Source: Neoroseomonas marina
Lineage (GTDB): Bacteria; Pseudomonadota; Alphaproteobacteria; Acetobacterales; Acetobacteraceae
Assembly (NCBI RefSeq): GCF_012927745.1
Contig: NZ_JABBKX010000001.1
Location: 186,001 to 250,000 of the forward strand
DNA: 64,000 nt
Direction of reading: 5' to 3'
Positions 1-64,000 of the stretch are shown piece by piece; the first letter of the stretch is position 1; the number at the start of each line of letters is the position of its first letter. The notes below the pieces were generated by a model. It ran no database searches and was not told where the DNA came from. It worked only from the letters and a program-made list of their open reading frames with translations. The position numbers were made by a program, and so were the translations under genes.

Positions 1-395
1 GAGGCGGTCAGGCGTTCCATCTCGCCCCGCAGCAGCGGTCCCACCTCCTGCCCGCCCGCTGCCGCGGGTTCCACAAGGATGGCGCCCAGCAGCGCCCGTC
101 GGTTCGCCGGGTCCAGTTCCCTCGCCCGCGCGAAGGCGGCGAGCGCGGCCGGCCGGCGCTGCGCCCAGGCGAGCGTCTCGCCGAGCAGCACATGGGCGGG
201 CGCGCGCAGCGGCGTCGCGGCGACCGCGGCGCGTGCGGCCGCCACGGCCTCATCGGTCCGGCGCAACGCGCGGAGCAACGCGACGTGGTCGGCATGCAGC
301 CGGGGGTCGCAGGGGGCGGCGGCGATGGCGGCGCGCATGGCCTCGAGCGCCGCGTCCGGCGCCCCGGCGTCGGTCTGGCCTTCGGGTGGCGACAT
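1..395 (-). CDS. TPR-repeat protein, N-terminal part (runs off the window)
   Basis: The minus strand is open from an ATG at 393-395 to the window edge, giving about 131 residues rich in alanine with helical pairs typical of tetratricopeptide repeats. Around residues 66-100 the pattern AHVLLGETLAWAQRR...A..AFARARELDPAN matches the TPR consensus (A at position 8, G/A at 20, P at 32). TPR domains mediate protein-protein contacts; nothing here tells the partner. The ATG lies 35 bases from the divergent penicillin-acylase gene, so the two share a very short promoter region. The C-terminus is missing. The family call is fairly safe; the role is unknown. Confidence 0.6.
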   Translation of the reverse strand, partial: MSPPEGQTDAGAPDAALEAMRAAIAAAPCDPRLHADHVALLRALRRTDEAVAAARAAVAATPLRAPAHVLLGETLAWAQRRPAALAAFARARELDPANRRALLGAILVEPAAAGGQEVGPLLRGEMERLTA

Positions 396-429
396 GGCCC
401 TCGCCTAGCAGCATCGTGCTGAACGGTCG

Positions 430-2859
430 ATGACGAGGCCGGTTCACAGCGGCCGCGCGCCGGTCCATGTCTCGGGGGTGAAACGCATTCTCCGCTGGGC
501 CGGGCGCACGCTCCTCGGCCTGTTGATCCTGGTCGTGCTCGCCGTGGGGGGACTCGCGGCGGCGCTCTGGTGGACGCTGCCGTCGCGGGATGGACGCGTC
601 GCCCTGCCCGGCCTCGCCGCGCCGGTCGAGATCGCCTTCGACGCCCACGCGATCCCGCGCATCCGTGCGGGCAGCGATGCCGATGCCTGGACCGCGCTCG
701 GCTGGCTGCATGCGCGCGACAGGCTGTTCCAGATGGAGATGATGCGCCGCGGCGCGACCGGCCGCGTCGCCGAGATCACCGGATCGGCCGCGCTGCGTTT
801 CGACCGCTACATGCGCCTGTTCGGCTTCGAGCAGCGCGCGGCACTGGACCTCGCGGCCCTGCCCCCGGAAACCCGCGCGGCGCTCGAAGCCTATGCCAGG
901 GGCGTGAATGCCTGGATCGCGGCGCGCGGTCGCTTCGCGGCACCGGAATTCGTCCTGCTTGGCGCGCCGGAGCCCTGGCGGCCGCTCGACAGCCTGCTCT
1001 GGGGCAAGGCGATGGGGCTGTCGCTGTCGGGGAATTTCCGGGGCGACCTCGACCGGGCGCGGCTGGCCGCGATCCTGCCGGCCGAACGGCTCGCGGCGCT
1101 CTGGCCGGTCGACACCTCGCCCGGCCGGCCGGACCGGCCGGACCTCGGCGCCGGGTCGGGCCCGCCGGCCAGCATGAGCGCGATCGAGCCGTTGCGGGGG
1201 CTGGAGAGCCTGATCGCGCAGTTGCCGCGCTTCCCGGACGAGAACCCGATCCCCTCCAGCGCCTCCAACGCCTGGGCGGTCGGCGCGGCGCGCGCGACCG
1301 GGGGTGCGCCGCTGCTCGCCTCGGACCCGCATCTTGGCTACCAGGCGCCGGTCCTGTGGTACCTGGCGCGGATCGAGCTGCCGGGCGGTCGGGTGCTCGC
1401 CGGCGCGACGGCGCCCGGGGTGCCGGGCATCGTCATCGGCCGGAACGAGCGCCTCGCCTGGGGCTTCACGACCACGCATTCCGACACCCAGGACGTCTTC
1501 GTCGAACGCCTGGCCGGGCCCGACGCCTACCAGACCCCCGACGGCCCACGCCCCTTCACGGTGCGGGAGGAAGTCATCCGCGTCCGCTTCGGCGACCCCG
1601 TGACGATGCGGGTGCGCGAGAGCCGGCACGGTCCGGTGCTGTCGGATCTCGACGCGCCGCAGGGCCGGGCGGACGGCACCGTCGTCGCGTTGGCGATGGC
1701 GAACCTCGCGCCGGCGGACACCGCCGCGGCGGGGCTTCTGGCGCTGAATTCGGGGCGCAGCATCGCCGATGCGCGGGTCGCCGCGCGGCTCATCACCAGC
1801 CCGCCGCAGAACCTGACGGTGGCCGACGCCGATGGCGGCATCGCCATGTACCTGACCGGGCGCACGCCGATCCGCCGGGCCGGCGACGGCAGCCTGCCAG
1901 TGCCGGGCTGGGATGGCGCGCATGACTGGACCGGCTTCGTCCCGTTCGACGCCATGCCCCATGTCGAGAACCCGGCCAGCGGCATGGTCGCCAACGGCAA
2001 CAACCGCCCGGCACCGCCCGACGGGCCGGTCTTCCTCGGCGCCGAATGGAACGGGGATTGGCGGTTCCGCCGCATCGGGCAGATGCTGTCGGGCACGTCG
2101 CGCCACGATGCGCGGGGCTTCGGGGCGATGCAGGCGGATACGCTGTCGCTCTTCGCGCTCGAGGTTCTGCCCGCCCTTCGCGCCGCGCCCCGGCCGGCCG
2201 GAGCGGCGGGCGCCGCGCAGGATCTGGTGGCGGGTTGGGACGGGCGCGCCGCGGCCGGTCGGCCGGAACCGCTGATCCTGCACGCGACGCTCGGCCGCTT
2301 CGGCCGCGCACTGCTGGCCTCCGCCGGCGTGAGCGAGGACGCCTGGCGCGCCACGCCGGAATTCCTCGCCCGCATCCTGACCGACCCGGCCGCCGGGCGG
2401 GCCTGGTGCGGGGACGGCGGCTGCGGGCCGGCATTGTCGGCGGCGCTGACCCAGGCGGTGGCAGACCTTGCCCCGGTCCACGGCCCCGACCCGGCAAGCT
2501 GGCGCTGGGGCGCCGCGCATCCGGCGCGCTTCGAGCATCCGGTGCTGCGGTTCGTCCCTGTCCTCGGCGACCGCGTGCGGATCTCCGCGCCCTCCCCCGG
2601 CGACGGGGAGACGGTCAACCGGGCCGGGTCGCGCGGCGAATCGGGCGGCATCTTCGCCAATGTCCACGGCGCGGGGTTTCGGGGCGTCTTCGACCTGGCC
2701 GATCCCGCCGGCGCCTTCGTCGTCATCGCGACCGGGCAGTCGGGCCATGTCCTCAGCCGGCATTGGTCGGACCTGACGGAAGACTGGGTCGGCGGCCGCC
2801 AGATCCGCCTTGGACCCATCGAGGGTCCACCCGCGGGGCGCATCGACCTGGTGCCGTAA
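430..2859 (+). CDS. penicillin acylase family protein (Ntn amidohydrolase)
   Basis: This is an 809-residue member of the penicillin/cephalosporin/acyl-homoserine-lactone acylase family, whose precursor cleaves itself to expose an N-terminal serine. A single membrane segment or uncleaved signal lies at residues 24-48. The alpha-chain region follows, then the conserved S-N-A-W motif with the predicted nucleophile Ser279, and SDPHLGY at about 298-304, as in the family. The length is normal. An internal GTG at 478, after a G-rich stretch, is an alternative start that keeps the membrane segment. Such enzymes hydrolyse amide side chains; the substrate (beta-lactam, AHL or other amide) cannot be read from sequence. 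It stands alone, divergent from the TPR gene. Confidence 0.88.
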   Translation: MTRPVHSGRAPVHVSGVKRILRWAGRTLLGLLILVVLAVGGLAAALWWTLPSRDGRVALPGLAAPVEIAFDAHAIPRIRAGSDADAWTALGWLHARDRLFQMEMMRRGATGRVAEITGSAALRFDRYMRLFGFEQRAALDLAALPPETRAALEAYARGVNAWIAARGRFAAPEFVLLGAPEPWRPLDSLLWGKAMGLSLSGNFRGDLDRARLAAILPAERLAALWPVDTSPGRPDRPDLGAGSGPPASMSAIEPLRGLESLIAQLPRFPDENPIPSSASNAWAVGAARATGGAPLLASDPHLGYQAPVLWYLARIELPGGRVLAGATAPGVPGIVIGRNERLAWGFTTTHSDTQDVFVERLAGPDAYQTPDGPRPFTVREEVIRVRFGDPVTMRVRESRHGPVLSDLDAPQGRADGTVVALAMANLAPADTAAAGLLALNSGRSIADARVAARLITSPPQNLTVADADGGIAMYLTGRTPIRRAGDGSLPVPGWDGAHDWTGFVPFDAMPHVENPASGMVANGNNRPAPPDGPVFLGAEWNGDWRFRRIGQMLSGTSRHDARGFGAMQADTLSLFALEVLPALRAAPRPAGAAGAAQDLVAGWDGRAAAGRPEPLILHATLGRFGRALLASAGVSEDAWRATPEFLARILTDPAAGRAWCGDGGCGPALSAALTQAVADLAPVHGPDPASWRWGAAHPARFEHPVLRFVPVLGDRVRISAPSPGDGETVNRAGSRGESGGIFANVHGAGFRGVFDLADPAGAFVVIATGQSGHVLSRHWSDLTEDWVGGRQIRLGPIEGPPAGRIDLVP

Positions 2860-2910
2860 CGCGGGGCGGTTGATTCCGGCGCGCCGCGGACCGACACTAG
2901 GGCCTTCCAG

Positions 2911-3678
2911 ATGCTCCAGCGCTCCAACCGCCGACCGCAGTTCTTCTACACGACCGCGCCCCTGCCCTGCCCCTATCTGGCCGGACGGACGGAACGGAAG
3001 ATCGTGACCGAACTGTCCGGCGCCGAAGCCGAGGCGCTGCACGACGGCCTGTCCCGCGCCGGGTTCCGGCGCAGCCACAACATCGCCTATTCGCCGGTCT
3101 GCCCGGGCTGCCAGGCCTGCATCCCGATCCGCATCGTCGCCGGCGCCTTCGAACCCGACCGCACCCAGCGCCGCATCGCCCGCACCAACGCCGACGTCTC
3201 CGCCATCGAGATGCCCGCGCGCGCGACCGCCGAGCAGTTCGCCCTGTTCCACCGCTACCAGAAGGCGCGCCACGCGGATGGCGACATGGCGGCGATGGGC
3301 TTCTACGACTACCGCGCCATGGTCGAGGACACGCCGATCACGACGACCGTGGTCGAGTTCCGCGACGCCACCGATCGGCTGCTCGGCGGCTGCCTGACCG
3401 ACCGGCTCTCGGACGGTCTGTCGGCGGTCTATTCCTTCTACGACCCGATGCTCGAGAAGCGGTCCCTCGGCACCCACGCCGTGCTGTGGCTGGTGGACCG
3501 GGCGCGCGAGCTCGGCCTTCCCTACGTCTACCTGGGCTACTGGGTCCCGGAGAGCCGCAAGATGGCCTACAAGGCGCGCTTCCGGCCGAGCGAGGTGCTG
3601 ACCGGCGGGGCCTGGCGCGTGCTGGGCGATACTCCGCCCGTCGCGGCCGAACCGACCATGACCCGGGTCGAGGCGTAG
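2911..3678 (+). CDS. bpt: aspartate/glutamate leucyltransferase (arginyltransferase family)
   Basis: This protein transfers leucine (or arginine) from aminoacyl-tRNA to N-terminal Asp/Glu of proteins, marking them for N-end-rule degradation by ClpS/ClpAP. Its 255 residues match the bacterial Bpt size. The N-terminal domain shows the PCPYL motif (about 19-23) and the CPGCQAC cysteine cluster (about 64-70), then SHNIAYSP-type residues. The C-terminal GNAT-like half has DRLLGGCLTDRLSDGLSAVYSFYDP and YVYLGYWV. It begins 51 bases after the acylase stop, so the two may be cotranscribed. It ends 4 bases before the stop of the convergent nuclease gene. Choice between leucyl and arginyl specificity is an inference from bacterial family members. 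Confidence 0.9.
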   Translation: MLQRSNRRPQFFYTTAPLPCPYLAGRTERKIVTELSGAEAEALHDGLSRAGFRRSHNIAYSPVCPGCQACIPIRIVAGAFEPDRTQRRIARTNADVSAIEMPARATAEQFALFHRYQKARHADGDMAAMGFYDYRAMVEDTPITTTVVEFRDATDRLLGGCLTDRLSDGLSAVYSFYDPMLEKRSLGTHAVLWLVDRARELGLPYVYLGYWVPESRKMAYKARFRPSEVLTGGAWRVLGDTPPVAAEPTMTRVEA

Positions 3679-3682
3679 GCGC

Positions 3683-4462
3683 CTACCGGTTGCGCGCCCG
3701 CCAGTCGGACGGGTCCATGAAGCTGCCGTCCCAGATGCCCCGCCGCGCGGCCCGCGCCTCGGCCTCCTGCGCGGCGTAGTCGAGGGAGAAGCGCCGGTAG
3801 GCGACCGCCCAGCCCTGCCGGACGAGTTCCGCGCCGATATCGGCGCCGCGGTCGGTCACGCATCGGACCACGCTGCGGCCGTAGCGGTCGGTGTCGAGCG
3901 CCTCGCAGGTCAGGCCGCCGCGGCCGAGAATGGCGACCATGGCGTCGCGCGCCATGCTGCCGCAGGGATAGGTCCCGCCGCGCCGCTGGCAGGTCTGGTC
4001 CATCTCCGGCGCATCGATGCCGTGGATGCGCAGGCGGTCGGTGCCGGCGGCCAGGGTGTCCCCGTCGATGACCGCGGGGCGCACCGAGAAACGCGCCGCG
4101 GCCGGCTGGGTGCCCGTCGCGGGCTGCTCCGGCACCTGCGGCACCGGCCCGTACACGACACGCGGAAGGCCCGAGGCGCTGGAAGCCGGCGGCGTTGGCT
4201 CGGGGGCGGCCGGACTCCGAGCCGTGACCGACATTGGCGGCGGCGCGGCGACCGGCATCAGCCCGGGCTGTGTGAGCGTCCGCGCATGCCAGGCCGCGAA
4301 GCCGCCGAGCAATGCCAGCCCCGCGGCGACCGGCGCGAAGACCCGCCCGAGCGGCCGCAGGCGCCACAGCAACGTGCGATTGCGGTCGCGCCGCGTGCGG
4401 CGCTCCACGTCGCGCAGCGCGTCGCGGAGTTCAGGCGGCAATCGGCGTCGGCGTCCCCACAC
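3683..4462 (-). CDS. thermonuclease (SNase-like) domain protein, membrane anchored
   Basis: The C-terminal ~110 residues form a staphylococcal-nuclease fold. VIDGDTL is followed by RLRIHGIDAPE (Arg35 and Glu43 equivalents of nuclease A) and DRYGRSV (Arg87 equivalent), so the catalytic triad is intact. Before it come an Arg-rich cytoplasmic stretch, one membrane helix (FAPVAAGLALLGGFAAW) and a Pro/Ala linker, so the nuclease domain is expected in the periplasm. The open frame extends to an ATG at 4600, but the extra 46 residues are low-complexity and run to within 5 bases of the divergent gene. The GTG at 4460-4462, preceded by GGGAA, is a more likely start. It is probably a DNA/RNA endonuclease; the target is unknown. 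Confidence 0.78.
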   Translation of the reverse strand: MWGRRRRLPPELRDALRDVERRTRRDRNRTLLWRLRPLGRVFAPVAAGLALLGGFAAWHARTLTQPGLMPVAAPPPMSVTARSPAAPEPTPPASSASGLPRVVYGPVPQVPEQPATGTQPAAARFSVRPAVIDGDTLAAGTDRLRIHGIDAPEMDQTCQRRGGTYPCGSMARDAMVAILGRGGLTCEALDTDRYGRSVVRCVTDRGADIGAELVRQGWAVAYRRFSLDYAAQEAEARAARRGIWDGSFMDPSDWRARNR

Positions 4463-4605
4463 GCGGTCGTTTCCCGGGCTTGGCTCATCGAGTCTCGGAC
4501 GGGAAGGGTAGCCGAACACCGGCCTGCGCACAGGCGCGTGTCCGCACCATTGACCGATGGCCACGCGCGGCCTTCGCTGCACGGGCGAACAGGAACCCAC
4601 GCGCC

Positions 4606-5073
4606 ATGACCAACCTTCCCATCCCGGTGGCCGACGCCGCCACCACCGCCGAGATCGCCGACTGGCTCGAACGCTTCGCCGCCTGCGTGCGCGAGGTCGA
4701 CTTCAAGAGCGCCTATCCCTTCTGGCACGACGACATCGTCATCTTCGGCACCTTCCAGGAGCTGGTGCGCAGCCGTCAGGCCTGGACCGACACGCAATGG
4801 TCCAATGTCTGGCCGCGCACGAAGGACTTCGCCTTCGATATCGCGAACACCGAGATCCTGGCCTCGCCCGACGGCAAGATGGCGATCGCCGTCACGCCCT
4901 GGACCAGCACCGGGTGGAACACCGACGGCAGCGAGTTCGACCGCCCTGGGCGCGCGACGATCGTGCTGCAGAAGCAGCCGGACGGGCGCTGGCTCGGCGT
5001 GCACAGCCACATGTCGCTCGGCCGCGGCGTGCCGCAGGACAGCCATGGGAAGCGGCCGATCAAGGCGCGGTGA
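4606..5073 (+). CDS. NTF2-like / SnoaL-like domain protein
   Basis: The 155-residue protein has the pattern of the nuclear-transport-factor-2-like fold: an N-terminal helix (EIADWLERFAACVREVDF), a short segment with WHDD, then alternating beta strands (VIFGTF, KMAIAVTPWTST, RATIVLQKQ, RWLGVHSHMS). This resembles DUF4440/SnoaL proteins, which include small-molecule isomerases and many ketosteroid-isomerase relatives without known substrate. The ATG at 4606 starts a clean reading frame; longer frames upstream are shadows of the divergent nuclease. An inverted repeat of 10 bases per arm (5080-5114) directly follows the stop. Function not assignable beyond the fold. Confidence 0.7.
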   Translation: MTNLPIPVADAATTAEIADWLERFAACVREVDFKSAYPFWHDDIVIFGTFQELVRSRQAWTDTQWSNVWPRTKDFAFDIANTEILASPDGKMAIAVTPWTSTGWNTDGSEFDRPGRATIVLQKQPDGRWLGVHSHMSLGRGVPQDSHGKRPIKAR

Positions 5074-5079
5074 CACGAT

Positions 5080-5114
5080 GACGGGGCGCTTGCGGCGAAG
5101 GCCGGCGCCCCGTC
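5080..5114. terminator. inverted repeat between convergent gene and tRNA
   Basis: GACGGGGCGC at 5080-5089 is perfectly complementary to GCGCCCCGTC at 5105-5114, with a 15-base loop. It lies 6 bases after the stop of the NTF2-like gene and about 30 bases beyond the 3' end of the opposing tRNA. No T-run follows on either strand, so if it stops transcription it would do so weakly or together with Rho. Confidence 0.45.
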
Positions 5115-5146
5115 CGGAAGGGCATCGATGTCGGAAACCGGGAGGA

Positions 5147-5223
5147 TGGTAGCGGCGAGCGGACTTGAACCGCTGACCCCGGCATTATGAGTGCCGTGCT
5201 CTAACCAGCTGAGCTACGCCGCC
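5147..5223 (-). tRNA. tRNA-Met (anticodon CAU), elongator type
   Basis: Read on the minus strand the 77 bases fold as a full cloverleaf with an encoded CCA end. The acceptor stem GGCGGCG/CGCCGCT has a G1-U72 wobble. The D-arm is GTAGCTCAGCTGGTTAGAGC, the anticodon stem CGGCA/TGCCG with loop CTCATAA (anticodon CAU at 5187-5189), and the T-arm AGCGG-TTCAAGT-CCGCT. The G1-U72 pair and the overall sequence resemble elongator tRNA-Met of alphaproteobacteria rather than initiator tRNA, which has a C1-A72 mismatch. A lysidine-modified tRNA-Ile2 also carries CAU and cannot be fully excluded. Confidence 0.95.
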
Positions 5224-5240
5224 ATCCAAACGGGAGCCGC

Positions 5241-5269
5241 GAGTTAGGCCGCGGCCCGCTCCGTGTCAA
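5241..5269 (-). promoter_or_regulatory. sigma70-type promoter for tRNA-Met
   Basis: On the minus strand TTGACA (5264-5269) is followed after exactly 17 bases by TAACTC (5241-5246). This places the start point about 10 bases before the mature tRNA. The promoter overlaps the last codons and stop of mnmA, so the tRNA can be transcribed independently of the operon upstream. Confidence 0.65.
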
Positions 5270-6347
5270 CCGATCCCGGCGCGCGCAGGAAACCGCCGCC
5301 CAAGACGCGGTCGCCGTCATACAGCACGCAGGCCTGCCCCGGCGCCACGATGCCCGGCGCGTCCAGCGTGATCCGCGCAAGCCCTGCGCCGGCATCCCAG
5401 GCCACCTGCGCCGGCCGCGGCACCTCCCGCGCCCGCAGCTTCACCTCGCAGCGCATCGGCGCCGCCGGCGGATCGATCAGCCAGTTCATCTCGCCAGCGT
5501 TCGCCGTCGTCGTCTCGAGCGACCCGCGCGGCGCGACCAGGATGCGCCGCCGCCCGGCATCGACGCCGGCGACGTAGAGCCGATCATCGCCATCCCAGGA
5601 GGCCGGGCCGAGCCCCCGCCCCTGCCCCACCGTGAAGCGCGCGATGCCTTCATGCGCGCCGAGCACGCGGCCATCGGCATGGACCACCTCGCCGGGCGCC
5701 ATCGCCTCGGGGCGCAGCCTTGCGACAAGCGAATCGTAGCGGCCGGCCGGCACGAAGCAGATGTCCTGGCTGTCGGGCTTCTCGGCGACCGGCAGGCCGA
5801 GCCGCGCCGCGACCGCCCGCACCGCCGCCTTGTCCGCCATGCCGCCAAGCGGGAAGCGGGCGAAGTCCAGCTGCTCGCGCGTCGTGGCGGCGAGGAAGTA
5901 GGACTGGTCCCGCGCCGGGTCCGCCGCGCGGTGCAGTTCGGCGCCCTGAGGACCTTCGACGCGGCGCGCGTAATGTCCCGTCGCCAGCGCCTCGCAGCCG
6001 AGGTCGCGCGCCAGCGCCACCAGGTCGCGGAACTTCACCGTCTGGTTGCAGCGGATGCAGGGCACCGGCGTCTCGCCGCGGGCATAGGTGTCGGCGAAAT
6101 CCTCGATCACCTCGCGGCGGAAGACCTGCTCGCGGTCCAGCACGTAATGCGGGATGCCGAGCCGGTCGGCCACGTCGCGCGCGTCATGGATGTCCTGCCC
6201 GGCGCAGCAGGCGCCCTTCTTCTGCACCGCCGCGCCGTGGTCATAGAGCTGCAGCGTGGCGCCGACGACCTCGTGGCCGTCCTCGGCCAGCAGCCCGGCC
6301 ACCACCGAGGAATCGACGCCGCCCGACATGGCGACGAGGATCCTCAT
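5244..6347 (-). CDS. mnmA: tRNA-specific 2-thiouridylase
   Basis: MnmA activates U34 of tRNA-Lys, -Glu and -Gln with ATP and inserts sulfur received from IscS through relay proteins. The 367-residue product starts MRILVAMSGGVDSS, the PP-loop ATP site at residues 7-14. The two catalytic cysteines are Cys100 in PCIRCNQTVKF and Cys197 in PDSQDICFVP. The GHYAR and DQSYFL motifs are also present, and the C-terminal beta-barrel is complete. Its ATG overlaps the tenA stop by 4 bases (ATGA). The longer frame reaching 6734 is a shadow of tenA. Position at the end of the iscR-iscS operon fits a sulfur-delivery role. Confidence 0.96.
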   Translation of the reverse strand: MRILVAMSGGVDSSVVAGLLAEDGHEVVGATLQLYDHGAAVQKKGACCAGQDIHDARDVADRLGIPHYVLDREQVFRREVIEDFADTYARGETPVPCIRCNQTVKFRDLVALARDLGCEALATGHYARRVEGPQGAELHRAADPARDQSYFLAATTREQLDFARFPLGGMADKAAVRAVAARLGLPVAEKPDSQDICFVPAGRYDSLVARLRPEAMAPGEVVHADGRVLGAHEGIARFTVGQGRGLGPASWDGDDRLYVAGVDAGRRRILVAPRGSLETTTANAGEMNWLIDPPAAPMRCEVKLRAREVPRPAQVAWDAGAGLARITLDAPGIVAPGQACVLYDGDRVLGGGFLRAPGSVDTERAAA

Positions 6348-7048
6348 CGGGCGAAATCCAGCCCCTGCTGCCAGAAGCGCTGCTCGAGGCGCGCGGCCTC
6401 GGCGAAGTCGGCGGCGAGGCGCCCGAAGCGCGCCGTCCCGCCATGGCTTTCGCCCAGCGCATCGATGCGCGCGGCCGCGGCGCGGGCCATCGCCTGGTAG
6501 TCCTCGGACCCGTAGGTATCGATCCAGGACTGGTAGGCATTGCCCTCGGCCCGGCGTGCCGGGTCGGCGAGGATGCGCAGCGCCACCTCGCCGTAGCCGA
6601 CCGTGCAGGGCACCAGCGCGACCTCGAGGTCGAGGATGTCCCCGAACAACCCGCGGTCGAGCACCCAGCGCGTGTAGGAGACCGTCTCCGCGCTTTCGGG
6701 TGTGGCGATGACGTCGCCCTCGGACAGGCCCCATTCGGCGCAGTACTTCAGGTGCAGCTTGGTCTCGTCGAGAATGGCGAGCACCGCCGCGGCCTTGTCG
6801 CGCATCGCCTGCAGGCTCTCGCCCTTCACCACCGCGAGCGCCTTCGCCCGGGCAAAGTGGATCAGGAAGAGGTAGTCCTGGATCAGGTAGGTGCGGAAGG
6901 CCGGCAGCGGCAGCGTGCCGTCCGACAGGCGCTGCACGAAGGGATGCCAGGTGTAGCCGGACCAGGCCTCGGCGGCCTCGGCGCGCAGCCGGCGGAACAG
7001 GCCGCCCGGCGCGCCGAAATCGGTCTCCCAGCGCGGCGCGCCCGCCAC
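6344..7048 (-). CDS. tenA: TenA-family aminopyrimidine aminohydrolase (thiaminase II)
   Basis: TenA salvages thiamine breakdown products by hydrolysing the amino group of aminomethyl-pyrimidine, feeding HMP back to thiamine synthesis. In this 234-residue protein the expected active-site residues are visible: Asp58 in YLIQDYLFL, Tyr125, Cys148 in VPCTVGYGE, Tyr179 near WIDTYGSEDY, and Glu222 in LEQRFW. The helical pattern and length are normal. It overlaps mnmA by 4 bases and starts 1 base after the ferredoxin stop, so it is translated in the same operon. A vitamin-salvage gene inside an iron-sulfur operon is unusual; ThiC and thiamine thiolation both depend on FeS/sulfur supply, a possible rationale. 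Confidence 0.9.
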   Translation of the reverse strand: MAGAPRWETDFGAPGGLFRRLRAEAAEAWSGYTWHPFVQRLSDGTLPLPAFRTYLIQDYLFLIHFARAKALAVVKGESLQAMRDKAAAVLAILDETKLHLKYCAEWGLSEGDVIATPESAETVSYTRWVLDRGLFGDILDLEVALVPCTVGYGEVALRILADPARRAEGNAYQSWIDTYGSEDYQAMARAAAARIDALGESHGGTARFGRLAADFAEAARLEQRFWQQGLDFAR

Positions 7049-7049
7049 G

Positions 7050-7379
7050 TCAGCCGCCTGCGTTGCGGCTGCCCTTGGGCAGCTTCACCTCGAGCCCGTC
7101 GAGCTTCTCGGTCATGATGATCTGGCAGCCGAGGCGCGAGGTCTCCTGCAGGTCGAAGGCGAGGTCGAGCATGTCCTCCTCGTCCTCGGTCGGCGAGGCG
7201 AGCTTCGTGAACCAGGACGGATCGACGATCACGTGGCAGGTCGAGCAGGCGAGCGAGCCCTCGCAGGCGCCCTCGATGTCGACGCCATGGCGATGCGCGA
7301 TCTCGAGCACGGACAGGCCGAGCGGCGCATCCACTTCCTTGCGCGTCCCGTCGCGCTCGATGAACACCATCTTCGGCAT
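7050..7379 (-). CDS. fdx: [2Fe-2S] ferredoxin, adrenodoxin/Isc type
   Basis: This is a 109-residue electron carrier. From the ATG at 7377-7379 the cysteines are 39, 45, 48 and 85, spaced C-x5-C-x2-C-x36-C, the signature of adrenodoxin-type ferredoxins that supply electrons for FeS assembly. The acidic helix DEEDMLDLA (about 67-75) is the usual docking surface. A frame reaching 7424 adds 15 residues unlike the family. It lies 2 bases after the iscS stop and 1 base before tenA. IscU, IscA and HscBA are not next to it. Confidence 0.92.
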
Positions 7380-7381
7380 TG

Positions 7382-8572
7382 CTACTCCGCCGCCCTGCTT
7401 GTTCCGGAAACTGCCCTGGACCATGCCTCCGCCAGAAGAGCGGCCGCCTGGTCCACATCGGCGGGCGAGGTAAAGCGTCCGATGCCGATCCGCAAGGTGG
7501 CCCGGGCCCGCGATTCGTCCAGCCCGATCGCCCTGAGAACGTAGGAGGGCTCGACCTCGGCCGAGGAACAGGCCGACCCGGTCGAGACGCAGACCATCGG
7601 CGCGGCGGCCATGATGTCCTGCGCCGAGACCGCGCCGGGGAAGGCGATGTTGACGTTGCCGGTCACCTTGGGGGCCGCCGGCGCGTTCAGGGCCACGCCC
7701 GGCACGGCGGCGGTGAGCGCCTCGAGGAAACGGTCCCGCTGGCCGGCGATGCGTCCGGAATCGAGCATCCCCTCGATCGCGGCGATGCGCGCCGCTTCGC
7801 CCAGCCCGACCACGAGCGGCGCCGGCAGGGTGCCGGACCGCAGCCCCCGCTCCTGCCCCCCGCCCGAGAACAGGGCTGCGAGCCGCACCCGCGGCCGGCG
7901 GCGGACATAGAGCGCACCGATCCCCTTGGGCCCGTAGATCTTGTGCCCCGAGAGGGACATCAGGTCGGCGCGGATCTCCTCGACGTCGAGCGAGATGCGT
8001 CCGGCGGCCTGGGCGGCATCGGTGTGGAACAGCGCGCCGGCGGCCTTCGCGACCTCCCCGATCGCGGCGAGGTCCTGGATCACGCCGATCTCGTTGTTCA
8101 CCGCCATGACGGAGACGAGCAGCGTGCGGTCATCCACGGCGGCACGCAGCACGTCGAGGTCCAGCAACCCGTTCGCGTCGACCGGCAGGATGACGGGATC
8201 GAAGCCTTCCCCGGCCAGCGCCTTCACGCTCTCCAGGACGCATTTGTGCTCGGTCGCGACGGTGACGATGCGACGACGGTCCGACCCCTGCGCCGCAGCG
8301 AAGCGCGCCGCGCCCTTGATGGCGAGGTTGTTCGCTTCCGTGGCGCCGGAGGTGAGCACGATCTCCTTCGCATCGGCGCCGATCAGTTCGGCGACGTGGC
8401 CGCGCGCTTCCTCGACCGCTTCCTCGGCGGCGCGGCCCATCGTGTGCTCGACGCTGCCGGGATTGGCGAAGTTCTCTTCCCACCAGGGCCGCATGGCGGC
8501 GAGCACGCGCGGGTCGACCGGCGTGGTCGCGTGGCAGTCGAGATAGATCGGGCGGTTCGGTCCGGCGGTCAT
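7382..8572 (-). CDS. iscS: cysteine desulfurase, IscS-like
   Basis: This PLP enzyme converts cysteine to alanine and a protein-bound persulfide, the sulfur source for FeS clusters and tRNA thiolation. In the 396-residue product His109 (ATEHK) stacks on PLP, Lys211 ([12 protein letters not shown]) forms the Schiff base, and Cys335 ([14 protein letters not shown]) on the mobile loop carries the persulfide. The start ATG at 8570-8572 gives [12 protein letters not shown], the usual N-terminus. It stands 17 bases after the second desulfurase and 2 bases before fdx. The group I-type loop and the neighbours iscR, fdx and mnmA support the IscS assignment. Confidence 0.94.
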
Positions 8573-8589
8573 GGCGGCAAGATGGTCCT

Positions 8590-9678
8590 TCAGGCGGCGC
8601 GGCGGGAGAGACGCGACCGCATGGCCGACCATGCGTCCACGAAACGCTCCGCCGCGTCCTCCGGCGCGTTCCAGGGCAGGGAGACACGGATGGCACTGCC
8701 CGCCTCTGCTCCGAAGCCCATCGCGGCCAGGACATGGCTCGTCGCGACCTTGCCCGAGGAACAGGCCGCCCCGGCCGAGACCCGCACACCCGCGAGGTCG
8801 AGCGCGATCACCTGCGTTTCCGCCGGCACGCCCGGCAGCAGGATGGAGGTGGTGTTGGGCAGGCGCGGGGCGCCGCGGCCCGGAAAGCGGACCTCGGGGG
8901 CGATCGCGGCGATGGCCGCCTCCATCGCGTCGCGAAGGGTCGCGAGCCGCGCGGCGGCTTCCGGCGTCGCGGCACGGGCGGCGGCGGCGAGGCCGGCGAT
9001 CGCCGACAGGGGTTCCGTCCCACCACGCCGGCCGCGTTCCTGTCCGCCCCCCGCGAAGATCGGGGCAAGGTCGAGCCCAGGTCGCAGGAGCAGCGCCCCC
9101 GCCCCCTTCGGTCCGCCCAGCTTGTGGCCCGATATTGCGAGGCTGTCCGCCTCGCCCGGCGCGACCGGCACCCGGCCTGCCGCCTGGACCGCATCGACAT
9201 GCAGCAGAGCGCCATGGCGTCGGCAGATCGCGGCGGCTTCGGCGATCGGGTGCAGCACGCCGGTCTCGTTGTTCGCGGCCATCAGGCAAACCAGGGCAGG
9301 CGTGCCGCCGGCCAGTGCCGCGTCCAGCGCGGGGAGTTCGATGGTCCCGTCCGCCAGCACCGGCAGCAGGTCGGCGTCCGGCCCCGCGCGGAGCACGGCC
9401 GGATGCTCCGTGGCCCCTGCCAGCACGCGCCGGCCTGCCGCGAGCCCGCGGACGGCCAGCGCATTGGCTTCCGTCCCGCCGGCCGTGAAGACGACATCCT
9501 GGCCCCGCGCACCGAAGGCGGCCGCCACGGCCGAGCGCGCTTCCTCGAGCAGCCGCCGCGCGGCCCGACCTTCCGCGTGGACCGAGGACGGATTGCCCGG
9601 CAGGTCCAATGCCGCGATCGCCGCCGCCCGTGCCTCGGGCCGCAGCGGTTCGGTCGCGTTGGCGTCGAGCAGGAGCAC
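8590..9678 (-). CDS. second cysteine desulfurase / class V aminotransferase (NifS-like)
   Basis: A shorter paralogue (362 residues) of the next gene. It has His92 (GATEHPAV), Lys186 (AISGHKLGGPKG) and the active loop SAGAACSSGK with Cys306, so it looks catalytically competent. It differs in length, in the GG instead of IYG after the lysine, and in an Ala-rich composition. Tandem desulfurases after iscR occur in several Rhodospirillales. One may serve FeS assembly while the other serves a specialised thiolation, but the sequence alone does not tell which. It starts 3 bases before the end of the iscR gene's spacer and is clearly in the operon. Confidence 0.9.
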   Translation of the reverse strand: MLLLDANATEPLRPEARAAAIAALDLPGNPSSVHAEGRAARRLLEEARSAVAAAFGARGQDVVFTAGGTEANALAVRGLAAGRRVLAGATEHPAVLRAGPDADLLPVLADGTIELPALDAALAGGTPALVCLMAANNETGVLHPIAEAAAICRRHGALLHVDAVQAAGRVPVAPGEADSLAISGHKLGGPKGAGALLLRPGLDLAPIFAGGGQERGRRGGTEPLSAIAGLAAAARAATPEAAARLATLRDAMEAAIAAIAPEVRFPGRGAPRLPNTTSILLPGVPAETQVIALDLAGVRVSAGAACSSGKVATSHVLAAMGFGAEAGSAIRVSLPWNAPEDAAERFVDAWSAMRSRLSRRAA

Positions 9679-9681
9679 GGG

Positions 9682-10170
9682 CTACTGCGCCGCCCGGCCC
9701 GGCGCATCCTCCGAGCGCCCCGAGGGCGGCTGCGCCCGGCCGATCACCTTGCCGTCGATCACGTCGGCCAGCGTCATGCCGCGCAGGAAGAGCCGGATCT
9801 GGTCGCCAAGCTCGGCCCATAGGTCGTGGGTGATGCAGCGCTCCCCGCCGAGGCAGCCCGGCCCGCCATCCTCGCAACGGGTCGCCACGATCGGCTCGTC
9901 GGCCGCCTCGACCACCTCGGCGATGGCAATCTCGGCCGCCGGTCGCGCCAGGCGGTAGCCGCCGCCGGGCCCGCGCGCGGAGGCGACGAGCCCCGCCCGG
10001 CGCAGACGCCCGAAGAGCTGTTCCAGATACGCCACCGAAAGATGCTGCGCCTGTGCGATCTCGGTGAGCGTGACCGGCCGGCCATTGGCGCAAACCCCGC
10101 CCGGGCGTGCGCGGTCGGCCATCTCCACCATCGCCATCACGGCGTAACGGCCGCGGGTGGACAGTCGCAT
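9682..10170 (-). CDS. iscR: Rrf2-family regulator, IscR-type
   Basis: IscR binds a [2Fe-2S] cluster and represses the isc operon when clusters are plentiful. From MRLSTRGRYAVMAM the product has 162 residues. It has a winged helix (residues about 9-75, with HLSVAYLEQLFGRLRRAGLVASARGPGGGYRLA) and the cluster ligands Cys99, Cys106, Cys112 and His115. The first interval is one residue longer than in E. coli IscR (C-x6-C-x5-C). A frame to 10194 adds 8 residues without family support. It is the first gene of the minus-strand operon; its promoter must lie in the 387-base hairpin-rich gap upstream. Confidence 0.93.
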   Translation of the reverse strand: MRLSTRGRYAVMAMVEMADRARPGGVCANGRPVTLTEIAQAQHLSVAYLEQLFGRLRRAGLVASARGPGGGYRLARPAAEIAIAEVVEAADEPIVATRCEDGGPGCLGGERCITHDLWAELGDQIRLFLRGMTLADVIDGKVIGRAQPPSGRSEDAPGRAAQ

Positions 10171-10261
10171 TCGCCTACTCCGCTCTTCCAGCAACCCTGG
10201 TTCACGCCCGGCACATGGGGACCAGATGGTGATTCTGTTATGAAAATCCGACAGGCCTACT

Positions 10262-10445
10262 TATATTCCCGCCGTCCTCGGGGAGACGGGAACCTCTCCC
10301 GAGGCACCACGGCAGACAACTCTTTGATGTCGAAGGGTTAGGACCACTCCGCGGACGCTTGCGTTGTGCGGAGCAAGGTAGAATTTCCGACCAGGACGGT
10401 CAACAATCCGTCGGTCGAGCCGTGTTCGTGGTGGTGCCCCCGCAC
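10262..10445 (+). ncRNA. candidate structured RNA or long structured leader
   Basis: The 387-base gap between iscR and the hydrolase has no plausible gene but contains nested complementarity. CCTCGGGGAGA (10276-10286) pairs with TCTCCCGAGG (10295-10304). CTCCGC-GACGC pairs with GCGTT-GCGGAG (about 10347-10373). CGACC-AG-GACGG pairs with CCGTC-GGTCG (about 10388-10418). GGCACCAC (10303-10310) pairs with GTGGTGCC (about 10430-10437) and would enclose the last two. TTCCC and GTC (from 10266) can alternatively pair with GACGGGAA (10285-10292), excluding the first hairpin. A -10-like TATATT stands at 10262-10267. I do not recognise a known RNA family. Strand and ends are guesses. Confidence 0.35.
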
Positions 10446-10557
10446 TGCTGATGAGGTTCCCCAAACTGCGGCGGGCCCGCCGATCAGCCTTCGTCGCGTC
10501 CGTTTCGGGCGCGGCAGTGACCCGGGCCCGACGCAACCGCATTGGATTGAACGCACG

Positions 10558-11226
10558 ATGCCCGAGGTCATGTTCGCCGGGCCGGATGGCCGGCTCGAGG
10601 GACGATACCATCACGCGAAACGACCCAATGCCCCGGTGGCCTTGATCCTCCACCCCCACCCGCTCCACGGCGGGACCATGAACAACCGGGTCACCTACTC
10701 CCTCTATCAGCGTTTCCAGGCGATGGGCTTCTCGGTCCTGCGCTTCAACTATCGTGGCGTCGGCCGCAGCCAGGGCCGCTATGACGGCGGCATCGGCGAG
10801 GTGTCGGATGCGTGCGCGGGCCTCGACTTCCTTCAGGCGGTCAACCCGAACGCCTCGATGCTGTGGGTCGCGGGGTATTCCTTCGGCGCCTATGTCGGCA
10901 TGCAGGTGCTGATGCGGCGGCCCGAGATGGGCGGCTTCATCTCCATCAGTGCCCCCGCCAGCCACTACGATTTCGGCTTCCTCGCGCCCTGCCCCTGCAA
11001 CGGGCTGATCTTCCATGGCGCGGACGACGAACTCGTACCCGAGCCGTCGGTGCGCAAGCTGGTCGACAAGCTGAACACCCAGAAGGGCATCACCATCGAC
11101 TACCGCGTGATGCCGGGTGCCGGGCACGTCTTCACGCCGGAACAGACCGACAAGGTCGTGGACGCGGCGGAAGACCACGTCATGGGCGTGCTGAACCGGA
11201 GCCGGATGGCGCTCGCCGCCGACTGA
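10558..11226 (+). CDS. alpha/beta hydrolase of the COG2945 type
   Basis: This small 222-residue cytoplasmic hydrolase has the HPHPLHGGTMNN motif (about 32-43, oxyanion region) and the nucleophile elbow GYSFGA with Ser108. Asp at about 156 (GADDELV) and His at about 193 (GAGHVF) complete the triad. Homologues are annotated as dienelactone-hydrolase-like or membrane-associated hydrolases; substrate unknown. The ATG at 10558 gives the family N-terminus MPEVMFAGPDGRLEG. A longer frame from 10366 runs through the hairpin-rich gap and is not credible. A strong terminator follows. It is transcribed divergently from the isc operon. Confidence 0.85.
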   Translation: MPEVMFAGPDGRLEGRYHHAKRPNAPVALILHPHPLHGGTMNNRVTYSLYQRFQAMGFSVLRFNYRGVGRSQGRYDGGIGEVSDACAGLDFLQAVNPNASMLWVAGYSFGAYVGMQVLMRRPEMGGFISISAPASHYDFGFLAPCPCNGLIFHGADDELVPEPSVRKLVDKLNTQKGITIDYRVMPGAGHVFTPEQTDKVVDAAEDHVMGVLNRSRMALAAD

Positions 11227-11253
11227 CCGACGCATTAGCTTCGGATTTACGGG

Positions 11254-11287
11254 AGGGCCGCCGGGCAGACCGGCGGCCCTTCGTTTT
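11254..11287 (+). terminator. rho-independent terminator after the hydrolase
   Basis: AGGGCCGCCGG (11254-11264) and CCGGCGGCCCT (11270-11280) form a perfect 11-bp stem with a 5-base loop, followed by TCGTTTT. It lies 28 bases after the stop codon. A second small hairpin (CGGCACC/GGTGCCG, about 11291-11309) follows immediately. The rest of the gap to 11503 shows nothing else but the RBS of the next gene. Confidence 0.85.
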
Positions 11288-11503
11288 GTCTCGGCACCTC
11301 ATCGGTGCCGGGGAGCGGACGGCGAACCGCCCGGGGAACCTCCGCGGCGCAGGCTGCGCGACCTGTCCGGCCGGCGCAGCGATCCGGATCACCTCGCGGG
11401 CCGGGCGTCCTGGCCGGCCGCGCTCATCGGCGCCCGCGCCCCCTAGGCGGCGACCCACCGCCCGTGCATCGTGACGCGACCGATCCCGGGAGGAAACAAA
11501 GAC

Positions 11504-12463
11504 ATGAACGCCACCCGCCGCGGCGTGATCGCCGCCGCGCTCGCCGCGCCCGCCATCGCCCACGCCCAGGGCGGCTGGCGGCCGGACCGTCAGATCACCA
11601 TGATCGTGGCCTATGCGGCCGGCGGCGGGACCGACACCGCCGCGCGCACCATCGCCCGCTTCATGGAGAAGGATCTCGGCCAGCCCGTGGTGGTGCTGAA
11701 CCGGCCAGGCGCGGGCGGCGAGATCGGCTTCTCGGAACTCGCCCGCGCCAGGCCCGACGGCTACACGATCGGCTTCATCAACACGCCTTCCATCGTCACC
11801 GTGCCGATCGAGCGGCGCGCGCGCTTCAGCCTCGACGACTTCGCGCTGATCGCGAACATCGTCGACGACCCTGGCGGGATCTGGGTGCTGAACGATAGCC
11901 CGATCCGGGACTTCCAGGGGATGCTGGCCGCCGCGCGGGCGCGGCCGGGCGCGATCGGATACGGGACGACCGGGATCGGGTCGGACGACCACCTTGCGAT
12001 GCTCGCGATCGAGCGCGCGACGAACACCCAGTTCCTGCACATCCCCTTCGCGGGCTCGGCGCAGGTGAAGCAGAACCTGCTCTCCCGCGCGATCCCGCTC
12101 GCCGTGATGAACATGGCCGAGGGCATCAACGAGTGGCGCCAGGACGTCATTCGCCCGCTCGTGCAGATGGGTGCGACGCGTTGGGAACCGGCGGCCGAGG
12201 TGCCGACGCTGAAGGAACTCAACCTCGACATCGTCGAAGGGTCGATGCGCGGCATGGCCGCGCCGGCCGGCATGGCGCCGGAGGTGATGGCGCGGCTGGC
12301 GCTCTCGGTCCGCCGCACGGTGGACGATGCCGAGTTCAAGACTCTCGCCACCCAGCAGAACCTACCGCTGCGCTTCCTCGGTCCGGAGGAATTCCGCGCC
12401 GAACTCGTCGCGCTGCGCACGCGCTACCAGGCGCTCTGGGCCCAGCATCCCTGGAAGGACTGA
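11504..12463 (+). CDS. tripartite tricarboxylate transporter substrate-binding protein (TctC/Bug family)
   Basis: A 319-residue periplasmic binding protein. The N-terminus MNATRRGVIAAALAAPAIAHAQ is a signal with twin-arginine character and an AHAQ cleavage site. The mature part begins with W-x-PDRQITMIV-AAGGGTDTAAR, the Bug ligand loop, and continues with [34 protein letters not shown] 6-10 bases before ATG 11504 is a strong RBS and rejects the start 33 bases upstream. No TctA/TctB membrane genes are nearby; such orphan binding proteins are common in this group. The gene 3 bases downstream is a DapA-like aldolase, so the ligand may be a sugar acid or similar carboxylate (inference). Confidence 0.92.
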   Translation: MNATRRGVIAAALAAPAIAHAQGGWRPDRQITMIVAYAAGGGTDTAARTIARFMEKDLGQPVVVLNRPGAGGEIGFSELARARPDGYTIGFINTPSIVTVPIERRARFSLDDFALIANIVDDPGGIWVLNDSPIRDFQGMLAAARARPGAIGYGTTGIGSDDHLAMLAIERATNTQFLHIPFAGSAQVKQNLLSRAIPLAVMNMAEGINEWRQDVIRPLVQMGATRWEPAAEVPTLKELNLDIVEGSMRGMAAPAGMAPEVMARLALSVRRTVDDAEFKTLATQQNLPLRFLGPEEFRAELVALRTRYQALWAQHPWKD

Positions 12464-12466
12464 CCC

Positions 12467-13360
12467 ATGGTGGCGTTCCGCGGCGTCTGGCCGATCCTCT
12501 ACGCCTTCTTCGACGCGCAGGAACGCCTCGACCGCGCCGCGATGCGCGCGCAGGTCGAGGCCTGCATCCGCGGCGGCGCGCACGGCATCGCGGTGCTCGG
12601 CCTCGTCACCGAGTTCCACAAGCTGACGCTGGTCGAACGCCGCACCATCATCGACTGGGTGCTCGAGGACGTCGCCGGCCGCGTGCCGGTTGCGGTGACG
12701 GTGAACGAAGCCGGCGTCGCCGCGGCGCTCGAGGTCTGCCGGGCGGCCGAGGCCGCCGGCGCGGCTTGGCTGATCCTGCAGCCGCCGCAGATGGCCGGCA
12801 TGAACGAGGCCGCGCTGGTGCGCTTCATGGGCGCGCTCGCCGAAGGCGTGTCGATCCCCTGCGGCCCGCAGAACAACCCGGCGATGATGGATGTCGCGCT
12901 CTCGGCCTCCGCGCTGCGCACGCTGAACCGCGCGCATCCGCAGTTCCGCATGATGAAGGGCGAGGGCCCGATCCTCTACGTGAAGCGGCTGATCGAGGAG
13001 ACCGAGGGTGCCTTCGCCATCTTCAATGGCCTCGCGGGCCTCGAGCTGACGGACACGCACCGCATCGGCTGCGCGGGGATGATCCCCGCACCCGACGTCG
13101 CGGACGTGCAGGCGCGCATCTGGAACCTGATGGAGGCGGGCGACGAGGAAGCAGCAGAGGCGCTGCACCGGAGCGTGCTGCCGCTCGCCACCTTCATGAT
13201 GATGCCGCGCACGGCCGAGCACTTCGCGGCCTATGGCAAGCCGTTCTTCGCGAAGCGCGCGGGGATCGCGCCGCCGCATGGGCGCCGGCCCTGCGTGGAG
13301 CCGCATCCGCTGGGGGCGGAGATCCTGGATCGGTTGGGACGGGGGTTGCCGGCGTTGTAG
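12467..13360 (+). CDS. DapA-family aldolase/dehydratase of unknown substrate
   Basis: This 297-residue TIM-barrel protein of the dihydrodipicolinate synthase/N-acetylneuraminate lyase superfamily keeps the Schiff-base lysine (Lys164 in FRMMKGEG). It lacks the residues of true DapA. The GTTGE loop is replaced by GLVTE (about 45-49) and the YN-x-P tyrosine by glutamine (PCGPQNNP, about 131-138). It is therefore unlikely to make dihydrodipicolinate; the genuine dapA is at 32538-33416. Retro-aldol cleavage or dehydration of a keto sugar acid is the usual role of such members. It starts 3 bases after the TctC gene, so uptake and first catabolic step are probably coupled. Confidence 0.85.
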   Translation: MVAFRGVWPILYAFFDAQERLDRAAMRAQVEACIRGGAHGIAVLGLVTEFHKLTLVERRTIIDWVLEDVAGRVPVAVTVNEAGVAAALEVCRAAEAAGAAWLILQPPQMAGMNEAALVRFMGALAEGVSIPCGPQNNPAMMDVALSASALRTLNRAHPQFRMMKGEGPILYVKRLIEETEGAFAIFNGLAGLELTDTHRIGCAGMIPAPDVADVQARIWNLMEAGDEEAAEALHRSVLPLATFMMMPRTAEHFAAYGKPFFAKRAGIAPPHGRRPCVEPHPLGAEILDRLGRGLPAL

Positions 13361-13466
13361 GTCGGGGGAGGATGAACCTCCCCCGAACCCCCTCCCTTTT
13401 CTGGTCACTTGGTTCCAAAGAAGGTTGAGGGGGGTTCGGGGGGAGAAGTTCTCTTCTCCCCCCGCC
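13361..13466. repeat. G/C-tract inverted repeats between convergent genes
   Basis: Two nested structures fill this gap. CTCCCCCGAACCCCC (from about 13378) is complementary to GGGGGTTCGGGGGGAG (from about 13431) across an AT-richer centre. GGGGGGAGAA and TTCTCCCCCC form a tight hairpin at about 13437-13462. They separate convergent genes and may terminate both transcripts. Similar runs occur at 29648-29701 and 59428-59483, suggesting a common class of intergenic element in this genome. Confidence 0.5.
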
Positions 13467-14525
13467 CTACCCCTTCAGCGCGATCAGATCCGCGACATTC
13501 GCCGGCGTCAGCAGCCCAGCGAGCCGGCCCTCGCCGTCTTCGACCGCCACCGCCGGCGCCGCCGCCAGCGTCTTCAGCGCCTCGCTCAGCGGCGCGCCCC
13601 GCTTCACGCGCGGCACCTCCTGCATCGCATCCGCGACCGGCGTGTTCGGCCCGGTCGCGCGCAGGGCGTGGATGATCGCATCGCGCGTCAGCAGGCCGAG
13701 GATGCGCCCGGTGCCGTCCACCACGGGGAAGTCGCGCTGCGGCGTGCGTAGCAGCGCCTCGGCCGCGGCACCGACATCGGCTTCGGGCGGCAGGGCCTCG
13801 AAGCGCGTCTCCATCGCATCCTCGGCCGCGAGGCTGCGCGTCGCGGCGCGCAGATCCTCCTCCGCGGTCTCGCCCGCGGCGCCGAGCCAGACGAACAGCG
13901 CGATGAAGATCAGGATCGGCGAGCCGAACAGCCCGAGGAAGCCGAGCAGGATCGCGACCCCCTGCCCGACATTCGCCGCCGCGCGCGTCGCGTCCCGGTG
14001 GCTCATGCGGAAGGCGAGGACCGCCCGCAGCACCCGCCCGCCATCCATCGGGAAGGCCGGGATCAGGTTGAACAGCAGCAGGAAGGCGTTGACCCAGAAC
14101 AGCCGCGCGAGGACGTCCGACCGCGCATCCTCGACCATCAGGCCTTCCTGCGGGGACGGCACGCCGCCGAGGACGATCGCCAATACCAGGCAGATGACGA
14201 GGTTCACCGCCGGCCCGGCGAGCGCGATGGCGATCTCCCGCCACGGTTCCTCCGGGATGCGCTCGAGCCGCGCGAGGCCCCCGATCGGCAGCAGGGTGAT
14301 GTCGGGCGTGGCGATCCCGTAGCGCCGCGCCGCGGCGGCGTGGCCGAGTTCGTGCAGCACCACGCAGGCGAAGACGAGGCAGACGAACACCATGCCGGAG
14401 ACGGCCTCGGCGAGGCCGCCTTCGCGCGCATGCATGGCGCCGATCCAGGCCAGCAGCAGGAAGAAGGTGACGTGGATCCGGATGACCGTCCCGCGCACGG
14501 TCGCGATGGGGAAGGACCAGACCAT
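13467..14525 (-). CDS. site-2 protease (M50) with C-terminal CBS pair
   Basis: A 352-residue integral-membrane zinc metalloprotease. HELGH at residues 58-62 sits in the second membrane helix. The third ligand motif is NLIPAFPMDGGR in a later helix. Membrane segments are seen at about 14-32, 43-66, 95-120, 140-160 and 195-225. The C-terminal ~110 residues carry two CBS-type motifs (DFPVVD-GTGRILGLLTRDAI and AVEDGEGRLAGLLTPANV), which usually bind adenosyl ligands and regulate. The ATG at 14523-14525 matches family starts; the frame extending to 14876 is a shadow of anmK. The membrane substrate is unknown. Confidence 0.9.
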   Translation of the reverse strand: MVWSFPIATVRGTVIRIHVTFFLLLAWIGAMHAREGGLAEAVSGMVFVCLVFACVVLHELGHAAAARRYGIATPDITLLPIGGLARLERIPEEPWREIAIALAGPAVNLVICLVLAIVLGGVPSPQEGLMVEDARSDVLARLFWVNAFLLLFNLIPAFPMDGGRVLRAVLAFRMSHRDATRAAANVGQGVAILLGFLGLFGSPILIFIALFVWLGAAGETAEEDLRAATRSLAAEDAMETRFEALPPEADVGAAAEALLRTPQRDFPVVDGTGRILGLLTRDAIIHALRATGPNTPVADAMQEVPRVKRGAPLSEALKTLAAAPAVAVEDGEGRLAGLLTPANVADLIALKG

Positions 14526-14575
14526 GCTCACTCCTGCCGCCGTGCGGCGGCTTCCATGCGTTCGCGCGTCCCGCG

Positions 14576-15673
14576 CTACAGCAGCGACCCCACGATCCGC
14601 CCACCGGTCAGCGGTCGCGGCGCGCCGGTCGTGCCCGGGAAGGTGATGGGCAGCCCGCGCGCCACCCGCGCGGCGAGCAGTCCGAAGGCCTGGGCCTCGA
14701 GCGCATCCCCGTCCCAGCCGGCGACCTCGACGGCGCGGACCGGTTCCTCGAGCGCACCCTGCAAGGCCCGCATGATCGCTGGGTTGCGCCGCCCGCCGCC
14801 GGCGACCAGCCATTGCAGCGGCGGCTCGGGGAACAGCCGGGCGGCCGCGGCGACGCACACCGCGCAGAAGGCGCACAGCGTCGCCGCGCCGTCGGCGGCC
14901 GAGAGTTCCGCCGCGCCCGCTTCCTTCAGCGCCCGGTCGAAGTCGAGCCGGTCGAGCGATTTCGGCGGCGGCGCCGTCAGGTAGGGGTGGGCCATCAGCC
15001 GCCCCAGCACCGCGCCATCCGCCTGCCCGGCGAGGGCGAGCTTGCCCGCGGCGTCGTAGTCCTTGCCCGTGTGCTTGCGCGCCCAGTCGTCGAGCGGCCC
15101 ATTGGCCGGCCCGGTGTCGAAGGCGAGCATCTCGCCCTCCGGCCCCAGCCAGGTGACGTTGCCCACCCCGCCGAGGTTCAGGATCGCGAGCGGCTTGGGC
15201 AGCGGCGCGGCCAGCGCCCGGTGGAAGACCGGCACCAGCGGCGCGCCCTGCCCGCCCGCCGCCACGTCGGCCGACCGGAAATCGTAGGCCACCGTCATGC
15301 CGGTGCGCCGCGCGAGCGATGTCGCATCGCCCACCTGCCAGGTGAAGGGCTGGTAGTTCCGCCCCACGACCGGCGGGCGGTGCAGGATGGTCTGGCCGTG
15401 GAATCCGATCAGGTCGGCCTCGAGGCCCAGCGCTTCCACCGCCTCGGCGTGGCGGTCCGTCAGGCGCCGGACGGCGTCGATCAGCTCGGGATCGTTCTCG
15501 GCCAGGGTCTCGGCGCGGTCGAGCAGGCCGCGCAGTTGCCGCCGGAGCTTCTGGTCATAGGGCAGGGTCAGCCGCGGCCCGAGGCGGCCGATGACCTCGC
15601 CGTCCGTCTCGAGATAGGCGGCGTCCACCCCGTCCAGCGAGGTCCCGCTCATGAGCCCGATGGTTCTCAGCAT
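14576..15673 (-). CDS. anmK: anhydro-N-acetylmuramic acid kinase
   Basis: AnmK opens and phosphorylates 1,6-anhydro-MurNAc released from peptidoglycan turnover, giving MurNAc-6-phosphate for recycling. The 365 residues begin MLRTIGLMSGTSLDGVDAA, the ATP-binding signature. They also show GFHGQTILHRP, TVAYDFRSADVAAGGQGAPLVP, LNLGGVGNVTW and FDTGPANGP, all diagnostic of AnmK. Length is normal. It is divergent from tyrS with 64 bases between the starts, an arrangement shared by many alphaproteobacteria. The lytic transglycosylase at 33524-35485 could supply its substrate. Confidence 0.96.
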   Translation of the reverse strand: MLRTIGLMSGTSLDGVDAAYLETDGEVIGRLGPRLTLPYDQKLRRQLRGLLDRAETLAENDPELIDAVRRLTDRHAEAVEALGLEADLIGFHGQTILHRPPVVGRNYQPFTWQVGDATSLARRTGMTVAYDFRSADVAAGGQGAPLVPVFHRALAAPLPKPLAILNLGGVGNVTWLGPEGEMLAFDTGPANGPLDDWARKHTGKDYDAAGKLALAGQADGAVLGRLMAHPYLTAPPPKSLDRLDFDRALKEAGAAELSAADGAATLCAFCAVCVAAAARLFPEPPLQWLVAGGGRRNPAIMRALQGALEEPVRAVEVAGWDGDALEAQAFGLLAARVARGLPITFPGTTGAPRPLTGGRIVGSLL

Positions 15674-15737
15674 GCCTTCGACGTGCTAGCCCCCCAGGCC
15701 TTCCGGCGAAAGCCCCCCGGAGACCCAGGACAGCACG

Positions 15738-16964
15738 ATGAGCGGCCCCAAGAGCGACTTCCTGCGCATTGCCAAGGAACGCGGCTACATCCACCAGACC
15801 TCGGACGAGGCGGAGCTGGATGCCGCGCTGCTGAAGGGCGGGCTCGTCGCCTATATCGGCTACGACTGCACGGCCGACAGCCTGCATGTCGGCCACCTGA
15901 TGCCGACCATGCTGCTGCGCCTGCTGCAGAAGACGGGCGGGCGGCCGATCGCGCTGATCGGCGGCGGCACGACCAAGGTCGGCGATCCCTCCGGCAAGGA
16001 CGAGGCGCGGCAGCTGCTGACCGAGGAGGTCATCGAGGCCAACAAGGCGGGCATCCGCCGCACCTTCGACGCGCTGCTCGACTTCGACGGCGGCGCGATG
16101 ATGCTCGACAACGCCGCCTGGCTGGACGAGTTGCGCTACATCCCCTTCCTGCGCGACGTCGGCAGGCACTTCTCCGTCAACCGCATGCTGACCATGGACA
16201 GCGTGAAGCTGCGGCTCGAGCGGGAGCATTCGCTCTCCTTCCTCGAGTTCAACTACATGCTGCTGCAGTCCTACGACTTCCTGGAACTGCACCGCCGCCA
16301 CGGCGCGGTGATGCAGATGGGCGGGTCGGACCAGTGGGGCAACATCGTCATGGGCGCGGAGCTGATCCGCCGCATGGCGGGCGGGCATGCGCATGTGCTG
16401 ACCACGCCGCTGCTCACCACCGCCTCAGGTGCCAAGATGGGCAAGACGGCGGCGGGCGCGGTGTGGCTGAACCCCGACCGTCTGTCGCCCTACGACTACT
16501 GGCAGTTCTGGCGAAACACCGAGGATGCGGATGTCGGCCGCTTCCTCGCCCTCTTCACCGAGTTGCCGATGGACGAGGTCCGCCGCCTGGGTGCGCTGCA
16601 GGGTGCCGAGGTCAACGACGCGAAGAAGGTGCTGGCGACCGAGGCGACCGCGCTGCTGCACGGCCGCACCGCCGCCGAGGCGGCCGCCGAGACCGCGCGC
16701 CGCGCCTTCGAGGAAGGGGCCGCGGCCGACAGCCTGCCCTCCATCACCGCGGCCCTGCCCTCCCCCTTCGTCGACCTGGTGGTGCAGGCCGGGCTGGCGG
16801 CGTCCAAGGGCGAGGCGCGGCGGCTGATCGCACAGAACGGCCTGCGGCTGAACGACGCGGTGGTGACCGACGCCGCGCTGACCGTGACGCCGGCCGACCT
16901 GCAGGACGGCGCGGCGAAGCTCTCGGCCGGGCGCAAGCGGCACGTGCTGGTGCGGGCGGGCTGA
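15738..16964 (+). CDS. tyrS: tyrosyl-tRNA synthetase
   Basis: Attaches tyrosine to tRNA-Tyr. In 408 residues the class I signatures are HVGH (50-53) and KMGKT (233-237, the TyrRS form of KMSKS), with GGSDQWGNI (195-203) for tyrosine binding. The C-terminal S4-type RNA-binding domain occupies about 340-405. The ATG at 15738 follows a weak purine-rich stretch. It overlaps nothing and ends 6 bases before the stop of the convergent periplasmic protein gene. Confidence 0.96.
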
Positions 16965-16970
16965 GGGAAC

Positions 16971-18569
16971 TCAGCGCCGGGCCGCAAGCGCGGCGGACGG
17001 CCCCGGCTCGTCCGCCGCGGCGCGCAGATCGGGGTTGGCGTCGGCCGCGGCGCCCGCCCGGCGCTCCTCATAGAAGCGCGCCAGTGGCTCCGCACCGTGA
17101 CGGAGGACCTGGATGCCGGCCGATACGTCGGTCTCGGCCCTGCAGGCGGCGGTCGGGTGCGGCCGGTCGGTCAGCAGCACGTCCTGGGACGGCAGGCGCA
17201 TGGTGAGCACCCGCGTCAGGCAGCGCTGGCTCTGTTCGGCGACCACCTCGCGCGGGGTCCAGGCGACGACGCGGTAGGTGACGAGTTCGCTCGACAACGT
17301 ACCGTCGCCGGCGACCTCGGGCAGCGTCAGCCGCGCCAGCGACTCCAGACAGGTCCCTGCCTGGCGGGAGCAGGCGATGTAGGACCGGTTCACCGGATGC
17401 TCCGGGTGTCCGGCCACCATGCTCCAGGTGCCGGCGGCAATGACCTGGGTATCGCCCGCGACGAGCATCATCTGCCCCGCCGTCACCCGCGGCTCCGCCA
17501 GCACGCTGCGGGCCCGGCGCAGCCGCTCGACCTGCTCGAAGGTCAGGGCGCCCGTGGCTTCGGCGCCGATCTGGCGCTGATAAGCGCGAACGGCGTCGCG
17601 GAATGCGCGGTCCTGCATCGGCCGGCCGTCCGCGCTGCCATAGCCGAGGTGCCGCAGGTCACGTTCGATCTGCACGCGCTGCGCACCGATCAGTTCCAGG
17701 GACGCCATCGGGGCCAGGGCCGGTGCATCCGGCGTGACCGCCGCTTCCGCGCGTGCGGACGGATGGCCGCGCGGCGGTCGAGGGTCCGACGCCACCGGAG
17801 CCTGCAGCGGGTCTGACGGCCCCCCGGACGGGGCGGGCCGGCCAGCCGGGGACGGGGCAACGGTCTCGGCGGATGCCGGTCGCGCCGCGGCGACCGGAGC
17901 TTCCGCCGGCGCCCGAGGCACATGCCGCGGCACAGGCGGAGGAACATCCTGCGCAGCCCCCGATGCCGACGCTTCGTCCGCGCCGCGGCCGCCGATCGCC
18001 CCGATCACGAAGGCCGGGCTGCGGCCTTCAGGCGCACGGATCGCGCGCGGTGCGTCGGCAGGTGGAGCGACTCGCGCAGCGACAGGCGGCGGCGCAACCG
18101 GCCGCACCGCGGCCTCGGCCGGGGCGGATGTGGCCGACCCGTCCAGCAGGTCCAGCACCACGCGATTGCCGAGGCGAAAGTGACGCAGGCGCGCGCCGCC
18201 GGCGGTCTCCAGCACGATCGTGCCGCCTTCCTCCCGGATCGACACCAGGTTCCGCACGCCGCTGCGTCCGGTGGTGCCGAGCCGGACCGTGGCCTGCTCC
18301 CCGAACTGGAGCACGATGCGGGGGCCATCCTGCTCGATGCGATAGGCCATCGGGGTCGGGCAATCGAAGACGATGCGGCCGTGATCGGCATGCGACCCGA
18401 ACCGAAGCCCGATCACCGGCGCATCGGCGCGCGCCGAAGTCACCATCGCGAGGAAAAGCAGAGCAGCGGCGGCCCATGGCCGCCACGCTGCGGACGCGGC
18501 GCGGCGCCGGCCCGCGCCGAGGCCGGGACTCTTGGCACTCGGATCGTGATCCGGGTTGTCGTTCACCAC
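16971..18569 (-). CDS. periplasmic multidomain protein with beta (AMIN-like) and peptidoglycan-binding-like domains
   Basis: I do not recognise this 532-residue protein as a named family. Visible parts are a signal segment (about 29-49, ending ARADA), then a beta-rich stretch (about 51-145) with VIGLRFGSHADHGRIVFDC and RNRVVLDLLDG-type strands resembling AMIN domains. A ~150-residue Pro/Ala linker follows. Residues about 300-350 (QIERDLRHLGYG...RDAVRAYQRQIGAEATGALT) resemble a peptidoglycan_binding_1 domain. A C-terminal region of ~150 residues has paired cysteines (ACSRQAGTC, QRCLT, AACRAE). This suggests an envelope protein that localises to peptidoglycan. The long disordered linker and extreme GC are notable. 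Confidence 0.6.
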   Translation of the reverse strand: MVNDNPDHDPSAKSPGLGAGRRRAASAAWRPWAAAALLFLAMVTSARADAPVIGLRFGSHADHGRIVFDCPTPMAYRIEQDGPRIVLQFGEQATVRLGTTGRSGVRNLVSIREEGGTIVLETAGGARLRHFRLGNRVVLDLLDGSATSAPAEAAVRPVAPPPVAARVAPPADAPRAIRAPEGRSPAFVIGAIGGRGADEASASGAAQDVPPPVPRHVPRAPAEAPVAAARPASAETVAPSPAGRPAPSGGPSDPLQAPVASDPRPPRGHPSARAEAAVTPDAPALAPMASLELIGAQRVQIERDLRHLGYGSADGRPMQDRAFRDAVRAYQRQIGAEATGALTFEQVERLRRARSVLAEPRVTAGQMMLVAGDTQVIAAGTWSMVAGHPEHPVNRSYIACSRQAGTCLESLARLTLPEVAGDGTLSSELVTYRVVAWTPREVVAEQSQRCLTRVLTMRLPSQDVLLTDRPHPTAACRAETDVSAGIQVLRHGAEPLARFYEERRAGAAADANPDLRAAADEPGPSAALAARR

Positions 18570-18663
18570 GCGCTCCGGGACGGGCTGCCAGGAGCGACGA
18601 CCCTAGCATCCCGAACCGGACGGTGCCGTTTCCCGGGAATTCTTATCCCGCGACTCCGACCCC

Positions 18664-20886
18664 TCAGTCGAAACGATTCGACCGCGGAAAGCCGTTCGGC
18701 GGTGCCTTGCCCGCGCCCGCCCGGTTGCCGAGCCAGGGCCGCAGGTCGGTTTCGGTCCGCGTCCGGCCGCCGAGCGTCCAGGACAGGCCCTCGGAGCGGG
18801 CGAAGACGCGCACATCCGACAGGCCGCCGTCGCGATAGGCCTGCAACTGCACGCCGCGCCCGCGGGTCATCTCCGGAACCTGCTCCAACGGGAAGACCAG
18901 CAGCTTCCGGTTCTCGCCGATGACGGCGACGCTGTCGCCTTCGACGAGGACGCAGGCGGCTGCCTCGACCGGCGGATCGACGTTGAGCACCTGCTTGCCG
19001 GTGCGCTTCTCCGCCAGCAGATCCTCGCCCTTCACGACGAAACCCTTCCCGTCCGAGGCAGCAACCAGGAAGCGCTTGCCGTCCTCATGGACGAACATGT
19101 GCACGACCGCGTCCTCGTTGGTCAGGTCGATCATCAGGCGCACGGGCTGGCCGTCGCCGCGGCCGCGCGGGATGGCCTCGGCCCTCAGCGTGTAGGCCTT
19201 GCCATTGGTCGCGAAGATCACGATGCGATCGGTGGTGTGCGCGTGCATGGCCGCGAGCAGGCTGTCGCCTTCCTTGAAGCGGATCTCGCCGTCGAGCGGG
19301 ATGTGCCCCTTCTGCGCGCGGATCCAGCCCTTCTCGGACAGGATGACGGTGATCGGTTCCTTCTCGACGAAGGCGGTCTCGTCCACCAGCACAGCCGGAA
19401 GCTGGCGCCCCGGCTCGGTGCGGCGCTTGCCGAGCGCGCCATCGCCGAACTTCGCCCGCGTGGCCGCGATCTCCTCCGCGATGGCGGCCCAGCGCTTCGT
19501 CTCGGAGCCCATCAGCGCCTGCAGCTTCTTCTGTTCCGCGCTGAGCTTCCTGTGCTCCTTGCGGATCTCCATCTCCTCGAGCTTGCGCAAGCTGCGCAGG
19601 CGCATGTTGAGGATCGATTCCGCCTGAAGGTCGGACAGCGAGAAGGTCGCCATCAGCACCGGCTTGGGCTCGTCCTCGGTGCGGATGATGCGGATGACCT
19701 CGTCCAGGTTGAGATACGCGATCAGGTAGCCATCGAGGATCTCGAGCCGCCGCGCGATGGCCGCGAGGCGATGCTCGGTCCGCCGCATCAGCACGACATG
19801 CCGGTGGTCGAGCCAGGACCGCAGCACCTCCCGCAGGCCCATCACGCGGGGCGTGCGGTCGGCATCCAGCACGTTCATGTTGAGCGGGAAGCGGGATTCC
19901 AGCGCGGTGGCGCGGAACAGCGTCTCCATCAGCACCTTGTCGTCCACGGTGCGCGACTTCGGCTCCAGCACCAGGCGGACGACGTCGGTGCTTTCGTCGC
20001 GCACGTCGCCGAGCAGCGGGAGCTTCTTCTCCTCCAGCAGCTGGGCGATCTGCTCGATGAGCTTCGCCTTCTGCACCTGGTAGGGGATCTCGGTGACGAC
20101 GATCTGCCAGGTGCCGTTCTTGAGCCGCTCGGTCTCCCACTTGGCGCGGACGCGGAAGCCGCCGCGGCCCGTCTCATAGGCATCGCGGATGGATTCGGCA
20201 GGCTCGACCAGCACGCCGCCGGTCGGGAAGTCCGGGCCCTTGATGTGGGCCAGCAGGTCGGCGTCGGGATTGTCGATGAGCGCCAGCGCGGCATCGCAGA
20301 GCTCGCCCGCATTGTGCGGCGGGATGGAGGTCGCCATGCCGACCGCGATGCCGGCCGCGCCATTCGCCAGCAGATTCGGGAAGGCGGCCGGCAGGACGAT
20401 CGGTTCGCGTTCCTCGCCGTCATAGGTGGCGCGGAAGTCGACGGCGTTCTCCTCGATGCCCTCGAGCAGCGCCTGGGCGACCTCGGTCAGCCGTGCCTCG
20501 GTGTAGCGCATAGCCGCGGCGTTATCGCCGTCGATGTTGCCGAAATTGCCCTGGCCTTCGACCAGCGGGTAGCGCGCGGCGAATTCCTGCGCGAGGCGCA
20601 CCATCGCGTCGTAGATCGCGGCGTCGCCATGCGGGTGGTACTTGCCCATCACGTCGCCGACGATGCGCGCGCACTTCTTAAACCCGGCCGCGGGATCGAG
20701 CCGCAGCTGGTGCATCGCCCAGAGCAGCCGGCGATGGACCGGCTTCAGCCCGTCCCGCACATCCGGCAGCGACCGCGCGGTGATGGTGGACAGCGCATAG
20801 GCCAGGTAGCGCTCGGACAGCGCATCGGCGAGCCGCGTCTCGCGGGTCGCGCCGCCTTCGGGCAGGTCCTTGATGTCGTCGGGCAT
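18664..20886 (-). CDS. parC: DNA topoisomerase IV subunit A
   Basis: ParC with ParE decatenates daughter chromosomes. The 740-residue product has the winged-helix/active-site region with catalytic Tyr128 ([12 protein letters not shown]), the GQGNFGN loop and a C-terminal beta-pinwheel of ParC length rather than the GyrA type with a GyrA-box. The sequence [15 protein letters not shown] puts Ala89 and Asp93 at the positions of E. coli ParC Ser80 and Glu84. The serine that anchors the quinolone water-metal bridge is thus naturally absent. It follows recO by 32 bases in the rnc-era-recO operon. Confidence 0.93.
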
Positions 20887-20918
20887 GGGATTCGCGCTTC
20901 GTTCTCTTGGGCGCCGGA

Positions 20919-21662
20919 TTACACGGATGCGGCCAGCGCCGCCACCCGGTCCGCCAGCCGGTGCCGCGCCTCGGGCACCGGGCGGTGGCGGGCGCCGAAG
21001 GCGTCGCGTTCCAGGAAATGGCCGGTCAGGCGCAGCCCGGCATCCCAGCCGGCCGGATCGCCGGGGTCGTCACCTGCCGTGAGGAACCCTGGAAGCGGCA
21101 GCAGGCGGTCGAGATAGGCCTCCGCCGCCGCCCCGCAAACCGCCCGGCCGGTGCGGGGGGAGACATGGGTCAGCCCCTCCGTCGCCCCGGTCAATGCGCA
21201 GGCGGACAGGTCGAGGCCGTAGCCCAATTCTGTCAGGACCAGGGCCTCCCAGCGGACATAGTCGGCCATGATGCCCTCGGCCCCGCCAGCGAGGTGGCCG
21301 ATCAACGACACCAGCGCCCGGAAGGCCCGCGGATGCGGCTCGCGTTCCGGCAGCGCATCGGCCGCGATGGCGCAGGCCGAGGAGAGCAGCGCCAGCGCCA
21401 GCGGGTCCTCCATGGCGAGCGCCGCCGCCGGGTGGACCATCTCGCCGGCCAGGGCGCCGAGCTGATCCGGCAGGCGAGCGAACCAGCGCGCCTCTACGAG
21501 ATTCCCCGGCAACCACAGGCCCGCCTGGGCACGCGAGGCCCCGCCCTTGGCAAGGCCCGCATGCCGTCCGTGCTCCTCCGTCAGCAGGGTGACGACGGCA
21601 CCGCCTTCGCCATGGGGGCGGACCTCCAGCACGACGGCCGGGGCGGTCCACTCCACGCTCAT
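20919..21662 (-). CDS. recO: DNA repair protein RecO
   Basis: RecO anneals single strands and loads RecA with RecR in the RecFOR gap-repair pathway. The 247-residue product begins [33 protein letters not shown], the OB-fold of RecO. It continues with a helical domain containing [25 protein letters not shown], where family members carry the zinc cysteine region. Its ATG overlaps the era stop (ATGA at 21659-21662), and the frame continuing to 21905 is an era shadow. The order rnc-era-recO is conserved across proteobacteria. Confidence 0.93.
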
Positions 21663-22549
21663 CCCGCGTCGTCCAGCCCGATCGCCCGGATCCGCGCCCG
21701 CTCCTCGTCCCAGCCTTCCCGTTCCTTGACGTTGAGGAACAGGTGGACGGGGCGTTCCAGCAGCTTGGTCAACTCGATGCGCGCACTCTGGCCGATGGCG
21801 CGGATGCGGCTGCCCTTCTCCCCGATCAGGATCGCCTTCTGCGTCTTGCGGGAGACGTAGACGGTGCAGTCGACCCGCACCGAGCCGTCCTCGTTCTCCG
21901 TCCACTGCTCGGTCTCGACCGAGGCGTGGTGCGGCACTTCCTGGTGCGTCTGGCGGAGGATCTGCTCGCGGACGATCTCGGCCGCCAGCATGCGGTTCGG
22001 CAGGTCGGTGAGCTCGTCCTCGGGGAAGAGGTAGGGGCCGGGCGGCATCGCCGCCGCCAGCTTGTCCTGCAGGCGATCGAGGCCGTCGCCCTTCTCGGCC
22101 GAGATCATGAAGGTCTCGGCGAAGGAGAGGATGGCGTTGAGCTCCGCGGTCAGCGGCAGCAGCCGCTCGCGCGGGATCAGGTCGGTCTTGTTGAGCGCGA
22201 GCCAGACGGGACCGCGGGACTTCGCGAGACCCTCCGCGATCTTGCGGACGGCATCGGTCAGCCCGGCGCGGGCATCGACCACCAGCAGCGACAGGTCGGC
22301 GTCCTGCGCCCCGCCCCAGGCGGCGGCGACCATGGCGCGGTCGAGCCGCCGGCGCGGGGCGAAGATGCCCGGCGTGTCGACCAGGATGATCTGAGCGCCT
22401 TCGTGCATCACCACGGCGCGGATGCGGAAGCGCGTGGTCTGCGGCTTGGGCGAGACGATCGTCACCTTCGTCCCGGCCAGTCGGTTCACGAGGGTCGACT
22501 TGCCCGCATTGGGCGCGCCGACGATGGCGACGAGGCCGCAGCGCGTCAT
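21659..22549 (-). CDS. era: GTPase Era
   Basis: Era is an essential GTPase that binds the 3' end of 16S rRNA during 30S assembly. The 296 residues contain G1 GAPNAGKST (11-19), G3 DTPGIF, G4 NKTD (about 123-126) and a C-terminal KH domain with GEKGSRIRAIGQSARIELTKLL. Length is normal. It overlaps rnc (ATGA) and recO (ATGA), so the three are translationally coupled: RNase III processes the rRNA and Era matures the subunit. Confidence 0.96.
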   Translation of the reverse strand: MTRCGLVAIVGAPNAGKSTLVNRLAGTKVTIVSPKPQTTRFRIRAVVMHEGAQIILVDTPGIFAPRRRLDRAMVAAAWGGAQDADLSLLVVDARAGLTDAVRKIAEGLAKSRGPVWLALNKTDLIPRERLLPLTAELNAILSFAETFMISAEKGDGLDRLQDKLAAAMPPGPYLFPEDELTDLPNRMLAAEIVREQILRQTHQEVPHHASVETEQWTENEDGSVRVDCTVYVSRKTQKAILIGEKGSRIRAIGQSARIELTKLLERPVHLFLNVKEREGWDEERARIRAIGLDDAG

Positions 22550-23214
22550 GGCGTCACTCCGACAAGCCAGGCTTCCGCGGCGGCGAGTTCCGCCGCGCGC
22601 TTGGTCTCCCCCGCCCCCTCGGCCTCCCGCCCCTCGGCCGCGACGGCGACGACAAACAGCGGCGCATGGGACGGCCCCGAAGCCGAGACGACACGATAGG
22701 CCGGCAGCCCGAGCCCGCGCCCCAGCGTGTATTCCTGCAGCCGGTTCTTGGCCGAGACCGGCGGCTTGGTCGCGGCGTCAAGCATCACGGACCAGTGCCG
22801 GCGGATCACGCCGCGCGCGGCCTCGAGCCCGCCGTCGCGATAGACGGCGCCGAGCAGGGCCTCCACCGCATCGGCCATGACGGTCTGGCGGGCGCGCAGA
22901 CCGGCGCGCTCCTCGCCGGGCGGAATGCGGATGGCCTCGGCCAGGCCGATCGACTCACCGACCCGGGCCAGCGTCTCCCAGGCGACCAGGGCCGAGAGGC
23001 GGCGCGTGAGGTTGCCCTCGCGCTCCTCCGGATAGCGCTCGATCAGCCATTCGGCGATGAGCAGGCCGAGCACGCGGTCGCCGAGGAATTCGAGCCTTTC
23101 ATTGGAATCGAGCTGCCCGCCGCGCGCATCCGCCGCGCTGCGATGGGTCAGGGCATGCGACAGCAGCGCCGGGTCGGCGAAGCGGTGGCCAAGGCGTTCC
23201 TCGATGGGGGTCAT
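22546..23214 (-). CDS. rnc: ribonuclease III
   Basis: This double-strand-specific endoribonuclease processes rRNA precursors and structured mRNAs. Of 222 residues, the signature ERLEFLGDRVLG is at 39-50 with catalytic Glu and Asp. The second acidic site is in DAVEALLGAVYRDGG, and the C-terminal dsRBD spans about 150-222 (NRLQEYTLGRGLGLPAYRV...AAAEAWL). It starts 142 bases downstream of lepB; that spacer holds no gene, only GC-rich sequence. It may be a substrate-level regulator of the hairpin-rich leaders in this window (inference). Confidence 0.96.
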   Translation of the reverse strand: MTPIEERLGHRFADPALLSHALTHRSAADARGGQLDSNERLEFLGDRVLGLLIAEWLIERYPEEREGNLTRRLSALVAWETLARVGESIGLAEAIRIPPGEERAGLRARQTVMADAVEALLGAVYRDGGLEAARGVIRRHWSVMLDAATKPPVSAKNRLQEYTLGRGLGLPAYRVVSASGPSHAPLFVVAVAAEGREAEGAGETKRAAELAAAEAWLVGVTP

Positions 23215-23356
23215 CGCCCTTCCCTACCGCATCCAGGCGGCACGAAGCCACGCTTCGGGCCGGAAGCGCACAGCGCGACCACATCGACACCCGGCGTCCC
23301 GGCCCGCCAGCGAGGCCCGCGGATGCGGGCCCCGGCGCCTGGGGCCGAACCCGGAC

Positions 23357-24106
23357 TCAACGAACGGCCGAGAACAGGCGGCTCCAGCGGATCGCGAAGG
23401 GCCAGCCCCAGACCTCCCACCAGGCGGCCGAGCCGTCGACCGAGAAGAAGATGAACTCGGCGCGGCCGACCAGGTTTTCGATCGGGATGAAGCCCACCGC
23501 GTCCTGCGCCCGGCTGTCGAGGCTGTTGTCGCGGTTGTCGCCCATGGCGAACACGTGGCCCTCGGGCACCCGGAATTCGATCGTGTTGTCGAAGGGGCCG
23601 TCGTCCGACTGCTCGATGATGCGGTGCGTGACGCCGGGCTGGCTGTCCGCGCCCGGCAGCGTCTCGCGATACAGGCGCACCGTCATGCGCACGCCGTCGT
23701 CGGCCGTGTAGGGGCCGAGCAGTTCGCGCCGCACCGGCTGGCCGTTGATGTGCAGCACGCCGCCGCGCACCTGGATGCGGTCCCCCGGCAGGCCGATGAT
23801 GCGCTTGATGTAGTCCTGGCTCGGGTCGCGCGGCAGCTTGAACACGGCGACGTCGCCGCGCTGCGGCAGGCTGCCGAAGATCCGCCCGCTGAACAGGTTC
23901 GGGCTGAACGGCATCGAATGGCGCGAATAGCCGTAGGAGAACTTCGAGACGAAGAGGTAGTCGCCCACCAGCAGCGTCGGGATCATGGAGCCGGAGGGGA
24001 TGTTGAACGGCTCGAAGGCGATGGTGCGGATGCCGATGGCGATCAGCGCCGCGTAGACGATCGTCTTGATGCTTTCCAGCCAGCCGCCGGACTTCTTCTT
24101 CGCCAT
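23357..24106 (-). CDS. lepB: signal peptidase I
   Basis: LepB cleaves signal peptides on the outer face of the inner membrane. The 249-residue product has one N-terminal membrane segment (about 13-30). The catalytic serine is Ser40 in FNIPSGSMIPTLL and the general base Lys101 in DYIKRIIGLPGD. Box E is FAMGDNRDNSLDSR. Two membrane segments, as in E. coli, are not seen; a single one is usual for alphaproteobacteria. It lies between acpS and rnc, as in many relatives. A TTGACA stands at 24194-24199 on the minus strand, but the -10 match 17 bases on is poor. Confidence 0.95.
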   Translation of the reverse strand: MAKKKSGGWLESIKTIVYAALIAIGIRTIAFEPFNIPSGSMIPTLLVGDYLFVSKFSYGYSRHSMPFSPNLFSGRIFGSLPQRGDVAVFKLPRDPSQDYIKRIIGLPGDRIQVRGGVLHINGQPVRRELLGPYTADDGVRMTVRLYRETLPGADSQPGVTHRIIEQSDDGPFDNTIEFRVPEGHVFAMGDNRDNSLDSRAQDAVGFIPIENLVGRAEFIFFSVDGSAAWWEVWGWPFAIRWSRLFSAVR

Positions 24107-24195
24107 GGGGAGGGGTACCGGACGGCCTGATCAGGGGGTTCCGCGCCGGCCGGATGGCGCGGGCGCGGCAGGGAAACCAGCGGGCACGGCCGCTG

Positions 24196-24603
24196 TCAAG
24201 GAAGGGGTACGGCGGTGATCACCACCATGGCCTGGGCGTAAGGAAACTCGTCGGTCATGGTCAGCGCGATCTCGGCCCGGTGGCCGGCAGGCGTGATGGC
24301 CGCGAGCCGTTCGGCCGCGCCCCCCGTCAGCCGCAGCGTCGGCTGGCCCGAGGGCAGGTTCACCACGCCGAGGTCGCGCCAGAACACCCCGGCGCGGAAG
24401 CCGGTGCCGAGCGCCTTGGACGCCGCCTCCTTCGCCGCGAAGCGCTTGGCATAGGTGGCCACGCGGATGCGCTCGGTGCGGCGTTCGGCCTTGGCACGTT
24501 CCACCGGGGTGAAGATGCGCTCGATGAATCTTTCGCCATGTCGCTCGATGGTCTTCTCGAGGCGCCGGATGTCGAGCACGTCCGAGCCGATGCCGATGAT
24601 CAC
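24196..24603 (-). CDS. acpS: holo-[acyl-carrier-protein] synthase
   Basis: AcpS transfers 4'-phosphopantetheine from CoA to apo-ACP, enabling fatty-acid synthesis. From a GTG start at 24601-24603 the product has 135 residues. It shows [10 protein letters not shown] with metal ligand Asp8, and [15 protein letters not shown] with Glu59, the two conserved motifs. The start codon overlaps the relA stop (GTGA), which fixes the choice; the longer frame to 24921 is a relA shadow. Coupling to relA/spoT is interesting because ACP signals fatty-acid starvation to SpoT-type enzymes. Confidence 0.95.
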
Positions 24604-26885
24604 CCGTTGGCCCTTTCCACCTGGGTGACGCCGGGGCAGGCGCGCAGGGCGGCGAGGATGGCCGCGAGATGCGCCGTGTCGCGCACCTCGACGTCGACCA
24701 GCACCTCGCACCAATCCCCGGCGCGGTTGACGATGCGCAGGCTGTTCACCGCGCCGTCCTGCCGGGCGATCGCCGTCGTCAGGCCTGCGAGCGCGCCGGC
24801 GTTGTTCTCCGCCGTCAGCTCGATGCGCCCGACATGCCCGCCCTTGGCGTCGCTGTCGTATTCCCAGTCCACGTCGATGAAGCGCTCCGGCGTCGCGGAG
24901 AAGGCCTCGAGCCCGTGGCAATCGTGCTTGTGGATGGTCACCCCGCGGCCGGTGGTGACGATGCCGACGATGCGGTCCCCCGGCAGCGGGTGGCAGCAGC
25001 CGGCGAAATGCACCGCCATGCCGGCGACGAGGCCGGTCACGCCCATCGCCGTCTCGCGCCGCAGCGCCGCCGCGTTGCGCTCGGCCTTGCCGGGCGTCAG
25101 CGTCGGCCCGGCGCCGAGCCGCCCCCGCGGGCGGGCCAGCGGCATCTGGTCCACGCTGCGCGCCGGGGTGCGCAGTTCCGGCACCGCCGCATGCAGCACG
25201 TCGCGCGCGGAGATGTTGCCGGAGGCGACGGCGACGCAGAGCGTCTCGAAGTCCGGCTGCTTCAGCGCCTTGACCGCGGGGTCGACGATCTTTTCCGAGA
25301 AGTCGAGCCCCGCCGCGCGGAAGATCTTGGCCATCGCCGCACGGCCTTCCTCGCGCTGTTCGGCGCGCTGGCGGGCGTGGACGAAGCGGCGGATGCGCGC
25401 GCGCGCCTTGCCGGTGACGACGAAGCGTTCCCAGGCCGGGTTCGGCGTGCCGCCGCGGGCGGTGATGATCTCGACCTGGTCGCCGTTCTCGAGCGTGTGG
25501 CGCAGCGGGACGATCTTGCCGTTGACCTTGGCGCCGACGGTGTTGTCGCCGACCTGGCTGTGCACCTGGTAGGCGAAGTCGACCGGCGTCGCGCCGCGCG
25601 GCAATTCGATCAGGTCGCCCTTGGGCGTGAAGCAGAAGACCTGGTCGCGATGGAGCTCGAGCTTGGTGTGATCGAGGAAATCCTGCGGGTCGGCGGCCGA
25701 TTCCAGGATCTCGAGCAGGTCGCGCACCCAGGGGTAGCGCTTGCGGTTGGGCGCCGTGCCGGCGGCGCCCTGCTTGTAGATCCAGTGCGCAGCGACGCCG
25801 AATTCCGCGACCTCGTGCATCTCGGCGGTGCGGATCTGGATCTCGATCTTGGCGTTGCGCCGCTCGGGCACCGTCACGCCGGTGTGCAGCGACTGGTAGC
25901 CGTTCGTCTTGGGGGTGGAGATCCAGTCCTTGAAGCGGCCCGGCACCACGCGGTAGGCGGAATGGATGGCGCCGAGTGCCGCGTAGCAGTCGTGCTTGTC
26001 CTTCACGATGACGCGGAAGGCCATGATGTCGGACAGCTGCTCGAACGCCACGTTCTTGCGCTGCATCTTGAGCCAGATGGAATAGGGCGACTTCTCGCGC
26101 CCCTGCACCTCGACCACCTCGACGTCGGCGTCGCGCAGCACGCGGCGGACGTCCTGCTCGATCTCCTCGATCAGGTCGGCACCCTGGCCCCGCAGGTAGG
26201 TCAGGCGCGCGGCGATGGTCTGCCAGGCATCCGCGTTCATCTCGCGGAAGGACAGCGTCTCGATCTCGGTCTTGAGCGCGTCCATGCCGATGCGCTCGGC
26301 GAGCGGGGCATAGATCTCCAGCGTCTCGCGCGCGGTCTTGCGGCGCTTCTCGGGGCTCGCCTTGCCGCCGAGGGTGCGCATGTTGTGCAGCCGGTCGGCG
26401 AGCTTGACGATGAGGACGCGGATGTCCTCGCTCATCGCGAGGACGAGCTTGCGGAAGTTCTCGGCCTGCTTGGTGCGCTCGGACTGCAGCTCGAGGCGCG
26501 TCAGCTTGGTCACGCCGTCGACGAGGCGCGCCACTTCCTTGCCGAAGCGCTTCTCGAGCTCGGCGAGCGTGACGCCGGTGTCCTCCACCGTGTCGTGCAG
26601 CAGCGCGGTGGCGATCGTCGCGGCATCCAGTCGGTAGCCCGCGAGGATGCCCGCGACGGCGACCGGATGGACGATATAGGGCTGCCCGTCCTCGCGCTTC
26701 TGCGGCGCGTGGGCTTCCTCGGCCAGGCGGTAGGCGGCCTCGATCAGCTTCGCGTCGGCGCGGGGATCGTAGGCGAGGACCTGGCGCGCGAGCTCGACGC
26801 CAGGATTGTCCGTCGTGTCGGTGCGCAGCCCCTCGGGGGCCAGCGCGGGGCCGGTTCGTCGGGTGCCGCCGGCGCCCTGGCCCAT
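24600..26885 (-). CDS. relA: bifunctional (p)ppGpp synthetase/hydrolase (Rel/SpoT)
   Basis: This long RSH enzyme makes and degrades (p)ppGpp in the stringent response. In 761 residues the HD hydrolase domain has His73 and the pair His97-Asp98 ([10 protein letters not shown]). The synthetase domain has [16 protein letters not shown] and [14 protein letters not shown], followed by TGS ([23 protein letters not shown]), a zinc-finger-like CCH ([12 protein letters not shown]) and a C-terminal ACT domain. Both active sites look intact, so it is the single bifunctional RSH expected in alphaproteobacteria. The first ~30 residues are poorly conserved in look and the true start may be later. It is 10 bases after rpoZ. 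Confidence 0.95.
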
Positions 26886-26895
26886 CCGGGCGGCC

Positions 26896-27288
26896 TTAGC
26901 GCTTGCCGCCCAGCTCGGCGGCGATCGCCGCCTCGATGTCGTCGGCGGACATGTCTTCCGAGGCGGCTTCCGGGAGGGCTTCCTCCTGGACTTCCATGAT
27001 GCCGAAGATGTTCTCGTCGGTGGCGATGATGTCCATCACCTCCTCCTCGGCGGGCTCGGGCTCCGGCGCGCGGCTGAGGGACTTGATCAGGTCGGCCTCG
27101 AGGGAGGGCAGCTCGACCTTCTCCTCGGCGATCTCGCGCAGCGCGACGACGGGGTTCTTGTCGTTGTCGCGGTCGACCTCGATCGCCTCGCCGCGGCTGA
27201 TGTTGCGCGCACGCTGGGCGGCGAGCAGCACGAGCTCGAAGCGGTTGGGGACCTTCTCGATGCAGTCTTCGACGGTGACGCGCGCCAT
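26896..27288 (-). CDS. rpoZ: RNA polymerase omega subunit
   Basis: Omega helps assemble beta-prime into RNA polymerase and is needed for ppGpp site 1. The start ATG at 27286-27288 gives [31 protein letters not shown], the canonical omega N-terminus, and [12 protein letters not shown] is also conserved. The 130-residue length includes an acidic C-terminal tail (about 75-130) longer than the E. coli protein, as in other alphaproteobacteria. It is immediately upstream of relA/spoT, linking the ppGpp enzyme with its polymerase target. Confidence 0.95.
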
Positions 27289-27357
27289 GGAGGCTCCAAA
27301 TACGTTCGGGGCGCGCGGATGGGGGATCCGGGCGCCCGGCATGTCCGGTAATCTCTC

Positions 27358-27386
27358 CACATAGACAGCGGCACGCTGCGGTGCAA
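27358..27386 (-). promoter_or_regulatory. sigma70-type promoter of the rpoZ-relA operon
   Basis: TTGCAC (27381-27386, minus strand) and TATGTG (27358-27363) are separated by 17 bases. The predicted start lies about 60 bases before the rpoZ ATG. No competing match of this quality is present in the 114-base gap between rpoZ and the upstream VOC gene. Confidence 0.5.
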
Positions 27387-27402
27387 GACGAGAGAGGCCG
27401 GC

Positions 27403-27777
27403 CTATGGCCTGGGAAAGGCCGCCGCCTCGATCTTGTTCCCGTCGGGGTCGAGGATGAAGGCCCCGACATAGGCGGTCATGGCCGCGCCGCGGTCGCCCG
27501 GGGCGCCGTCATCCGTGCCCCCGAGCCGTATCGCGGCCCCGTGGAAGGCCCGGACGGCGTCGGCGTCCGGTGCGCGCAGGCAGATATGGGCGCCGGGGTT
27601 GGCGGCGGGCAGGGTCCCGGGCCGCAGGTTCAGCCAGAACTCGGGGTAGCGCTTGCCGAAGCCCACGGTCCGCTCCCGCGTCACGAGCCGTGTGAGGCCG
27701 AGGGGTGCCAGCACGGCCTCGTAGAAGGCGGCGGACCGCTCCAGATCCGCGACCGGAATGGACACATGGTCGATCAT
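27403..27777 (-). CDS. VOC (glyoxalase/bleomycin-resistance/dioxygenase) family protein
   Basis: This single-domain protein of 124 residues has MIDHVSIPVADLERSAAFYEAVLAPLG at the start, the classical VOC N-terminal strand with metal-ligand His4. It ends with GAFILDPDGNKIEAAAF, the DPDGN-x-(I/V)E motif carrying a ligand glutamate. Members include lactoylglutathione lyase-like and ring-cleavage enzymes, and this small type usually has no known substrate. The ATG at 27775-27777 is well supported. It lies 7 bases downstream of folK and so may be cotranscribed with it. Confidence 0.88.
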   Translation of the reverse strand: MIDHVSIPVADLERSAAFYEAVLAPLGLTRLVTRERTVGFGKRYPEFWLNLRPGTLPAANPGAHICLRAPDADAVRAFHGAAIRLGGTDDGAPGDRGAAMTAYVGAFILDPDGNKIEAAAFPRP

Positions 27778-27784
27778 GCGCCGA

Positions 27785-28312
27785 TCAGACCCCCTTCCCG
27801 CCCGCTTCGTCGAGCCGCCGGATGGCCTGGTCCGCGACGGTGGGCAGCAGCGTCGCCATCGGCCGACCCAGGACGGGGTGGACCCAGCCCGGCGAGATCT
27901 CGGCCAGGGGGCGCAGCACGAAGGCCCGCAGATGGGCACGCGGATGCGGCAGGAGCGGCGGCGCGCCCTCCCTCACCCGGCCGCCGAGGTCGACCAGGTC
28001 GAGGTCGAGGACCCTCGGCGCATTGGGATAGGGCCGGGCGCGGCCGGCCTCCTCCTCGATGGCGTGCAGGGCGGCGAGCAGCGCCTCGGGGGTCGTTTCG
28101 CCCTCGAGCAGCGCGGCCCCGTTCACATAGGCCGGCGAGCGCGGATCGGGCGGAATCGGCGCCGATTCCCACCAGGAGGAAACGGCGATCAGCCGCATCC
28201 CCGGAATGGTCGCCAGCCGTCCCGCGGCCCAGCGGCAGGTCTCGATCGCCGGCGTGCCGTCGGCGCGCGGCAGGTTGGCCCCGATGGCGACGACCGCGCG
28301 CTCAACGGCCAT
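27785..28312 (-). CDS. folK: 2-amino-4-hydroxy-6-hydroxymethyldihydropteridine diphosphokinase
   Basis: HPPK pyrophosphorylates hydroxymethyl-dihydropterin in folate synthesis. The 175-residue product starts with VVAIGANLP, then SSWWESAPI, and contains the signature APRVLDLDLVDLGG with the two Mg-binding aspartates. LLPHPRAHLRAFVLRPLAEI is the other family motif. Length and order are normal. Other folate genes are not adjacent. Its start faces the NYN-nuclease gene, 53 bases away on the other strand. Confidence 0.95.
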   Translation of the reverse strand: MAVERAVVAIGANLPRADGTPAIETCRWAAGRLATIPGMRLIAVSSWWESAPIPPDPRSPAYVNGAALLEGETTPEALLAALHAIEEEAGRARPYPNAPRVLDLDLVDLGGRVREGAPPLLPHPRAHLRAFVLRPLAEISPGWVHPVLGRPMATLLPTVADQAIRRLDEAGGKGV

Positions 28313-28365
28313 GACAGGTCCCGAGGATGCGTGTAGCGGACGCCGCGGACGGGACTTGCGACGGA

Positions 28366-29013
28366 ATGGATGGATTCATGCGGCGATCGAGCGGTGCGGA
28401 ACGGGTCGGGGTCTTCGTGGACGGAGCGAACCTCTACCACAGCACGCGCGCGCTGGGGTTCGAGGTCGACTTCGCCGCGATGCTCGAATTCTTCGGACGG
28501 TCGACCTACCTCGTGCGCGCCTTCTACTACACCGCGCTGCTCGAGACGGAGGACTATTCCCCCCTGCGGCCGCTGACCGACTGGCTCGCCTACAATGGCT
28601 GGCAGGTGGTGACGAAGCCGGCCAAGCAGCAATCCGACCCGACCGGGCGCGTGCGCCTGAAGGGCAACATGGATGTCGAACTCGCGGTGGACATGCTGGA
28701 ACTCGCGCCGCAGCTCGACCACGTCGTGCTGTTCTCGGGCGACGGGGATTTCCGCCGGCTGGTGGAAGCCGTGCAGCGCATGGGCGTGCGGGTGACGGTG
28801 GTGTCCACCGTGCGGTCCCAGCCGCCGATGATCGCCGACGAGTTGCGGCGGCAGGCGGATGCCTTCATCGACCTGGCGGAGATCGCGCCGGAGCTGACGC
28901 GGCGCCAGACGGAGCCGCGGACGCGCGCCCCGGTCCCGCCCGCCGCGCCGCGCCCGGGCCGGGCGACGCCGGCCGATCCCTATGGCGACGCGGCGCCGGA
29001 GCCGGAGGCGTGA
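28366..29013 (+). CDS. NYN-domain ribonuclease (LabA/DUF88 type)
   Basis: A 215-residue protein with a PIN-like NYN fold. Key residues are Asp19 in VGVFVDGANLYH, an internal NMDVELAVDML with two acids, and LFSGDGDFRRLVEAV, together forming the metal site of these RNases. Residues from about 165 on are a Pro/Ala-rich tail. In-frame ATGs exist at 28327, 28366 and 28378; 28366 follows a purine-rich GGGACTTGCGACGGA. Its stop overlaps the GTG of the next gene (GTGA), so NYN nuclease and uracil-DNA glycosylase are translationally coupled. The RNA target is unknown. Confidence 0.85.
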   Translation: MDGFMRRSSGAERVGVFVDGANLYHSTRALGFEVDFAAMLEFFGRSTYLVRAFYYTALLETEDYSPLRPLTDWLAYNGWQVVTKPAKQQSDPTGRVRLKGNMDVELAVDMLELAPQLDHVVLFSGDGDFRRLVEAVQRMGVRVTVVSTVRSQPPMIADELRRQADAFIDLAEIAPELTRRQTEPRTRAPVPPAAPRPGRATPADPYGDAAPEPEA

Positions 29014-29642
29014 GCGCGGCGCCGGGATACGACTGCCCGCTCTGCCCGAGGCTGGTGGCCTATCGTGAGGCGAACCGTGCGGCGAACCCTGCCTGGCACA
29101 ACGGTCCGGTGCCGTCCTGGGGGCCGCGGGATGCGCCGCTGCTCGTCCTGGGCCTCGCACCCGGCGTGCGCGGGGCGAACCGCACGGGGCGGCCCTTCAC
29201 GGGGGATTATGCGGGGCGGCTGCTCTACGGGACGCTGCTGAAGTTCGGACAGGCGACCGGGCAGTTCCTGGAATCGCCGGATGACGGGCTGGAACTGACG
29301 GGCTGCCGCATCGCGAACGCGGTGCGCTGCGTGCCGCCGGAGAACCTGCCGACCCCGGCCGAGATCCGCACCTGCAACGGCTTCCTGAAGGCGGAACTCG
29401 CAGCGATGCCGCGGCTGCGGGCGGTGCTGGCGCTCGGCGTCGTGGCGCACAACGCGCTGCTGCGGGCGAAGGGCATTCCGGCCGCACGCTTCGCCTTCGC
29501 GCATGGGGCGATCCATGCGCTGCCCGATGGCCTGCTGCTGGCGGATTCCTACCATGTCAGCCGCTACAACACCTCGACGCGCCGCCTGACGCCCGAGATG
29601 TTCGAGAATGCCGTTTCGGCGCTGTTGGAGCGCCTCAAGTAA
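29010..29642 (+). CDS. uracil-DNA glycosylase, family 5 (UDGb-like), with [4Fe-4S] ligands
   Basis: This enzyme removes uracil and related lesions from DNA as the first step of base excision repair. In 210 residues the cluster ligands are Cys9 and Cys12 (DCPLC) plus Cys107 and Cys122, spaced as in thermostable UDGs. The active-site loop GLAPGVRGANRTGRPFTGD replaces the usual GQDPY motif and lacks an aspartate at that site, typical of family 5. SYHVSRYNTST is the C-terminal DNA-binding motif. It starts at GTG 29010 inside the NYN stop, and the longer frame from 28206 is not real. Pairing with an RNase is unusual. Confidence 0.88.
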   Translation: MSAAPGYDCPLCPRLVAYREANRAANPAWHNGPVPSWGPRDAPLLVLGLAPGVRGANRTGRPFTGDYAGRLLYGTLLKFGQATGQFLESPDDGLELTGCRIANAVRCVPPENLPTPAEIRTCNGFLKAELAAMPRLRAVLALGVVAHNALLRAKGIPAARFAFAHGAIHALPDGLLLADSYHVSRYNTSTRRLTPEMFENAVSALLERLK

Positions 29643-29647
29643 CGGGT

Positions 29648-29701
29648 TCCGAGGGCCTTTCGGCCCTCGGCAGGGGAGCGCGAGGGGGCGGCGCCCCCTC
29701 G
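29648..29701. terminator. two hairpins between convergent genes
   Basis: CCGAGGGCC (29649-29657) pairs with GGCCCTCGG (29662-29670) over a TTTC loop. CGAGGGGGC pairs with GCCCCCTCG around 29681-29701. They lie between the stop of the UDG gene and that of the convergent peroxidase gene and probably help end both transcripts, although there is no T-run. Confidence 0.5.
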
Positions 29702-29704
29702 CCT

Positions 29705-30253
29705 TCAGGCGCCGGGTGCAGCGAGCGCCGTATCGATCGCCCGCGTCAGTTCGATGCTGTCCGGCGTCACCCGGGTGGCGAAGCCGCGCACGCTGCGCCC
29801 GTCGCGCGCCACCAGATACTTGTGGAAGTTCCACCGGGGCTCCCCGCCGCCCTTGGCAGCCGCCCAGCGGAAGAAGGGATGCGCCTGCGCCCCGCGCACG
29901 TGGGAGATCGCGGCCATCGGGAAGTCGATGCCGAATTGCGCGTCGCAGAAGGCCTTCACCTCCTGGTTCGAACCGGCTTCCTGGTTGAAGTCGTTGGACG
30001 GCACGCCGAGCACGACGAGGCCGCGCGCCTGGTAGCGTTCGTGCAGCCGCTGCAGCGCTGCGTATTGTGGCGTGTAGCCGCAGAAGGACGCGGTGTTCAC
30101 CACGAGCAGCGCGCGCCCGCGCCACGCCGCGAGGTCGAGTTCCCCGCCGTCCAGGGACGGGAATCGGAAGGACCAGGCGTCCGGCTCGGCCGCCGAGGCG
30201 GCGGCGGTCACGAGGGGCACTGCCAGCAGGGAACGGCGCAGCACATCAGCCAT
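29705..30253 (-). CDS. glutathione peroxidase family protein, exported
   Basis: This thiol peroxidase reduces hydroperoxides. The 182-residue protein has a signal peptide (MADVLRRSLLAVPLVTAAASA, cleavage about 22). The catalytic tetrad is Cys58 (NTASFCGYT, replacing selenocysteine), Gln91, and Trp141-Asn142 (RWNFHKYLV). Absence of the typical glutathione-binding arginines cannot be judged here; many bacterial members use thioredoxin. The start ATG at 30251-30253 lies inside the last codons of the molybdenum oxidoreductase (8-base overlap). Periplasmic location next to an MsrP-like enzyme suggests envelope oxidative defence (inference). Confidence 0.88.
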   Translation of the reverse strand: MADVLRRSLLAVPLVTAAASAAEPDAWSFRFPSLDGGELDLAAWRGRALLVVNTASFCGYTPQYAALQRLHERYQARGLVVLGVPSNDFNQEAGSNQEVKAFCDAQFGIDFPMAAISHVRGAQAHPFFRWAAAKGGGEPRWNFHKYLVARDGRSVRGFATRVTPDSIELTRAIDTALAAPGA

Positions 30254-30914
30254 AGCGCTCCTCCATCCAGGGATCGCCGCGGTTGTGGTAGCCGCGGACC
30301 TCCCAGAAGCCGGGCCGGTCGGCGGCGAGGAGTTCCACCCGCGTGATCCATTTCGGGCTCTTCCAGAAATAGAGCTTCGGCAGGACGAGGCGCACCGGAC
30401 CGCCATGCTGGCGCGTCAGCGGCTGGCCTTCCCAGGCGTGGGCGAACATGACATCGGCGCCGGCGAAGTCCTCGAGGCTGAGGTTCGTCGTATAGCCGTC
30501 GTAGCAGGTGAGCGAGACGAAGCGCGCCTCGGGCTTCGGCTGCGCGAGGGCGAGGATGTCGGCGACCTTCACCCCCTCGAAGCGGTTGTCATACCGGGAC
30601 CACTGGGTCACGCAGTGGATGTCGACGACCATCTCCGATTGCGGCAGGGCCAGGAAGCCGTCCCAGTCGAAGGCGAGGCGGTTCTCGACCAGCCCTTCCA
30701 CCCGCAGGCGGAACTTCGCCTTGGACACGTCCGGCTGCACCCCAAGGTCGAGCACCGGCCAGTCCTTCACCAGCGTCTGGCCAGGGGGCAGGCGGTCGCG
30801 CTCGGGGTCGGCGGTGGTCCCGGTCAGGAGCCGGCCTTCCTCCGCCCAGCGTTCCTTGGTCCGGATCAGCTTGTCCTTGACCGCGCCGGTCACGGGAATG
30901 TCGTCGTCGGGCAT
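30246..30914 (-). CDS. sulfite oxidase-like molybdopterin oxidoreductase
   Basis: This protein belongs to the sulfite-oxidase/MsrP catalytic fold. Residues 98-107 (DIHCVTQWSR) contain Cys101, the expected molybdenum ligand. Further motifs are CYDGYTTNLSLEDF, AHAWEGQPLTRQHGGPVRLVLP and WKSPKWITRVEL, all typical. At 222 residues it has only the Mo domain, with no haem domain. No signal peptide is evident, unlike E. coli MsrP, and no MsrQ gene is adjacent. It overlaps the peroxidase by 8 bases. A cytoplasmic oxidoreductase on S- or N-oxides is a reasonable guess, but the substrate is unknown. Confidence 0.87.
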   Translation of the reverse strand: MPDDDIPVTGAVKDKLIRTKERWAEEGRLLTGTTADPERDRLPPGQTLVKDWPVLDLGVQPDVSKAKFRLRVEGLVENRLAFDWDGFLALPQSEMVVDIHCVTQWSRYDNRFEGVKVADILALAQPKPEARFVSLTCYDGYTTNLSLEDFAGADVMFAHAWEGQPLTRQHGGPVRLVLPKLYFWKSPKWITRVELLAADRPGFWEVRGYHNRGDPWMEERYG

Positions 30915-31004
30915 CGGAGACTCCCTTCGTTGATCCAGATGCGGCCCGCGCGGCCTGTTGCAAGGCCCAGCAGCTGCAGGACCGGTGCTCGCCGGCGCGC
31001 GCCG

Positions 31005-31889
31005 TCAGCGCAGCCCGTCGAGAAAGCGCGTCGCCGCGGCACCGGCCGGCACCGGGCGATCGTCGATCCGGTTGATGAGCTGGTAGGGGGTGGGGACGCC
31101 GCGCGGGTCGGGCTGGGGCAGCGCCTCGAAGCGGAGGGGCGCGCCCGCCGCCGCGGCCCAGGCCGTCGCCGCCGCCCGTCCCTGGCCGCTGCCTCGCCGC
31201 TCGCCCTCGACCTGCAGCCACAACACCGGGGCGACGGCGCCGGTCGCGAGCCGCCCGGCGGCGGCAGCCAGCGGCTGCGGGGCACAACCGGCGTCCGGCA
31301 TCGCCGTGCTGCGCGGCGCGAAGGGTGCCGCGACGATGGCCGCGGTGACGCCGGCCGCCTCCGGCAGACCCAGCAGGCCGAGCGCGGCCCAGCCGCCGCT
31401 GCCGACCCCGGCCAGGACCGTCCCCTCGGGCGCCACCCCGGGCAGCGACCGGCCATAGGCGAGTGCGACGGCCAAATCCGCCGCCTCGGCCCGCGCCATC
31501 GCCGCCGCACCGTCCTCGGGGCAACCGGGGCCGAGGGCGTGGCGCCGGCCGCCGCTCGGGGCGTAGCCGCGGCGCACCACGGCGAGCACGGCCATGCCCC
31601 GCTCGAGAAAGAAGCGTGCCTCGTTCGACCAGCAGAAGATCTCAACCGATGCGATGGACGAGGCGCTGCGGCGGGTCGCCGCCGTCACCGCCGGATCGTC
31701 GTGCGTGAGGAGGGCGAGCGGCCGCGCCTCCTCCCCCGCCGGGCGGCAGGCCCGCGCGCGCAGCACCGCCCCGCCCGGCAGCGGGATGGCATGGGACTGC
31801 TCGCGCCACTCCCCCTGCGGCGCATCGAGCGGCGCGGCAGCCGCCGGCAGCGCGAGCAGCAGCGCGATCGCTGCGCGCCAGGCCCTCAT
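31005..31889 (-). CDS. secreted alpha/beta-hydrolase-like protein
   Basis: The 294-residue product begins with a signal ([19 protein letters not shown]). It then has the layout of a dienelactone-hydrolase-like fold: [43 protein letters not shown] and the nucleophile elbow [11 protein letters not shown] (Ser at about 163). A late Asp/His is less clear; [20 protein letters not shown] ends the protein. Cysteines at about 78, 119 and 204 could form a disulfide. Its ATG overlaps the smpB stop (ATGA), so it is cotranslated with smpB, though no functional tie is known. Family call moderate, substrate unknown. Confidence 0.7.
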
Positions 31890-32377
31890 TCCTCGCCCTT
31901 GTTGCGCATCATGCGCGACTTGTCGCGCTGCCAGTCGCGCTCGGCGATGGCGGCGCGCTTGTCGTGCTTCTTCTTGCCTTCGGCGAGGCCGAGCAGGACC
32001 TTCGCCCGGCCGCGGTCGTTGAAGTGGATGTCGAGCGGCACCAGCGTCGCGCCTTCCCGCGTGATCGCGCCCGTCAGCGACTGCACCTGCTTGCGGTGCA
32101 GCAGCAGCTTGCGCGGCCGGCGCGGCTCGAACTTCGCCATGAAGGACCCGGCCTGCCATTCGGGGATGTAGCAGTTGAACAGCCACATCTCCCCGTCGCG
32201 CTCGCCGGCCCAGGCCTCCGCGAGGGTGGCGCGGCCGGCGCGCAGGCTCTTCACCTCGGGGCCGATGAGCTGGAGCCCCGCCTCGATGGTCTCGCCGATC
32301 TTGTAGTCGAAACGGGCCTTGCGGTTCTGCGCGGCGATGCCGTGCGAGATCAGGCCCTTCTTACGCGGTTCGGTCAC
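31886..32377 (-). CDS. smpB: SsrA-binding protein
   Basis: SmpB binds tmRNA and delivers it to stalled ribosomes for trans-translation. Of 163 residues, the family core [33 protein letters not shown] is followed by ATLAEAWA..., RPRKLLLHR and the basic tail [22 protein letters not shown] choose the GTG at 32375-32377 ([13 protein letters not shown]). The frame continues to 32446, but those 23 residues are encoded by a dispersed repeat that recurs at 54.9 kb, so they are unlikely to be SmpB. Neighbours dapA (upstream) and the hydrolase (overlapping) are on the same strand. Confidence 0.94.
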
Positions 32378-32390
32378 TCGTTCCTTGCCC

Positions 32391-32514
32391 TCAGACGCCG
32401 GGCGGCCGGCATCCGCCGGCCTTGGCTTCGCGCGGGCTTGTAGCACCGGCGCGGCGGTTGGTCGCGCGCGGTCGCGCTTCGCGCTCCCGGCCCGAGGCAG
32501 GGGCCTCGGGCCGC
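32391..32514. repeat. dispersed intergenic repeat, copy 1
   Basis: The stretch begins TCAGACGCCGGGCGGCCGGC and ends with GGCCCGAGGC-AGGG-GCCTCGGGCC. It contains two perfect hairpins (GGCCGGC/GCCGGCC and GGCCCGAGGC/GCCTCGGGCC). A closely matching copy in the same orientation lies at 54861-54982, with the outer blocks conserved and the centre diverged. It occupies most of the gap between dapA and smpB. Confidence 0.7.
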
Positions 32515-32537
32515 CTAGATGTGGGGAGTCCCGCCGT

Positions 32538-33416
32538 TCAGTTCAGCAGGCCGACCGAAACCATCGCCTCGCGCACCTTCGCCTTGTTGGCGTCCGACAC
32601 CGGCGCGAGCGGCAGGCGGCAATGCTCGGTGCTCTTGGCCAGCAGGCTCGCGGCGTACTTCACGGGGCCGGGCGACGTCTCGCTGAACATCGCGTCGTGC
32701 AACGGCACCAGGCGGTCCTGGATCGCCATCGCCTCGCCGGCGCGGCCCTCGCGCCAGGCCTTGTGCATCTCGGCGCACAGGCGCGGGGCGACGTTCGCGG
32801 TGACGCTGATGCAGCCCGTCCCACCCGCGGCGTTGAAGGACAGCGCCGTGTGGTCCTCGCCCGAAAGCTGGATGAAGTCGGCCCCGCAGGCGCGCTTGGT
32901 GTGCAGCGGGCGGGTGAGGTTCGCCGTCGCGTCCTTCACGCCGACGATGTTCTTGTGCTTGGCCAGCCGCGCCATCGTCTCGACCGACATGTCGATCACG
33001 CTGCGGCCGGGGATGTTGTAGATGAACAGCGGCAGGTCCGCGGCATTCGCCACCGCGGTGAAGTGCAGATACATCCCTTCCTGCGTCGGCTTGTTGTAGT
33101 AGGGCGTGACGACCAGCGTGGCATCCGCGCCCGCCTTCTTCGCGTGCTTCGCGAAGTCGATCGCCTCGGCGGTGGAGTTGCTGCCCGCCCCGGCGATCAC
33201 CGGCACGCGGCCGTTCGCCGCCTCGACGCACAGCTCCACGACGCGCTTGTGCTCGTCATGGGAGAGGGTCGGGCTCTCGCCCGTGGTGCCGACGGGGATC
33301 AGCCCCTCGGTGCCTTCGGCGATCTGCCACTCGACCAGATCCTGGAACGCCTTCTCGTCCAGGGAGCCGTCCGCCTTCATGGGCGTGATCAGCGCAACCA
33401 TCGAGCCCCTGAACAT
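32538..33416 (-). CDS. dapA: 4-hydroxy-tetrahydrodipicolinate synthase
   Basis: DapA condenses pyruvate with aspartate semialdehyde in the lysine/diaminopimelate pathway. The 292-residue TIM barrel has all key residues at E. coli numbering: Thr44-Thr45 (PVGTTGE), Tyr133 (FIYNIPGR), Arg138 and Schiff-base Lys161 (GVKDATANL). The ATG at 33414-33416 gives [13 protein letters not shown], the standard N-terminus, so the 18 extra residues reaching 33470 are rejected. It is divergent from the lytic transglycosylase. The DapA-like protein at 12467-13360 lacks these residues, making this the biosynthetic enzyme. Confidence 0.96.
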
Positions 33417-33523
33417 GACGACGTCCTCCTCCTGTGCCGCGGCGATCGGGGAACCTAGGCGCGGGCCCACCCCGGGGCAAGGCCGCGGGACAAGCGCCCC
33501 CTGGATCGGCTAGGTAGGTAGCC

Positions 33524-35485
33524 ATGCGCAGACTGCTGATCATCGCCGCCCTGGCCCTGCCGCTGCCCGCCGCGGCCCAGCCCTGGGCGCCCGAGGGCGC
33601 CCGCGTCGCCGGCCGCCAGGCCATCGCCGCCGCCGGCGCCGGGCGCTGGGGCGAGGCCGAATCCTATGTCGGCGCGGCGGATCCGCTGGCCGCCAAGATC
33701 GTGCTCTGGATGCGGCTGTCGAACCGTGCCGCGCCGGCCTCGGCCGCGGAGCTCGTATCCTTCCTGGCCGAGAATCCCGACTGGCCCCTGCCCGACACCA
33801 TGGCCCGCCGCGCCGAGGCCGCCCTGACGGTCGAGGGCGACGACGGCCTCGCGCTGCGCCACTTCGCCCGCTACCCCGCGCGCACCCTGCCCGGCACGCT
33901 GCGCCATGCCGAAGCCCTGGACCGCGCCGGCCGCGGCCGGGAAGCACGCGATGTCCTGCACCGCGGCTGGGCGGAGAGCCCCGGAGACGTCATCGCCGAG
34001 GACGCGATTGTCCTGCGGTTCGGCTCGGCCCTGACCGAGGACGACCACTGGCGCCGCTTCGACCGGCTGGCCTTCGCCCGGGATTTCGCCGGCGCGGGCC
34101 GCGCCGCGCAGCGCCTGTCCGGCGCGCGACGCAACGCCGCCGACCTGCGCCTCGCCCTGGCACGGGAGGATGATTCCGCCCTCGCCGTGCGCGCCCCCGA
34201 CATCGGCGTCGCCTATGAGCAGGCCCGCCTGCTGCGCCGCCGCGACCGGGACCAGGAAGCGGCCGCCGTCTGGTCCACCGCCGAACGCCTGCAGGCCGAT
34301 CTGCAGGGCGAGGCCGCCCGCGCGGTCTGGGCGGAGCGCCAGGTGCTGTCGCGGAAGCTGCTGCGCCTGGGCCAGGAACGCGACGCCTATCGCGTCGCCG
34401 CCGCGCACGGCCAGTCGGCGGCCGGCGAGTCGCGCCAGGACGGCGAGTTCCTGGCCGGCTTCATCGCCCTGCGCCGGCTGAACGACCCCGCCCTCGCCGA
34501 ACGGCACTTCGTGGGCGTCGGGCAGGACAGTCGTTCGGTCATCACCCGCGCGCGCAGCGCCTACTGGCAGGGGCGCGCGCTGGCCGCCCGCGGCGACCAG
34601 AACGCCGCGCGCACGCGCTACACCCAGGCCGCCGAGTTGCCGGTCGCCTTCTACGGGCAGCTCGCCGCGCTCGCGATCGGGGAGGACGAGGCGCGGCTGT
34701 CCGCCCGCGTCGCCCGCGCGACCGTCCCCGCCGTGACGACGCCGCGTGCGGCGGACTTCACGGCACGGGAACTGACGCGTGCGGTCCTGACTCTGGCCGA
34801 TCTCGGCGATACGCGTCGCGCGCGCATCTTCCTGCTGCGGCTCGAGGACCTGGCGAATGACGGCACCGACCGGATGCTCACCGCGCGGCTGGCGACGCAT
34901 ATCGGCCGGCCGGACCATGCGGTCTGGATCGCGCGCCGCGCGGGCGCCGATGGCGACATCCTGCTGCCCGAAGGCTGGCCCGCGCCCTACCGCCCACCGG
35001 TCTCGAGCCCCGAGCCCGCCTACATCAACGCCATCACCCGCCAGGAGAGCAACTTCGACACCGAGGCGGTGTCCGGCGCCAATGCGCGCGGGCTGATGCA
35101 GCTGCTGCCTTCGACCGCGACGCTGGTCGCGCGGCGGCTCGGCACGCCCTTCCAGCTCGCGCAACTCACGGCGAGCCCCGAGACCAACATGCGGCTCGGC
35201 GCCGCGTATCTGGACGAGATGCTGGCCCGCTACGACGGGGCGTTGCCGCTGGCCGCCGCCGCCTACAATGCGGGGCCGGGACGCGTCGACCAGTGGCTCG
35301 GCACCTATGGCGACCCGCGCGGCAGCGACGTCGACGTGATCGACTGGATCGAGCAGATCCCCTTCTCCGAGACGCGCAACTACGTCCAGCGCGTGATCGA
35401 GAACGTCATCGTCTACCGGGCGCAGGATCCCTCGGCCGCGGGGCGCGCGCATCCGCTCGCGCAATACCTGCGGCGTGGTCCGTGA
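33524..35485 (+). CDS. slt: soluble lytic murein transglycosylase
   Basis: This periplasmic enzyme cleaves the MurNAc-GlcNAc bond with formation of 1,6-anhydro-MurNAc. The 653 residues have a signal peptide (MRRLLIIAALALPLPAAAQ) and a long alpha-superhelical U/L-domain with TPR-like repeats (about 25-470). The C-terminal SLT domain shows AITRQESNFDTEAVSGANARGLMQLLPSTA, with the catalytic Glu508, then NMRLGAAYL and AAAYNAGPGRV. It ends overlapping the GTG of the next hydrolase. Its product is the substrate of AnmK, encoded at 14576-15673. Confidence 0.94.
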   Translation: MRRLLIIAALALPLPAAAQPWAPEGARVAGRQAIAAAGAGRWGEAESYVGAADPLAAKIVLWMRLSNRAAPASAAELVSFLAENPDWPLPDTMARRAEAALTVEGDDGLALRHFARYPARTLPGTLRHAEALDRAGRGREARDVLHRGWAESPGDVIAEDAIVLRFGSALTEDDHWRRFDRLAFARDFAGAGRAAQRLSGARRNAADLRLALAREDDSALAVRAPDIGVAYEQARLLRRRDRDQEAAAVWSTAERLQADLQGEAARAVWAERQVLSRKLLRLGQERDAYRVAAAHGQSAAGESRQDGEFLAGFIALRRLNDPALAERHFVGVGQDSRSVITRARSAYWQGRALAARGDQNAARTRYTQAAELPVAFYGQLAALAIGEDEARLSARVARATVPAVTTPRAADFTARELTRAVLTLADLGDTRRARIFLLRLEDLANDGTDRMLTARLATHIGRPDHAVWIARRAGADGDILLPEGWPAPYRPPVSSPEPAYINAITRQESNFDTEAVSGANARGLMQLLPSTATLVARRLGTPFQLAQLTASPETNMRLGAAYLDEMLARYDGALPLAAAAYNAGPGRVDQWLGTYGDPRGSDVDVIDWIEQIPFSETRNYVQRVIENVIVYRAQDPSAAGRAHPLAQYLRRGP

Positions 35486-36333
35486 CGCCGCGGCGCGTCA
35501 GCGTCCCGGCACGCGACGGGCTGATCCTCTCGGCGCTGGACTGGCCAGGGGCGCCCGGCCGCGCGCCGGTGCTGATGCTGCCCGGGATCTGCCGCAACGC
35601 CCTCGATGCGAGCGGTCTCGCGGCGCGGCTGGCCGGCCCCCGCCGCCTGGTCGCCTTCGACTACGCCGGCCATGGCGAGAGCGAGCGGCCGGCCGATCCG
35701 CGCCGCTACCAGCCGGAACTGCTGATCCGCGACATCATCGACATGATGGCGGCGATGCATCTTCACGGCGTCGCGCTGGTCGGGACCTCCTTCGGCGGGC
35801 TGGCCGCGATGGCGATCGCGGCGCTGCGGCCGGCCGCGCTCCGCGCCGTGGCTCTGAACGACATCGGGCCGCACATCGAGCATGTCGGGCGCGAGCGCGT
35901 CGTCGAATTCATCGGCCGCGACCATCGCTTTCCCTCCTTCGACGCTGCGCTCGCCTGGTATCGCGAACACCACCCTCCGATGCCGCTGCTCGACGAGGAA
36001 GGCTGGCGCCGCTTCGCCCGGCGCACCTACCGCGAGGGCCCGGACGGCATCTGGCATCCGCGTTGGGACATCCGCATCGCGCAGCAGGCGATCGGCGCCG
36101 CGGCGGGTCCGCCGCCGGACCTCTGGCCCTTCTTCCGCGGCCTCGGCCGGCTGCCGCTGATGCTGGTCTGGGGCCAGGCGAGCACGCTGCTCTCCGCCGA
36201 CACGGTCGCCGGCATGCAGGCGATCCGTCCCGACATGCAGGTCCTGGCGCTGCCCGGCACCGGACACGCGCCGACGCTCGACGAGACCCCGGCGGCCGCG
36301 GCGATCGACGCCTTCCTCGAGGCCGTGCCATGA
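35482..36333 (+). CDS. alpha/beta hydrolase
   Basis: The 283-residue hydrolase has the classical fold: PVLMLPGICRNALD (oxyanion), FDYAGHGES, nucleophile elbow LVGTSFGGLAA with Ser103, ALNDIGPHIE, a cap region and GTGHAPTLDE with the catalytic His near the end. The start is GTG 35482, overlapping the transglycosylase stop; the frame running back to 35293 belongs to that gene's shadow. It in turn overlaps pgpA by 4 bases. Related proteins hydrolyse esters or C-C bonds, and no substrate can be named. Confidence 0.88.
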   Translation: MTPRRVSVPARDGLILSALDWPGAPGRAPVLMLPGICRNALDASGLAARLAGPRRLVAFDYAGHGESERPADPRRYQPELLIRDIIDMMAAMHLHGVALVGTSFGGLAAMAIAALRPAALRAVALNDIGPHIEHVGRERVVEFIGRDHRFPSFDAALAWYREHHPPMPLLDEEGWRRFARRTYREGPDGIWHPRWDIRIAQQAIGAAAGPPPDLWPFFRGLGRLPLMLVWGQASTLLSADTVAGMQAIRPDMQVLALPGTGHAPTLDETPAAAAIDAFLEAVP

Positions 36334-36779
36334 GCCCTTCCCTGGCCATCGCGACGCTGGGCGGCATCGGGCGCCTGAAGCCGGCGCCGGGGACGTGGGG
36401 CTCGGCCGCCGTGCTGCCGGCGGCGTTGCTGGGGCCGGCTTGGGCGCTCGGCCTCGCCATCGCGGTCGCCGTCATCGGCTGGCTGGCGCTGCGCGACTTG
36501 TTCGCCGACGACCCGGACCAGGATCCCGGCTGGGTCGTGGTGGACGAGGCGGCCGGAATGCTGCTGGCCCTCGCCGCGCTGCCGGCGTCGGCGGGATGGG
36601 TCGGCGTCGGCCTCGCCTTCCTGCTGTTCCGCGCCTTCGACATCCTCAAGCCCTGGCCGGTCTCCTGGGCGGACAATCTCGGCGGGCCGGTCGGCGTGAT
36701 GCTGGACGACATCCTCGCCGGTGCGATCGCCGGCGCCTTGCTGATCCTGCTGGGCGCCTTCGCGCCGGGAGTTCTTTGA
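36330..36779 (+). CDS. pgpA: phosphatidylglycerophosphatase A
   Basis: PgpA dephosphorylates phosphatidylglycerol phosphate in the inner membrane. The 149-residue protein has GRLKPAPGTWGSAAVLP near the N-terminus, WVVVDEAAGMLLAL (catalytic acids), RAFDILKPWPVSWADNLGGPVGVMLDDILAGAIAG, and about four membrane segments. All are family signatures. It overlaps the upstream hydrolase (ATGA) and is followed after 2 bases by pncC, forming a four-gene operon slt-hydrolase-pgpA-pncC. Confidence 0.95.
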   Translation: MSPSLAIATLGGIGRLKPAPGTWGSAAVLPAALLGPAWALGLAIAVAVIGWLALRDLFADDPDQDPGWVVVDEAAGMLLALAALPASAGWVGVGLAFLLFRAFDILKPWPVSWADNLGGPVGVMLDDILAGAIAGALLILLGAFAPGVL

Positions 36780-36781
36780 CC

Positions 36782-37264
36782 ATGCTGCCGGACGCAACCC
36801 TCGACCAGGCGCGCGCGCTGCTCGCGGCGCTGGACGCGCGGGGCGAAACCCTCGCCACCGCGGAATCCTGCACCGGCGGCCTGATCGCCGCCGCGCTGAC
36901 GGCGATCGCGGGGTCCTCGAGCGTCGTGATGGCGGGATTCGTCACCTATTCCAACGCGGCGAAGATGCGCATGGTCGGCGTGGCAGAAGCCTCGCTCGCG
37001 GCGCATGGCGCGGTCAGCGAGCCGGTGGCGCGCGAGATGGCCGAAGGCGCGCTGCGCGAAGCGGGCGTCGACGTCGCGCTGTCCTGCACCGGCATTGCGG
37101 GACCCGGCGGGGCGACGCCGGGCAAGCCCGTCGGACTGGTCTTCATCGGCTGCGCGCGGCGCGGTGCGGCGACGATCGTCGAGCGCCACGTCTTCCCCGG
37201 CGACCGCAGCGCGGTGCGCGCGGCGACGGTCGCGGCGGCGCTGCGCATGGCGATGCCGGGATGA
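36782..37264 (+). CDS. pncC: nicotinamide-nucleotide amidohydrolase (CinA C-terminal domain)
   Basis: This enzyme deamidates NMN to NaMN for NAD recycling. The 160-residue protein has ATAESCTGGLIAAALTAIAGSSSVVMAGFVTYSNAAK and SCTGIAGPGGATPGKPVGLV, the complete CinA-C signature, without the N-terminal molybdopterin-like domain of full-length CinA. It starts 2 bases after pgpA, a common pairing in alphaproteobacteria. After its stop a TTGACA (37277-37282) may belong to the promoter of the next gene, though its -10 is poor. Confidence 0.94.
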   Translation: MLPDATLDQARALLAALDARGETLATAESCTGGLIAAALTAIAGSSSVVMAGFVTYSNAAKMRMVGVAEASLAAHGAVSEPVAREMAEGALREAGVDVALSCTGIAGPGGATPGKPVGLVFIGCARRGAATIVERHVFPGDRSAVRAATVAAALRMAMPG

Positions 37265-37362
37265 CCGCGCCCTGATTTGACAGTGCGCTTCCGACCGGGC
37301 TCCCTGCCCGCATGAACGCCGTGTCATGCGGCGCAAGCAAACGGACCGGAAGGAAACGTCCC

Positions 37363-38343
37363 ATGGATCGTCGCAGCCTGCTGCGCGCACTCGGCGCTGC
37401 GCCGCTCATGCCTGCCCTGCCTGCCGTCGCGCAGGGCACGCCGGGCTGGAAGCCCGACCGGCCGGTGCGCTTCGTCGTCGGCTTCGCCGCGGGCGGCAGC
37501 ACGGACACGACGGCACGGCTGGTGGCGAACGCGATCGGCGGGACGCTCGGCCAGCCCGTGGTGGTGGAGAACCGCGTGGGCGGCGCGGGCAACATCGGGT
37601 CCGAGCACGTCGCGCGCAGCGCGCCGGACGGGCTCACCTATGTCGTCGCCTCCGTCGGCACGCATGCCACCAACCAGTTCCTCTACAAGAGCCTGCCCTT
37701 CCACGTCGCCAACGACTTCACGCCGGTGTCGCTGGTGCTCGTCAGCGGCGCGGTGGCGGTGGTGCATCCCTCGCTCGCGGTGCGCAGCGTGGCCGAGCTC
37801 GTCGCCTATGCGCGCGCCAATCCGGGCAAGATCAACATCGGCACCAGCGGCGTGGGCAGCACGCAGCATTTCGCCGCGGCGCTGTTCGAACAGCGCGCCG
37901 GCGTGCAGTTCACCCACATCCCGTATCGCGGCGGCGCGCCGGCCATGTCGGACCTCGTCGCCGGCCGGCTCGACCTCGTCTTCTCGCCCCTCGCCGAAAC
38001 CATGTCCTTCATCCAGAGCGGCCAGGTGCGTCCCCTCGGCATCAGCCGGACGGAACGGATGCCCGCGCTGCCCGACATCCCGCCGATCGCCGACACCGTG
38101 CCGGGCTACGCCTTCAATTCCTGGATCGGCATCTTCGGCCCGGCGCGGCTGCCCGCGAACATCGTGCAGACGATGTCGCAGGCGATCACCGCCGGCGTCC
38201 GCTCGCCCGAGGTGAACCAGCGCATGACGAGCCTCGGCTACCTGCCGGTCGGCGGCGGGCCGGAGGCGATGGCCGACCTGCAGCGTCGCGACCTGGTCCT
38301 GATGGAGGAACTCGTTCGCCTGACCGGCGCCAGCGCCGATTGA
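37363..38343 (+). CDS. second TctC/Bug-family substrate-binding protein
   Basis: The 326-residue periplasmic binding protein has the signal MDRRSLLRALGAAPLMPALPAVAQ, with a twin-arginine-like start. The mature part has W-KPDRPVRFVVGFAAGGSTDTTARL, VENRVGGAGNIGSEHVARSAPDG and FTHIPYRGGAPAMSDLVAGRLDL, the complete Bug signature. GGAAGGAAACG precedes ATG 37363; the earlier ATG at 37312 is not supported. No transporter membrane genes accompany it. It differs clearly from the copy at 11504-12463, so ligand specificity probably differs. Such orphans are numerous in Roseomonas-like genomes. Confidence 0.92.
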   Translation: MDRRSLLRALGAAPLMPALPAVAQGTPGWKPDRPVRFVVGFAAGGSTDTTARLVANAIGGTLGQPVVVENRVGGAGNIGSEHVARSAPDGLTYVVASVGTHATNQFLYKSLPFHVANDFTPVSLVLVSGAVAVVHPSLAVRSVAELVAYARANPGKINIGTSGVGSTQHFAAALFEQRAGVQFTHIPYRGGAPAMSDLVAGRLDLVFSPLAETMSFIQSGQVRPLGISRTERMPALPDIPPIADTVPGYAFNSWIGIFGPARLPANIVQTMSQAITAGVRSPEVNQRMTSLGYLPVGGGPEAMADLQRRDLVLMEELVRLTGASAD

Positions 38344-38444
38344 AGCGCCGCGCGCGCGGCGCGCAGGCAACACTCGCCGCGCACGTGCCGCGGGAATCGC
38401 AACGCCCGTTGCTCCCGTCCCGCCGGAGGGAGCAAGGTTCACGT

Positions 38445-39080
38445 ATGGTTGATGTTCCCAGCCTGGCGCGACTGCGGCGCCGCGCGCTGCTTGCGGGCCT
38501 CGGCGCCGTCATCGGCGGCGGGGCGGCGTGCGCCGATGTCGTGCCGTCCGTGGAGACGCCGCCGGCGGGCGTGCCCGACCCGGCATCCCCCGCCCCGCAG
38601 CCTGAACCGCAGGTCCAGGCGCCGCCCGAGCGCGAGCGCTGGATCTGGGTGCAGAACAATGCCGGCGAGGAAGTCGCCGTGGCCTATCGCGCCGGCCAGA
38701 ACTACAACGTCGCCGCGCTGGTGCGCCTGCAACGCCTGTTCCGGGACCTGCGCGCCGAGACCGCCGGACCCATCCCGCCGCTGCTCGTCGACATGCTGTC
38801 CCTGCTGCAGGAACGCTTCGGCTACACGCGGCCGCTCAAGCTGATCTCGGGCTACCGCACGCCGGCGACCAACGCGATGCTGCCCTTCGCGGCGCCGAAC
38901 TCGCTGCATATGCGCGGCATGGCCGCCGACATCATCGTGCCGGGCTTCTCGCAGACCGACGTGGTGAACCAGGCGATGGCCCTGTCCAACATGCTCGGCT
39001 TCATGGGGATCGGCTGGTACGGATCCTTCACCCATGTGGACATCGGGCCCAAGGCGAACTGGGCCCGCATGATCAACTAG
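38445..39080 (+). CDS. DUF882 / M15-like murein endopeptidase, exported
   Basis: The 211-residue protein starts with RRRALLAGLGAVIGGGAACA, a Tat-like signal, then a Pro-rich linker (about 33-60). The catalytic part contains LKLISGYRTPATNAML, NSLHMRGMAADIIVPGF (His and Asp zinc ligands) and FTHVDIGP (third His), the arrangement of YcbK/MepK-type zinc peptidases that cut peptide cross-links in peptidoglycan. GGAGGGAGC lies 12-19 bases before the ATG. It is 5 bases upstream of the DUF2252 gene. Role in cell-wall remodelling is likely; exact bond is not readable. Confidence 0.88.
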   Translation: MVDVPSLARLRRRALLAGLGAVIGGGAACADVVPSVETPPAGVPDPASPAPQPEPQVQAPPERERWIWVQNNAGEEVAVAYRAGQNYNVAALVRLQRLFRDLRAETAGPIPPLLVDMLSLLQERFGYTRPLKLISGYRTPATNAMLPFAAPNSLHMRGMAADIIVPGFSQTDVVNQAMALSNMLGFMGIGWYGSFTHVDIGPKANWARMIN

Positions 39081-39085
39081 CGCCC

Positions 39086-40219
39086 ATGCCGCGCGACGTG
39101 CCGGAGATCGTCGCCTCGACGGAACGCTTCGAGCGCTGGCTCCGCGCCCGGCTCGGGCGGTTGGCGGACGAGGAGGACCTCGTCGTCAAGCACCGCCGCA
39201 TGGCGGACAATCCCTTCGCATTCCTGCGCGCGACCTATTGGCGCTGGTGCGAGACCGTCCCTGATCTCTCGGGCGCGCCGCGGACCCTCGCGGTCGGCGA
39301 CGTGCATGTCGAGAACTTCGGCACCTGGCGCGACGTGGAAGGGCGCCTGGTCTTCGGCGTGAACGACTTCGACGAGGCGGCCGAGATGCCCTGGCCGCAC
39401 GACCTGCTGCGGCTTGCGACCAGCGCGCTGCTCGGGGCGGAGTTCGCGGGCGTGGCGCTCCCTGCCGCGCCGCTCGCCGCCACGCTGCGCGAAGCCTATG
39501 CGCAGGGCATCGCCGCGCCCTGCCCCATCATCCTGGACGCCGCGCCCGTCCTGCGCCGGCGGCTCGAGGTCGTGAGCGAAGCCGCGCGCGCGGCCTTCTG
39601 GGCAAAGGAGAATGCCCTCGCGGCGAAACCCCAGCGCGTGGAGGTGCCGCCGGCCTTCGCCGCCGCGCTCGGCGCCGCCTTCCCGCCGGGAGCGACGATC
39701 ACGGCCCTCTATCGCCGCCAGGCGGGGCTCGGCGCGCGTGGCCGGCCGCGCTTCGCGGCCATCGCGTCCTTCCAGGGCGGATCGGCGGTGCGGGAGGCGA
39801 AGGCCATGCTGCCCTCCGCCTGGACGCTGCTCCCCGGCCAGGGGCCCGAGCGCAACCGAACCGCGGCGGCGGCATCGGGGCGCTACCGCTCGCCCGATCC
39901 GTGGCTGGTGGTCGCGGACGGCATCGCGCGGCGGAGGCTCTCGCCCAACAACCGCAAGATCGAGTTTCCGGCGGACGAGGGGACGGCCACCACGCCCCTG
40001 CCACTGCGCCCGCGCGTGCTGCGGGCGATGGCGCGCGACCTCGGCGCCATCCACGCGGCGACGGACGAGGCGCAGGCGGCAATCATGGCCGCCCTCGAGG
40101 ACGGGCCGCACGATGCGGCATGGCTCGCGCGGGAAGCCGAGGCCATGGCGCAGCGCGTGCGGAAGGACCAGAGGGCCTTCCGCCGCCATTGGCGGGCAGC
40201 GCAACGCGAGAACGGCTGA
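39086..40219 (+). CDS. DUF2252 family protein (kinase-like fold)
   Basis: A 377-residue protein of the uncharacterised DUF2252 family. Recognisable motifs are KHRRMADNPFAFLRATYWRW, VGDVHVENFGTWRD and FGVNDFDEA, which resemble the catalytic (HxDxxxxN) and metal (D-F-D) loops of aminoglycoside-phosphotransferase-like kinases. KIEFPADE and several Arg/Lys follow. Whether it phosphorylates something is unknown. It directly follows the peptidase gene. The 157 bases after it (40220-40376) hold only GC-rich inverted repeats (for example GAAGGCGGCGCCTTC) before the convergent aldolase stop. Confidence 0.8.
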   Translation: MPRDVPEIVASTERFERWLRARLGRLADEEDLVVKHRRMADNPFAFLRATYWRWCETVPDLSGAPRTLAVGDVHVENFGTWRDVEGRLVFGVNDFDEAAEMPWPHDLLRLATSALLGAEFAGVALPAAPLAATLREAYAQGIAAPCPIILDAAPVLRRRLEVVSEAARAAFWAKENALAAKPQRVEVPPAFAAALGAAFPPGATITALYRRQAGLGARGRPRFAAIASFQGGSAVREAKAMLPSAWTLLPGQGPERNRTAAAASGRYRSPDPWLVVADGIARRRLSPNNRKIEFPADEGTATTPLPLRPRVLRAMARDLGAIHAATDEAQAAIMAALEDGPHDAAWLAREAEAMAQRVRKDQRAFRRHWRAAQRENG

Positions 40220-40376
40220 ACCTTCGCCGCCGGGCGAAGGCCGATGCCATCATCGGCCCGCCTTCCTCACCCGACCGGAAGAACGCCGCGCCGCGGCCAG
40301 CTGCATGTGCCGCAGGCACGGATGCGCGGCGTCCGGCGTCCGAGGCGCACGAAGGCGGCGCCTTCGTGCGCCAGCA

Positions 40377-41441
40377 TCACCCGGCGAGCGCCGCGCGGAT
40401 CTCGGTCACCGCCTCGTCGATCATCGGCGCCGTCACGTCGAGATGCGTGCAGGCGCGCACACGGCCGCCGAGGCCCGAGACCGCGATGCCGCGCATCTGC
40501 AGCTTCGCCTGCAGCTGCTCGACGGTCATGCCCGCGCCCTTGATGTCGAAGAAGACCAGGTTGGTGTCCGGCTCCTCGACCACCACGCCCGGGATCTGGC
40601 GCAGGCCACGGGCGAGCGCCTTGGCGTTCGCATGGTCCTCGGCCAGCCGGTCGATGTTGTTCTCGAGCGCATAGATGCAGGCGGCCGCGCAGACGCCGGC
40701 CTGGCGCATCGACCCGCCCAGGCGCTGCTTCCAGCGCCAGGCGCGGCCGATGAACTCCTCGGACCCGCACAGCACCGCGCCGAGCGGCGCGCCGAGGCCC
40801 TTGGTGAAGTCGAGCCAGACGGAATCGTAGGACGCGACCATGTCCTTGGCCGAGATCCCGGCCCCGACGCAGGCGTTCATCAGCCGCGCGCCGTCCATGT
40901 GGGTCGACCAGCCCTGTTCGTGCGCGACGGCGGCGACCGCGTTGAGCTGCGCGAGCGGCCAGATCGCGCCGCCGCCGATGTTCGCCGTCTGCTCGACCTC
41001 GAGCAGCCGCTGCGGCGGGGCGTAGCGCGTCCTGGGCCGGATCGCGGCGCGCACGTCGTCCGCGGTGAACATCCCGCGCGGACCCTTCATCGGCATAATT
41101 TGCACGCCGGTCAGCGCGGCATGGGTGCCGCCCTCGGAATGCAGGATGTGCGAGGTCTCGTGCGCGATGACTTCGTCGCCCTTCGAGCAATGGGTCAGGA
41201 TCGCGATCACGTTGCACATGGTGCCCGACGGCAGGTAGACGGCCGCCTCCTTGCCCATGAGCGCAGCCATGCGGTCGCACAGCTCGTGCACGGTCGGGTC
41301 GTCGCCATGCTGCTCGTCGCCGACCTCGGCGCGCATCATCGCTTCCTTCATCGCGGGCGTCGGGCGCGTCTGCGTGTCGGAATAGAGGTTGATGCGCACG
41401 GGCGGGGCGCCGGCGGGCGGGCGGTTCGGGGCGTGGACCAT
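40377..41441 (-). CDS. ltaE: low-specificity L-threonine aldolase
   Basis: This PLP enzyme splits threonine or allo-threonine to glycine and acetaldehyde. The 354-residue sequence has NLYSDTQTRPTPAM at the start, GDDPTVHELCDRMAALMGKEAAVYLPSGTM, HETSHIL, HMDGARLMNA and the Schiff-base Lys214 in LDFTKGLGAPLG. The ATG at 41439-41441 is taken from family length; the frame to 42410 is a shadow of the next, oppositely oriented gene. It can also act in glycine supply or degrade beta-hydroxy amino acids. Confidence 0.93.
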   Translation of the reverse strand: MVHAPNRPPAGAPPVRINLYSDTQTRPTPAMKEAMMRAEVGDEQHGDDPTVHELCDRMAALMGKEAAVYLPSGTMCNVIAILTHCSKGDEVIAHETSHILHSEGGTHAALTGVQIMPMKGPRGMFTADDVRAAIRPRTRYAPPQRLLEVEQTANIGGGAIWPLAQLNAVAAVAHEQGWSTHMDGARLMNACVGAGISAKDMVASYDSVWLDFTKGLGAPLGAVLCGSEEFIGRAWRWKQRLGGSMRQAGVCAAACIYALENNIDRLAEDHANAKALARGLRQIPGVVVEEPDTNLVFFDIKGAGMTVEQLQAKLQMRGIAVSGLGGRVRACTHLDVTAPMIDEAVTEIRAALAG

Positions 41442-41516
41442 GATCAAACCTGTGTTGTGACCGGTTGCGGGAAGCATGCCCCCGGCGCCACGATCCGGCC
41501 AGAGGGGGAGGACGCC

Positions 41517-42062
41517 ATGGTCCAGATCCGCAAGCTCGCCCTGCTGCGCGAGCAGGCCTTTGCCGAGATGGGACACACCGCCGACCGGCCGGTCGTGCGC
41601 GCGGTCGCGCTGATCGCGATCGTCAATCCCTGCGTGGGGCGCTTCGTACGGGACCTCACCGACCTGATCGAGGCTGGCGCGGCGCTGTCCGAGCGCGTCG
41701 GCCCGGACCTCGTGAGGATGCTCGACGGTCCCGCCGTCGCCTACGGCAAGGGGGCGATCGTCGGGAGTTCCGGGGAACTCGAGCACGGGCATGCCGTGCT
41801 CCATCCGAAGCTGGGCAAGCCGCTGCGCGCGGCGATCGGCGGGGGCGCGGCGCTGATGCCCTCGGCCGTGAAGATCGGGCCGCCGGGCAGCGCGCTCGAC
41901 CTGCCGCTCGGGCACAAGGACGACGCCTGGTCGCGAGGACATTTCGACGCCGTCACCGTCTCGCTGGGCGACGGCCCGCGGCCGGACGAGATCCTGGTCG
42001 CCATCGCCCTGGCCGACGGCGGAAGACTGCTGCACCGCATCGGGGAAGGCGCGCCGCGCTGA
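41517..42062 (+). CDS. DUF1185 'amino acid synthesis' family protein
   Basis: This 181-residue protein matches the family annotated as amino acid synthesis protein: RAVALIAIVNPCVGRFVRDLTDLIEAG, AYGKGAIVGSSGELEHGHAVLHPKLGKPLRAAIGGGAALMPSAVKIG and LGHKDDAWSRGHFDAVTVSLGDGPRPDEILVAIALADGGR. Homologues lie near tripartite-transporter or amidase genes; the actual reaction is not established. GGGGGAGGAC before ATG 41517 is a good RBS. It is divergent from ltaE, leaving a 75-base shared promoter region. Confidence 0.85.
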   Translation: MVQIRKLALLREQAFAEMGHTADRPVVRAVALIAIVNPCVGRFVRDLTDLIEAGAALSERVGPDLVRMLDGPAVAYGKGAIVGSSGELEHGHAVLHPKLGKPLRAAIGGGAALMPSAVKIGPPGSALDLPLGHKDDAWSRGHFDAVTVSLGDGPRPDEILVAIALADGGRLLHRIGEGAPR

Positions 42063-42123
42063 CCCCTTCCGCGAATCGCGCGGCCCCGGCAGATGAGCAC
42101 CCCGTAACGAAAGGGGGCGTGCC

Positions 42124-42684
42124 ATGGCCGGGGGCGCACATGTCGACCACAACTCCAACAAGGGCGTCGCGCTGCTGATCGCGGTGCTGGCGCTGTTCCT
42201 CGCGCTGGCCGAAACCGGCGCGAAGAGCCAGCAGACCGAGGCGATCAGCCGCAACATCGAGGCGGCGAACCTCTGGGCCTTCTTCCAGGCCCGCACCATC
42301 CGCCAGACCAATGTCCGCACGGCGGCCGAGCAGGCGGAGATCGCGCGCCTCGCCCTGCCCGAGGCCGCGCATCCGCATGTGGCGCGCCAGCAGGAAGCCT
42401 GGCGGGCCACCGCCGCGCGCTGGGAAAGCGAGCCCGAGACCGGCGAGGGCCGCCGCGAACTCGCCGCCCGCGCCCGCGCGGCGGAGGAGAAGCGCGACCG
42501 GTCGCTCGCCGCCTACCACCAGTACGAGATCGGCTCGGCCGCCTTCCAGGTCGGCATCGTGCTGGCCTCGGCGAGCGTCATCACCGGGGTCGGGCTGCTG
42601 GCGGTCGCCGGCGGGCTGCTCGGGGCGATCGGCGTCGGCTTCGCGGCGCTGGGATTCTTCGCGCCGACGCTGGTGCATCTCTAG
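42124..42684 (+). CDS. DUF4337 membrane protein
   Basis: A 186-residue inner-membrane protein. Helix 1 (about 15-32, VALLIAVLALFLALAETG) is followed by KSQQTEAISRNIEAANLWAFFQARTIRQTN, the DUF4337 signature. A charged coiled-coil-like loop (about 70-130) leads to two C-terminal helices (about 136-158 and 160-184). Function is unknown; members occur in many alphaproteobacteria. AAAGGGGG 5 bases before the ATG acts as RBS. It lies 62 bases after the DUF1185 gene. Confidence 0.85.
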   Translation: MAGGAHVDHNSNKGVALLIAVLALFLALAETGAKSQQTEAISRNIEAANLWAFFQARTIRQTNVRTAAEQAEIARLALPEAAHPHVARQQEAWRATAARWESEPETGEGRRELAARARAAEEKRDRSLAAYHQYEIGSAAFQVGIVLASASVITGVGLLAVAGGLLGAIGVGFAALGFFAPTLVHL

Positions 42685-42788
42685 GCCGATGTGATGGGCG
42701 TCACGGGCAGAACCGCCCGGGCGCCGGGGGCGCTTCCGGGTCATGGCGTGGCTGGACTAGGGTCCGCCCGGTTCGGGAGGACAGCCCC

Positions 42789-43436
42789 ATGAGCGGACTA
42801 CGCATCAGCCCCGGCGGCGTCGCCGACCTCGCCCGCGGCAAGGAACAGGACGCCCGCGCAGCCGGCGCGGACGGGTTCGACATCCGGCTGTCGCAGGACA
42901 GCGGGATGGACGCGCGGGACATCATGTTCCTGCGCCGCTTCACGCAGCGGAAGGGGCTGCTGATCGTCTTCCGCTGCCCCAAGCCATCGGCCCGCGCCTT
43001 CCACGGCACCCTGCCGGCCAAGACCTTCGCCACCAAGGCCAAGACCAACGAGACGGGCACCGTCATGGGCCATGGCGGCACGCTGATGGTCTCGGACTAC
43101 GACATGATGAGCATCTGGCGCTCGACCGGAACGGGGTTCCAGAAGATCCACGTCTCGGCGCTCGTCCCCGGCGCGGCGCGCGGCGCCTGGTCGCCCGAGG
43201 CCCGCGACCTGGTGCGCGAAATGAACCAGACCCTGGTGAGCAAGCTGCAGCATGGCTGCCAGGACGACTTCGCCTCGGAGAAGAACCCCGGGGTGAAGAT
43301 GGCGGACCACTTCCTGGCGATCCGCATGGGCGACGGCGTCTACCTGCCGGACCCGATCCACTGCGAGAACTTCTACCGGGCGCACGCGCTGCGCTGGCCC
43401 TACGGGTCGGGCGGGAAGTACATCCCGGGCGGCTGA
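42789..43436 (+). CDS. putative reduced ExoY/CyaA/edema-factor-type nucleotidyl cyclase
   Basis: The 215-residue protein shows, in order, the landmarks of class II adenylate cyclases. Arg62 (FRCPKP) is 16 residues before Lys78. P-A-K78-T-F-x2-K-A-K85 has the K-x6-K spacing of CyaA Lys58/Lys65 and ExoY. D103-Y-D105-M-x2-I resembles CyaA D188-I-D190-M-x2-I. Q-H155-G...N166-P-G-x2-M-x-D resembles the toxins' catalytic His/Asn segment (ExoY NPG-x2-M-x-D). The ~100-residue stretch between the lysines and D-x-D in the toxins is reduced to 17 residues, and the His-Asn interval is 5 longer. No signal peptide; GGGAGGACAG precedes the ATG. Homology is inferred from remembered toxin motifs; activity and product (cAMP or cGMP) are unknown. 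Confidence 0.55.
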   Translation: MSGLRISPGGVADLARGKEQDARAAGADGFDIRLSQDSGMDARDIMFLRRFTQRKGLLIVFRCPKPSARAFHGTLPAKTFATKAKTNETGTVMGHGGTLMVSDYDMMSIWRSTGTGFQKIHVSALVPGAARGAWSPEARDLVREMNQTLVSKLQHGCQDDFASEKNPGVKMADHFLAIRMGDGVYLPDPIHCENFYRAHALRWPYGSGGKYIPGG

Positions 43437-43451
43437 ACCCCGCCCGGCGGG

Positions 43452-44093
43452 CTAGCCGAAATGGCGCGCCCAGACGGGCGCGATGGCCGGCCGCGCGGCC
43501 ACCGCACGGCCGAGCGCGGCCAGCCGGGGGCAGGCCTCGGGCAACCAGGATGCCCCCTTCAGCCAGCGCGACAGCACGGCCAGGTAGATGTCGGCCACGG
43601 TGAAACGCTCGCCCAGCAGGTAGGGCCTGGCGGGATCGCCATTCAGGCCGGCCTCGGCTTCCACCAGGCGCCAGAGCTCGCGATACATCTCCTGCGCGCG
43701 GTCGCGGATCGCGTCCGCGTGGGACGGGTGGCCGCTGAAGCGGCTGGGGTAATCGTAGCGCGTCACATGCGGGTAGCCTTCGGCGCCCGCCAGCACCATC
43801 CAGCGCAAGGCCACGGCGCGGGCGGAATCCGCCGGCGGTGGCAGCAGGTCCGCTTCCGGATGACGATCGGCCAGGGTGAGCAGGATGGCGATCGTCTCGG
43901 TGACCACGGTGCCGTCGGGCAGGATCAGGGTCGGGATCCGACCCATCGGGTTGATGCGGCGGTATTCGGCCGCCAGCTGCGCATCGGTCGCCAGCGGTAC
44001 CGAGCACAACTCCGCGCGCGCGCCGATCTCGGCCAGCGCCATCTCGATCGGCGCCGAGCCCGAGCCGCGGTCGCCATAGAGCACATAGGTCAT
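43452..44093 (-). CDS. glutathione S-transferase family protein
   Basis: A 213-residue GST. The N-terminal thioredoxin-like domain (about 1-80) begins MTYVLYGDRGSGSAPIEMALAEIG and has INPMGRIPTLILPDGTVVTETIAIL, with the cis-proline and the Glu-Thr that binds the glutathione gamma-glutamyl group. The helical C-terminal domain contains ERFTVADIYLAVLSRWL, the N-capping box. A Ser/Cys in the first helix could be catalytic (SGSAP). Substrates are not predictable. It lies 15 bases from the end of the cyclase-like gene on the opposite strand. Confidence 0.9.
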   Translation of the reverse strand: MTYVLYGDRGSGSAPIEMALAEIGARAELCSVPLATDAQLAAEYRRINPMGRIPTLILPDGTVVTETIAILLTLADRHPEADLLPPPADSARAVALRWMVLAGAEGYPHVTRYDYPSRFSGHPSHADAIRDRAQEMYRELWRLVEAEAGLNGDPARPYLLGERFTVADIYLAVLSRWLKGASWLPEACPRLAALGRAVAARPAIAPVWARHFG

Positions 44094-44180
44094 GCGACGA
44101 AGATTGCCGCATGCCGATGCCGTGGCGGCAACGCAAAGCCGTGATTGCGCCGACGGCGCCGGTGAGAGTCCGCGCCGGGG

Positions 44181-44660
44181 CTAGCCCGTGGCGGACGGCG
44201 CCGGCGAGCCGGGCCGCACGGGCACCGCGCTGCGGCCGTAGAGCGCCATGGCGCGGCGTTCGAAGGCGCGGACCATGAGGCGCACCGCCTCGTTGAAGAC
44301 CACGCCGATCGCCATCTGCAGGATGCGCGAGCGGAACTCGAAATCGACGAAGAAATCCACCTCGCAGCCCTGCGGCGCGGGGTGGAAACGCCAATGGTTG
44401 TTCAGGTACCGGAACGGGCCGTTCTCATAGGTCACGTGGATATGCCCGGGGCGTTCCAGCGTGACGCGGGACCGAAAGGTCTCGCGGAACATCCGGAAGC
44501 CGATGGTCAGGTCGGCGACGAGCTCGCCCTCGGTGCGGGACAGCACGCGCGCGCCGACGCACCAGGGCAGGAATTCCGGATAGCGGCGGACATCCGCCAC
44601 CAGGTCGAACATCTGCTCCGGCGTGTAGCGCAGGACCTTCTTTTCGGCGTGGGTGGGCAT
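44181..44660 (-). CDS. RatA/COQ10-type START-domain protein (ubiquinone-binding)
   Basis: The 159-residue protein has VLRYTPEQMFDLVADVRRYPEFLPWCVGARVLSR and NEAVRLMVRAFERRA, the hallmarks of the COQ10/RatA polyketide-cyclase-like family. Members bind ubiquinone and assist respiration in mitochondria and alphaproteobacteria. The E. coli RatA annotation as a toxin is disputed. It lies 1 base downstream of lipA, an arrangement conserved in alphaproteobacteria, which favours the coenzyme-Q role linked to pyruvate dehydrogenase and respiration. Confidence 0.92.
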   Translation of the reverse strand: MPTHAEKKVLRYTPEQMFDLVADVRRYPEFLPWCVGARVLSRTEGELVADLTIGFRMFRETFRSRVTLERPGHIHVTYENGPFRYLNNHWRFHPAPQGCEVDFFVDFEFRSRILQMAIGVVFNEAVRLMVRAFERRAMALYGRSAVPVRPGSPAPSATG

Positions 44661-44661
44661 G

Positions 44662-45636
44662 TCAGGCGCGAGCCGCGAGGCGTTCCTCGCGCGCCTGGCG
44701 CAGCGCGGCGAAGTCGCGGTCGGCGTGGTAGGAGGATCGCGTCAGCGGCGTGGCGGAGACCAGCAGGAATCCCTTGCCGCGGGCGGTCGTCGCGTAGTCC
44801 TCGAACTCCTCGGGCGTGACGAAGCGGTCGACCGCGGCGTGCTTCACCGTGGGCTGGAGGTATTGGCCGATGGTCAGGAAATCGACCTCGGCCGACCGCA
44901 GGTCGTCCATCACCTGCAGCACCTCGATCCGCTTCTCGCCGAGGCCGACCATCATGCCGGATTTGGTGAAGATCGAGGGATCGAGCTGCTTCACCCGGTC
45001 GAGCAGCCGAAGCGAATGATAGTAACGGGCCCCGGGGCGGATGGTCGGGTAGAGCGCCGGCACCGTCTCGAGGTTGTGGTTGAACACGTCAGGGCGGGCC
45101 GCGACCACGACCTCGAGCGCGCCGTCCTTGCGCAGGAAGTCGGGCGTCAGGATCTCGATGGTGGTGTCGGGCGCGGCGGCGCGGATGGCGCGGATGGTCT
45201 GCGCGAAATGATCCGCCCCGCCATCGGCCAGGTCGTCGCGGTCGACCGAGGTGATGACGACATGCCGCAAGCCGAGCGCGGCCACCGCCTCCCCCACCCG
45301 GCGGGGTTCGTCGGCATCGAGGGTGTTCGGCAGGCCGGTGGTGATGTTGCAGAAGGCGCAGGCGCGCGTGCAGATCTCGCCCATGATCATCATGGTCGCG
45401 TGGCGCTGCGACCAGCATTCCCCGATGTTGGGGCAGGCCGCTTCCTCGCACACCGTCGTCAGGCGCTGGTCGCGCATCAGCGCCCGCGTCTCATGATAGA
45501 CCGGGTGGGTCGGCGCCTTGACCCGGATCCAGGCTGGCTTGCGCTGGATGGGGTTGTCCGGGCGATGCGCCTTTTCCGGGTGCCGTTCGGCGCCGGTGCG
45601 CGGCTTGCGGTGGTCGATCTCGATACGAGTGGTCAT
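44662..45636 (-). CDS. lipA: lipoyl synthase
   Basis: This radical-SAM enzyme inserts two sulfurs into octanoyl groups on E2/H proteins. The 324 residues contain the auxiliary-cluster cysteines Cys63, Cys68 and Cys74 ([14 protein letters not shown]), the radical-SAM cysteines Cys89, Cys93 and Cys96 (CTRACAFC), and the C-terminal RSSYHAD with the serine ligand. It follows lpd and the PDH genes, whose E2 and E1-beta lipoyl domains it modifies, and so belongs to the same functional block. No lipB is visible in the window. Confidence 0.97.
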
Positions 45637-45684
45637 GGTGCGATCCGACCCCGATATAGGCCGGTGCGGGTCATCCTGCGAGGT

Positions 45685-46077
45685 TCAACAGACGATCGCC
45701 GTGCACTGGGCCGCCTGGACCCGCAAGGCGCCGTCCCGCAGGACCCACACCCGCATGTAGCGGAAGGTGCCGGCGAAGGGTTCGCCCGCGTATCGCCCCG
45801 CAAGCGCGGCCCGGACACTGACGCAGGCGCCCCCGTCCGGCAACGACAGGATCCGCTGGCCCGACAGGTCGATCCGATCCAGGACCAGTTGCCCGGACCG
45901 GTGCGGCGCCAGATCGGCCGCCTTGCCATGCACCGCGCCCGCCTGGTCCACGAACAGCAGGTCATCCGCGATCAGGGCATCCAGCCGCGCCACGTCGGAG
46001 GCGAGCATGGCCTCCCGCAGCGCGGCCTCGGCGTCAGATATGGAGGACCTGTCCATAGGCATCGAGGACGGCTTCAT
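45685..46077 (-). CDS. NTF2-like (DUF4440/SnoaL) small protein
   Basis: The 130-residue protein shows ISDAEAALREAMLASDVARLDALIADDLLFVDQAGAVHGKAAD followed by alternating strands, the DUF4440 type of NTF2-like fold. Its first 44 bases overlap the end of lpd in another frame. GAGG lies 6 bases before the ATG at 46075-46077, and in-frame ATGs at residues 6 and 8 are alternatives. It sits between lpd and lipA, where many relatives have no gene, so it may be an accessory insertion. Substrate or role unknown. Confidence 0.7.
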   Translation of the reverse strand: MKPSSMPMDRSSISDAEAALREAMLASDVARLDALIADDLLFVDQAGAVHGKAADLAPHRSGQLVLDRIDLSGQRILSLPDGGACVSVRAALAGRYAGEPFAGTFRYMRVWVLRDGALRVQAAQCTAIVC

Positions 46078-47428
46078 GCATGGCCTCGGACAGGGTCGGG
46101 TGCGGGAAGACGGTCGCCATGAGCTCGGCCTCGGTCGTCTCGAGGGTGCGGGCGATGCCGTAGCCCTGGATCATCTCCGTCACCTCGGGGCCGACCATGT
46201 GGGCACCGAGCATGGCCCCGGTCTTCGCGTCGAACACCGTCTTGATGAAGCCTTCGGGTTCGCCCAGCGCGATCGCCTTCCCATTGCCGATGAAGGGGAA
46301 GCGGCCGACCTTCACCTCGTGGCCCGCCGCCTTCGCGGCGGCCTCGGTCAGGCCCACCGAGGCGACCTGCGGGCGGCAATAGGTGCAGCCGGGGATGTTG
46401 GTCGTGTCCATGGCATGCGGATGCTTGCCGGCGATGGCGTCGACGACGATCACACCTTCATGCATCGCCTTGTGGGCCAGCCAGGGCGGACCGGCCAGGT
46501 CGCCGATGGCATAGACGCCGGCTTCGCCGGTCCGGCCGAAGGCATCGATCACGACGTGGGTCCGGTCGACCTGCACCTTGGTGCCTTCCAGGCCGATATT
46601 CTCGACATTGCCGACGATGCCGACGGCCGAGATCAGGCGGTCGGCCTTGATCTCCGTGACCTTGCCGCCCGCTTCGACGATCGCGGCGACGCCGCCGTTC
46701 TCCTTGCGCACGCCCTGCAGCTTCGCGCCGGTGATGACCTTCATCCCCTGCTTCGTGAACGCCTTCTGCACGAAGGCCGAGATCTCGGCGTCCTCAACCG
46801 GCAGGATGCGGTCCATCACCTCGATCAGCGTCACCTCGCTGCCCATGTTGAGGTAGAAGGACGCGAATTCCGATCCGATGGCGCCCGAGCCGATCACGAT
46901 CAGCTTCTTCGGCATGGCGTCGGGCACCAGCGCCTCGCGATAGGACCAGATCAGCTTGCCGTCCGGTTCCATCCCCGGCAGCACGCGCGCCCGCGCGCCG
47001 GTCGCGAGGATGATGTGCTTCGCGGCGAGTTCCGCGGCCGGCTTGCCGTCCTTCGTCACCGCGACCTTGCCGGGGCCGGCCAATGCGCCATGCCCGTCGA
47101 AGACCGTGATCTTGTGCTTCTTCATCAGGCCCTTCACGCCGGATGAGAGCTGGTTCGCGACGTTGCGCGACCGCTTGATCACCTTCGCGAAGTCGAAGCG
47201 GATGTTGTCCGCGGCGAAGCCGTAATGGTCGAGGCTGTGCAGCAGGTGGTTGATCTCGGACGCACGGAGCAGCGCCTTGGTCGGGATGCAGCCCCAGTTG
47301 AGGCAGATGCCGCCCATGTGCTCGCGCTCGACGACCGCGACCTTCATCTTGTGCTGCGCCGCGCGGATCGCGGCGACGTAGCCGCCCGGGCCGCCGCCGA
47401 TGATCACGAGATCAAATTGTTCGGCCAT
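46034..47428 (-). CDS. lpd: dihydrolipoyl dehydrogenase (E3)
   Basis: E3 reoxidises dihydrolipoamide of 2-oxoacid dehydrogenase complexes with FAD and NAD+. The 464 residues start MAEQFDLVIIGGGPGGYVAA and have the redox disulfide Cys42/Cys47 (GGICLNWGCIP). The NAD site GSGAIGSEFA, the FAD contact YAIGDLAG and the interface motif HPTLSEAM (His at about 443) are present. The start codon at 47426-47428 shares one base with the stop of the upstream GNAT gene. It follows the pdh genes in the usual order E1a-E1b-E2-E3. Confidence 0.96.
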   Translation of the reverse strand: MAEQFDLVIIGGGPGGYVAAIRAAQHKMKVAVVEREHMGGICLNWGCIPTKALLRASEINHLLHSLDHYGFAADNIRFDFAKVIKRSRNVANQLSSGVKGLMKKHKITVFDGHGALAGPGKVAVTKDGKPAAELAAKHIILATGARARVLPGMEPDGKLIWSYREALVPDAMPKKLIVIGSGAIGSEFASFYLNMGSEVTLIEVMDRILPVEDAEISAFVQKAFTKQGMKVITGAKLQGVRKENGGVAAIVEAGGKVTEIKADRLISAVGIVGNVENIGLEGTKVQVDRTHVVIDAFGRTGEAGVYAIGDLAGPPWLAHKAMHEGVIVVDAIAGKHPHAMDTTNIPGCTYCRPQVASVGLTEAAAKAAGHEVKVGRFPFIGNGKAIALGEPEGFIKTVFDAKTGAMLGAHMVGPEVTEMIQGYGIARTLETTEAELMATVFPHPTLSEAMHEAVLDAYGQVLHI

Positions 47429-47916
47429 CACGCTGCCTCCGCTGCCAGGGATCTCAGCGCCCGGCCCGAGAGGCGGCGCGTGATCCATTCCTTGAGGGTA
47501 TCCGCCCCCATCGCGTCATAGGTCGCGATGGCCGGCGTGTTCCAATCGAGCACGTTCCAGGCGAGCCGCCCGCCGCCCTCGGCCAGCGTGTCCTGTGCCA
47601 GCCGGGCAAAGAGGGCCTTGGCGATGCCGCGGCGCCGGAACTGCGGTTCCACCCACAGATCCTCGAGCCACCGTCCCGGCTTGGCGAGGAAGGTGGAGAA
47701 GGTCCAGTGATAGAGCGCGATCGCCGCCGGCGCGCCTTCCCATTCCGCCACCAGGCAGCCCGCGCGCTGCGGGGCGCCGAAGATGGCGGCATGGAAGTCG
47801 GCCTCCGTGCCGACCGCTTCGTGCGCCAGCTTCTCGTACTCGGCCAGCGCGCGCACGAAGCGCGCGATGGTCGGCACGTCGGCGGGAACAGCCTCCCGGA
47901 TGCTGAGTTGGGGCAT
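47428..47916 (-). CDS. GNAT-family N-acetyltransferase
   Basis: This 162-residue acetyltransferase resembles the spermidine/diamine N1-acetyltransferase type. It has LSIREAVPADVPTIARFVRALAEYEKL, FGAPQRAGCLVAEWEGAPAAIALYHWTFSTFLAKPGRWLEDLWVEPQFRRRGIAKALFARLAQ (acetyl-CoA site R-R-x-G-I-A) and WNVLDWNTPAIATYDAMGA. The start MPQLSIRE at 47914-47916 is preferred over the longer frame to 47946. It is translationally linked to lpd by a one-base overlap, an unusual guest in the PDH block. Substrate probably an amine, not certain. Confidence 0.88.
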   Translation of the reverse strand: MPQLSIREAVPADVPTIARFVRALAEYEKLAHEAVGTEADFHAAIFGAPQRAGCLVAEWEGAPAAIALYHWTFSTFLAKPGRWLEDLWVEPQFRRRGIAKALFARLAQDTLAEGGGRLAWNVLDWNTPAIATYDAMGADTLKEWITRRLSGRALRSLAAEAA

Positions 47917-48001
47917 CCGATTCACGCCTCCGGTGCCCGGCACCATGCGTTGCGCGCACGCGGCGCGCGACGCCTGCGCCCTGCGGCGATCGGATGCCCG
48001 G

Positions 48002-49294
48002 TCACAGCATCAGGCTCAGCGGGTCCTCGATGGTGCGCTTGAGCGACTGCATGAACTCGGCGGCCAGCGCCCCGTCGATGACGCGGTGGTCGACCGACAG
48101 CGTGCAGGTCATCACCGTTGCGATCGCCAGCGCCCCGTCCTTCACCACCGGCTTCTGCAGCCCGGCGGAGACGGCGAGGATGCCGGCCTGCGGCGGGTTG
48201 ATGATCGCCGAGAAGTCGGACACGCCGTACATCCCCATGTTGGAGATTGAGAAGCCGCCGCCCTGGAATTCCTCGGGCTTCAGCTTGCCGGACTTGGCGC
48301 GCGCCGCGAGGTCCTTCATCTCGTTGCTGATCGCGGCCAGGCCCTTCTTGTCGGCGCTGCGCACGATCGGCGTGATCAGCCCGTCGGGGATGGACACCGC
48401 CACCGAGATGTCGACGTCGTGGTACTGGATGATCGCGTCGTCCGTCCACGTCGCGTTGCAGGACGGGAAGCGCCGCAGCGTCGCCGCCGTCGCCTTGATC
48501 ACCAGGTCGTTGACCGAGAGCTTGTAGGCCCCGGGCCCGTCCTTGGGCGAACGCGCGTTGAGGTCGGCACGCAGCTTCAGCAGTGCGTCGATCTCGATGT
48601 CCATGGTCACGTAGAAATGCGGGATGGTCGCCTTCGATTCCGACAGGCGGCGCGCGATCACCTTGCGCATCGTGCTGTTGGGCACCGCCGTATGCGGGGC
48701 GGTGACCACGACGGGCGCGGCGGGGGGCTTCGGCGCGGCCGCCGCCGTCGGGGCGGGTGCAGCGGCGGGGGCTGCCGCCGGGCCGCGCGACAGCGCCGCC
48801 TCGATGTCCGCCTTCACGATCCGCCCGTTCGGGCCCGAGCCCTTCACCCCGGCGAGGTCGAGCCCCGCCTGCTGCGCCATGCGCCGCGCAAGCGGCGAGG
48901 CGAAGACGCGGTCCCCGCCCGAGGGCGGCAGCGGCTGCGGGTTCAGCGCCACCGGCGCGGCCGGCGCGGCTGCCGCCGACGCCGGTGCGGCGGCCGGAGC
49001 CGCGGCGGCAGGTGCCGGGGCGGCCGCAGACGCGCCCGAGGGCACCGCCTCGCCCTCCTCCACCAGCACCGCGATGACGTCGTTCACCTTCACGCCCTGG
49101 CTGCCGTCCGGTACCAGGATCTTGCCGAGGATGCCTTCATCCACGGCCTCGACTTCCATCGTCGCCTTGTCGGTCTCGATCTCGGCGATGACGTCGCCGG
49201 CCTTGATGCGCTCGCCTTCCTTCTTCAGCCAGCGCGCCAGGTTGCCCTCCGTCATGGTGGGGGAGAGCGCCGGCATCAGGATGTTCGTGGCCAT
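48002..49294 (-). CDS. pdhC: pyruvate dehydrogenase E2, dihydrolipoamide acetyltransferase
   Basis: E2 forms the core and transfers acetyl groups from lipoate to CoA. In 430 residues the lipoyl domain (1-78) has Lys43 in [13 protein letters not shown]. Ala/Pro linkers flank a peripheral subunit-binding domain (about 128-165, [29 protein letters not shown]). The catalytic domain ends with [16 protein letters not shown], containing the active-site His. One lipoyl domain only; a second copy is on E1-beta. It is 18 bases downstream of pdhB. Confidence 0.97.
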
Positions 49295-49312
49295 GGATCG
49301 TTCCCCCGCCCC

Positions 49313-50695
<1,383 letters not shown>

Positions 50696-50696
50696 C

Positions 50697-51719
50697 TCAG
50701 CGGGCCTCCACCAGCACGTCGGTCCACAGTTCGGATTCGGGCGGCTCGGGCGATTGCTGCGCGAAGTCCGCGCTGTCCTGCACGATCGCCTTCACCTCGT
50801 CGTCGATCACCTTCAGCTCCGCCTCGGTCACGGCGAACTGGTCGACCAGCATCTTGCGCGCGGTCTCGATGCAGTCGGAGGTCTCGCGCATCTTCTGCAC
50901 TTCCTCGCGCGTGCGGTACTTCGCGGGGTCGGACATCGAATGGCCGCGGTAGCGGTAGGTCTTCATCTCGAGCAGATAGGGCCCCTTGCCCGCGCGGCAG
51001 TGGGCGACGGCGCGCTCCCCGGCCTCCTTCACGGCCGTGACGTCCATGCCGTTCACCTGCTCGCCCGGGATGCCCCAGGCGGCGCCGTTCTGCGACAGGT
51101 CGCGCGACGCGGAGGCGCGCTCGACCGAGGTGCCCATGCCGTACTTGTTGTTCTCGATGACGAAGATGCAGGGCAGCTTGAACAGCGCCGAGAGATTGAG
51201 GCTCTCATACACCTGGCCCTGGTTCGACGCGCCCTCGCCGAAATAGGTCACGGCGACGCGGCCGTCCTCACGGTACCAGTTGGCGAAGGCGAGGCCCGCG
51301 CCGAGCGAGACCTGAGCGCCGACGATGCCATGGCCGCCGTAGAAACCCTTCTCGCGCGAGAACATGTGCATGCTCCCGCCCTTCCCCTTCGAGTAGCCGC
51401 CGATGCGCCCCGTGAGTTCCGCCATCACGCCGCGCGCCTCCATGCCGGTCGCGAGCATGTGGCCGTGGTCGCGGTAGGAGGTGATCACCTGGTCGCCGTC
51501 CTTGAGGCACATCTGCATGCCGACGACGACCGCTTCCTGGCCGATGTACAGGTGGCAGAAGCCGCCGATCAGGCCCATGCCGTAAAGCTGGCCGGCCTTC
51601 TCCTCGAACCGGCGGATCAGCAGCATGTCGCGGTAGGCCTTGAGGAGATCCTCCCGACCGATGGATGGCTCCTTGGCCTTTCCGCGGCGCTTGGGGCTGG
51701 TCTCTGCGGCTTGGGCCAT
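50697..51719 (-). CDS. pdhA: pyruvate dehydrogenase E1 alpha
   Basis: E1-alpha binds ThDP and decarboxylates pyruvate. The 340-residue sequence has [42 protein letters not shown], and the ThDP/Mg motif [38 protein letters not shown] 51717-51719 (MAQAAET) is chosen over 51749 because GGGAGAC lies just before it. It is the first pdh gene; a promoter and a palindrome upstream are listed separately. Confidence 0.96.
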
Positions 51720-51753
51720 ATGGCGTCTCCCTGGGAAGGCACTCTTCATTGCG

Positions 51754-51782
51754 AATTAGGCCGCACATGCCCGCGCGCGCAA
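51754..51782 (-). promoter_or_regulatory. sigma70-type promoter of the pdh operon
   Basis: On the minus strand TTGCGC (51777-51782) and CTAATT (51754-51759) are 17 bases apart, about 35 bases before the pdhA ATG. The match is moderate, but it is the best in the 281-base gap (51720-52000) between pdhA and the DUF4139 gene. The remainder of the gap is unusually AT-rich for this window and holds the palindrome at 51827-51845. Confidence 0.4.
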
Positions 51783-51826
51783 GCGGCGCGACGAAAAAAC
51801 CGTTCTTTCGCAATGCAATAAGACGA

Positions 51827-51845
51827 TTAACTGGAATTCAGTTAA
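51827..51845. promoter_or_regulatory. palindromic operator-like site upstream of pdhA
   Basis: TTAACTG and CAGTTAA flank a GAATT centre, giving a perfect 7-base inverted repeat in a local AT-rich island. The half-site spacing suits a MarR-, Lrp- or similar dimeric regulator. It lies about 45 bases upstream of the predicted pdhA -35 and also upstream of nothing else on that strand, so it may control the pdh operon. The factor is unknown. Confidence 0.4.
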
Positions 51846-52000
51846 GTTGCTGAAACGACGCGATCGTCGGCCCGACCAAGCCGGTCGGTCCTCATTGGGC
51901 CAGGATCCCCGTTCTTGCGGGTTCGGCCCACGCGCATGCCCATCACGAAACAATCCTGCACCGCGCGGCGCCGCCGCGCCATAGCGTTGCTATTTCGCGC

Positions 52001-53704
52001 TCACCGCCCCGGAAGTCCCTGGACCTGACGGTCCCGGGGCGACGTGACGGTGTAGCCGAGGCGGATGCGGCGCTCCTGACCCGGCGCGAGGGCGAAGGTC
52101 CAGGCCAGGACGCCGGGCCGGTCCTCGACGTCCCGCGCGCTGGGCGCGGGGTCCGCCTGCAGCGCCACGACCAGGTCTGCGTCGCCCGACACCGGCACCT
52201 GGTCCTCGACCGTGACCTCGACGGGCCGGCCGTGGAAGGATCGCAGGGTCATGATCGCTTCGAAGGTCTCGGTGCTCGTGCGTCCCGTCAGCAGGCTGCC
52301 TTCCTGCGCACGGCGGCGGGCCTGCGGTTCGTAGGCGACGCGGATGCGGTCGTCGGCGCCGAACGCCAACGTCGCCTCCTCGCCCGGGCGCAACAGCGGC
52401 AGCGCGGCGCGCCCGACGAAGACGCCATCGAGGTGCAGCGAGGCCGTCCCGGGCAGCGTCGGCGCCGGCGCCGCATGGGCGAAGCGCGCGCGCAGGAAGG
52501 CGCGCGGGGCCAGCCTCGGAATGGCCAGGGCGGACATCGTCGCCTCGGCCGACAGATCGGCGATCCGCACGCGCCGGTCGGCACCGTCGGCCGCGACGCT
52601 CGACGCGCCGGGGATGACGTACTCGACCGCGAAGCCCGCCGTCTGCACGCTGGCCGACACCACCTCGGCTTCGGTTGCGACCGGGGCCGGGGCCGCAGCG
52701 ATCGACGCCGGCGCCGCGGCGCCGCGCACCTGCCGGTCGTCGCGCATCGCCTGTTCGCGGGCCCGGCGGGCGATCTCCGCCGGGTCGACGAGCGTGATGC
52801 GCCAGGGCTGCAGGCGCGGCGGCCCCGAGGCCTCCGCCGGCCGCGCCGTCGACAAGGTCAGCGCGACATCGTTCCAATCCTCGCCGGTCTGCTGCGTGAC
52901 GATCGCCTCCTGCCGCAACGCGATGCGGGAGGACTGGGTGTCGAGCCGTACCTCGTAGACGGGTTGCCAGCGCGCGCCGCGCAGTTGGTAGGCGACCTCG
53001 AGCTCGAGCCGCGTCGGCTGATCGGCTCGGACGGCGACGGCGATTTCGAGCGCGCCGGGCGGCGGGCCGCCGAGGGCCGCAATCTCCGCCTTCACGGCAT
53101 CGCGCCGCTGCTCCGCGATGCGCCGTTCGGCCTGCAGGCGTCGCGTGGCTTCGCTGGCCTGCTCGGTGCCCTCGCGCACGGCCTCCCACGCGGCACGCCA
53201 GGCCGCTGGATCGGCCGAAAGCCGCGGCGGCGCCTCGTTCGGGGCGGTGGGCTGCCGCTGGGCGGCGACGAAGCCCCCCGCCAGGCGCTCGATCAGCCGC
53301 AGCTGCGCCGCCTGGGCGGCCAGCGCCGGGTCGAGGGCGGTGACGGCGTCCTCGGCCTCGCGCAGCCGTGCTTCGAGTGCCGCGCGCCGGGCGTCGATCG
53401 CATTCCGGTCGAAGCGGGCCTGGCGGAGCTCGACGCTGCCGATCGCAACCGCCCCCGGCGCGCGACCCCGCGCGGTGACACTGTCACGCAGCACGGCGGT
53501 CGGGATGTCGGGCAGCACCAGCACGCTGTCGCCCGCCGGCAGGTCGACGGTGCCACGGCGCGTCACGGTCGCCTGGTCGGGAAAGACGGTCACGGCGGCG
53601 GGCCGGGCCGCGACCTCGATGCGCGCCGGCCCACCCTGGGCGCGTGCCGCGTGCGGGGCGAGGGCGGCGGTCAGCAGAAGGGCAGCAAGGGACCTGCGCA
53701 GCAT
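52001..53704 (-). CDS. DUF4139 / mucoidy-inhibitor-A-like secreted protein
   Basis: The 567-residue protein has a signal peptide (MLRRSLAALLLTAALAPHAARAQ), then a DUF4140-type strand-rich domain (about 25-110: VTVFPDQATVTRRGTVDLPAGDSVLVLPDIPTAV). A coiled-coil region (about 105-205, Ala/Glu/Arg-rich) is followed by the DUF4139 beta domain with YQLRGARWQPVYEVRLDT, TGEDWNDVALTLSTARP and FEAIMTLRSFHGRPVEVTVEDQVPVS. MuiA-like proteins are surface or periplasmic with unknown activity. It separates ftsB from pdhA, which are usually adjacent in relatives. The frame to 53758 lacks a better start. Confidence 0.85.
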   Translation of the reverse strand: MLRRSLAALLLTAALAPHAARAQGGPARIEVAARPAAVTVFPDQATVTRRGTVDLPAGDSVLVLPDIPTAVLRDSVTARGRAPGAVAIGSVELRQARFDRNAIDARRAALEARLREAEDAVTALDPALAAQAAQLRLIERLAGGFVAAQRQPTAPNEAPPRLSADPAAWRAAWEAVREGTEQASEATRRLQAERRIAEQRRDAVKAEIAALGGPPPGALEIAVAVRADQPTRLELEVAYQLRGARWQPVYEVRLDTQSSRIALRQEAIVTQQTGEDWNDVALTLSTARPAEASGPPRLQPWRITLVDPAEIARRAREQAMRDDRQVRGAAAPASIAAAPAPVATEAEVVSASVQTAGFAVEYVIPGASSVAADGADRRVRIADLSAEATMSALAIPRLAPRAFLRARFAHAAPAPTLPGTASLHLDGVFVGRAALPLLRPGEEATLAFGADDRIRVAYEPQARRRAQEGSLLTGRTSTETFEAIMTLRSFHGRPVEVTVEDQVPVSGDADLVVALQADPAPSARDVEDRPGVLAWTFALAPGQERRIRLGYTVTSPRDRQVQGLPGR

Positions 53705-53774
53705 GGCGTCCTCCGGTGATCTGCCGGAAGCATCCCGCGTCGGCGCGGTCCGGCGCAATCGCGCCGCGTCACAG

Positions 53775-54095
53775 TCAGTAGAGGCGTCGCTCCGGGCCGT
53801 AGGGCACGACGACCTCGTCGCGGCCGACCATATTCAGCAGCGACCGCGCACGTTCGTCGAGCTGATCGCGGTCCAGCCGCTCGCCCCGCAGGCCCACGAC
53901 ACGCCGTTCGATCTGGTCGCGTTCGCGTTCCGCTTCGGCCAGGTCGCGCCGGGCGGCGGCGATGTCGTTCAGGCGTTCGGCGCGCGCGATCAGGCCTCGC
54001 TCGCCATGCATGGCGTGCCAGACGAAGTAGCCCGAGACCGCCGAGAACAGCACCGGCAAGGCGAGGGCGTTGAAGACGCGCTTGAGAAACCGCAC
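53775..54095 (-). CDS. ftsB: septum formation initiator (FtsB/DivIC family)
   Basis: This small division protein has a short cytoplasmic end, one membrane helix (about 8-27, FNALALPVLFSAVSGYFVWHA) and a periplasmic coiled coil (about 35-75, RAERLNDIAAARRDLAEAERERDQIERRVVGLR). It ends LDRDQLDERARSLLNMVGRDEVVVPYG, the conserved FtsB tail. I use the GTG at 54093-54095, which has GGAAG 6 bases before it; a GTG at 54122 is possible. It sits between eno and pdhA, as throughout alphaproteobacteria. It would act with FtsL and FtsQ at the septum. Confidence 0.9.
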   Translation of the reverse strand: MRFLKRVFNALALPVLFSAVSGYFVWHAMHGERGLIARAERLNDIAAARRDLAEAERERDQIERRVVGLRGERLDRDQLDERARSLLNMVGRDEVVVPYGPERRLY

Positions 54096-54131
54096 CAAAC
54101 ACTTCCGACAGCGAAGCGACACGAGATTCTA

Positions 54132-54153
54132 GACACCGAGGCGACTCGGTGTC
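54132..54153. promoter_or_regulatory. perfect inverted repeat upstream of ftsB
   Basis: GACACCGAG (54132-54140) and CTCGGTGTC (54145-54153) flank GCGA. It lies about 37 bases upstream of the ftsB start and 120 bases upstream of the divergent FMN-reductase gene. It could be an operator or, as RNA, a hairpin in the ftsB leader. Nothing else is distinctive in the gap except GGAAATGCGACATG at the reductase start. Confidence 0.35.
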
Positions 54154-54272
54154 ACCCGCTTCGTTCGACGTTTCGCATGGGTTCGTCAATTTTCTTTTTC
54201 GGCAGGCAGCGGCGCTTGCCCGGAGTGCCGCCGGAGGGCCAAGGTCCCGCCCCTGGCAAAAGGAAATGCGAC

Positions 54273-54827
54273 ATGCCCGGCCCCGCGATCGCCGTCGTCA
54301 TCGGCAGCCTGCGCAAGGCATCCTTCAACCGGCGCCTCGCCACGGCGCTGATGCGCATCGGCCCTGCGGAGTTCACCTTCACGGAAGCACCGATCGGTGC
54401 CCTGCCGCTCTACAACCAGGATGAGGAAGCGACGCCGACGCCGGCGCTCTCGCAGTTCCGCGCGCAGATCCGCGCGGCGCAGGGCGTGCTGTTCGTCACG
54501 CCCGAATACAACCGCTCCATCCCCGGCGTGCTCAAGAATGCGATCGACCAGGGCTCGCGCCCGGCGGGGCAGAGCGTCTGGGGCGGCAAGCCGGCAGGGA
54601 TCGTCGGTACATCGCCCGGCGCGGCAGGCAGCGCGATGGCGCAGCAGCATCTGCGCAACGTGCTGGCGATGCTGAACGTGGCGGTGCTGCCCTCGCCCGA
54701 GGTCTTCCTGCAGTTCAAGGAGGGGCTGATCGCCGAGGACGGCAGCATCGCCGACGAACGCACGGCGAAGTTCCTGCAGGGCTGGATGGACCGCTACGCC
54801 GCGTGGGTGCGTCGCTTCGCTGCTTGA
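54273..54827 (+). CDS. NADPH-dependent FMN reductase / chromate-reductase-like
   Basis: This flavodoxin-like oxidoreductase has 184 residues. IAVVIGSLRKASFNRRLA binds the FMN phosphate, GALPLYNQDEE follows, and VLFVTPEYNRSIPGVLKNAIDQGSRP is the signature of the NADPH_dep_FMN_red family (ChrR/azoreductase-like). Two-electron quinone or chromate reduction is the usual role. AAAGGAAATG gives a good RBS. It is on the opposite strand to eno and ftsB, which it separates, so it appears inserted into a conserved cluster. An exact inverted repeat (GCGCGAAGGC/GCCTTCGCGC, 54835-54857) follows the stop. Confidence 0.88.
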   Translation: MPGPAIAVVIGSLRKASFNRRLATALMRIGPAEFTFTEAPIGALPLYNQDEEATPTPALSQFRAQIRAAQGVLFVTPEYNRSIPGVLKNAIDQGSRPAGQSVWGGKPAGIVGTSPGAAGSAMAQQHLRNVLAMLNVAVLPSPEVFLQFKEGLIAEDGSIADERTAKFLQGWMDRYAAWVRRFAA

Positions 54828-54834
54828 TTGTCGC

Positions 54835-54857
54835 GCGCGAAGGCGATGCCTTCGCGC
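54835..54857 (+). terminator. hairpin after the FMN reductase gene
   Basis: GCGCGAAGGC (54835-54844) pairs perfectly with GCCTTCGCGC (54848-54857) over GAT, starting 8 bases after the stop codon. There is no T-run. It is followed directly by copy 2 of the dispersed repeat. Confidence 0.45.
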
Positions 54858-54860
54858 CCC

Positions 54861-54982
54861 TCAGACGCCGGGCCGCCGGCATCCGCCGGCCTTGGCTTCG
54901 CGCGCCGTTGGACCACCCGGCCCAACGGGCGGTCGCTCGGTCGCGCTTTACGCTCCCGGCCCGAGGCAGCGCCTCGGGCCGC
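54861..54982. repeat. dispersed intergenic repeat, copy 2
   Basis: This starts TCAGACGCCGGGCCGCCGGC and shares its next ~25 bases and its last ~45 bases with copy 1 at 32391-32514; the centre differs. It again has GGCCCGAGGC opposite GCCTCGGGCC. It occupies the gap between the FMN-reductase gene and eno; the remaining bases to 55055 show no gene. Confidence 0.7.
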
Positions 54983-55055
54983 GGGCTCTCGGGACGCCGT
55001 CGCTGGTTCGCGCCGCAAGTCCGGCGCCGCGCTACGACCCGCGGCCCGGGTGCGA

Positions 55056-57015
<1,960 letters not shown>

Positions 57016-57025
57016 GGCGGGTCGG

Positions 57026-57892
57026 TCAGCGCGCCTGGGCCAGCACGCCCTGGAAGCGCGCCAGCGCCGCCTCGAAGGATGCCGCGCCGGCGGCATCCCC
57101 GGCCCCGGCCGCGGCATGCGCCGGCGGCAGGGCGGCGAAGAGCCGCACGAGCTCGGCCGCCGGCAGGTCCGGCCCGTCGGCGGCCAGGGCCGCCTGGACG
57201 CGATTCCACAACGCCATCCGCTCCGCCGGGGACAGGGTGCGGCCGGAGGCCAGCACGCCGCGCTGTGCCGCCTGCCAGGCCTCGTGACGTTGCGCCAGCA
57301 CGCCGCGCAGGCCGCTGCGCGCATCGAAGCCGACCAGAGCCTGCATCAGGGTCGTCGCGTCCTCGACCGCCCCCTGGCGGGCGGCGGCGAGCCCCGCGGC
57401 GTCCATGCCCTGCGGAGCGGGCTCCGACAGCACGCGGAACCCCTCGAGCCCGCGGCGCCGCACGGCGTCGGAGGGCCAGCGCGCGGGCGCCGCGCGCAGC
57501 CCGGCCAGGGCATCCTGAACGCGGGAGAAGGCCAGCGCGCCATCCTGCCCCTCGGTCGGGGCCGCGCCGGCGGCGAGGGCTGCGAGGCGTCGCGTCTCCA
57601 GCACCATCAGGTCCATGCCGGGATCGAGCACCGCGCCGGCTACCGGGGTGGCCGGGCGCGGCAGGTTGGTGTTCGGCGCGCCCCCGGCCGCATAGCGGAG
57701 GGAAGCCGCCTGGTCGATCTCCGACCGCTCCCGCTGGCCGAGATGGTCCACCATCCGGCCCGCCGCCTGGTCCGCGGCCACCGTCAGCCCCGCGATCCGC
57801 TGTGCCGCCCCCTGGGGGGCGAAGGGCACCACGGTGCAGGCCGGCAGGGGCAGGGTGGCGAGCAGCAGCAGGAAGGATCGACGCATCGGCAT
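57026..57892 (-). CDS. helical lipoprotein of unknown function
   Basis: The 288-residue product has the signal MPMRRSFLLLLATLPLPAC with lipobox LPAC (Cys19). The rest is almost entirely alpha-helical and Ala/Arg-rich, with IAGLTVAADQAAGRMVDHLGQRERSEIDQAASLRYAAGG near the start. No family is recognised. GCGGAGACCC precedes the ATG at 57890-57892, and an ATG two codons later is possible. It is followed by the beta-rich lipoprotein. The two probably work together in the envelope, judged only from their adjacency. Confidence 0.6.
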   Translation of the reverse strand: MPMRRSFLLLLATLPLPACTVVPFAPQGAAQRIAGLTVAADQAAGRMVDHLGQRERSEIDQAASLRYAAGGAPNTNLPRPATPVAGAVLDPGMDLMVLETRRLAALAAGAAPTEGQDGALAFSRVQDALAGLRAAPARWPSDAVRRRGLEGFRVLSEPAPQGMDAAGLAAARQGAVEDATTLMQALVGFDARSGLRGVLAQRHEAWQAAQRGVLASGRTLSPAERMALWNRVQAALAADGPDLPAAELVRLFAALPPAHAAAGAGDAAGAASFEAALARFQGVLAQAR

Positions 57893-58138
57893 GGGTCTCC
57901 GCAGCGGGGGCCGCACCCTAGACCGGATCGCGCCGCCCGGGGGGCGCGCGAAATCGTGAGGTCTCCCGCACCGCCGTCACGCCCTGCACGCCGGCTGGCG
58001 GCGTTCCGCCGCGATTCGATGCGCAGGCTCTCCGGTCCCAGGGGACGACGCACCTCCATGGCACAGGCCGGGCGACCGGCAGGAAGGTGCTGCGCATCGA
58101 CGTGGGATACGCGCCAAAAGTGCAGAACACCCCGCTGG

Positions 58139-58381
58139 TCAGCCGCCGTCGCCGGGCCGCCGCCCCGCCCAGAACAGCCAGGCGATCCAGCCGAGCGGGC
58201 CAAGGATGACGGCATGGGCGCCGACGACCGCCAGCACCGTCTCCCAATGCCACTCCGAGGCGCGCAGCGTCGCCCAGCCGGCCGGGACCGAATACCAGAG
58301 GAAGCCGCCTAGCATCGCCGCGATCAGCAGCGCCGCGACGGGGCGGCGCGGAATGGGCGGCAGGCCGGGCGGACGGCTCAT
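58139..58381 (-). CDS. small two-helix membrane protein
   Basis: The 80-residue product has hydrophobic segments at about 14-32 (PVAALLIAAMLGGFLWYSV) and 47-72 (VLAVVGAHAVILGPLGWIAWLFWAG), with a short polar loop between. It overlaps the upstream small frame by 4 bases (ATGA), consistent with translation in the kdsA operon. No family is recognised with confidence. The 246 bases after it (57893-58138) contain no convincing gene. Confidence 0.55.
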   Translation of the reverse strand: MSRPPGLPPIPRRPVAALLIAAMLGGFLWYSVPAGWATLRASEWHWETVLAVVGAHAVILGPLGWIAWLFWAGRRPGDGG

Positions 58382-58545
58382 GCCGCCGCGGCGCCGTCGT
58401 CGCCGGTGCTGGCCGGGCCAAGATCGGAATCGGGCGCTGCCGCGGCGTCCCCGGCACCAAGCAGCGCCGCGAGGCGACGCACCACGCCGGGTTGCGCCCC
58501 GGCGATGCCGGCGAGGGCGATGCCCGCGACGCCGAATCGCCGCAT
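58378..58545 (-). CDS. short ORF after kdsA (hypothetical)
   Basis: A 55-codon frame starts 2 bases after the kdsA stop and overlaps the next small gene (ATGA). Its product begins MRRFGVAGIALAGIAGAQPGVVRRLAALLG, weakly hydrophobic, and ends in a low-complexity Ala/Asp tail. The tight packing favours translation, but composition gives little support and no family is recognised. It may instead be untranslated spacer. Confidence 0.35.
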   Translation of the reverse strand: MRRFGVAGIALAGIAGAQPGVVRRLAALLGAGDAAAAPDSDLGPASTGDDGAAAA

Positions 58546-58547
58546 GG

Positions 58548-59369
58548 TCAGCCGGACTTCGCCAGCGTGTCGAAAGCCTTGAGCCGCGCGATCAGCGCCG
58601 GCATCTCGCGCAGCGGGATCATGTTGGGGCCATCGGACGGTGCATGGTCGGGATCGGGATGGGTCTCGATGAAGACCGCCGCGACGCCGACCGCGACCGC
58701 GGCGCGGGCCAGCACCGGGGCGAACTCCCGCTGCCCGCCCGAGGATGTCCCCTGCCCGCCCGGCTGCTGGACGGCGTGCGTCGCGTCCATCACCACCGGA
58801 TAGCCAGTCGCCGCCATGATCGGAAGGGACCGCATGTCCGCGACCAGCGTGTTGTAGCCGAAGGAGGCGCCGCGCTCGCAGAGCAGGATGTTCTCGTTGC
58901 CCGTCGAGGCGATCTTGGCCGCCACGTTGGTCATGTCCCAGGGCGCGAGGAACTGGCCCTTCTTCACGTTGATCGCCCGGCCCGTCTCGCCGGCGGCGAC
59001 CAGCAGGTCGGTCTGGCGGCAAAGGAAGGCCGGGATCTGCAGCACGTCCACCGCCTCGGCGACCGGCGCGCATTGCTCGGGGGCGTGCACGTCGGTCAGC
59101 ACGGGCAGGCCCGTTGCCTCGCGCACCTCGGCCAGGATGGCGAGGCCTTCCTTCATGCCGATGCCGCGGGCGGCCTTCACGCTCGTGCGGTTCGCCTTGT
59201 CGAAGGAGGATTTGTAGATCAACGGCACGCCGGCGGCGGCCGCCATTTCCTTCAGCGCAGCAGCCGTTTCCAGGGCATGGGCGCGGCTCTCGATCTGGCA
59301 AGGGCCGGAGAGGAAGACGAGCGGCAGGTCATTGCCGATGGTGACGGAGCCGACTTTGACGTGGTGCAT
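58548..59369 (-). CDS. kdsA: 3-deoxy-8-phosphooctulonate synthase
   Basis: KdsA condenses PEP with arabinose-5-phosphate to make KDO-8-phosphate for lipopolysaccharide. The 273-residue TIM barrel has [53 protein letters not shown] and [11 protein letters not shown]...SGGQREFAP, all characteristic. A good minus-strand promoter lies at 59522-59550. It follows pyrG and argC in the order conserved in relatives apart from the argC insertion, and precedes two small frames. Confidence 0.96.
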
Positions 59370-59427
59370 CGGAGGTCTCTGCTACTTCAGGCGATGGCGG
59401 TTCTAGGCGTTTCGCGGCGGATGCGGC

Positions 59428-59483
59428 GAGAGGGGGGTCAGCCCCTCTCGAACTCTCCCCGGCAAAGGCCGAGAGGCCTTTGC
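59428..59483. repeat. paired hairpins in the kdsA leader
   Basis: GAGAGGGG (59428-59435) pairs with CCCCTCTC (59442-59449). GCAAAGGCC (59462-59470) pairs with GGCCTTTGC (59475-59483) over GAGA. Both would be in the 5' leader of kdsA if transcription starts near 59515. They resemble the intergenic elements at 13361-13466. No riboswitch family is recognised. Confidence 0.45.
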
Positions 59484-59521
59484 AAACCAAAGATCTGGCA
59501 CAGGGTTTCTGTGATGTTTTT

Positions 59522-59550
59522 CCTATATGCGCTCGGTGTGCCGATTGCAA
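59522..59550 (-). promoter_or_regulatory. sigma70-type promoter of kdsA
   Basis: On the minus strand TTGCAA (59545-59550) and TATAGG (59522-59527) are exactly 17 bases apart in a locally AT-rich stretch. Transcription would start near 59515, giving a kdsA leader of about 145 bases that includes two hairpins. It lets kdsA be expressed independently of argC. Confidence 0.6.
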
Positions 59551-59604
59551 TGCCGGTTCCCGAGGGACCCGCCAAGTGCAGGTTCACCCGGCAGGGTCGT
59601 GGAT

Positions 59605-59660
59605 CGTTGCCCGTTCGCCGGCTCCGGAGCTCGGCCTGAACCAGCAGGCGACGGGCAACG
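59605..59660. repeat. long inverted repeat after argC
   Basis: CGTTGCCCGTTCGCC (59605-59619) is complementary to GGCGACGGGCAACG (59647-59660) with one bulged base. The 27-base interior contains CCGGAGCTCGG. It lies 17 bases beyond the argC stop and could be its terminator or RNA-stabilising hairpin, but no T-run follows on the minus strand. The rest of the 308-base gap 59370-59677 holds the kdsA promoter and leader. Confidence 0.5.
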
Positions 59661-59677
59661 TGGACTCGCAAGGTATC

Positions 59678-60655
59678 TCATGGCCAGACAGGGAGGCCCT
59701 CCAGCCCCGCGGTCTCCGGCAGGCCGCAGATCAGGTTCGCATTCTGCACCGCCTGCCCCGCGGCGCCCTTGCCGAGATTGTCGACCACGCCCATCGCGAT
59801 CACCAGGTTGCGCTCCGGATCCGCCGCATAGCTGACGAAGGAGAGGTTCGAGCCGGTCGCCCATTTGGTCTGCGGCGGCTTGTCCGTCACCCGCACGAAC
59901 GCGCGCCCCGCATAGAATCGCCGGGCCGCGTCCATGCACTGCTCCGTGGTCGCGCCGCCGCGACAATAGATGGTGACGAGCACGCCCCGGGTCATCGGCA
60001 CCAGATGGGGCGTGAACACCAACCCGGCGGCGCTGCCGCCGCTCAGCCGCTCGATGGTCTTCGCCATCTCGGGCATGTGGACGTGCTGGAGCAGGCCATA
60101 GGGCACGAGGTTCTCGTTGCTCTCGGCATAGCCGAACCGGCTGTCGGCGCCGCCACGGCCGGCGCCGGAAATCCCGGTCTTGGCATCGATGATAATGTTG
60201 CCGGGGTCGATTAGCCGGTTCGCCAGCAGCGGCGCGAGCGTGGTCAGCACCGCCGCGGGGAAGCAGCCGGGATTGGCGATGCGGGTGTGGCCCGCGATCC
60301 GGTCCGGCCAGACATCGGCGAGGCCGTAGGCCCAGCCCTCGGCGTAGCGGTGGTCGCCGCCGATATCGACGATCTTCACCTCCTGCGGGATGCGCGCCAG
60401 CGCCTCCGCGGAACGGCCGGTGGGCAGCGAGGCGAACAGCAGGTCGAGCTGTGGCAGCGTCGCCGGGTCCCATTTCTCGATCACCAGCCCGGCCAGCCTG
60501 GGCGGCACGCCGGGGAACCGATCCATCAGGAGGCTGCCGGCGCTGCCCTCGCCGGCGGCGTAGACGAGTTCGAAGGACGGGTGGGCCGCGACCAGGCGCA
60601 GCGCCTCGCCGCCGCCGAAGCCACTGATTCCGACAATGCCGACGCGAAGGGTCAT
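59678..60655 (-). CDS. argC: N-acetyl-gamma-glutamyl-phosphate reductase
   Basis: ArgC reduces N-acetylglutamyl phosphate to the semialdehyde, the third step to ornithine and arginine. The 325-residue product has the NADP site VGIVGISGFGGGEALRLV, DIGGDHRYAEGW and the catalytic Cys131 in RIANPGCFPAAVL. A His near FTPHLVPMTRGVL is the second catalytic residue. Its leader carries a complete candidate arginine attenuator (60689-60906). In relatives pyrG and kdsA are usually adjacent, so argC with its own control looks like an insertion between them. Confidence 0.96.
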   Translation of the reverse strand: MTLRVGIVGISGFGGGEALRLVAAHPSFELVYAAGEGSAGSLLMDRFPGVPPRLAGLVIEKWDPATLPQLDLLFASLPTGRSAEALARIPQEVKIVDIGGDHRYAEGWAYGLADVWPDRIAGHTRIANPGCFPAAVLTTLAPLLANRLIDPGNIIIDAKTGISGAGRGGADSRFGYAESNENLVPYGLLQHVHMPEMAKTIERLSGGSAAGLVFTPHLVPMTRGVLVTIYCRGGATTEQCMDAARRFYAGRAFVRVTDKPPQTKWATGSNLSFVSYAADPERNLVIAMGVVDNLGKGAAGQAVQNANLICGLPETAGLEGLPVWP

Positions 60656-60688
60656 GCTGGTGGTCCTGTTGCTGGAGTGAGGGCAAAG

Positions 60689-60720
60689 AAAAACCCCCGA
60701 AGCCGGTGGCTGCGGGGGTT
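60689..60720 (-). terminator. rho-independent terminator/attenuator before argC
   Basis: On the minus strand AACCCCCG-C-AGCC (60720 down to 60708) pairs with GGCT-T-CGGGGGTT (60704 down to 60692) over the loop ACC, with one C-T mismatch, followed directly by further T residues (60691-60689). It is the strongest intrinsic terminator in the window and lies only 34 bases before the argC ATG, so it must be bypassed for argC expression. The segment CGCAGCCAC within it (60706-60714) is exactly complementary to an upstream leader segment. Confidence 0.85.
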
Positions 60721-60834
60721 CGGAGATGCGGGCCGATGCCGCCTCGGCGGATGGGCCGCTAGGAAGCGGGCCTCATCGCGGGAGGGGCGTGTCTGCACGC
60801 AGCCACGAAAGCCGCCGCTGGAATGCAGCGACGG
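60706..60834 (-). promoter_or_regulatory. attenuator hairpins 1:2 and 2:3 of the argC leader
   Basis: Hairpin 1:2 pairs CCGTCGCTG (60834-60826, minus strand), which overlaps the arginine codons, with CAGCGGCGG (60820-60812), allowing one G-U pair. Just downstream GTGGCTGCG (60806-60798) is a perfect 9-base match to CGCAGCCAC (60714-60706) in the 5' arm of the terminator: the antiterminator 2:3. A ribosome stalled on the arginine codons would block strand 1, free strand 2 and prevent termination; a moving ribosome would allow the terminator. This is the classical trp/his-type arrangement. Confidence 0.7.
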
Positions 60835-60869
60835 CGTCGGTTCGCGGTGCGGAGGTGCAGGCCACGCAT
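60759..60869 (-). CDS. argC leader peptide with four consecutive arginine codons
   Basis: A 36-codon frame (ATG 60867-60869, TAG 60759-60761) lies between a promoter and a terminator upstream of argC. It encodes Arg at positions 2, 7, 11, 12, 13, 14, 26 and 33; codons 11-14 (60828-60839) are CGA CGC CGT CGC. No Shine-Dalgarno is seen, but the predicted transcription start is within about 3 bases of the ATG, so the message would be leaderless, as in rhizobial trpL. The peptide itself may have no function beyond sensing charged tRNA-Arg. I propose no existing symbol. Confidence 0.65.
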   Translation of the reverse strand: MRGLHLRTANRRRRCIPAAAFVAACRHAPPAMRPAS

Positions 60870-60877
60870 GGCAGGGA

Positions 60878-60906
60878 CGCTAGAGGCGCCCCGGAACGGC
60901 TGTCAA
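60878..60906 (-). promoter_or_regulatory. promoter of the argC leader
   Basis: Consensus TTGACA (60901-60906, minus strand) is followed after 17 bases by CTAGCG (60878-60883; TCTAGC at 16). The start point falls at about 60870-60872, at the leader ATG. Just upstream lies the perfect palindrome GGCCCTGG-CCAGGGCC (60922-60937), possibly an operator or a remnant of pyrG termination. Confidence 0.6.
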
Positions 60907-60944
60907 CGCAGGCATATCGCCGGCCCTGGCCAGGGCCGCGTCGG

Positions 60945-60965
60945 CGGAGGGGCTCGGCCCCTCCG
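60945..60965 (-). terminator. hairpin after pyrG
   Basis: CGGAGGGGC and GCCCCTCCG pair perfectly over a 3-base loop, beginning 6 bases after the pyrG stop. It lacks a T-run. Its presence means that the terminator at 60689-60720 is not needed to end the pyrG message. Confidence 0.5.
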
Positions 60966-60971
60966 CGAGGC

Positions 60972-62696
<1,725 letters not shown>

Positions 62697-63020
62697 CTAG
62701 TTGTTCGGGACGACCGGCGCCGCGGGCAGCGACGGGGCGGCCGGCGCGCTGGCGGGGGGCGGCGAATCGAGAATCGAGCGGTTCTGCTGGCTGGCGCCGC
62801 GGTTCAGCAGCGCCAGAGCCAGGGCCAGCACGAAGAACAGCGTGCCGAGGATCGCCGTCCCGCGCGTCAGCAGGTTCGCCGTGCCGCGCCCACCCATGAA
62901 GGAGCCCATGCCCCCCGACGACCCGATGCCGAGGCCGCCGCCCTCGCTGCGCTGCAGCAGGACGAGGCCGATCAGGGCGAGGGTGACGAAGAGGTGGACG
63001 ACGAGCAGGACGGTGGTCAT
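62697..63020 (-). CDS. secG: protein-export membrane protein SecG
   Basis: SecG assists SecYE in protein translocation. The 107-residue product has helix 1 (about 3-22, TVLLVVHLFVTLALIGLVLLQ), then RSEGGGLGIGSSGGMGSFMGGRGTANLLTR, the SecG signature, and helix 2 (about 55-73). A Pro/Ala tail ends it. It lies 35 bases downstream of tpiA, as in most proteobacteria. Confidence 0.95.
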   Translation of the reverse strand: MTTVLLVVHLFVTLALIGLVLLQRSEGGGLGIGSSGGMGSFMGGRGTANLLTRGTAILGTLFFVLALALALLNRGASQQNRSILDSPPPASAPAAPSLPAAPVVPNN

Positions 63021-63055
63021 GGCGGCGCGTATCTAGCGGCTGGCAGGCCCGGGGG

Positions 63056-63787
63056 CTACCCCGCCGCGCGGGCAATCGCCAGGAAATCCTCCGCGACCAG
63101 GCTCGCACCCCCCACCAGGGCCCCGTCCACATTCGGCAGGGCCAGGATGGCGGCGGCATTCCCCGGCTTCACGGATCCGCCGTAGAGCAGCCGGGTGGTC
63201 GGGCCGACCGCCTCGCGCAACGCCGCATGAATGGCCGCGATGTCGGCCTCGGTCGGGGTCCGACCGGTGCCGATGGCCCAGACCGGTTCATAGGCGACCA
63301 CGCCGCCGGCCGCGACGAAGCCATCCGGCAGGCTGCCGGCGACCTGGGCGCGGACCACCGCCTCGGCCTCCCCGGCCTCGCGCTGGGCCAGCGTCTCGCC
63401 CACGCAGACGATCGGGATCAGGCCATGGGCGATGGCCGAGGCCGCCTTGGCCTTCACCACCGCATCGGTCTCGTGGTGGTCGGCCCGGCGCTCGGAATGG
63501 CCGAGGATGACGTAGCGCGCCCCGGCATCGGCCAGCATCGGGGCCGAGACGTCCCCGGTATGGGCGCCCTTGGCCACCAGATGGCAATCCTGGCCGCCGA
63601 CCGCGACCGGCCCGCCTTGCACCGCAGCGGCCACCGCCGCGACCAGCGTGGCCGGGGGGCAGACCAGGATCTCGGCCGAGGCCCCCGCCGCACCCGCCGC
63701 GACGGCCCGCGCCAGCGTGAGGCCGTCGGCCGCCAGGCCGTGCATCTTCCAGTTGCCGGCGATCAGCGGGCGCACTCCGGGGGTCAT
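63056..63787 (-). CDS. tpiA: triose-phosphate isomerase
   Basis: TpiA interconverts dihydroxyacetone phosphate and glyceraldehyde-3-phosphate. The 243-residue barrel has Asn12 and Lys14 (AGNWKMH), His97 (ILGHSERR) and Glu167 ([11 protein letters not shown]), then [12 protein letters not shown] for phosphate binding. GAGGAGACGCAG immediately before ATG 63785-63787 is a strong RBS. The frame reaching 63976 is not supported. It heads the minus-strand series that includes secG and pyrG. Confidence 0.97.
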
Positions 63788-63816
63788 CTGCGTCTCCTCG
63801 AATTCATGCTCGGGGC

Positions 63817-63845
63817 GAGGTAACGGAAATGCGGCGCCTGTCCAA
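63817..63845 (-). promoter_or_regulatory. sigma70-type promoter of tpiA-secG
   Basis: TTGGAC (63840-63845, minus strand) and TACCTC (63817-63822) are 17 bases apart. The start would lie about 22 bases before the tpiA ATG. It lies in the 145-base divergent gap with the next gene. Confidence 0.45.
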
Positions 63846-63932
63846 CCCGGGGGCCGGGATCGCGGGGGGTCGCGGCCGCCGGACCTCCCCTGCCCCTTCC
63901 GCCGCCGCGCCTCGGGCGGTAAGGACGCGCCC

Positions 63933-64000
63933 ATGCTCACCGCGCTCCGCCGCCTCGCCGGCACCTGGCCCGCCAAGATCCTGTTCGTGATCCTCGTCTT
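63933..64000 (+). CDS. start of a PpiD/SurA-like peptidyl-prolyl isomerase (truncated by window end)
   Basis: The frame beginning at ATG 63933 encodes [21 protein letters not shown] and continues past the end. A short basic segment followed by a membrane anchor with this exact pattern is typical of SurA_N_3/PpiD proteins, which follow divergently from tpiA in many alphaproteobacteria. Only 22 residues are visible, so the call rests on context and the N-terminal pattern. Confidence 0.5.

Follow-up and report, generated by a model that had tools for sequence, protein, structure and literature searches.

The argC gene analysed here is very probably preceded by a leaderless, ribosome-mediated transcription attenuator that would sense charged tRNA-Arg. 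It lies on the minus strand of a 64,000-nucleotide stretch of the Neoroseomonas marina genome, which we call the window. The elements, their conservation, their spacing and the in-frame run of arginine codons come from the sequence and from comparison with relatives, and the pairings from computation only; transcription start, translation, stalling and read-through are what we infer. An earlier sequence-only reading had proposed an attenuator of the trp/his type, which the conserved and correctly arranged elements described below support as far as sequence can.

The leader sits between pyrG, which ends at 60972, and the accessory, putatively regulated argC (59678..60655, minus strand, ATG at 60655), whose product scores 277.5 bits against TIGR01850 (cut-off 233.6). 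On this strand, a TTGACA -35 hexamer (60901..60906) is followed by a -10-like hexamer, TAGCGT (60877..60882), which is weak (3/6 letters of TATAAT), and 7 nt past the latter by the ATG (60869) of a probably leaderless frame of 36 codons including the stop, MRGLHLRTANRRRRCIPAAAFVAACRHAPPAMRPAS (60759..60869). Four Arg codons, CGA CGC CGT CGC (60828..60839), are the proposed sensor, and the stop codon comes 22 codons past them. Hexamer, ATG, frame and Arg codons had all been placed on the minus strand by the sequence-only reading, and each is indeed there. It had also seen a hairpin overlapping the Arg codons, and our folds recover it (segment 1:2, 60811..60835, with 60835-60826 pairing with 60820-60811). 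Around it closes an outer stem (60794..60859, where 60859-60855 and 60850-60841 pair with 60809-60794). Two candidate antiterminators overlap these structures. The long one, supported by masked folds, joins a 5' strand in segment 2 (60792..60818) to a 3' strand in segment 3 (60712..60736) that extends into the 5' arm of the terminator and is also supported by pair conservation. The short one pairs the 9-base strand GTGGCTGCG (60798..60806) with its exact complement CGCAGCCAC (60706..60714), within the terminator. The intrinsic terminator hairpin itself (segment 3:4, 60692..60720) reads AACCCCCG-C-AGCC-acc-GGCT-T-CGGGGGTT from 60720 to 60692 and runs into a T-rich tail (60693-60685) that ends about 30 nt before argC. 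This terminator too had been anticipated, and its stem is kept in relatives.

The leader RNA folds 6.0 s.d. below shuffled sequences, and none of 200 shuffles was as good. A simple consensus scan did not list a single promoter, and its sole terminator-like site is inside argC, not at the leader; we attribute these misses to the weak -10 and to a 1x1 mismatch in the terminator stem. Rfam 15 left the leader unmatched: its single match in the whole window is a tRNA at 5150-5223, the leader region gave at a relaxed threshold two matches far below the gathering cut-off (E 0.97 and 2.8), and no family matched in 14 related loci.

Related leaders are frequent upstream of this type of argC. Among the best 80 of 195 loci of an ArgC search, 79 have upstream DNA (all except L064), and the leader is directly 5' of argC in 50 of these 79. 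At six further loci it stands in front of an intervening gene, which is SnoaL-like, a GNAT, or a GNAT plus a GDSL-hydrolase-like gene. The count of 29/79 loci without leader was thus too high, and 23 of the 79 readable loci have no leader related to the window's. Five leader-less loci (L014, L016, L030, L040, L078) share a promoter-like stretch, TTGAC..CGCAATTGGC, about 100 nt 5' of argC.

Whole genomes were searched with R1, a covariance model built from 51 leaders. It found the leader in 54 of the 78 genomes of the argC loci (25/49 and 29/29; the genome of L063 was left out, and L068 and L031 share one genome). At the level of the taxonomic family 31 of 299 genomes match, and across the class 13 of 385, three of them strongly; the ten weaker class-wide matches (L087-L096, at most 28 bits) were rejected as chance and overlap open frames of at least 100 codons. 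The window's own genome has one strong match, the next of the 11 listed scoring 23.9 bits. Another genome, G358, carries an intact leader and argC plus a decayed copy (L097), in which the leader's first half is joined to a piece of the 3' part of argC.

We compared 78 distinct leaders, whose sources include Acetobacteraceae, Bosea, Methylobacterium and Reyranella, and conservation across so many distinct relatives excludes a chance origin. The motif GCTGCGTG separates two subtypes, A (32/78, including the window's) and B (46/78), with an Arg-run motif that is mostly NRRRRC in A and mostly DRRRRRC in B. Sister ArgC proteins at L019 and L063 carry leaders of different subtypes, B and A respectively, which suggests that leader and argC recombine. 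Roseomonas nepalensis has three leaders (L066; L190, L191), located 5' of argC, of a GNAT and of a truncated GNAT that adjoins a transposase-like gene.

The region upstream of the frame has one rigid feature. TTGAC begins 35-38 nt 5' of the start codon in 77 of the 78 leaders (L077 is the exception), and most other positions between the -35 and the start codon are variable. As the -10-like hexamer, 32 leaders have CAGTGT at positions -14 to -9 and 11 have TACCGT at positions -13 to -8. Of the leader frames, 76 open with ATG and two with GTG, which occupies the same place, and no leader (0/78) has a Shine-Dalgarno-like tetramer at -16 to -5. Given the fixed distance between TTGAC and start, which also holds in leaders with GTG for ATG, we strongly infer that the transcript starts at the leader start codon, i.e. 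that it is leaderless, as the sequence-only reading had suspected. To judge from sequence, a start downstream of the terminator is also disfavoured, by the presence of a conserved TTGAC upstream of it at a fixed distance.

The longest Arg run within the first 60 nt is in the frame of the start codon in 78/78 leaders; it has 3-5 codons and begins at codon 10-12. Two leaders (L042, L060) miss exactly 6 nt of Arg codons, i.e. two codons, with the frame kept. Past the run, 1-nt indels occur in the hairpin loop (L006, L048) or further 3' (L010, L057), and the frames terminate at differing stops. The in-frame loss of Arg codons, together with frame-breaking indels after the run, indicates that translation is preserved as far as the Arg run and no further.

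Conservation of the Arg codons and of the 9-base complementarity in close relatives had been set beforehand as a test, and the codons and the core of the complementarity are conserved: besides the in-frame run, all seven base pairs between GGCTGCG and CGCAGCC, the core, form in 70-78 of the 78 leaders each (the two outer pairs of the match are left out of this count). In the terminator stem 12 of 13 positions are paired in at least 74/78 leaders. The outer stem, which in the fold of the window's leader sequesters the antiterminator strand when no ribosome is present, has different sequences in the two subtypes; in 62/78 leaders four or more of the 7 nt of GGCTGCG are paired upstream. Over the 78 sequences, pairs of the long helix are kept in 87% of cells (subtype A 92%, subtype B 83%), whereas sliding one strand by 1-4 positions lowers this share to 32-53%, and the RNAalifold consensus of 51 leaders includes the inner part of the helix. 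The middle stem is poorly common to the leaders (56% of cells), and changes are mostly one-sided. Covarying hairpins had been among the expectations. The pairings are conserved, but compensatory changes are few: they affect 2 of 25 consensus pairs (covariation term -0.75, RNAalifold, 51 leaders), and in the 7-bp core they number none among 51 leaders and one among 78 (L129, A-T, outermost pair).

A stalled ribosome was mimicked by masking 14-29 nt from the first Arg codon in folds of the 78 leaders, with RNA up to the 5' arm of the terminator. Either antiterminator engages this arm (probability >0.5) in 11/78 leaders without mask, and in 61, 62, 58, 35, 18 and 55 of them at masks of 14, 17, 20, 23, 26 and 29 nt. 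Over the same series, the core of the short pairing exceeds 0.5 in 11 leaders unmasked and then in 13, 5, 6, 8, 18 and 55; for the long helix (inner part) the numbers are 10 unmasked, then 53, 57, 56, 54, 44 and 16. For the window's leader, the 9-base match is favoured at masks of 26-29 nt (0.88-0.93), and the turn falls between 23 and 26 nt. In these models there would thus be two antiterminators, the long helix when the ribosome sits on the first Arg codons, and the 9-base match when it is further on. The sequence-only reading knew only the 9-base match; as an exact complement with a conserved core it stands, but as one of two, since the long helix wins at shorter masks. The opposite idea, that the 9-base match is no antiterminator, was dropped because it rested on one mask and the winner varies with the reach of the ribosome. 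Which of them forms leaves the mechanism unchanged, since both take up the 5' arm of the terminator. In folds of 11 leaders that include the whole terminator, this hairpin is favoured at equilibrium in all 11 under the shorter mask and in 10 under the longer one; at the shorter mask the 11 leaders divide into eight with the long helix, two with the short one and one with a variant. Read-through would hence need timing, and timing decides in trp-type attenuators. The 1:2, 2:3 and 3:4 pairings are overlapping conserved complementarities that shift with the mask as expected, with little covariation and a terminator favoured at equilibrium.

We propose the following mechanism. RNA polymerase would start on the A of the leader's ATG or close to it, and the ribosome would thereby begin at the very 5' end. 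With ample arginine, this ribosome would pass the four Arg codons and reach the stop codon; the Arg-codon hairpin and the outer stem would re-form behind it, the terminator would follow, and transcription would end ahead of argC. Under arginine shortage, the ribosome would stall on the Arg codons, covering segment 1 and freeing segment 2, which would pair co-transcriptionally with a stretch that includes the 5' arm of the terminator, and argC would be transcribed. A stall on the first Arg codons would give the long pairing (60818-60792 with 60736-60712), and a stall on or just past the last one the 9-base pairing (60806-60798 with 60714-60706).

By its sequence relationships, the argC of the window is an accessory, horizontally moving second copy. 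The genome of the window also has a TIGR01851 argC beside rpsI, and a TIGR01851 argC is present in 32/32 genomes tested; the ArgC tree mixes hosts; TIGR01850 argC occurs without leader in Cupriavidus, Polaromonas and Ramlibacter; and plasmids of Methylobacterium aquaticum, Agrobacterium leguminum and Roseomonas haemaphysalidis carry argC with DNA that aligns with the leader. On the ArgC tree (80 rows, bootstrap unsettled), the presence of the leader, labelled with the 29/79-negative count and not the 23/79 one, needs 12 changes against a mean of 23.7 for shuffled labels. At three loci (L015, L020, L044) the TIGR01850 argC comes, by eye, directly after the apparent end of a TIGR01851 argC, and in genome G280 (L195) a GNAT directly follows such an end.

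The genes that first follow the 78 leaders are argC (64 cases), a GNAT and then argC (7), a GNAT (6), or a SnoaL and then argC (1), a tally that leans to argC because the window's leader and 50 others were found via argC. Two diverged leaders outside the 78 (L187, L188) precede a SnoaL-GNAT fusion. In three loci the leader-borne GNAT is followed, by eye, by a transporter, EamA-like (L178, L189) or LysE-like (L184). NCBIfam gives nothing near a cut-off for the GNAT, with 17.8 bits against 202.85 for amino-acid N-acetyltransferase.

The same layout also occurs in leaders of other sequence. We scanned 700 nt upstream of genes for a TTGAC followed at 35-38 nt by a start codon, with RRR within the first 20 residues. 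From 60 GNAT loci among the matches listed (two sets of 30), four were too short and 56 were scanned. Twelve match, four with leaders related to the window's and eight unreported by R1; in the rest of the same loci, used as control, 344,122 nt gave one match, located before a TIGR01851 argC. This enrichment is exploratory, because the rule was formed on the leader family of the window and the GNAT loci were picked after the link was seen. In the genome of the window, one such leader (L201; G000 contig C1, about 493.6 kb), MSARPTILTLRRRRPTVLRGRAPGPTPRGRRGA, has Arg codons and a terminator before a GNAT, and no R1 match.

A relaxed scan upstream of TIGR01851 argC found Arg leaders of the same layout in 7 of 31 genomes (L283, L286, L287, L288, L291, L298, L304). 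It had matched eight of 31, from which L292 was dropped (TTGCCC, no TTGAC), as was a second match at L291. Five of these loci have Bosea-type leaders (MTTNPTRRRTEQ... and alike) with a strong terminator, and two, in G280 and G358, have leaders of the form MIS..LLRSRRRRSQKR with a poor T tract. The other leader of G280 and G358 resembles that of Reyranella. Of the 24 TIGR01851 argC regions without leader, 14 showed the end of rpsI upstream. Before the TIGR01851 argC of the window's genome (L002) we saw by eye no Arg leader, and the regions upstream of argG, argJ and argF, in eight genomes each, gave no convincing one; the one relaxed match in these 24 regions (TTGAG, before argJ) was not accepted.

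It is quite possible, if short of probable, that leaderless Arg attenuators are recurrent in Alphaproteobacteria, with multiple origins, and that one of them is a mobile argC/GNAT/SnoaL cassette with two antiterminator registers. Multiple origins are counted on at least four leaders without evident kinship (the window's, the GNAT, the Bosea-type and the G280/G358-type ones). Within this tentative reading, the Arg leaders suggest that the GNAT might be an unrecognised enzyme of the arginine pathway, perhaps N-acetylglutamate synthase, a role which is a guess given that no NCBIfam score is near its cut-off.

The downstream genes also allow another view of the signal. The attenuator might respond to general ribosome slowing or to an arginine antimetabolite, with the accessory argC, GNAT and exporter genes as a set of protective functions that would be induced when Arg-tRNA is poorly charged. 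That argC is a second, horizontally spread copy, that the leader also precedes a GNAT and that an EamA-like or LysE-like transporter comes next in three loci would all suit such a set. Yet Arg leaders precede TIGR01851 argC too, and in one genome the GNAT comes after a TIGR01851 argC, both of which fit plain arginine supply. We thus regard a protection set as unlikely. Still less probable is that the leader RNA or peptide acts chiefly in trans, like rnTrpL and peTrpL of Sinorhizobium, with read-through into argC being secondary: the high conservation of the leader and a leaderless layout like that of S. meliloti trpL (in the parts of PMC7298713 available to us) are in line with this, but the peptide past the Arg run is not kept in frame, and conservation peaks in the pairing segments and the terminator. 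Finally, a conserved intergenic sequence co-inherited with argC and devoid of regulatory function is hardly credible, for the leader does adjoin argC in 64/78 cases, in a tally that leans to argC, but it persists where other genes intervene or replace argC, it keeps a strict promoter-start distance and an in-frame Arg run, and its layout recurs in leaders of other sequence.

Ribosome-mediated attenuators are known for trp, his, leu, ilv, thr and phe. The argC leader resembles them in its run of pathway codons in a short frame and its intrinsic terminator before a biosynthetic gene, and differs in that the amino acid sensed would be arginine; its predicted overlapping hairpins would be mutually exclusive, as theirs are. 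Leaderless polycysteine frames exist in mycobacteria. The cysteine leader peptides of these bacteria likewise repeat a single codon ahead of an operon for the same amino acid, but with Cys instead of Arg codons and, in the parts of the paper at hand, without obvious terminators (PMC1262725). A parallel for the proposed start is S. meliloti rnTrpL/peTrpL, whose transcript begins with the AUG of the leader frame, according to the portions consulted of PMC7298713 and PMC10117765. The argC leader would start in the same way; trpL has Trp codons and precedes trpE, the argC leader has Arg codons and precedes argC or GNAT. In the Salmonella speF leader, consecutive Arg codons of orf34 sense arginine (PMC6386406, as far as accessible). 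According to the same partial source, orf34 has a Shine-Dalgarno site, acts via Rho and RNase G and controls ornithine decarboxylase, unlike our leaders, which have no such tetramer and lie upstream of argC, GNAT or SnoaL. Another predicted alphaproteobacterial ribosome-mediated attenuator, the uORFC-8-2 motif before cysS in Rhodobacterales, differs by its Cys codons and its tRNA synthetase gene (PMC8632094, in the part seen). The sequence-only reading held that arginine attenuation of argC was undescribed, and we found none among the papers listed in the literature searched, mostly outside subscription papers; nor did the accessible parts of the S. meliloti small proteome, the Caulobacter map, the 26-genome RNA survey and the surveys of premature terminators and actinobacterial attenuators hold one. 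The mechanism is a known one; what would be new is its use of arginine for a biosynthetic gene, its probably leaderless form and its being carried as a common cassette.

Teaching usually presents repressor proteins as the control of arginine synthesis. An arginine attenuator, if true, would fill a gap in the range of amino acids sensed by leader ribosomes and, if it is leaderless, sensing would start with the first nucleotide of the RNA. This layout, i.e. TTGAC, 35-38 nt, start codon, Arg run and terminator, is a usable search rule. It has already connected a GNAT without an assigned role with the arginine pathway, and it led to the leaders of TIGR01851 argC.
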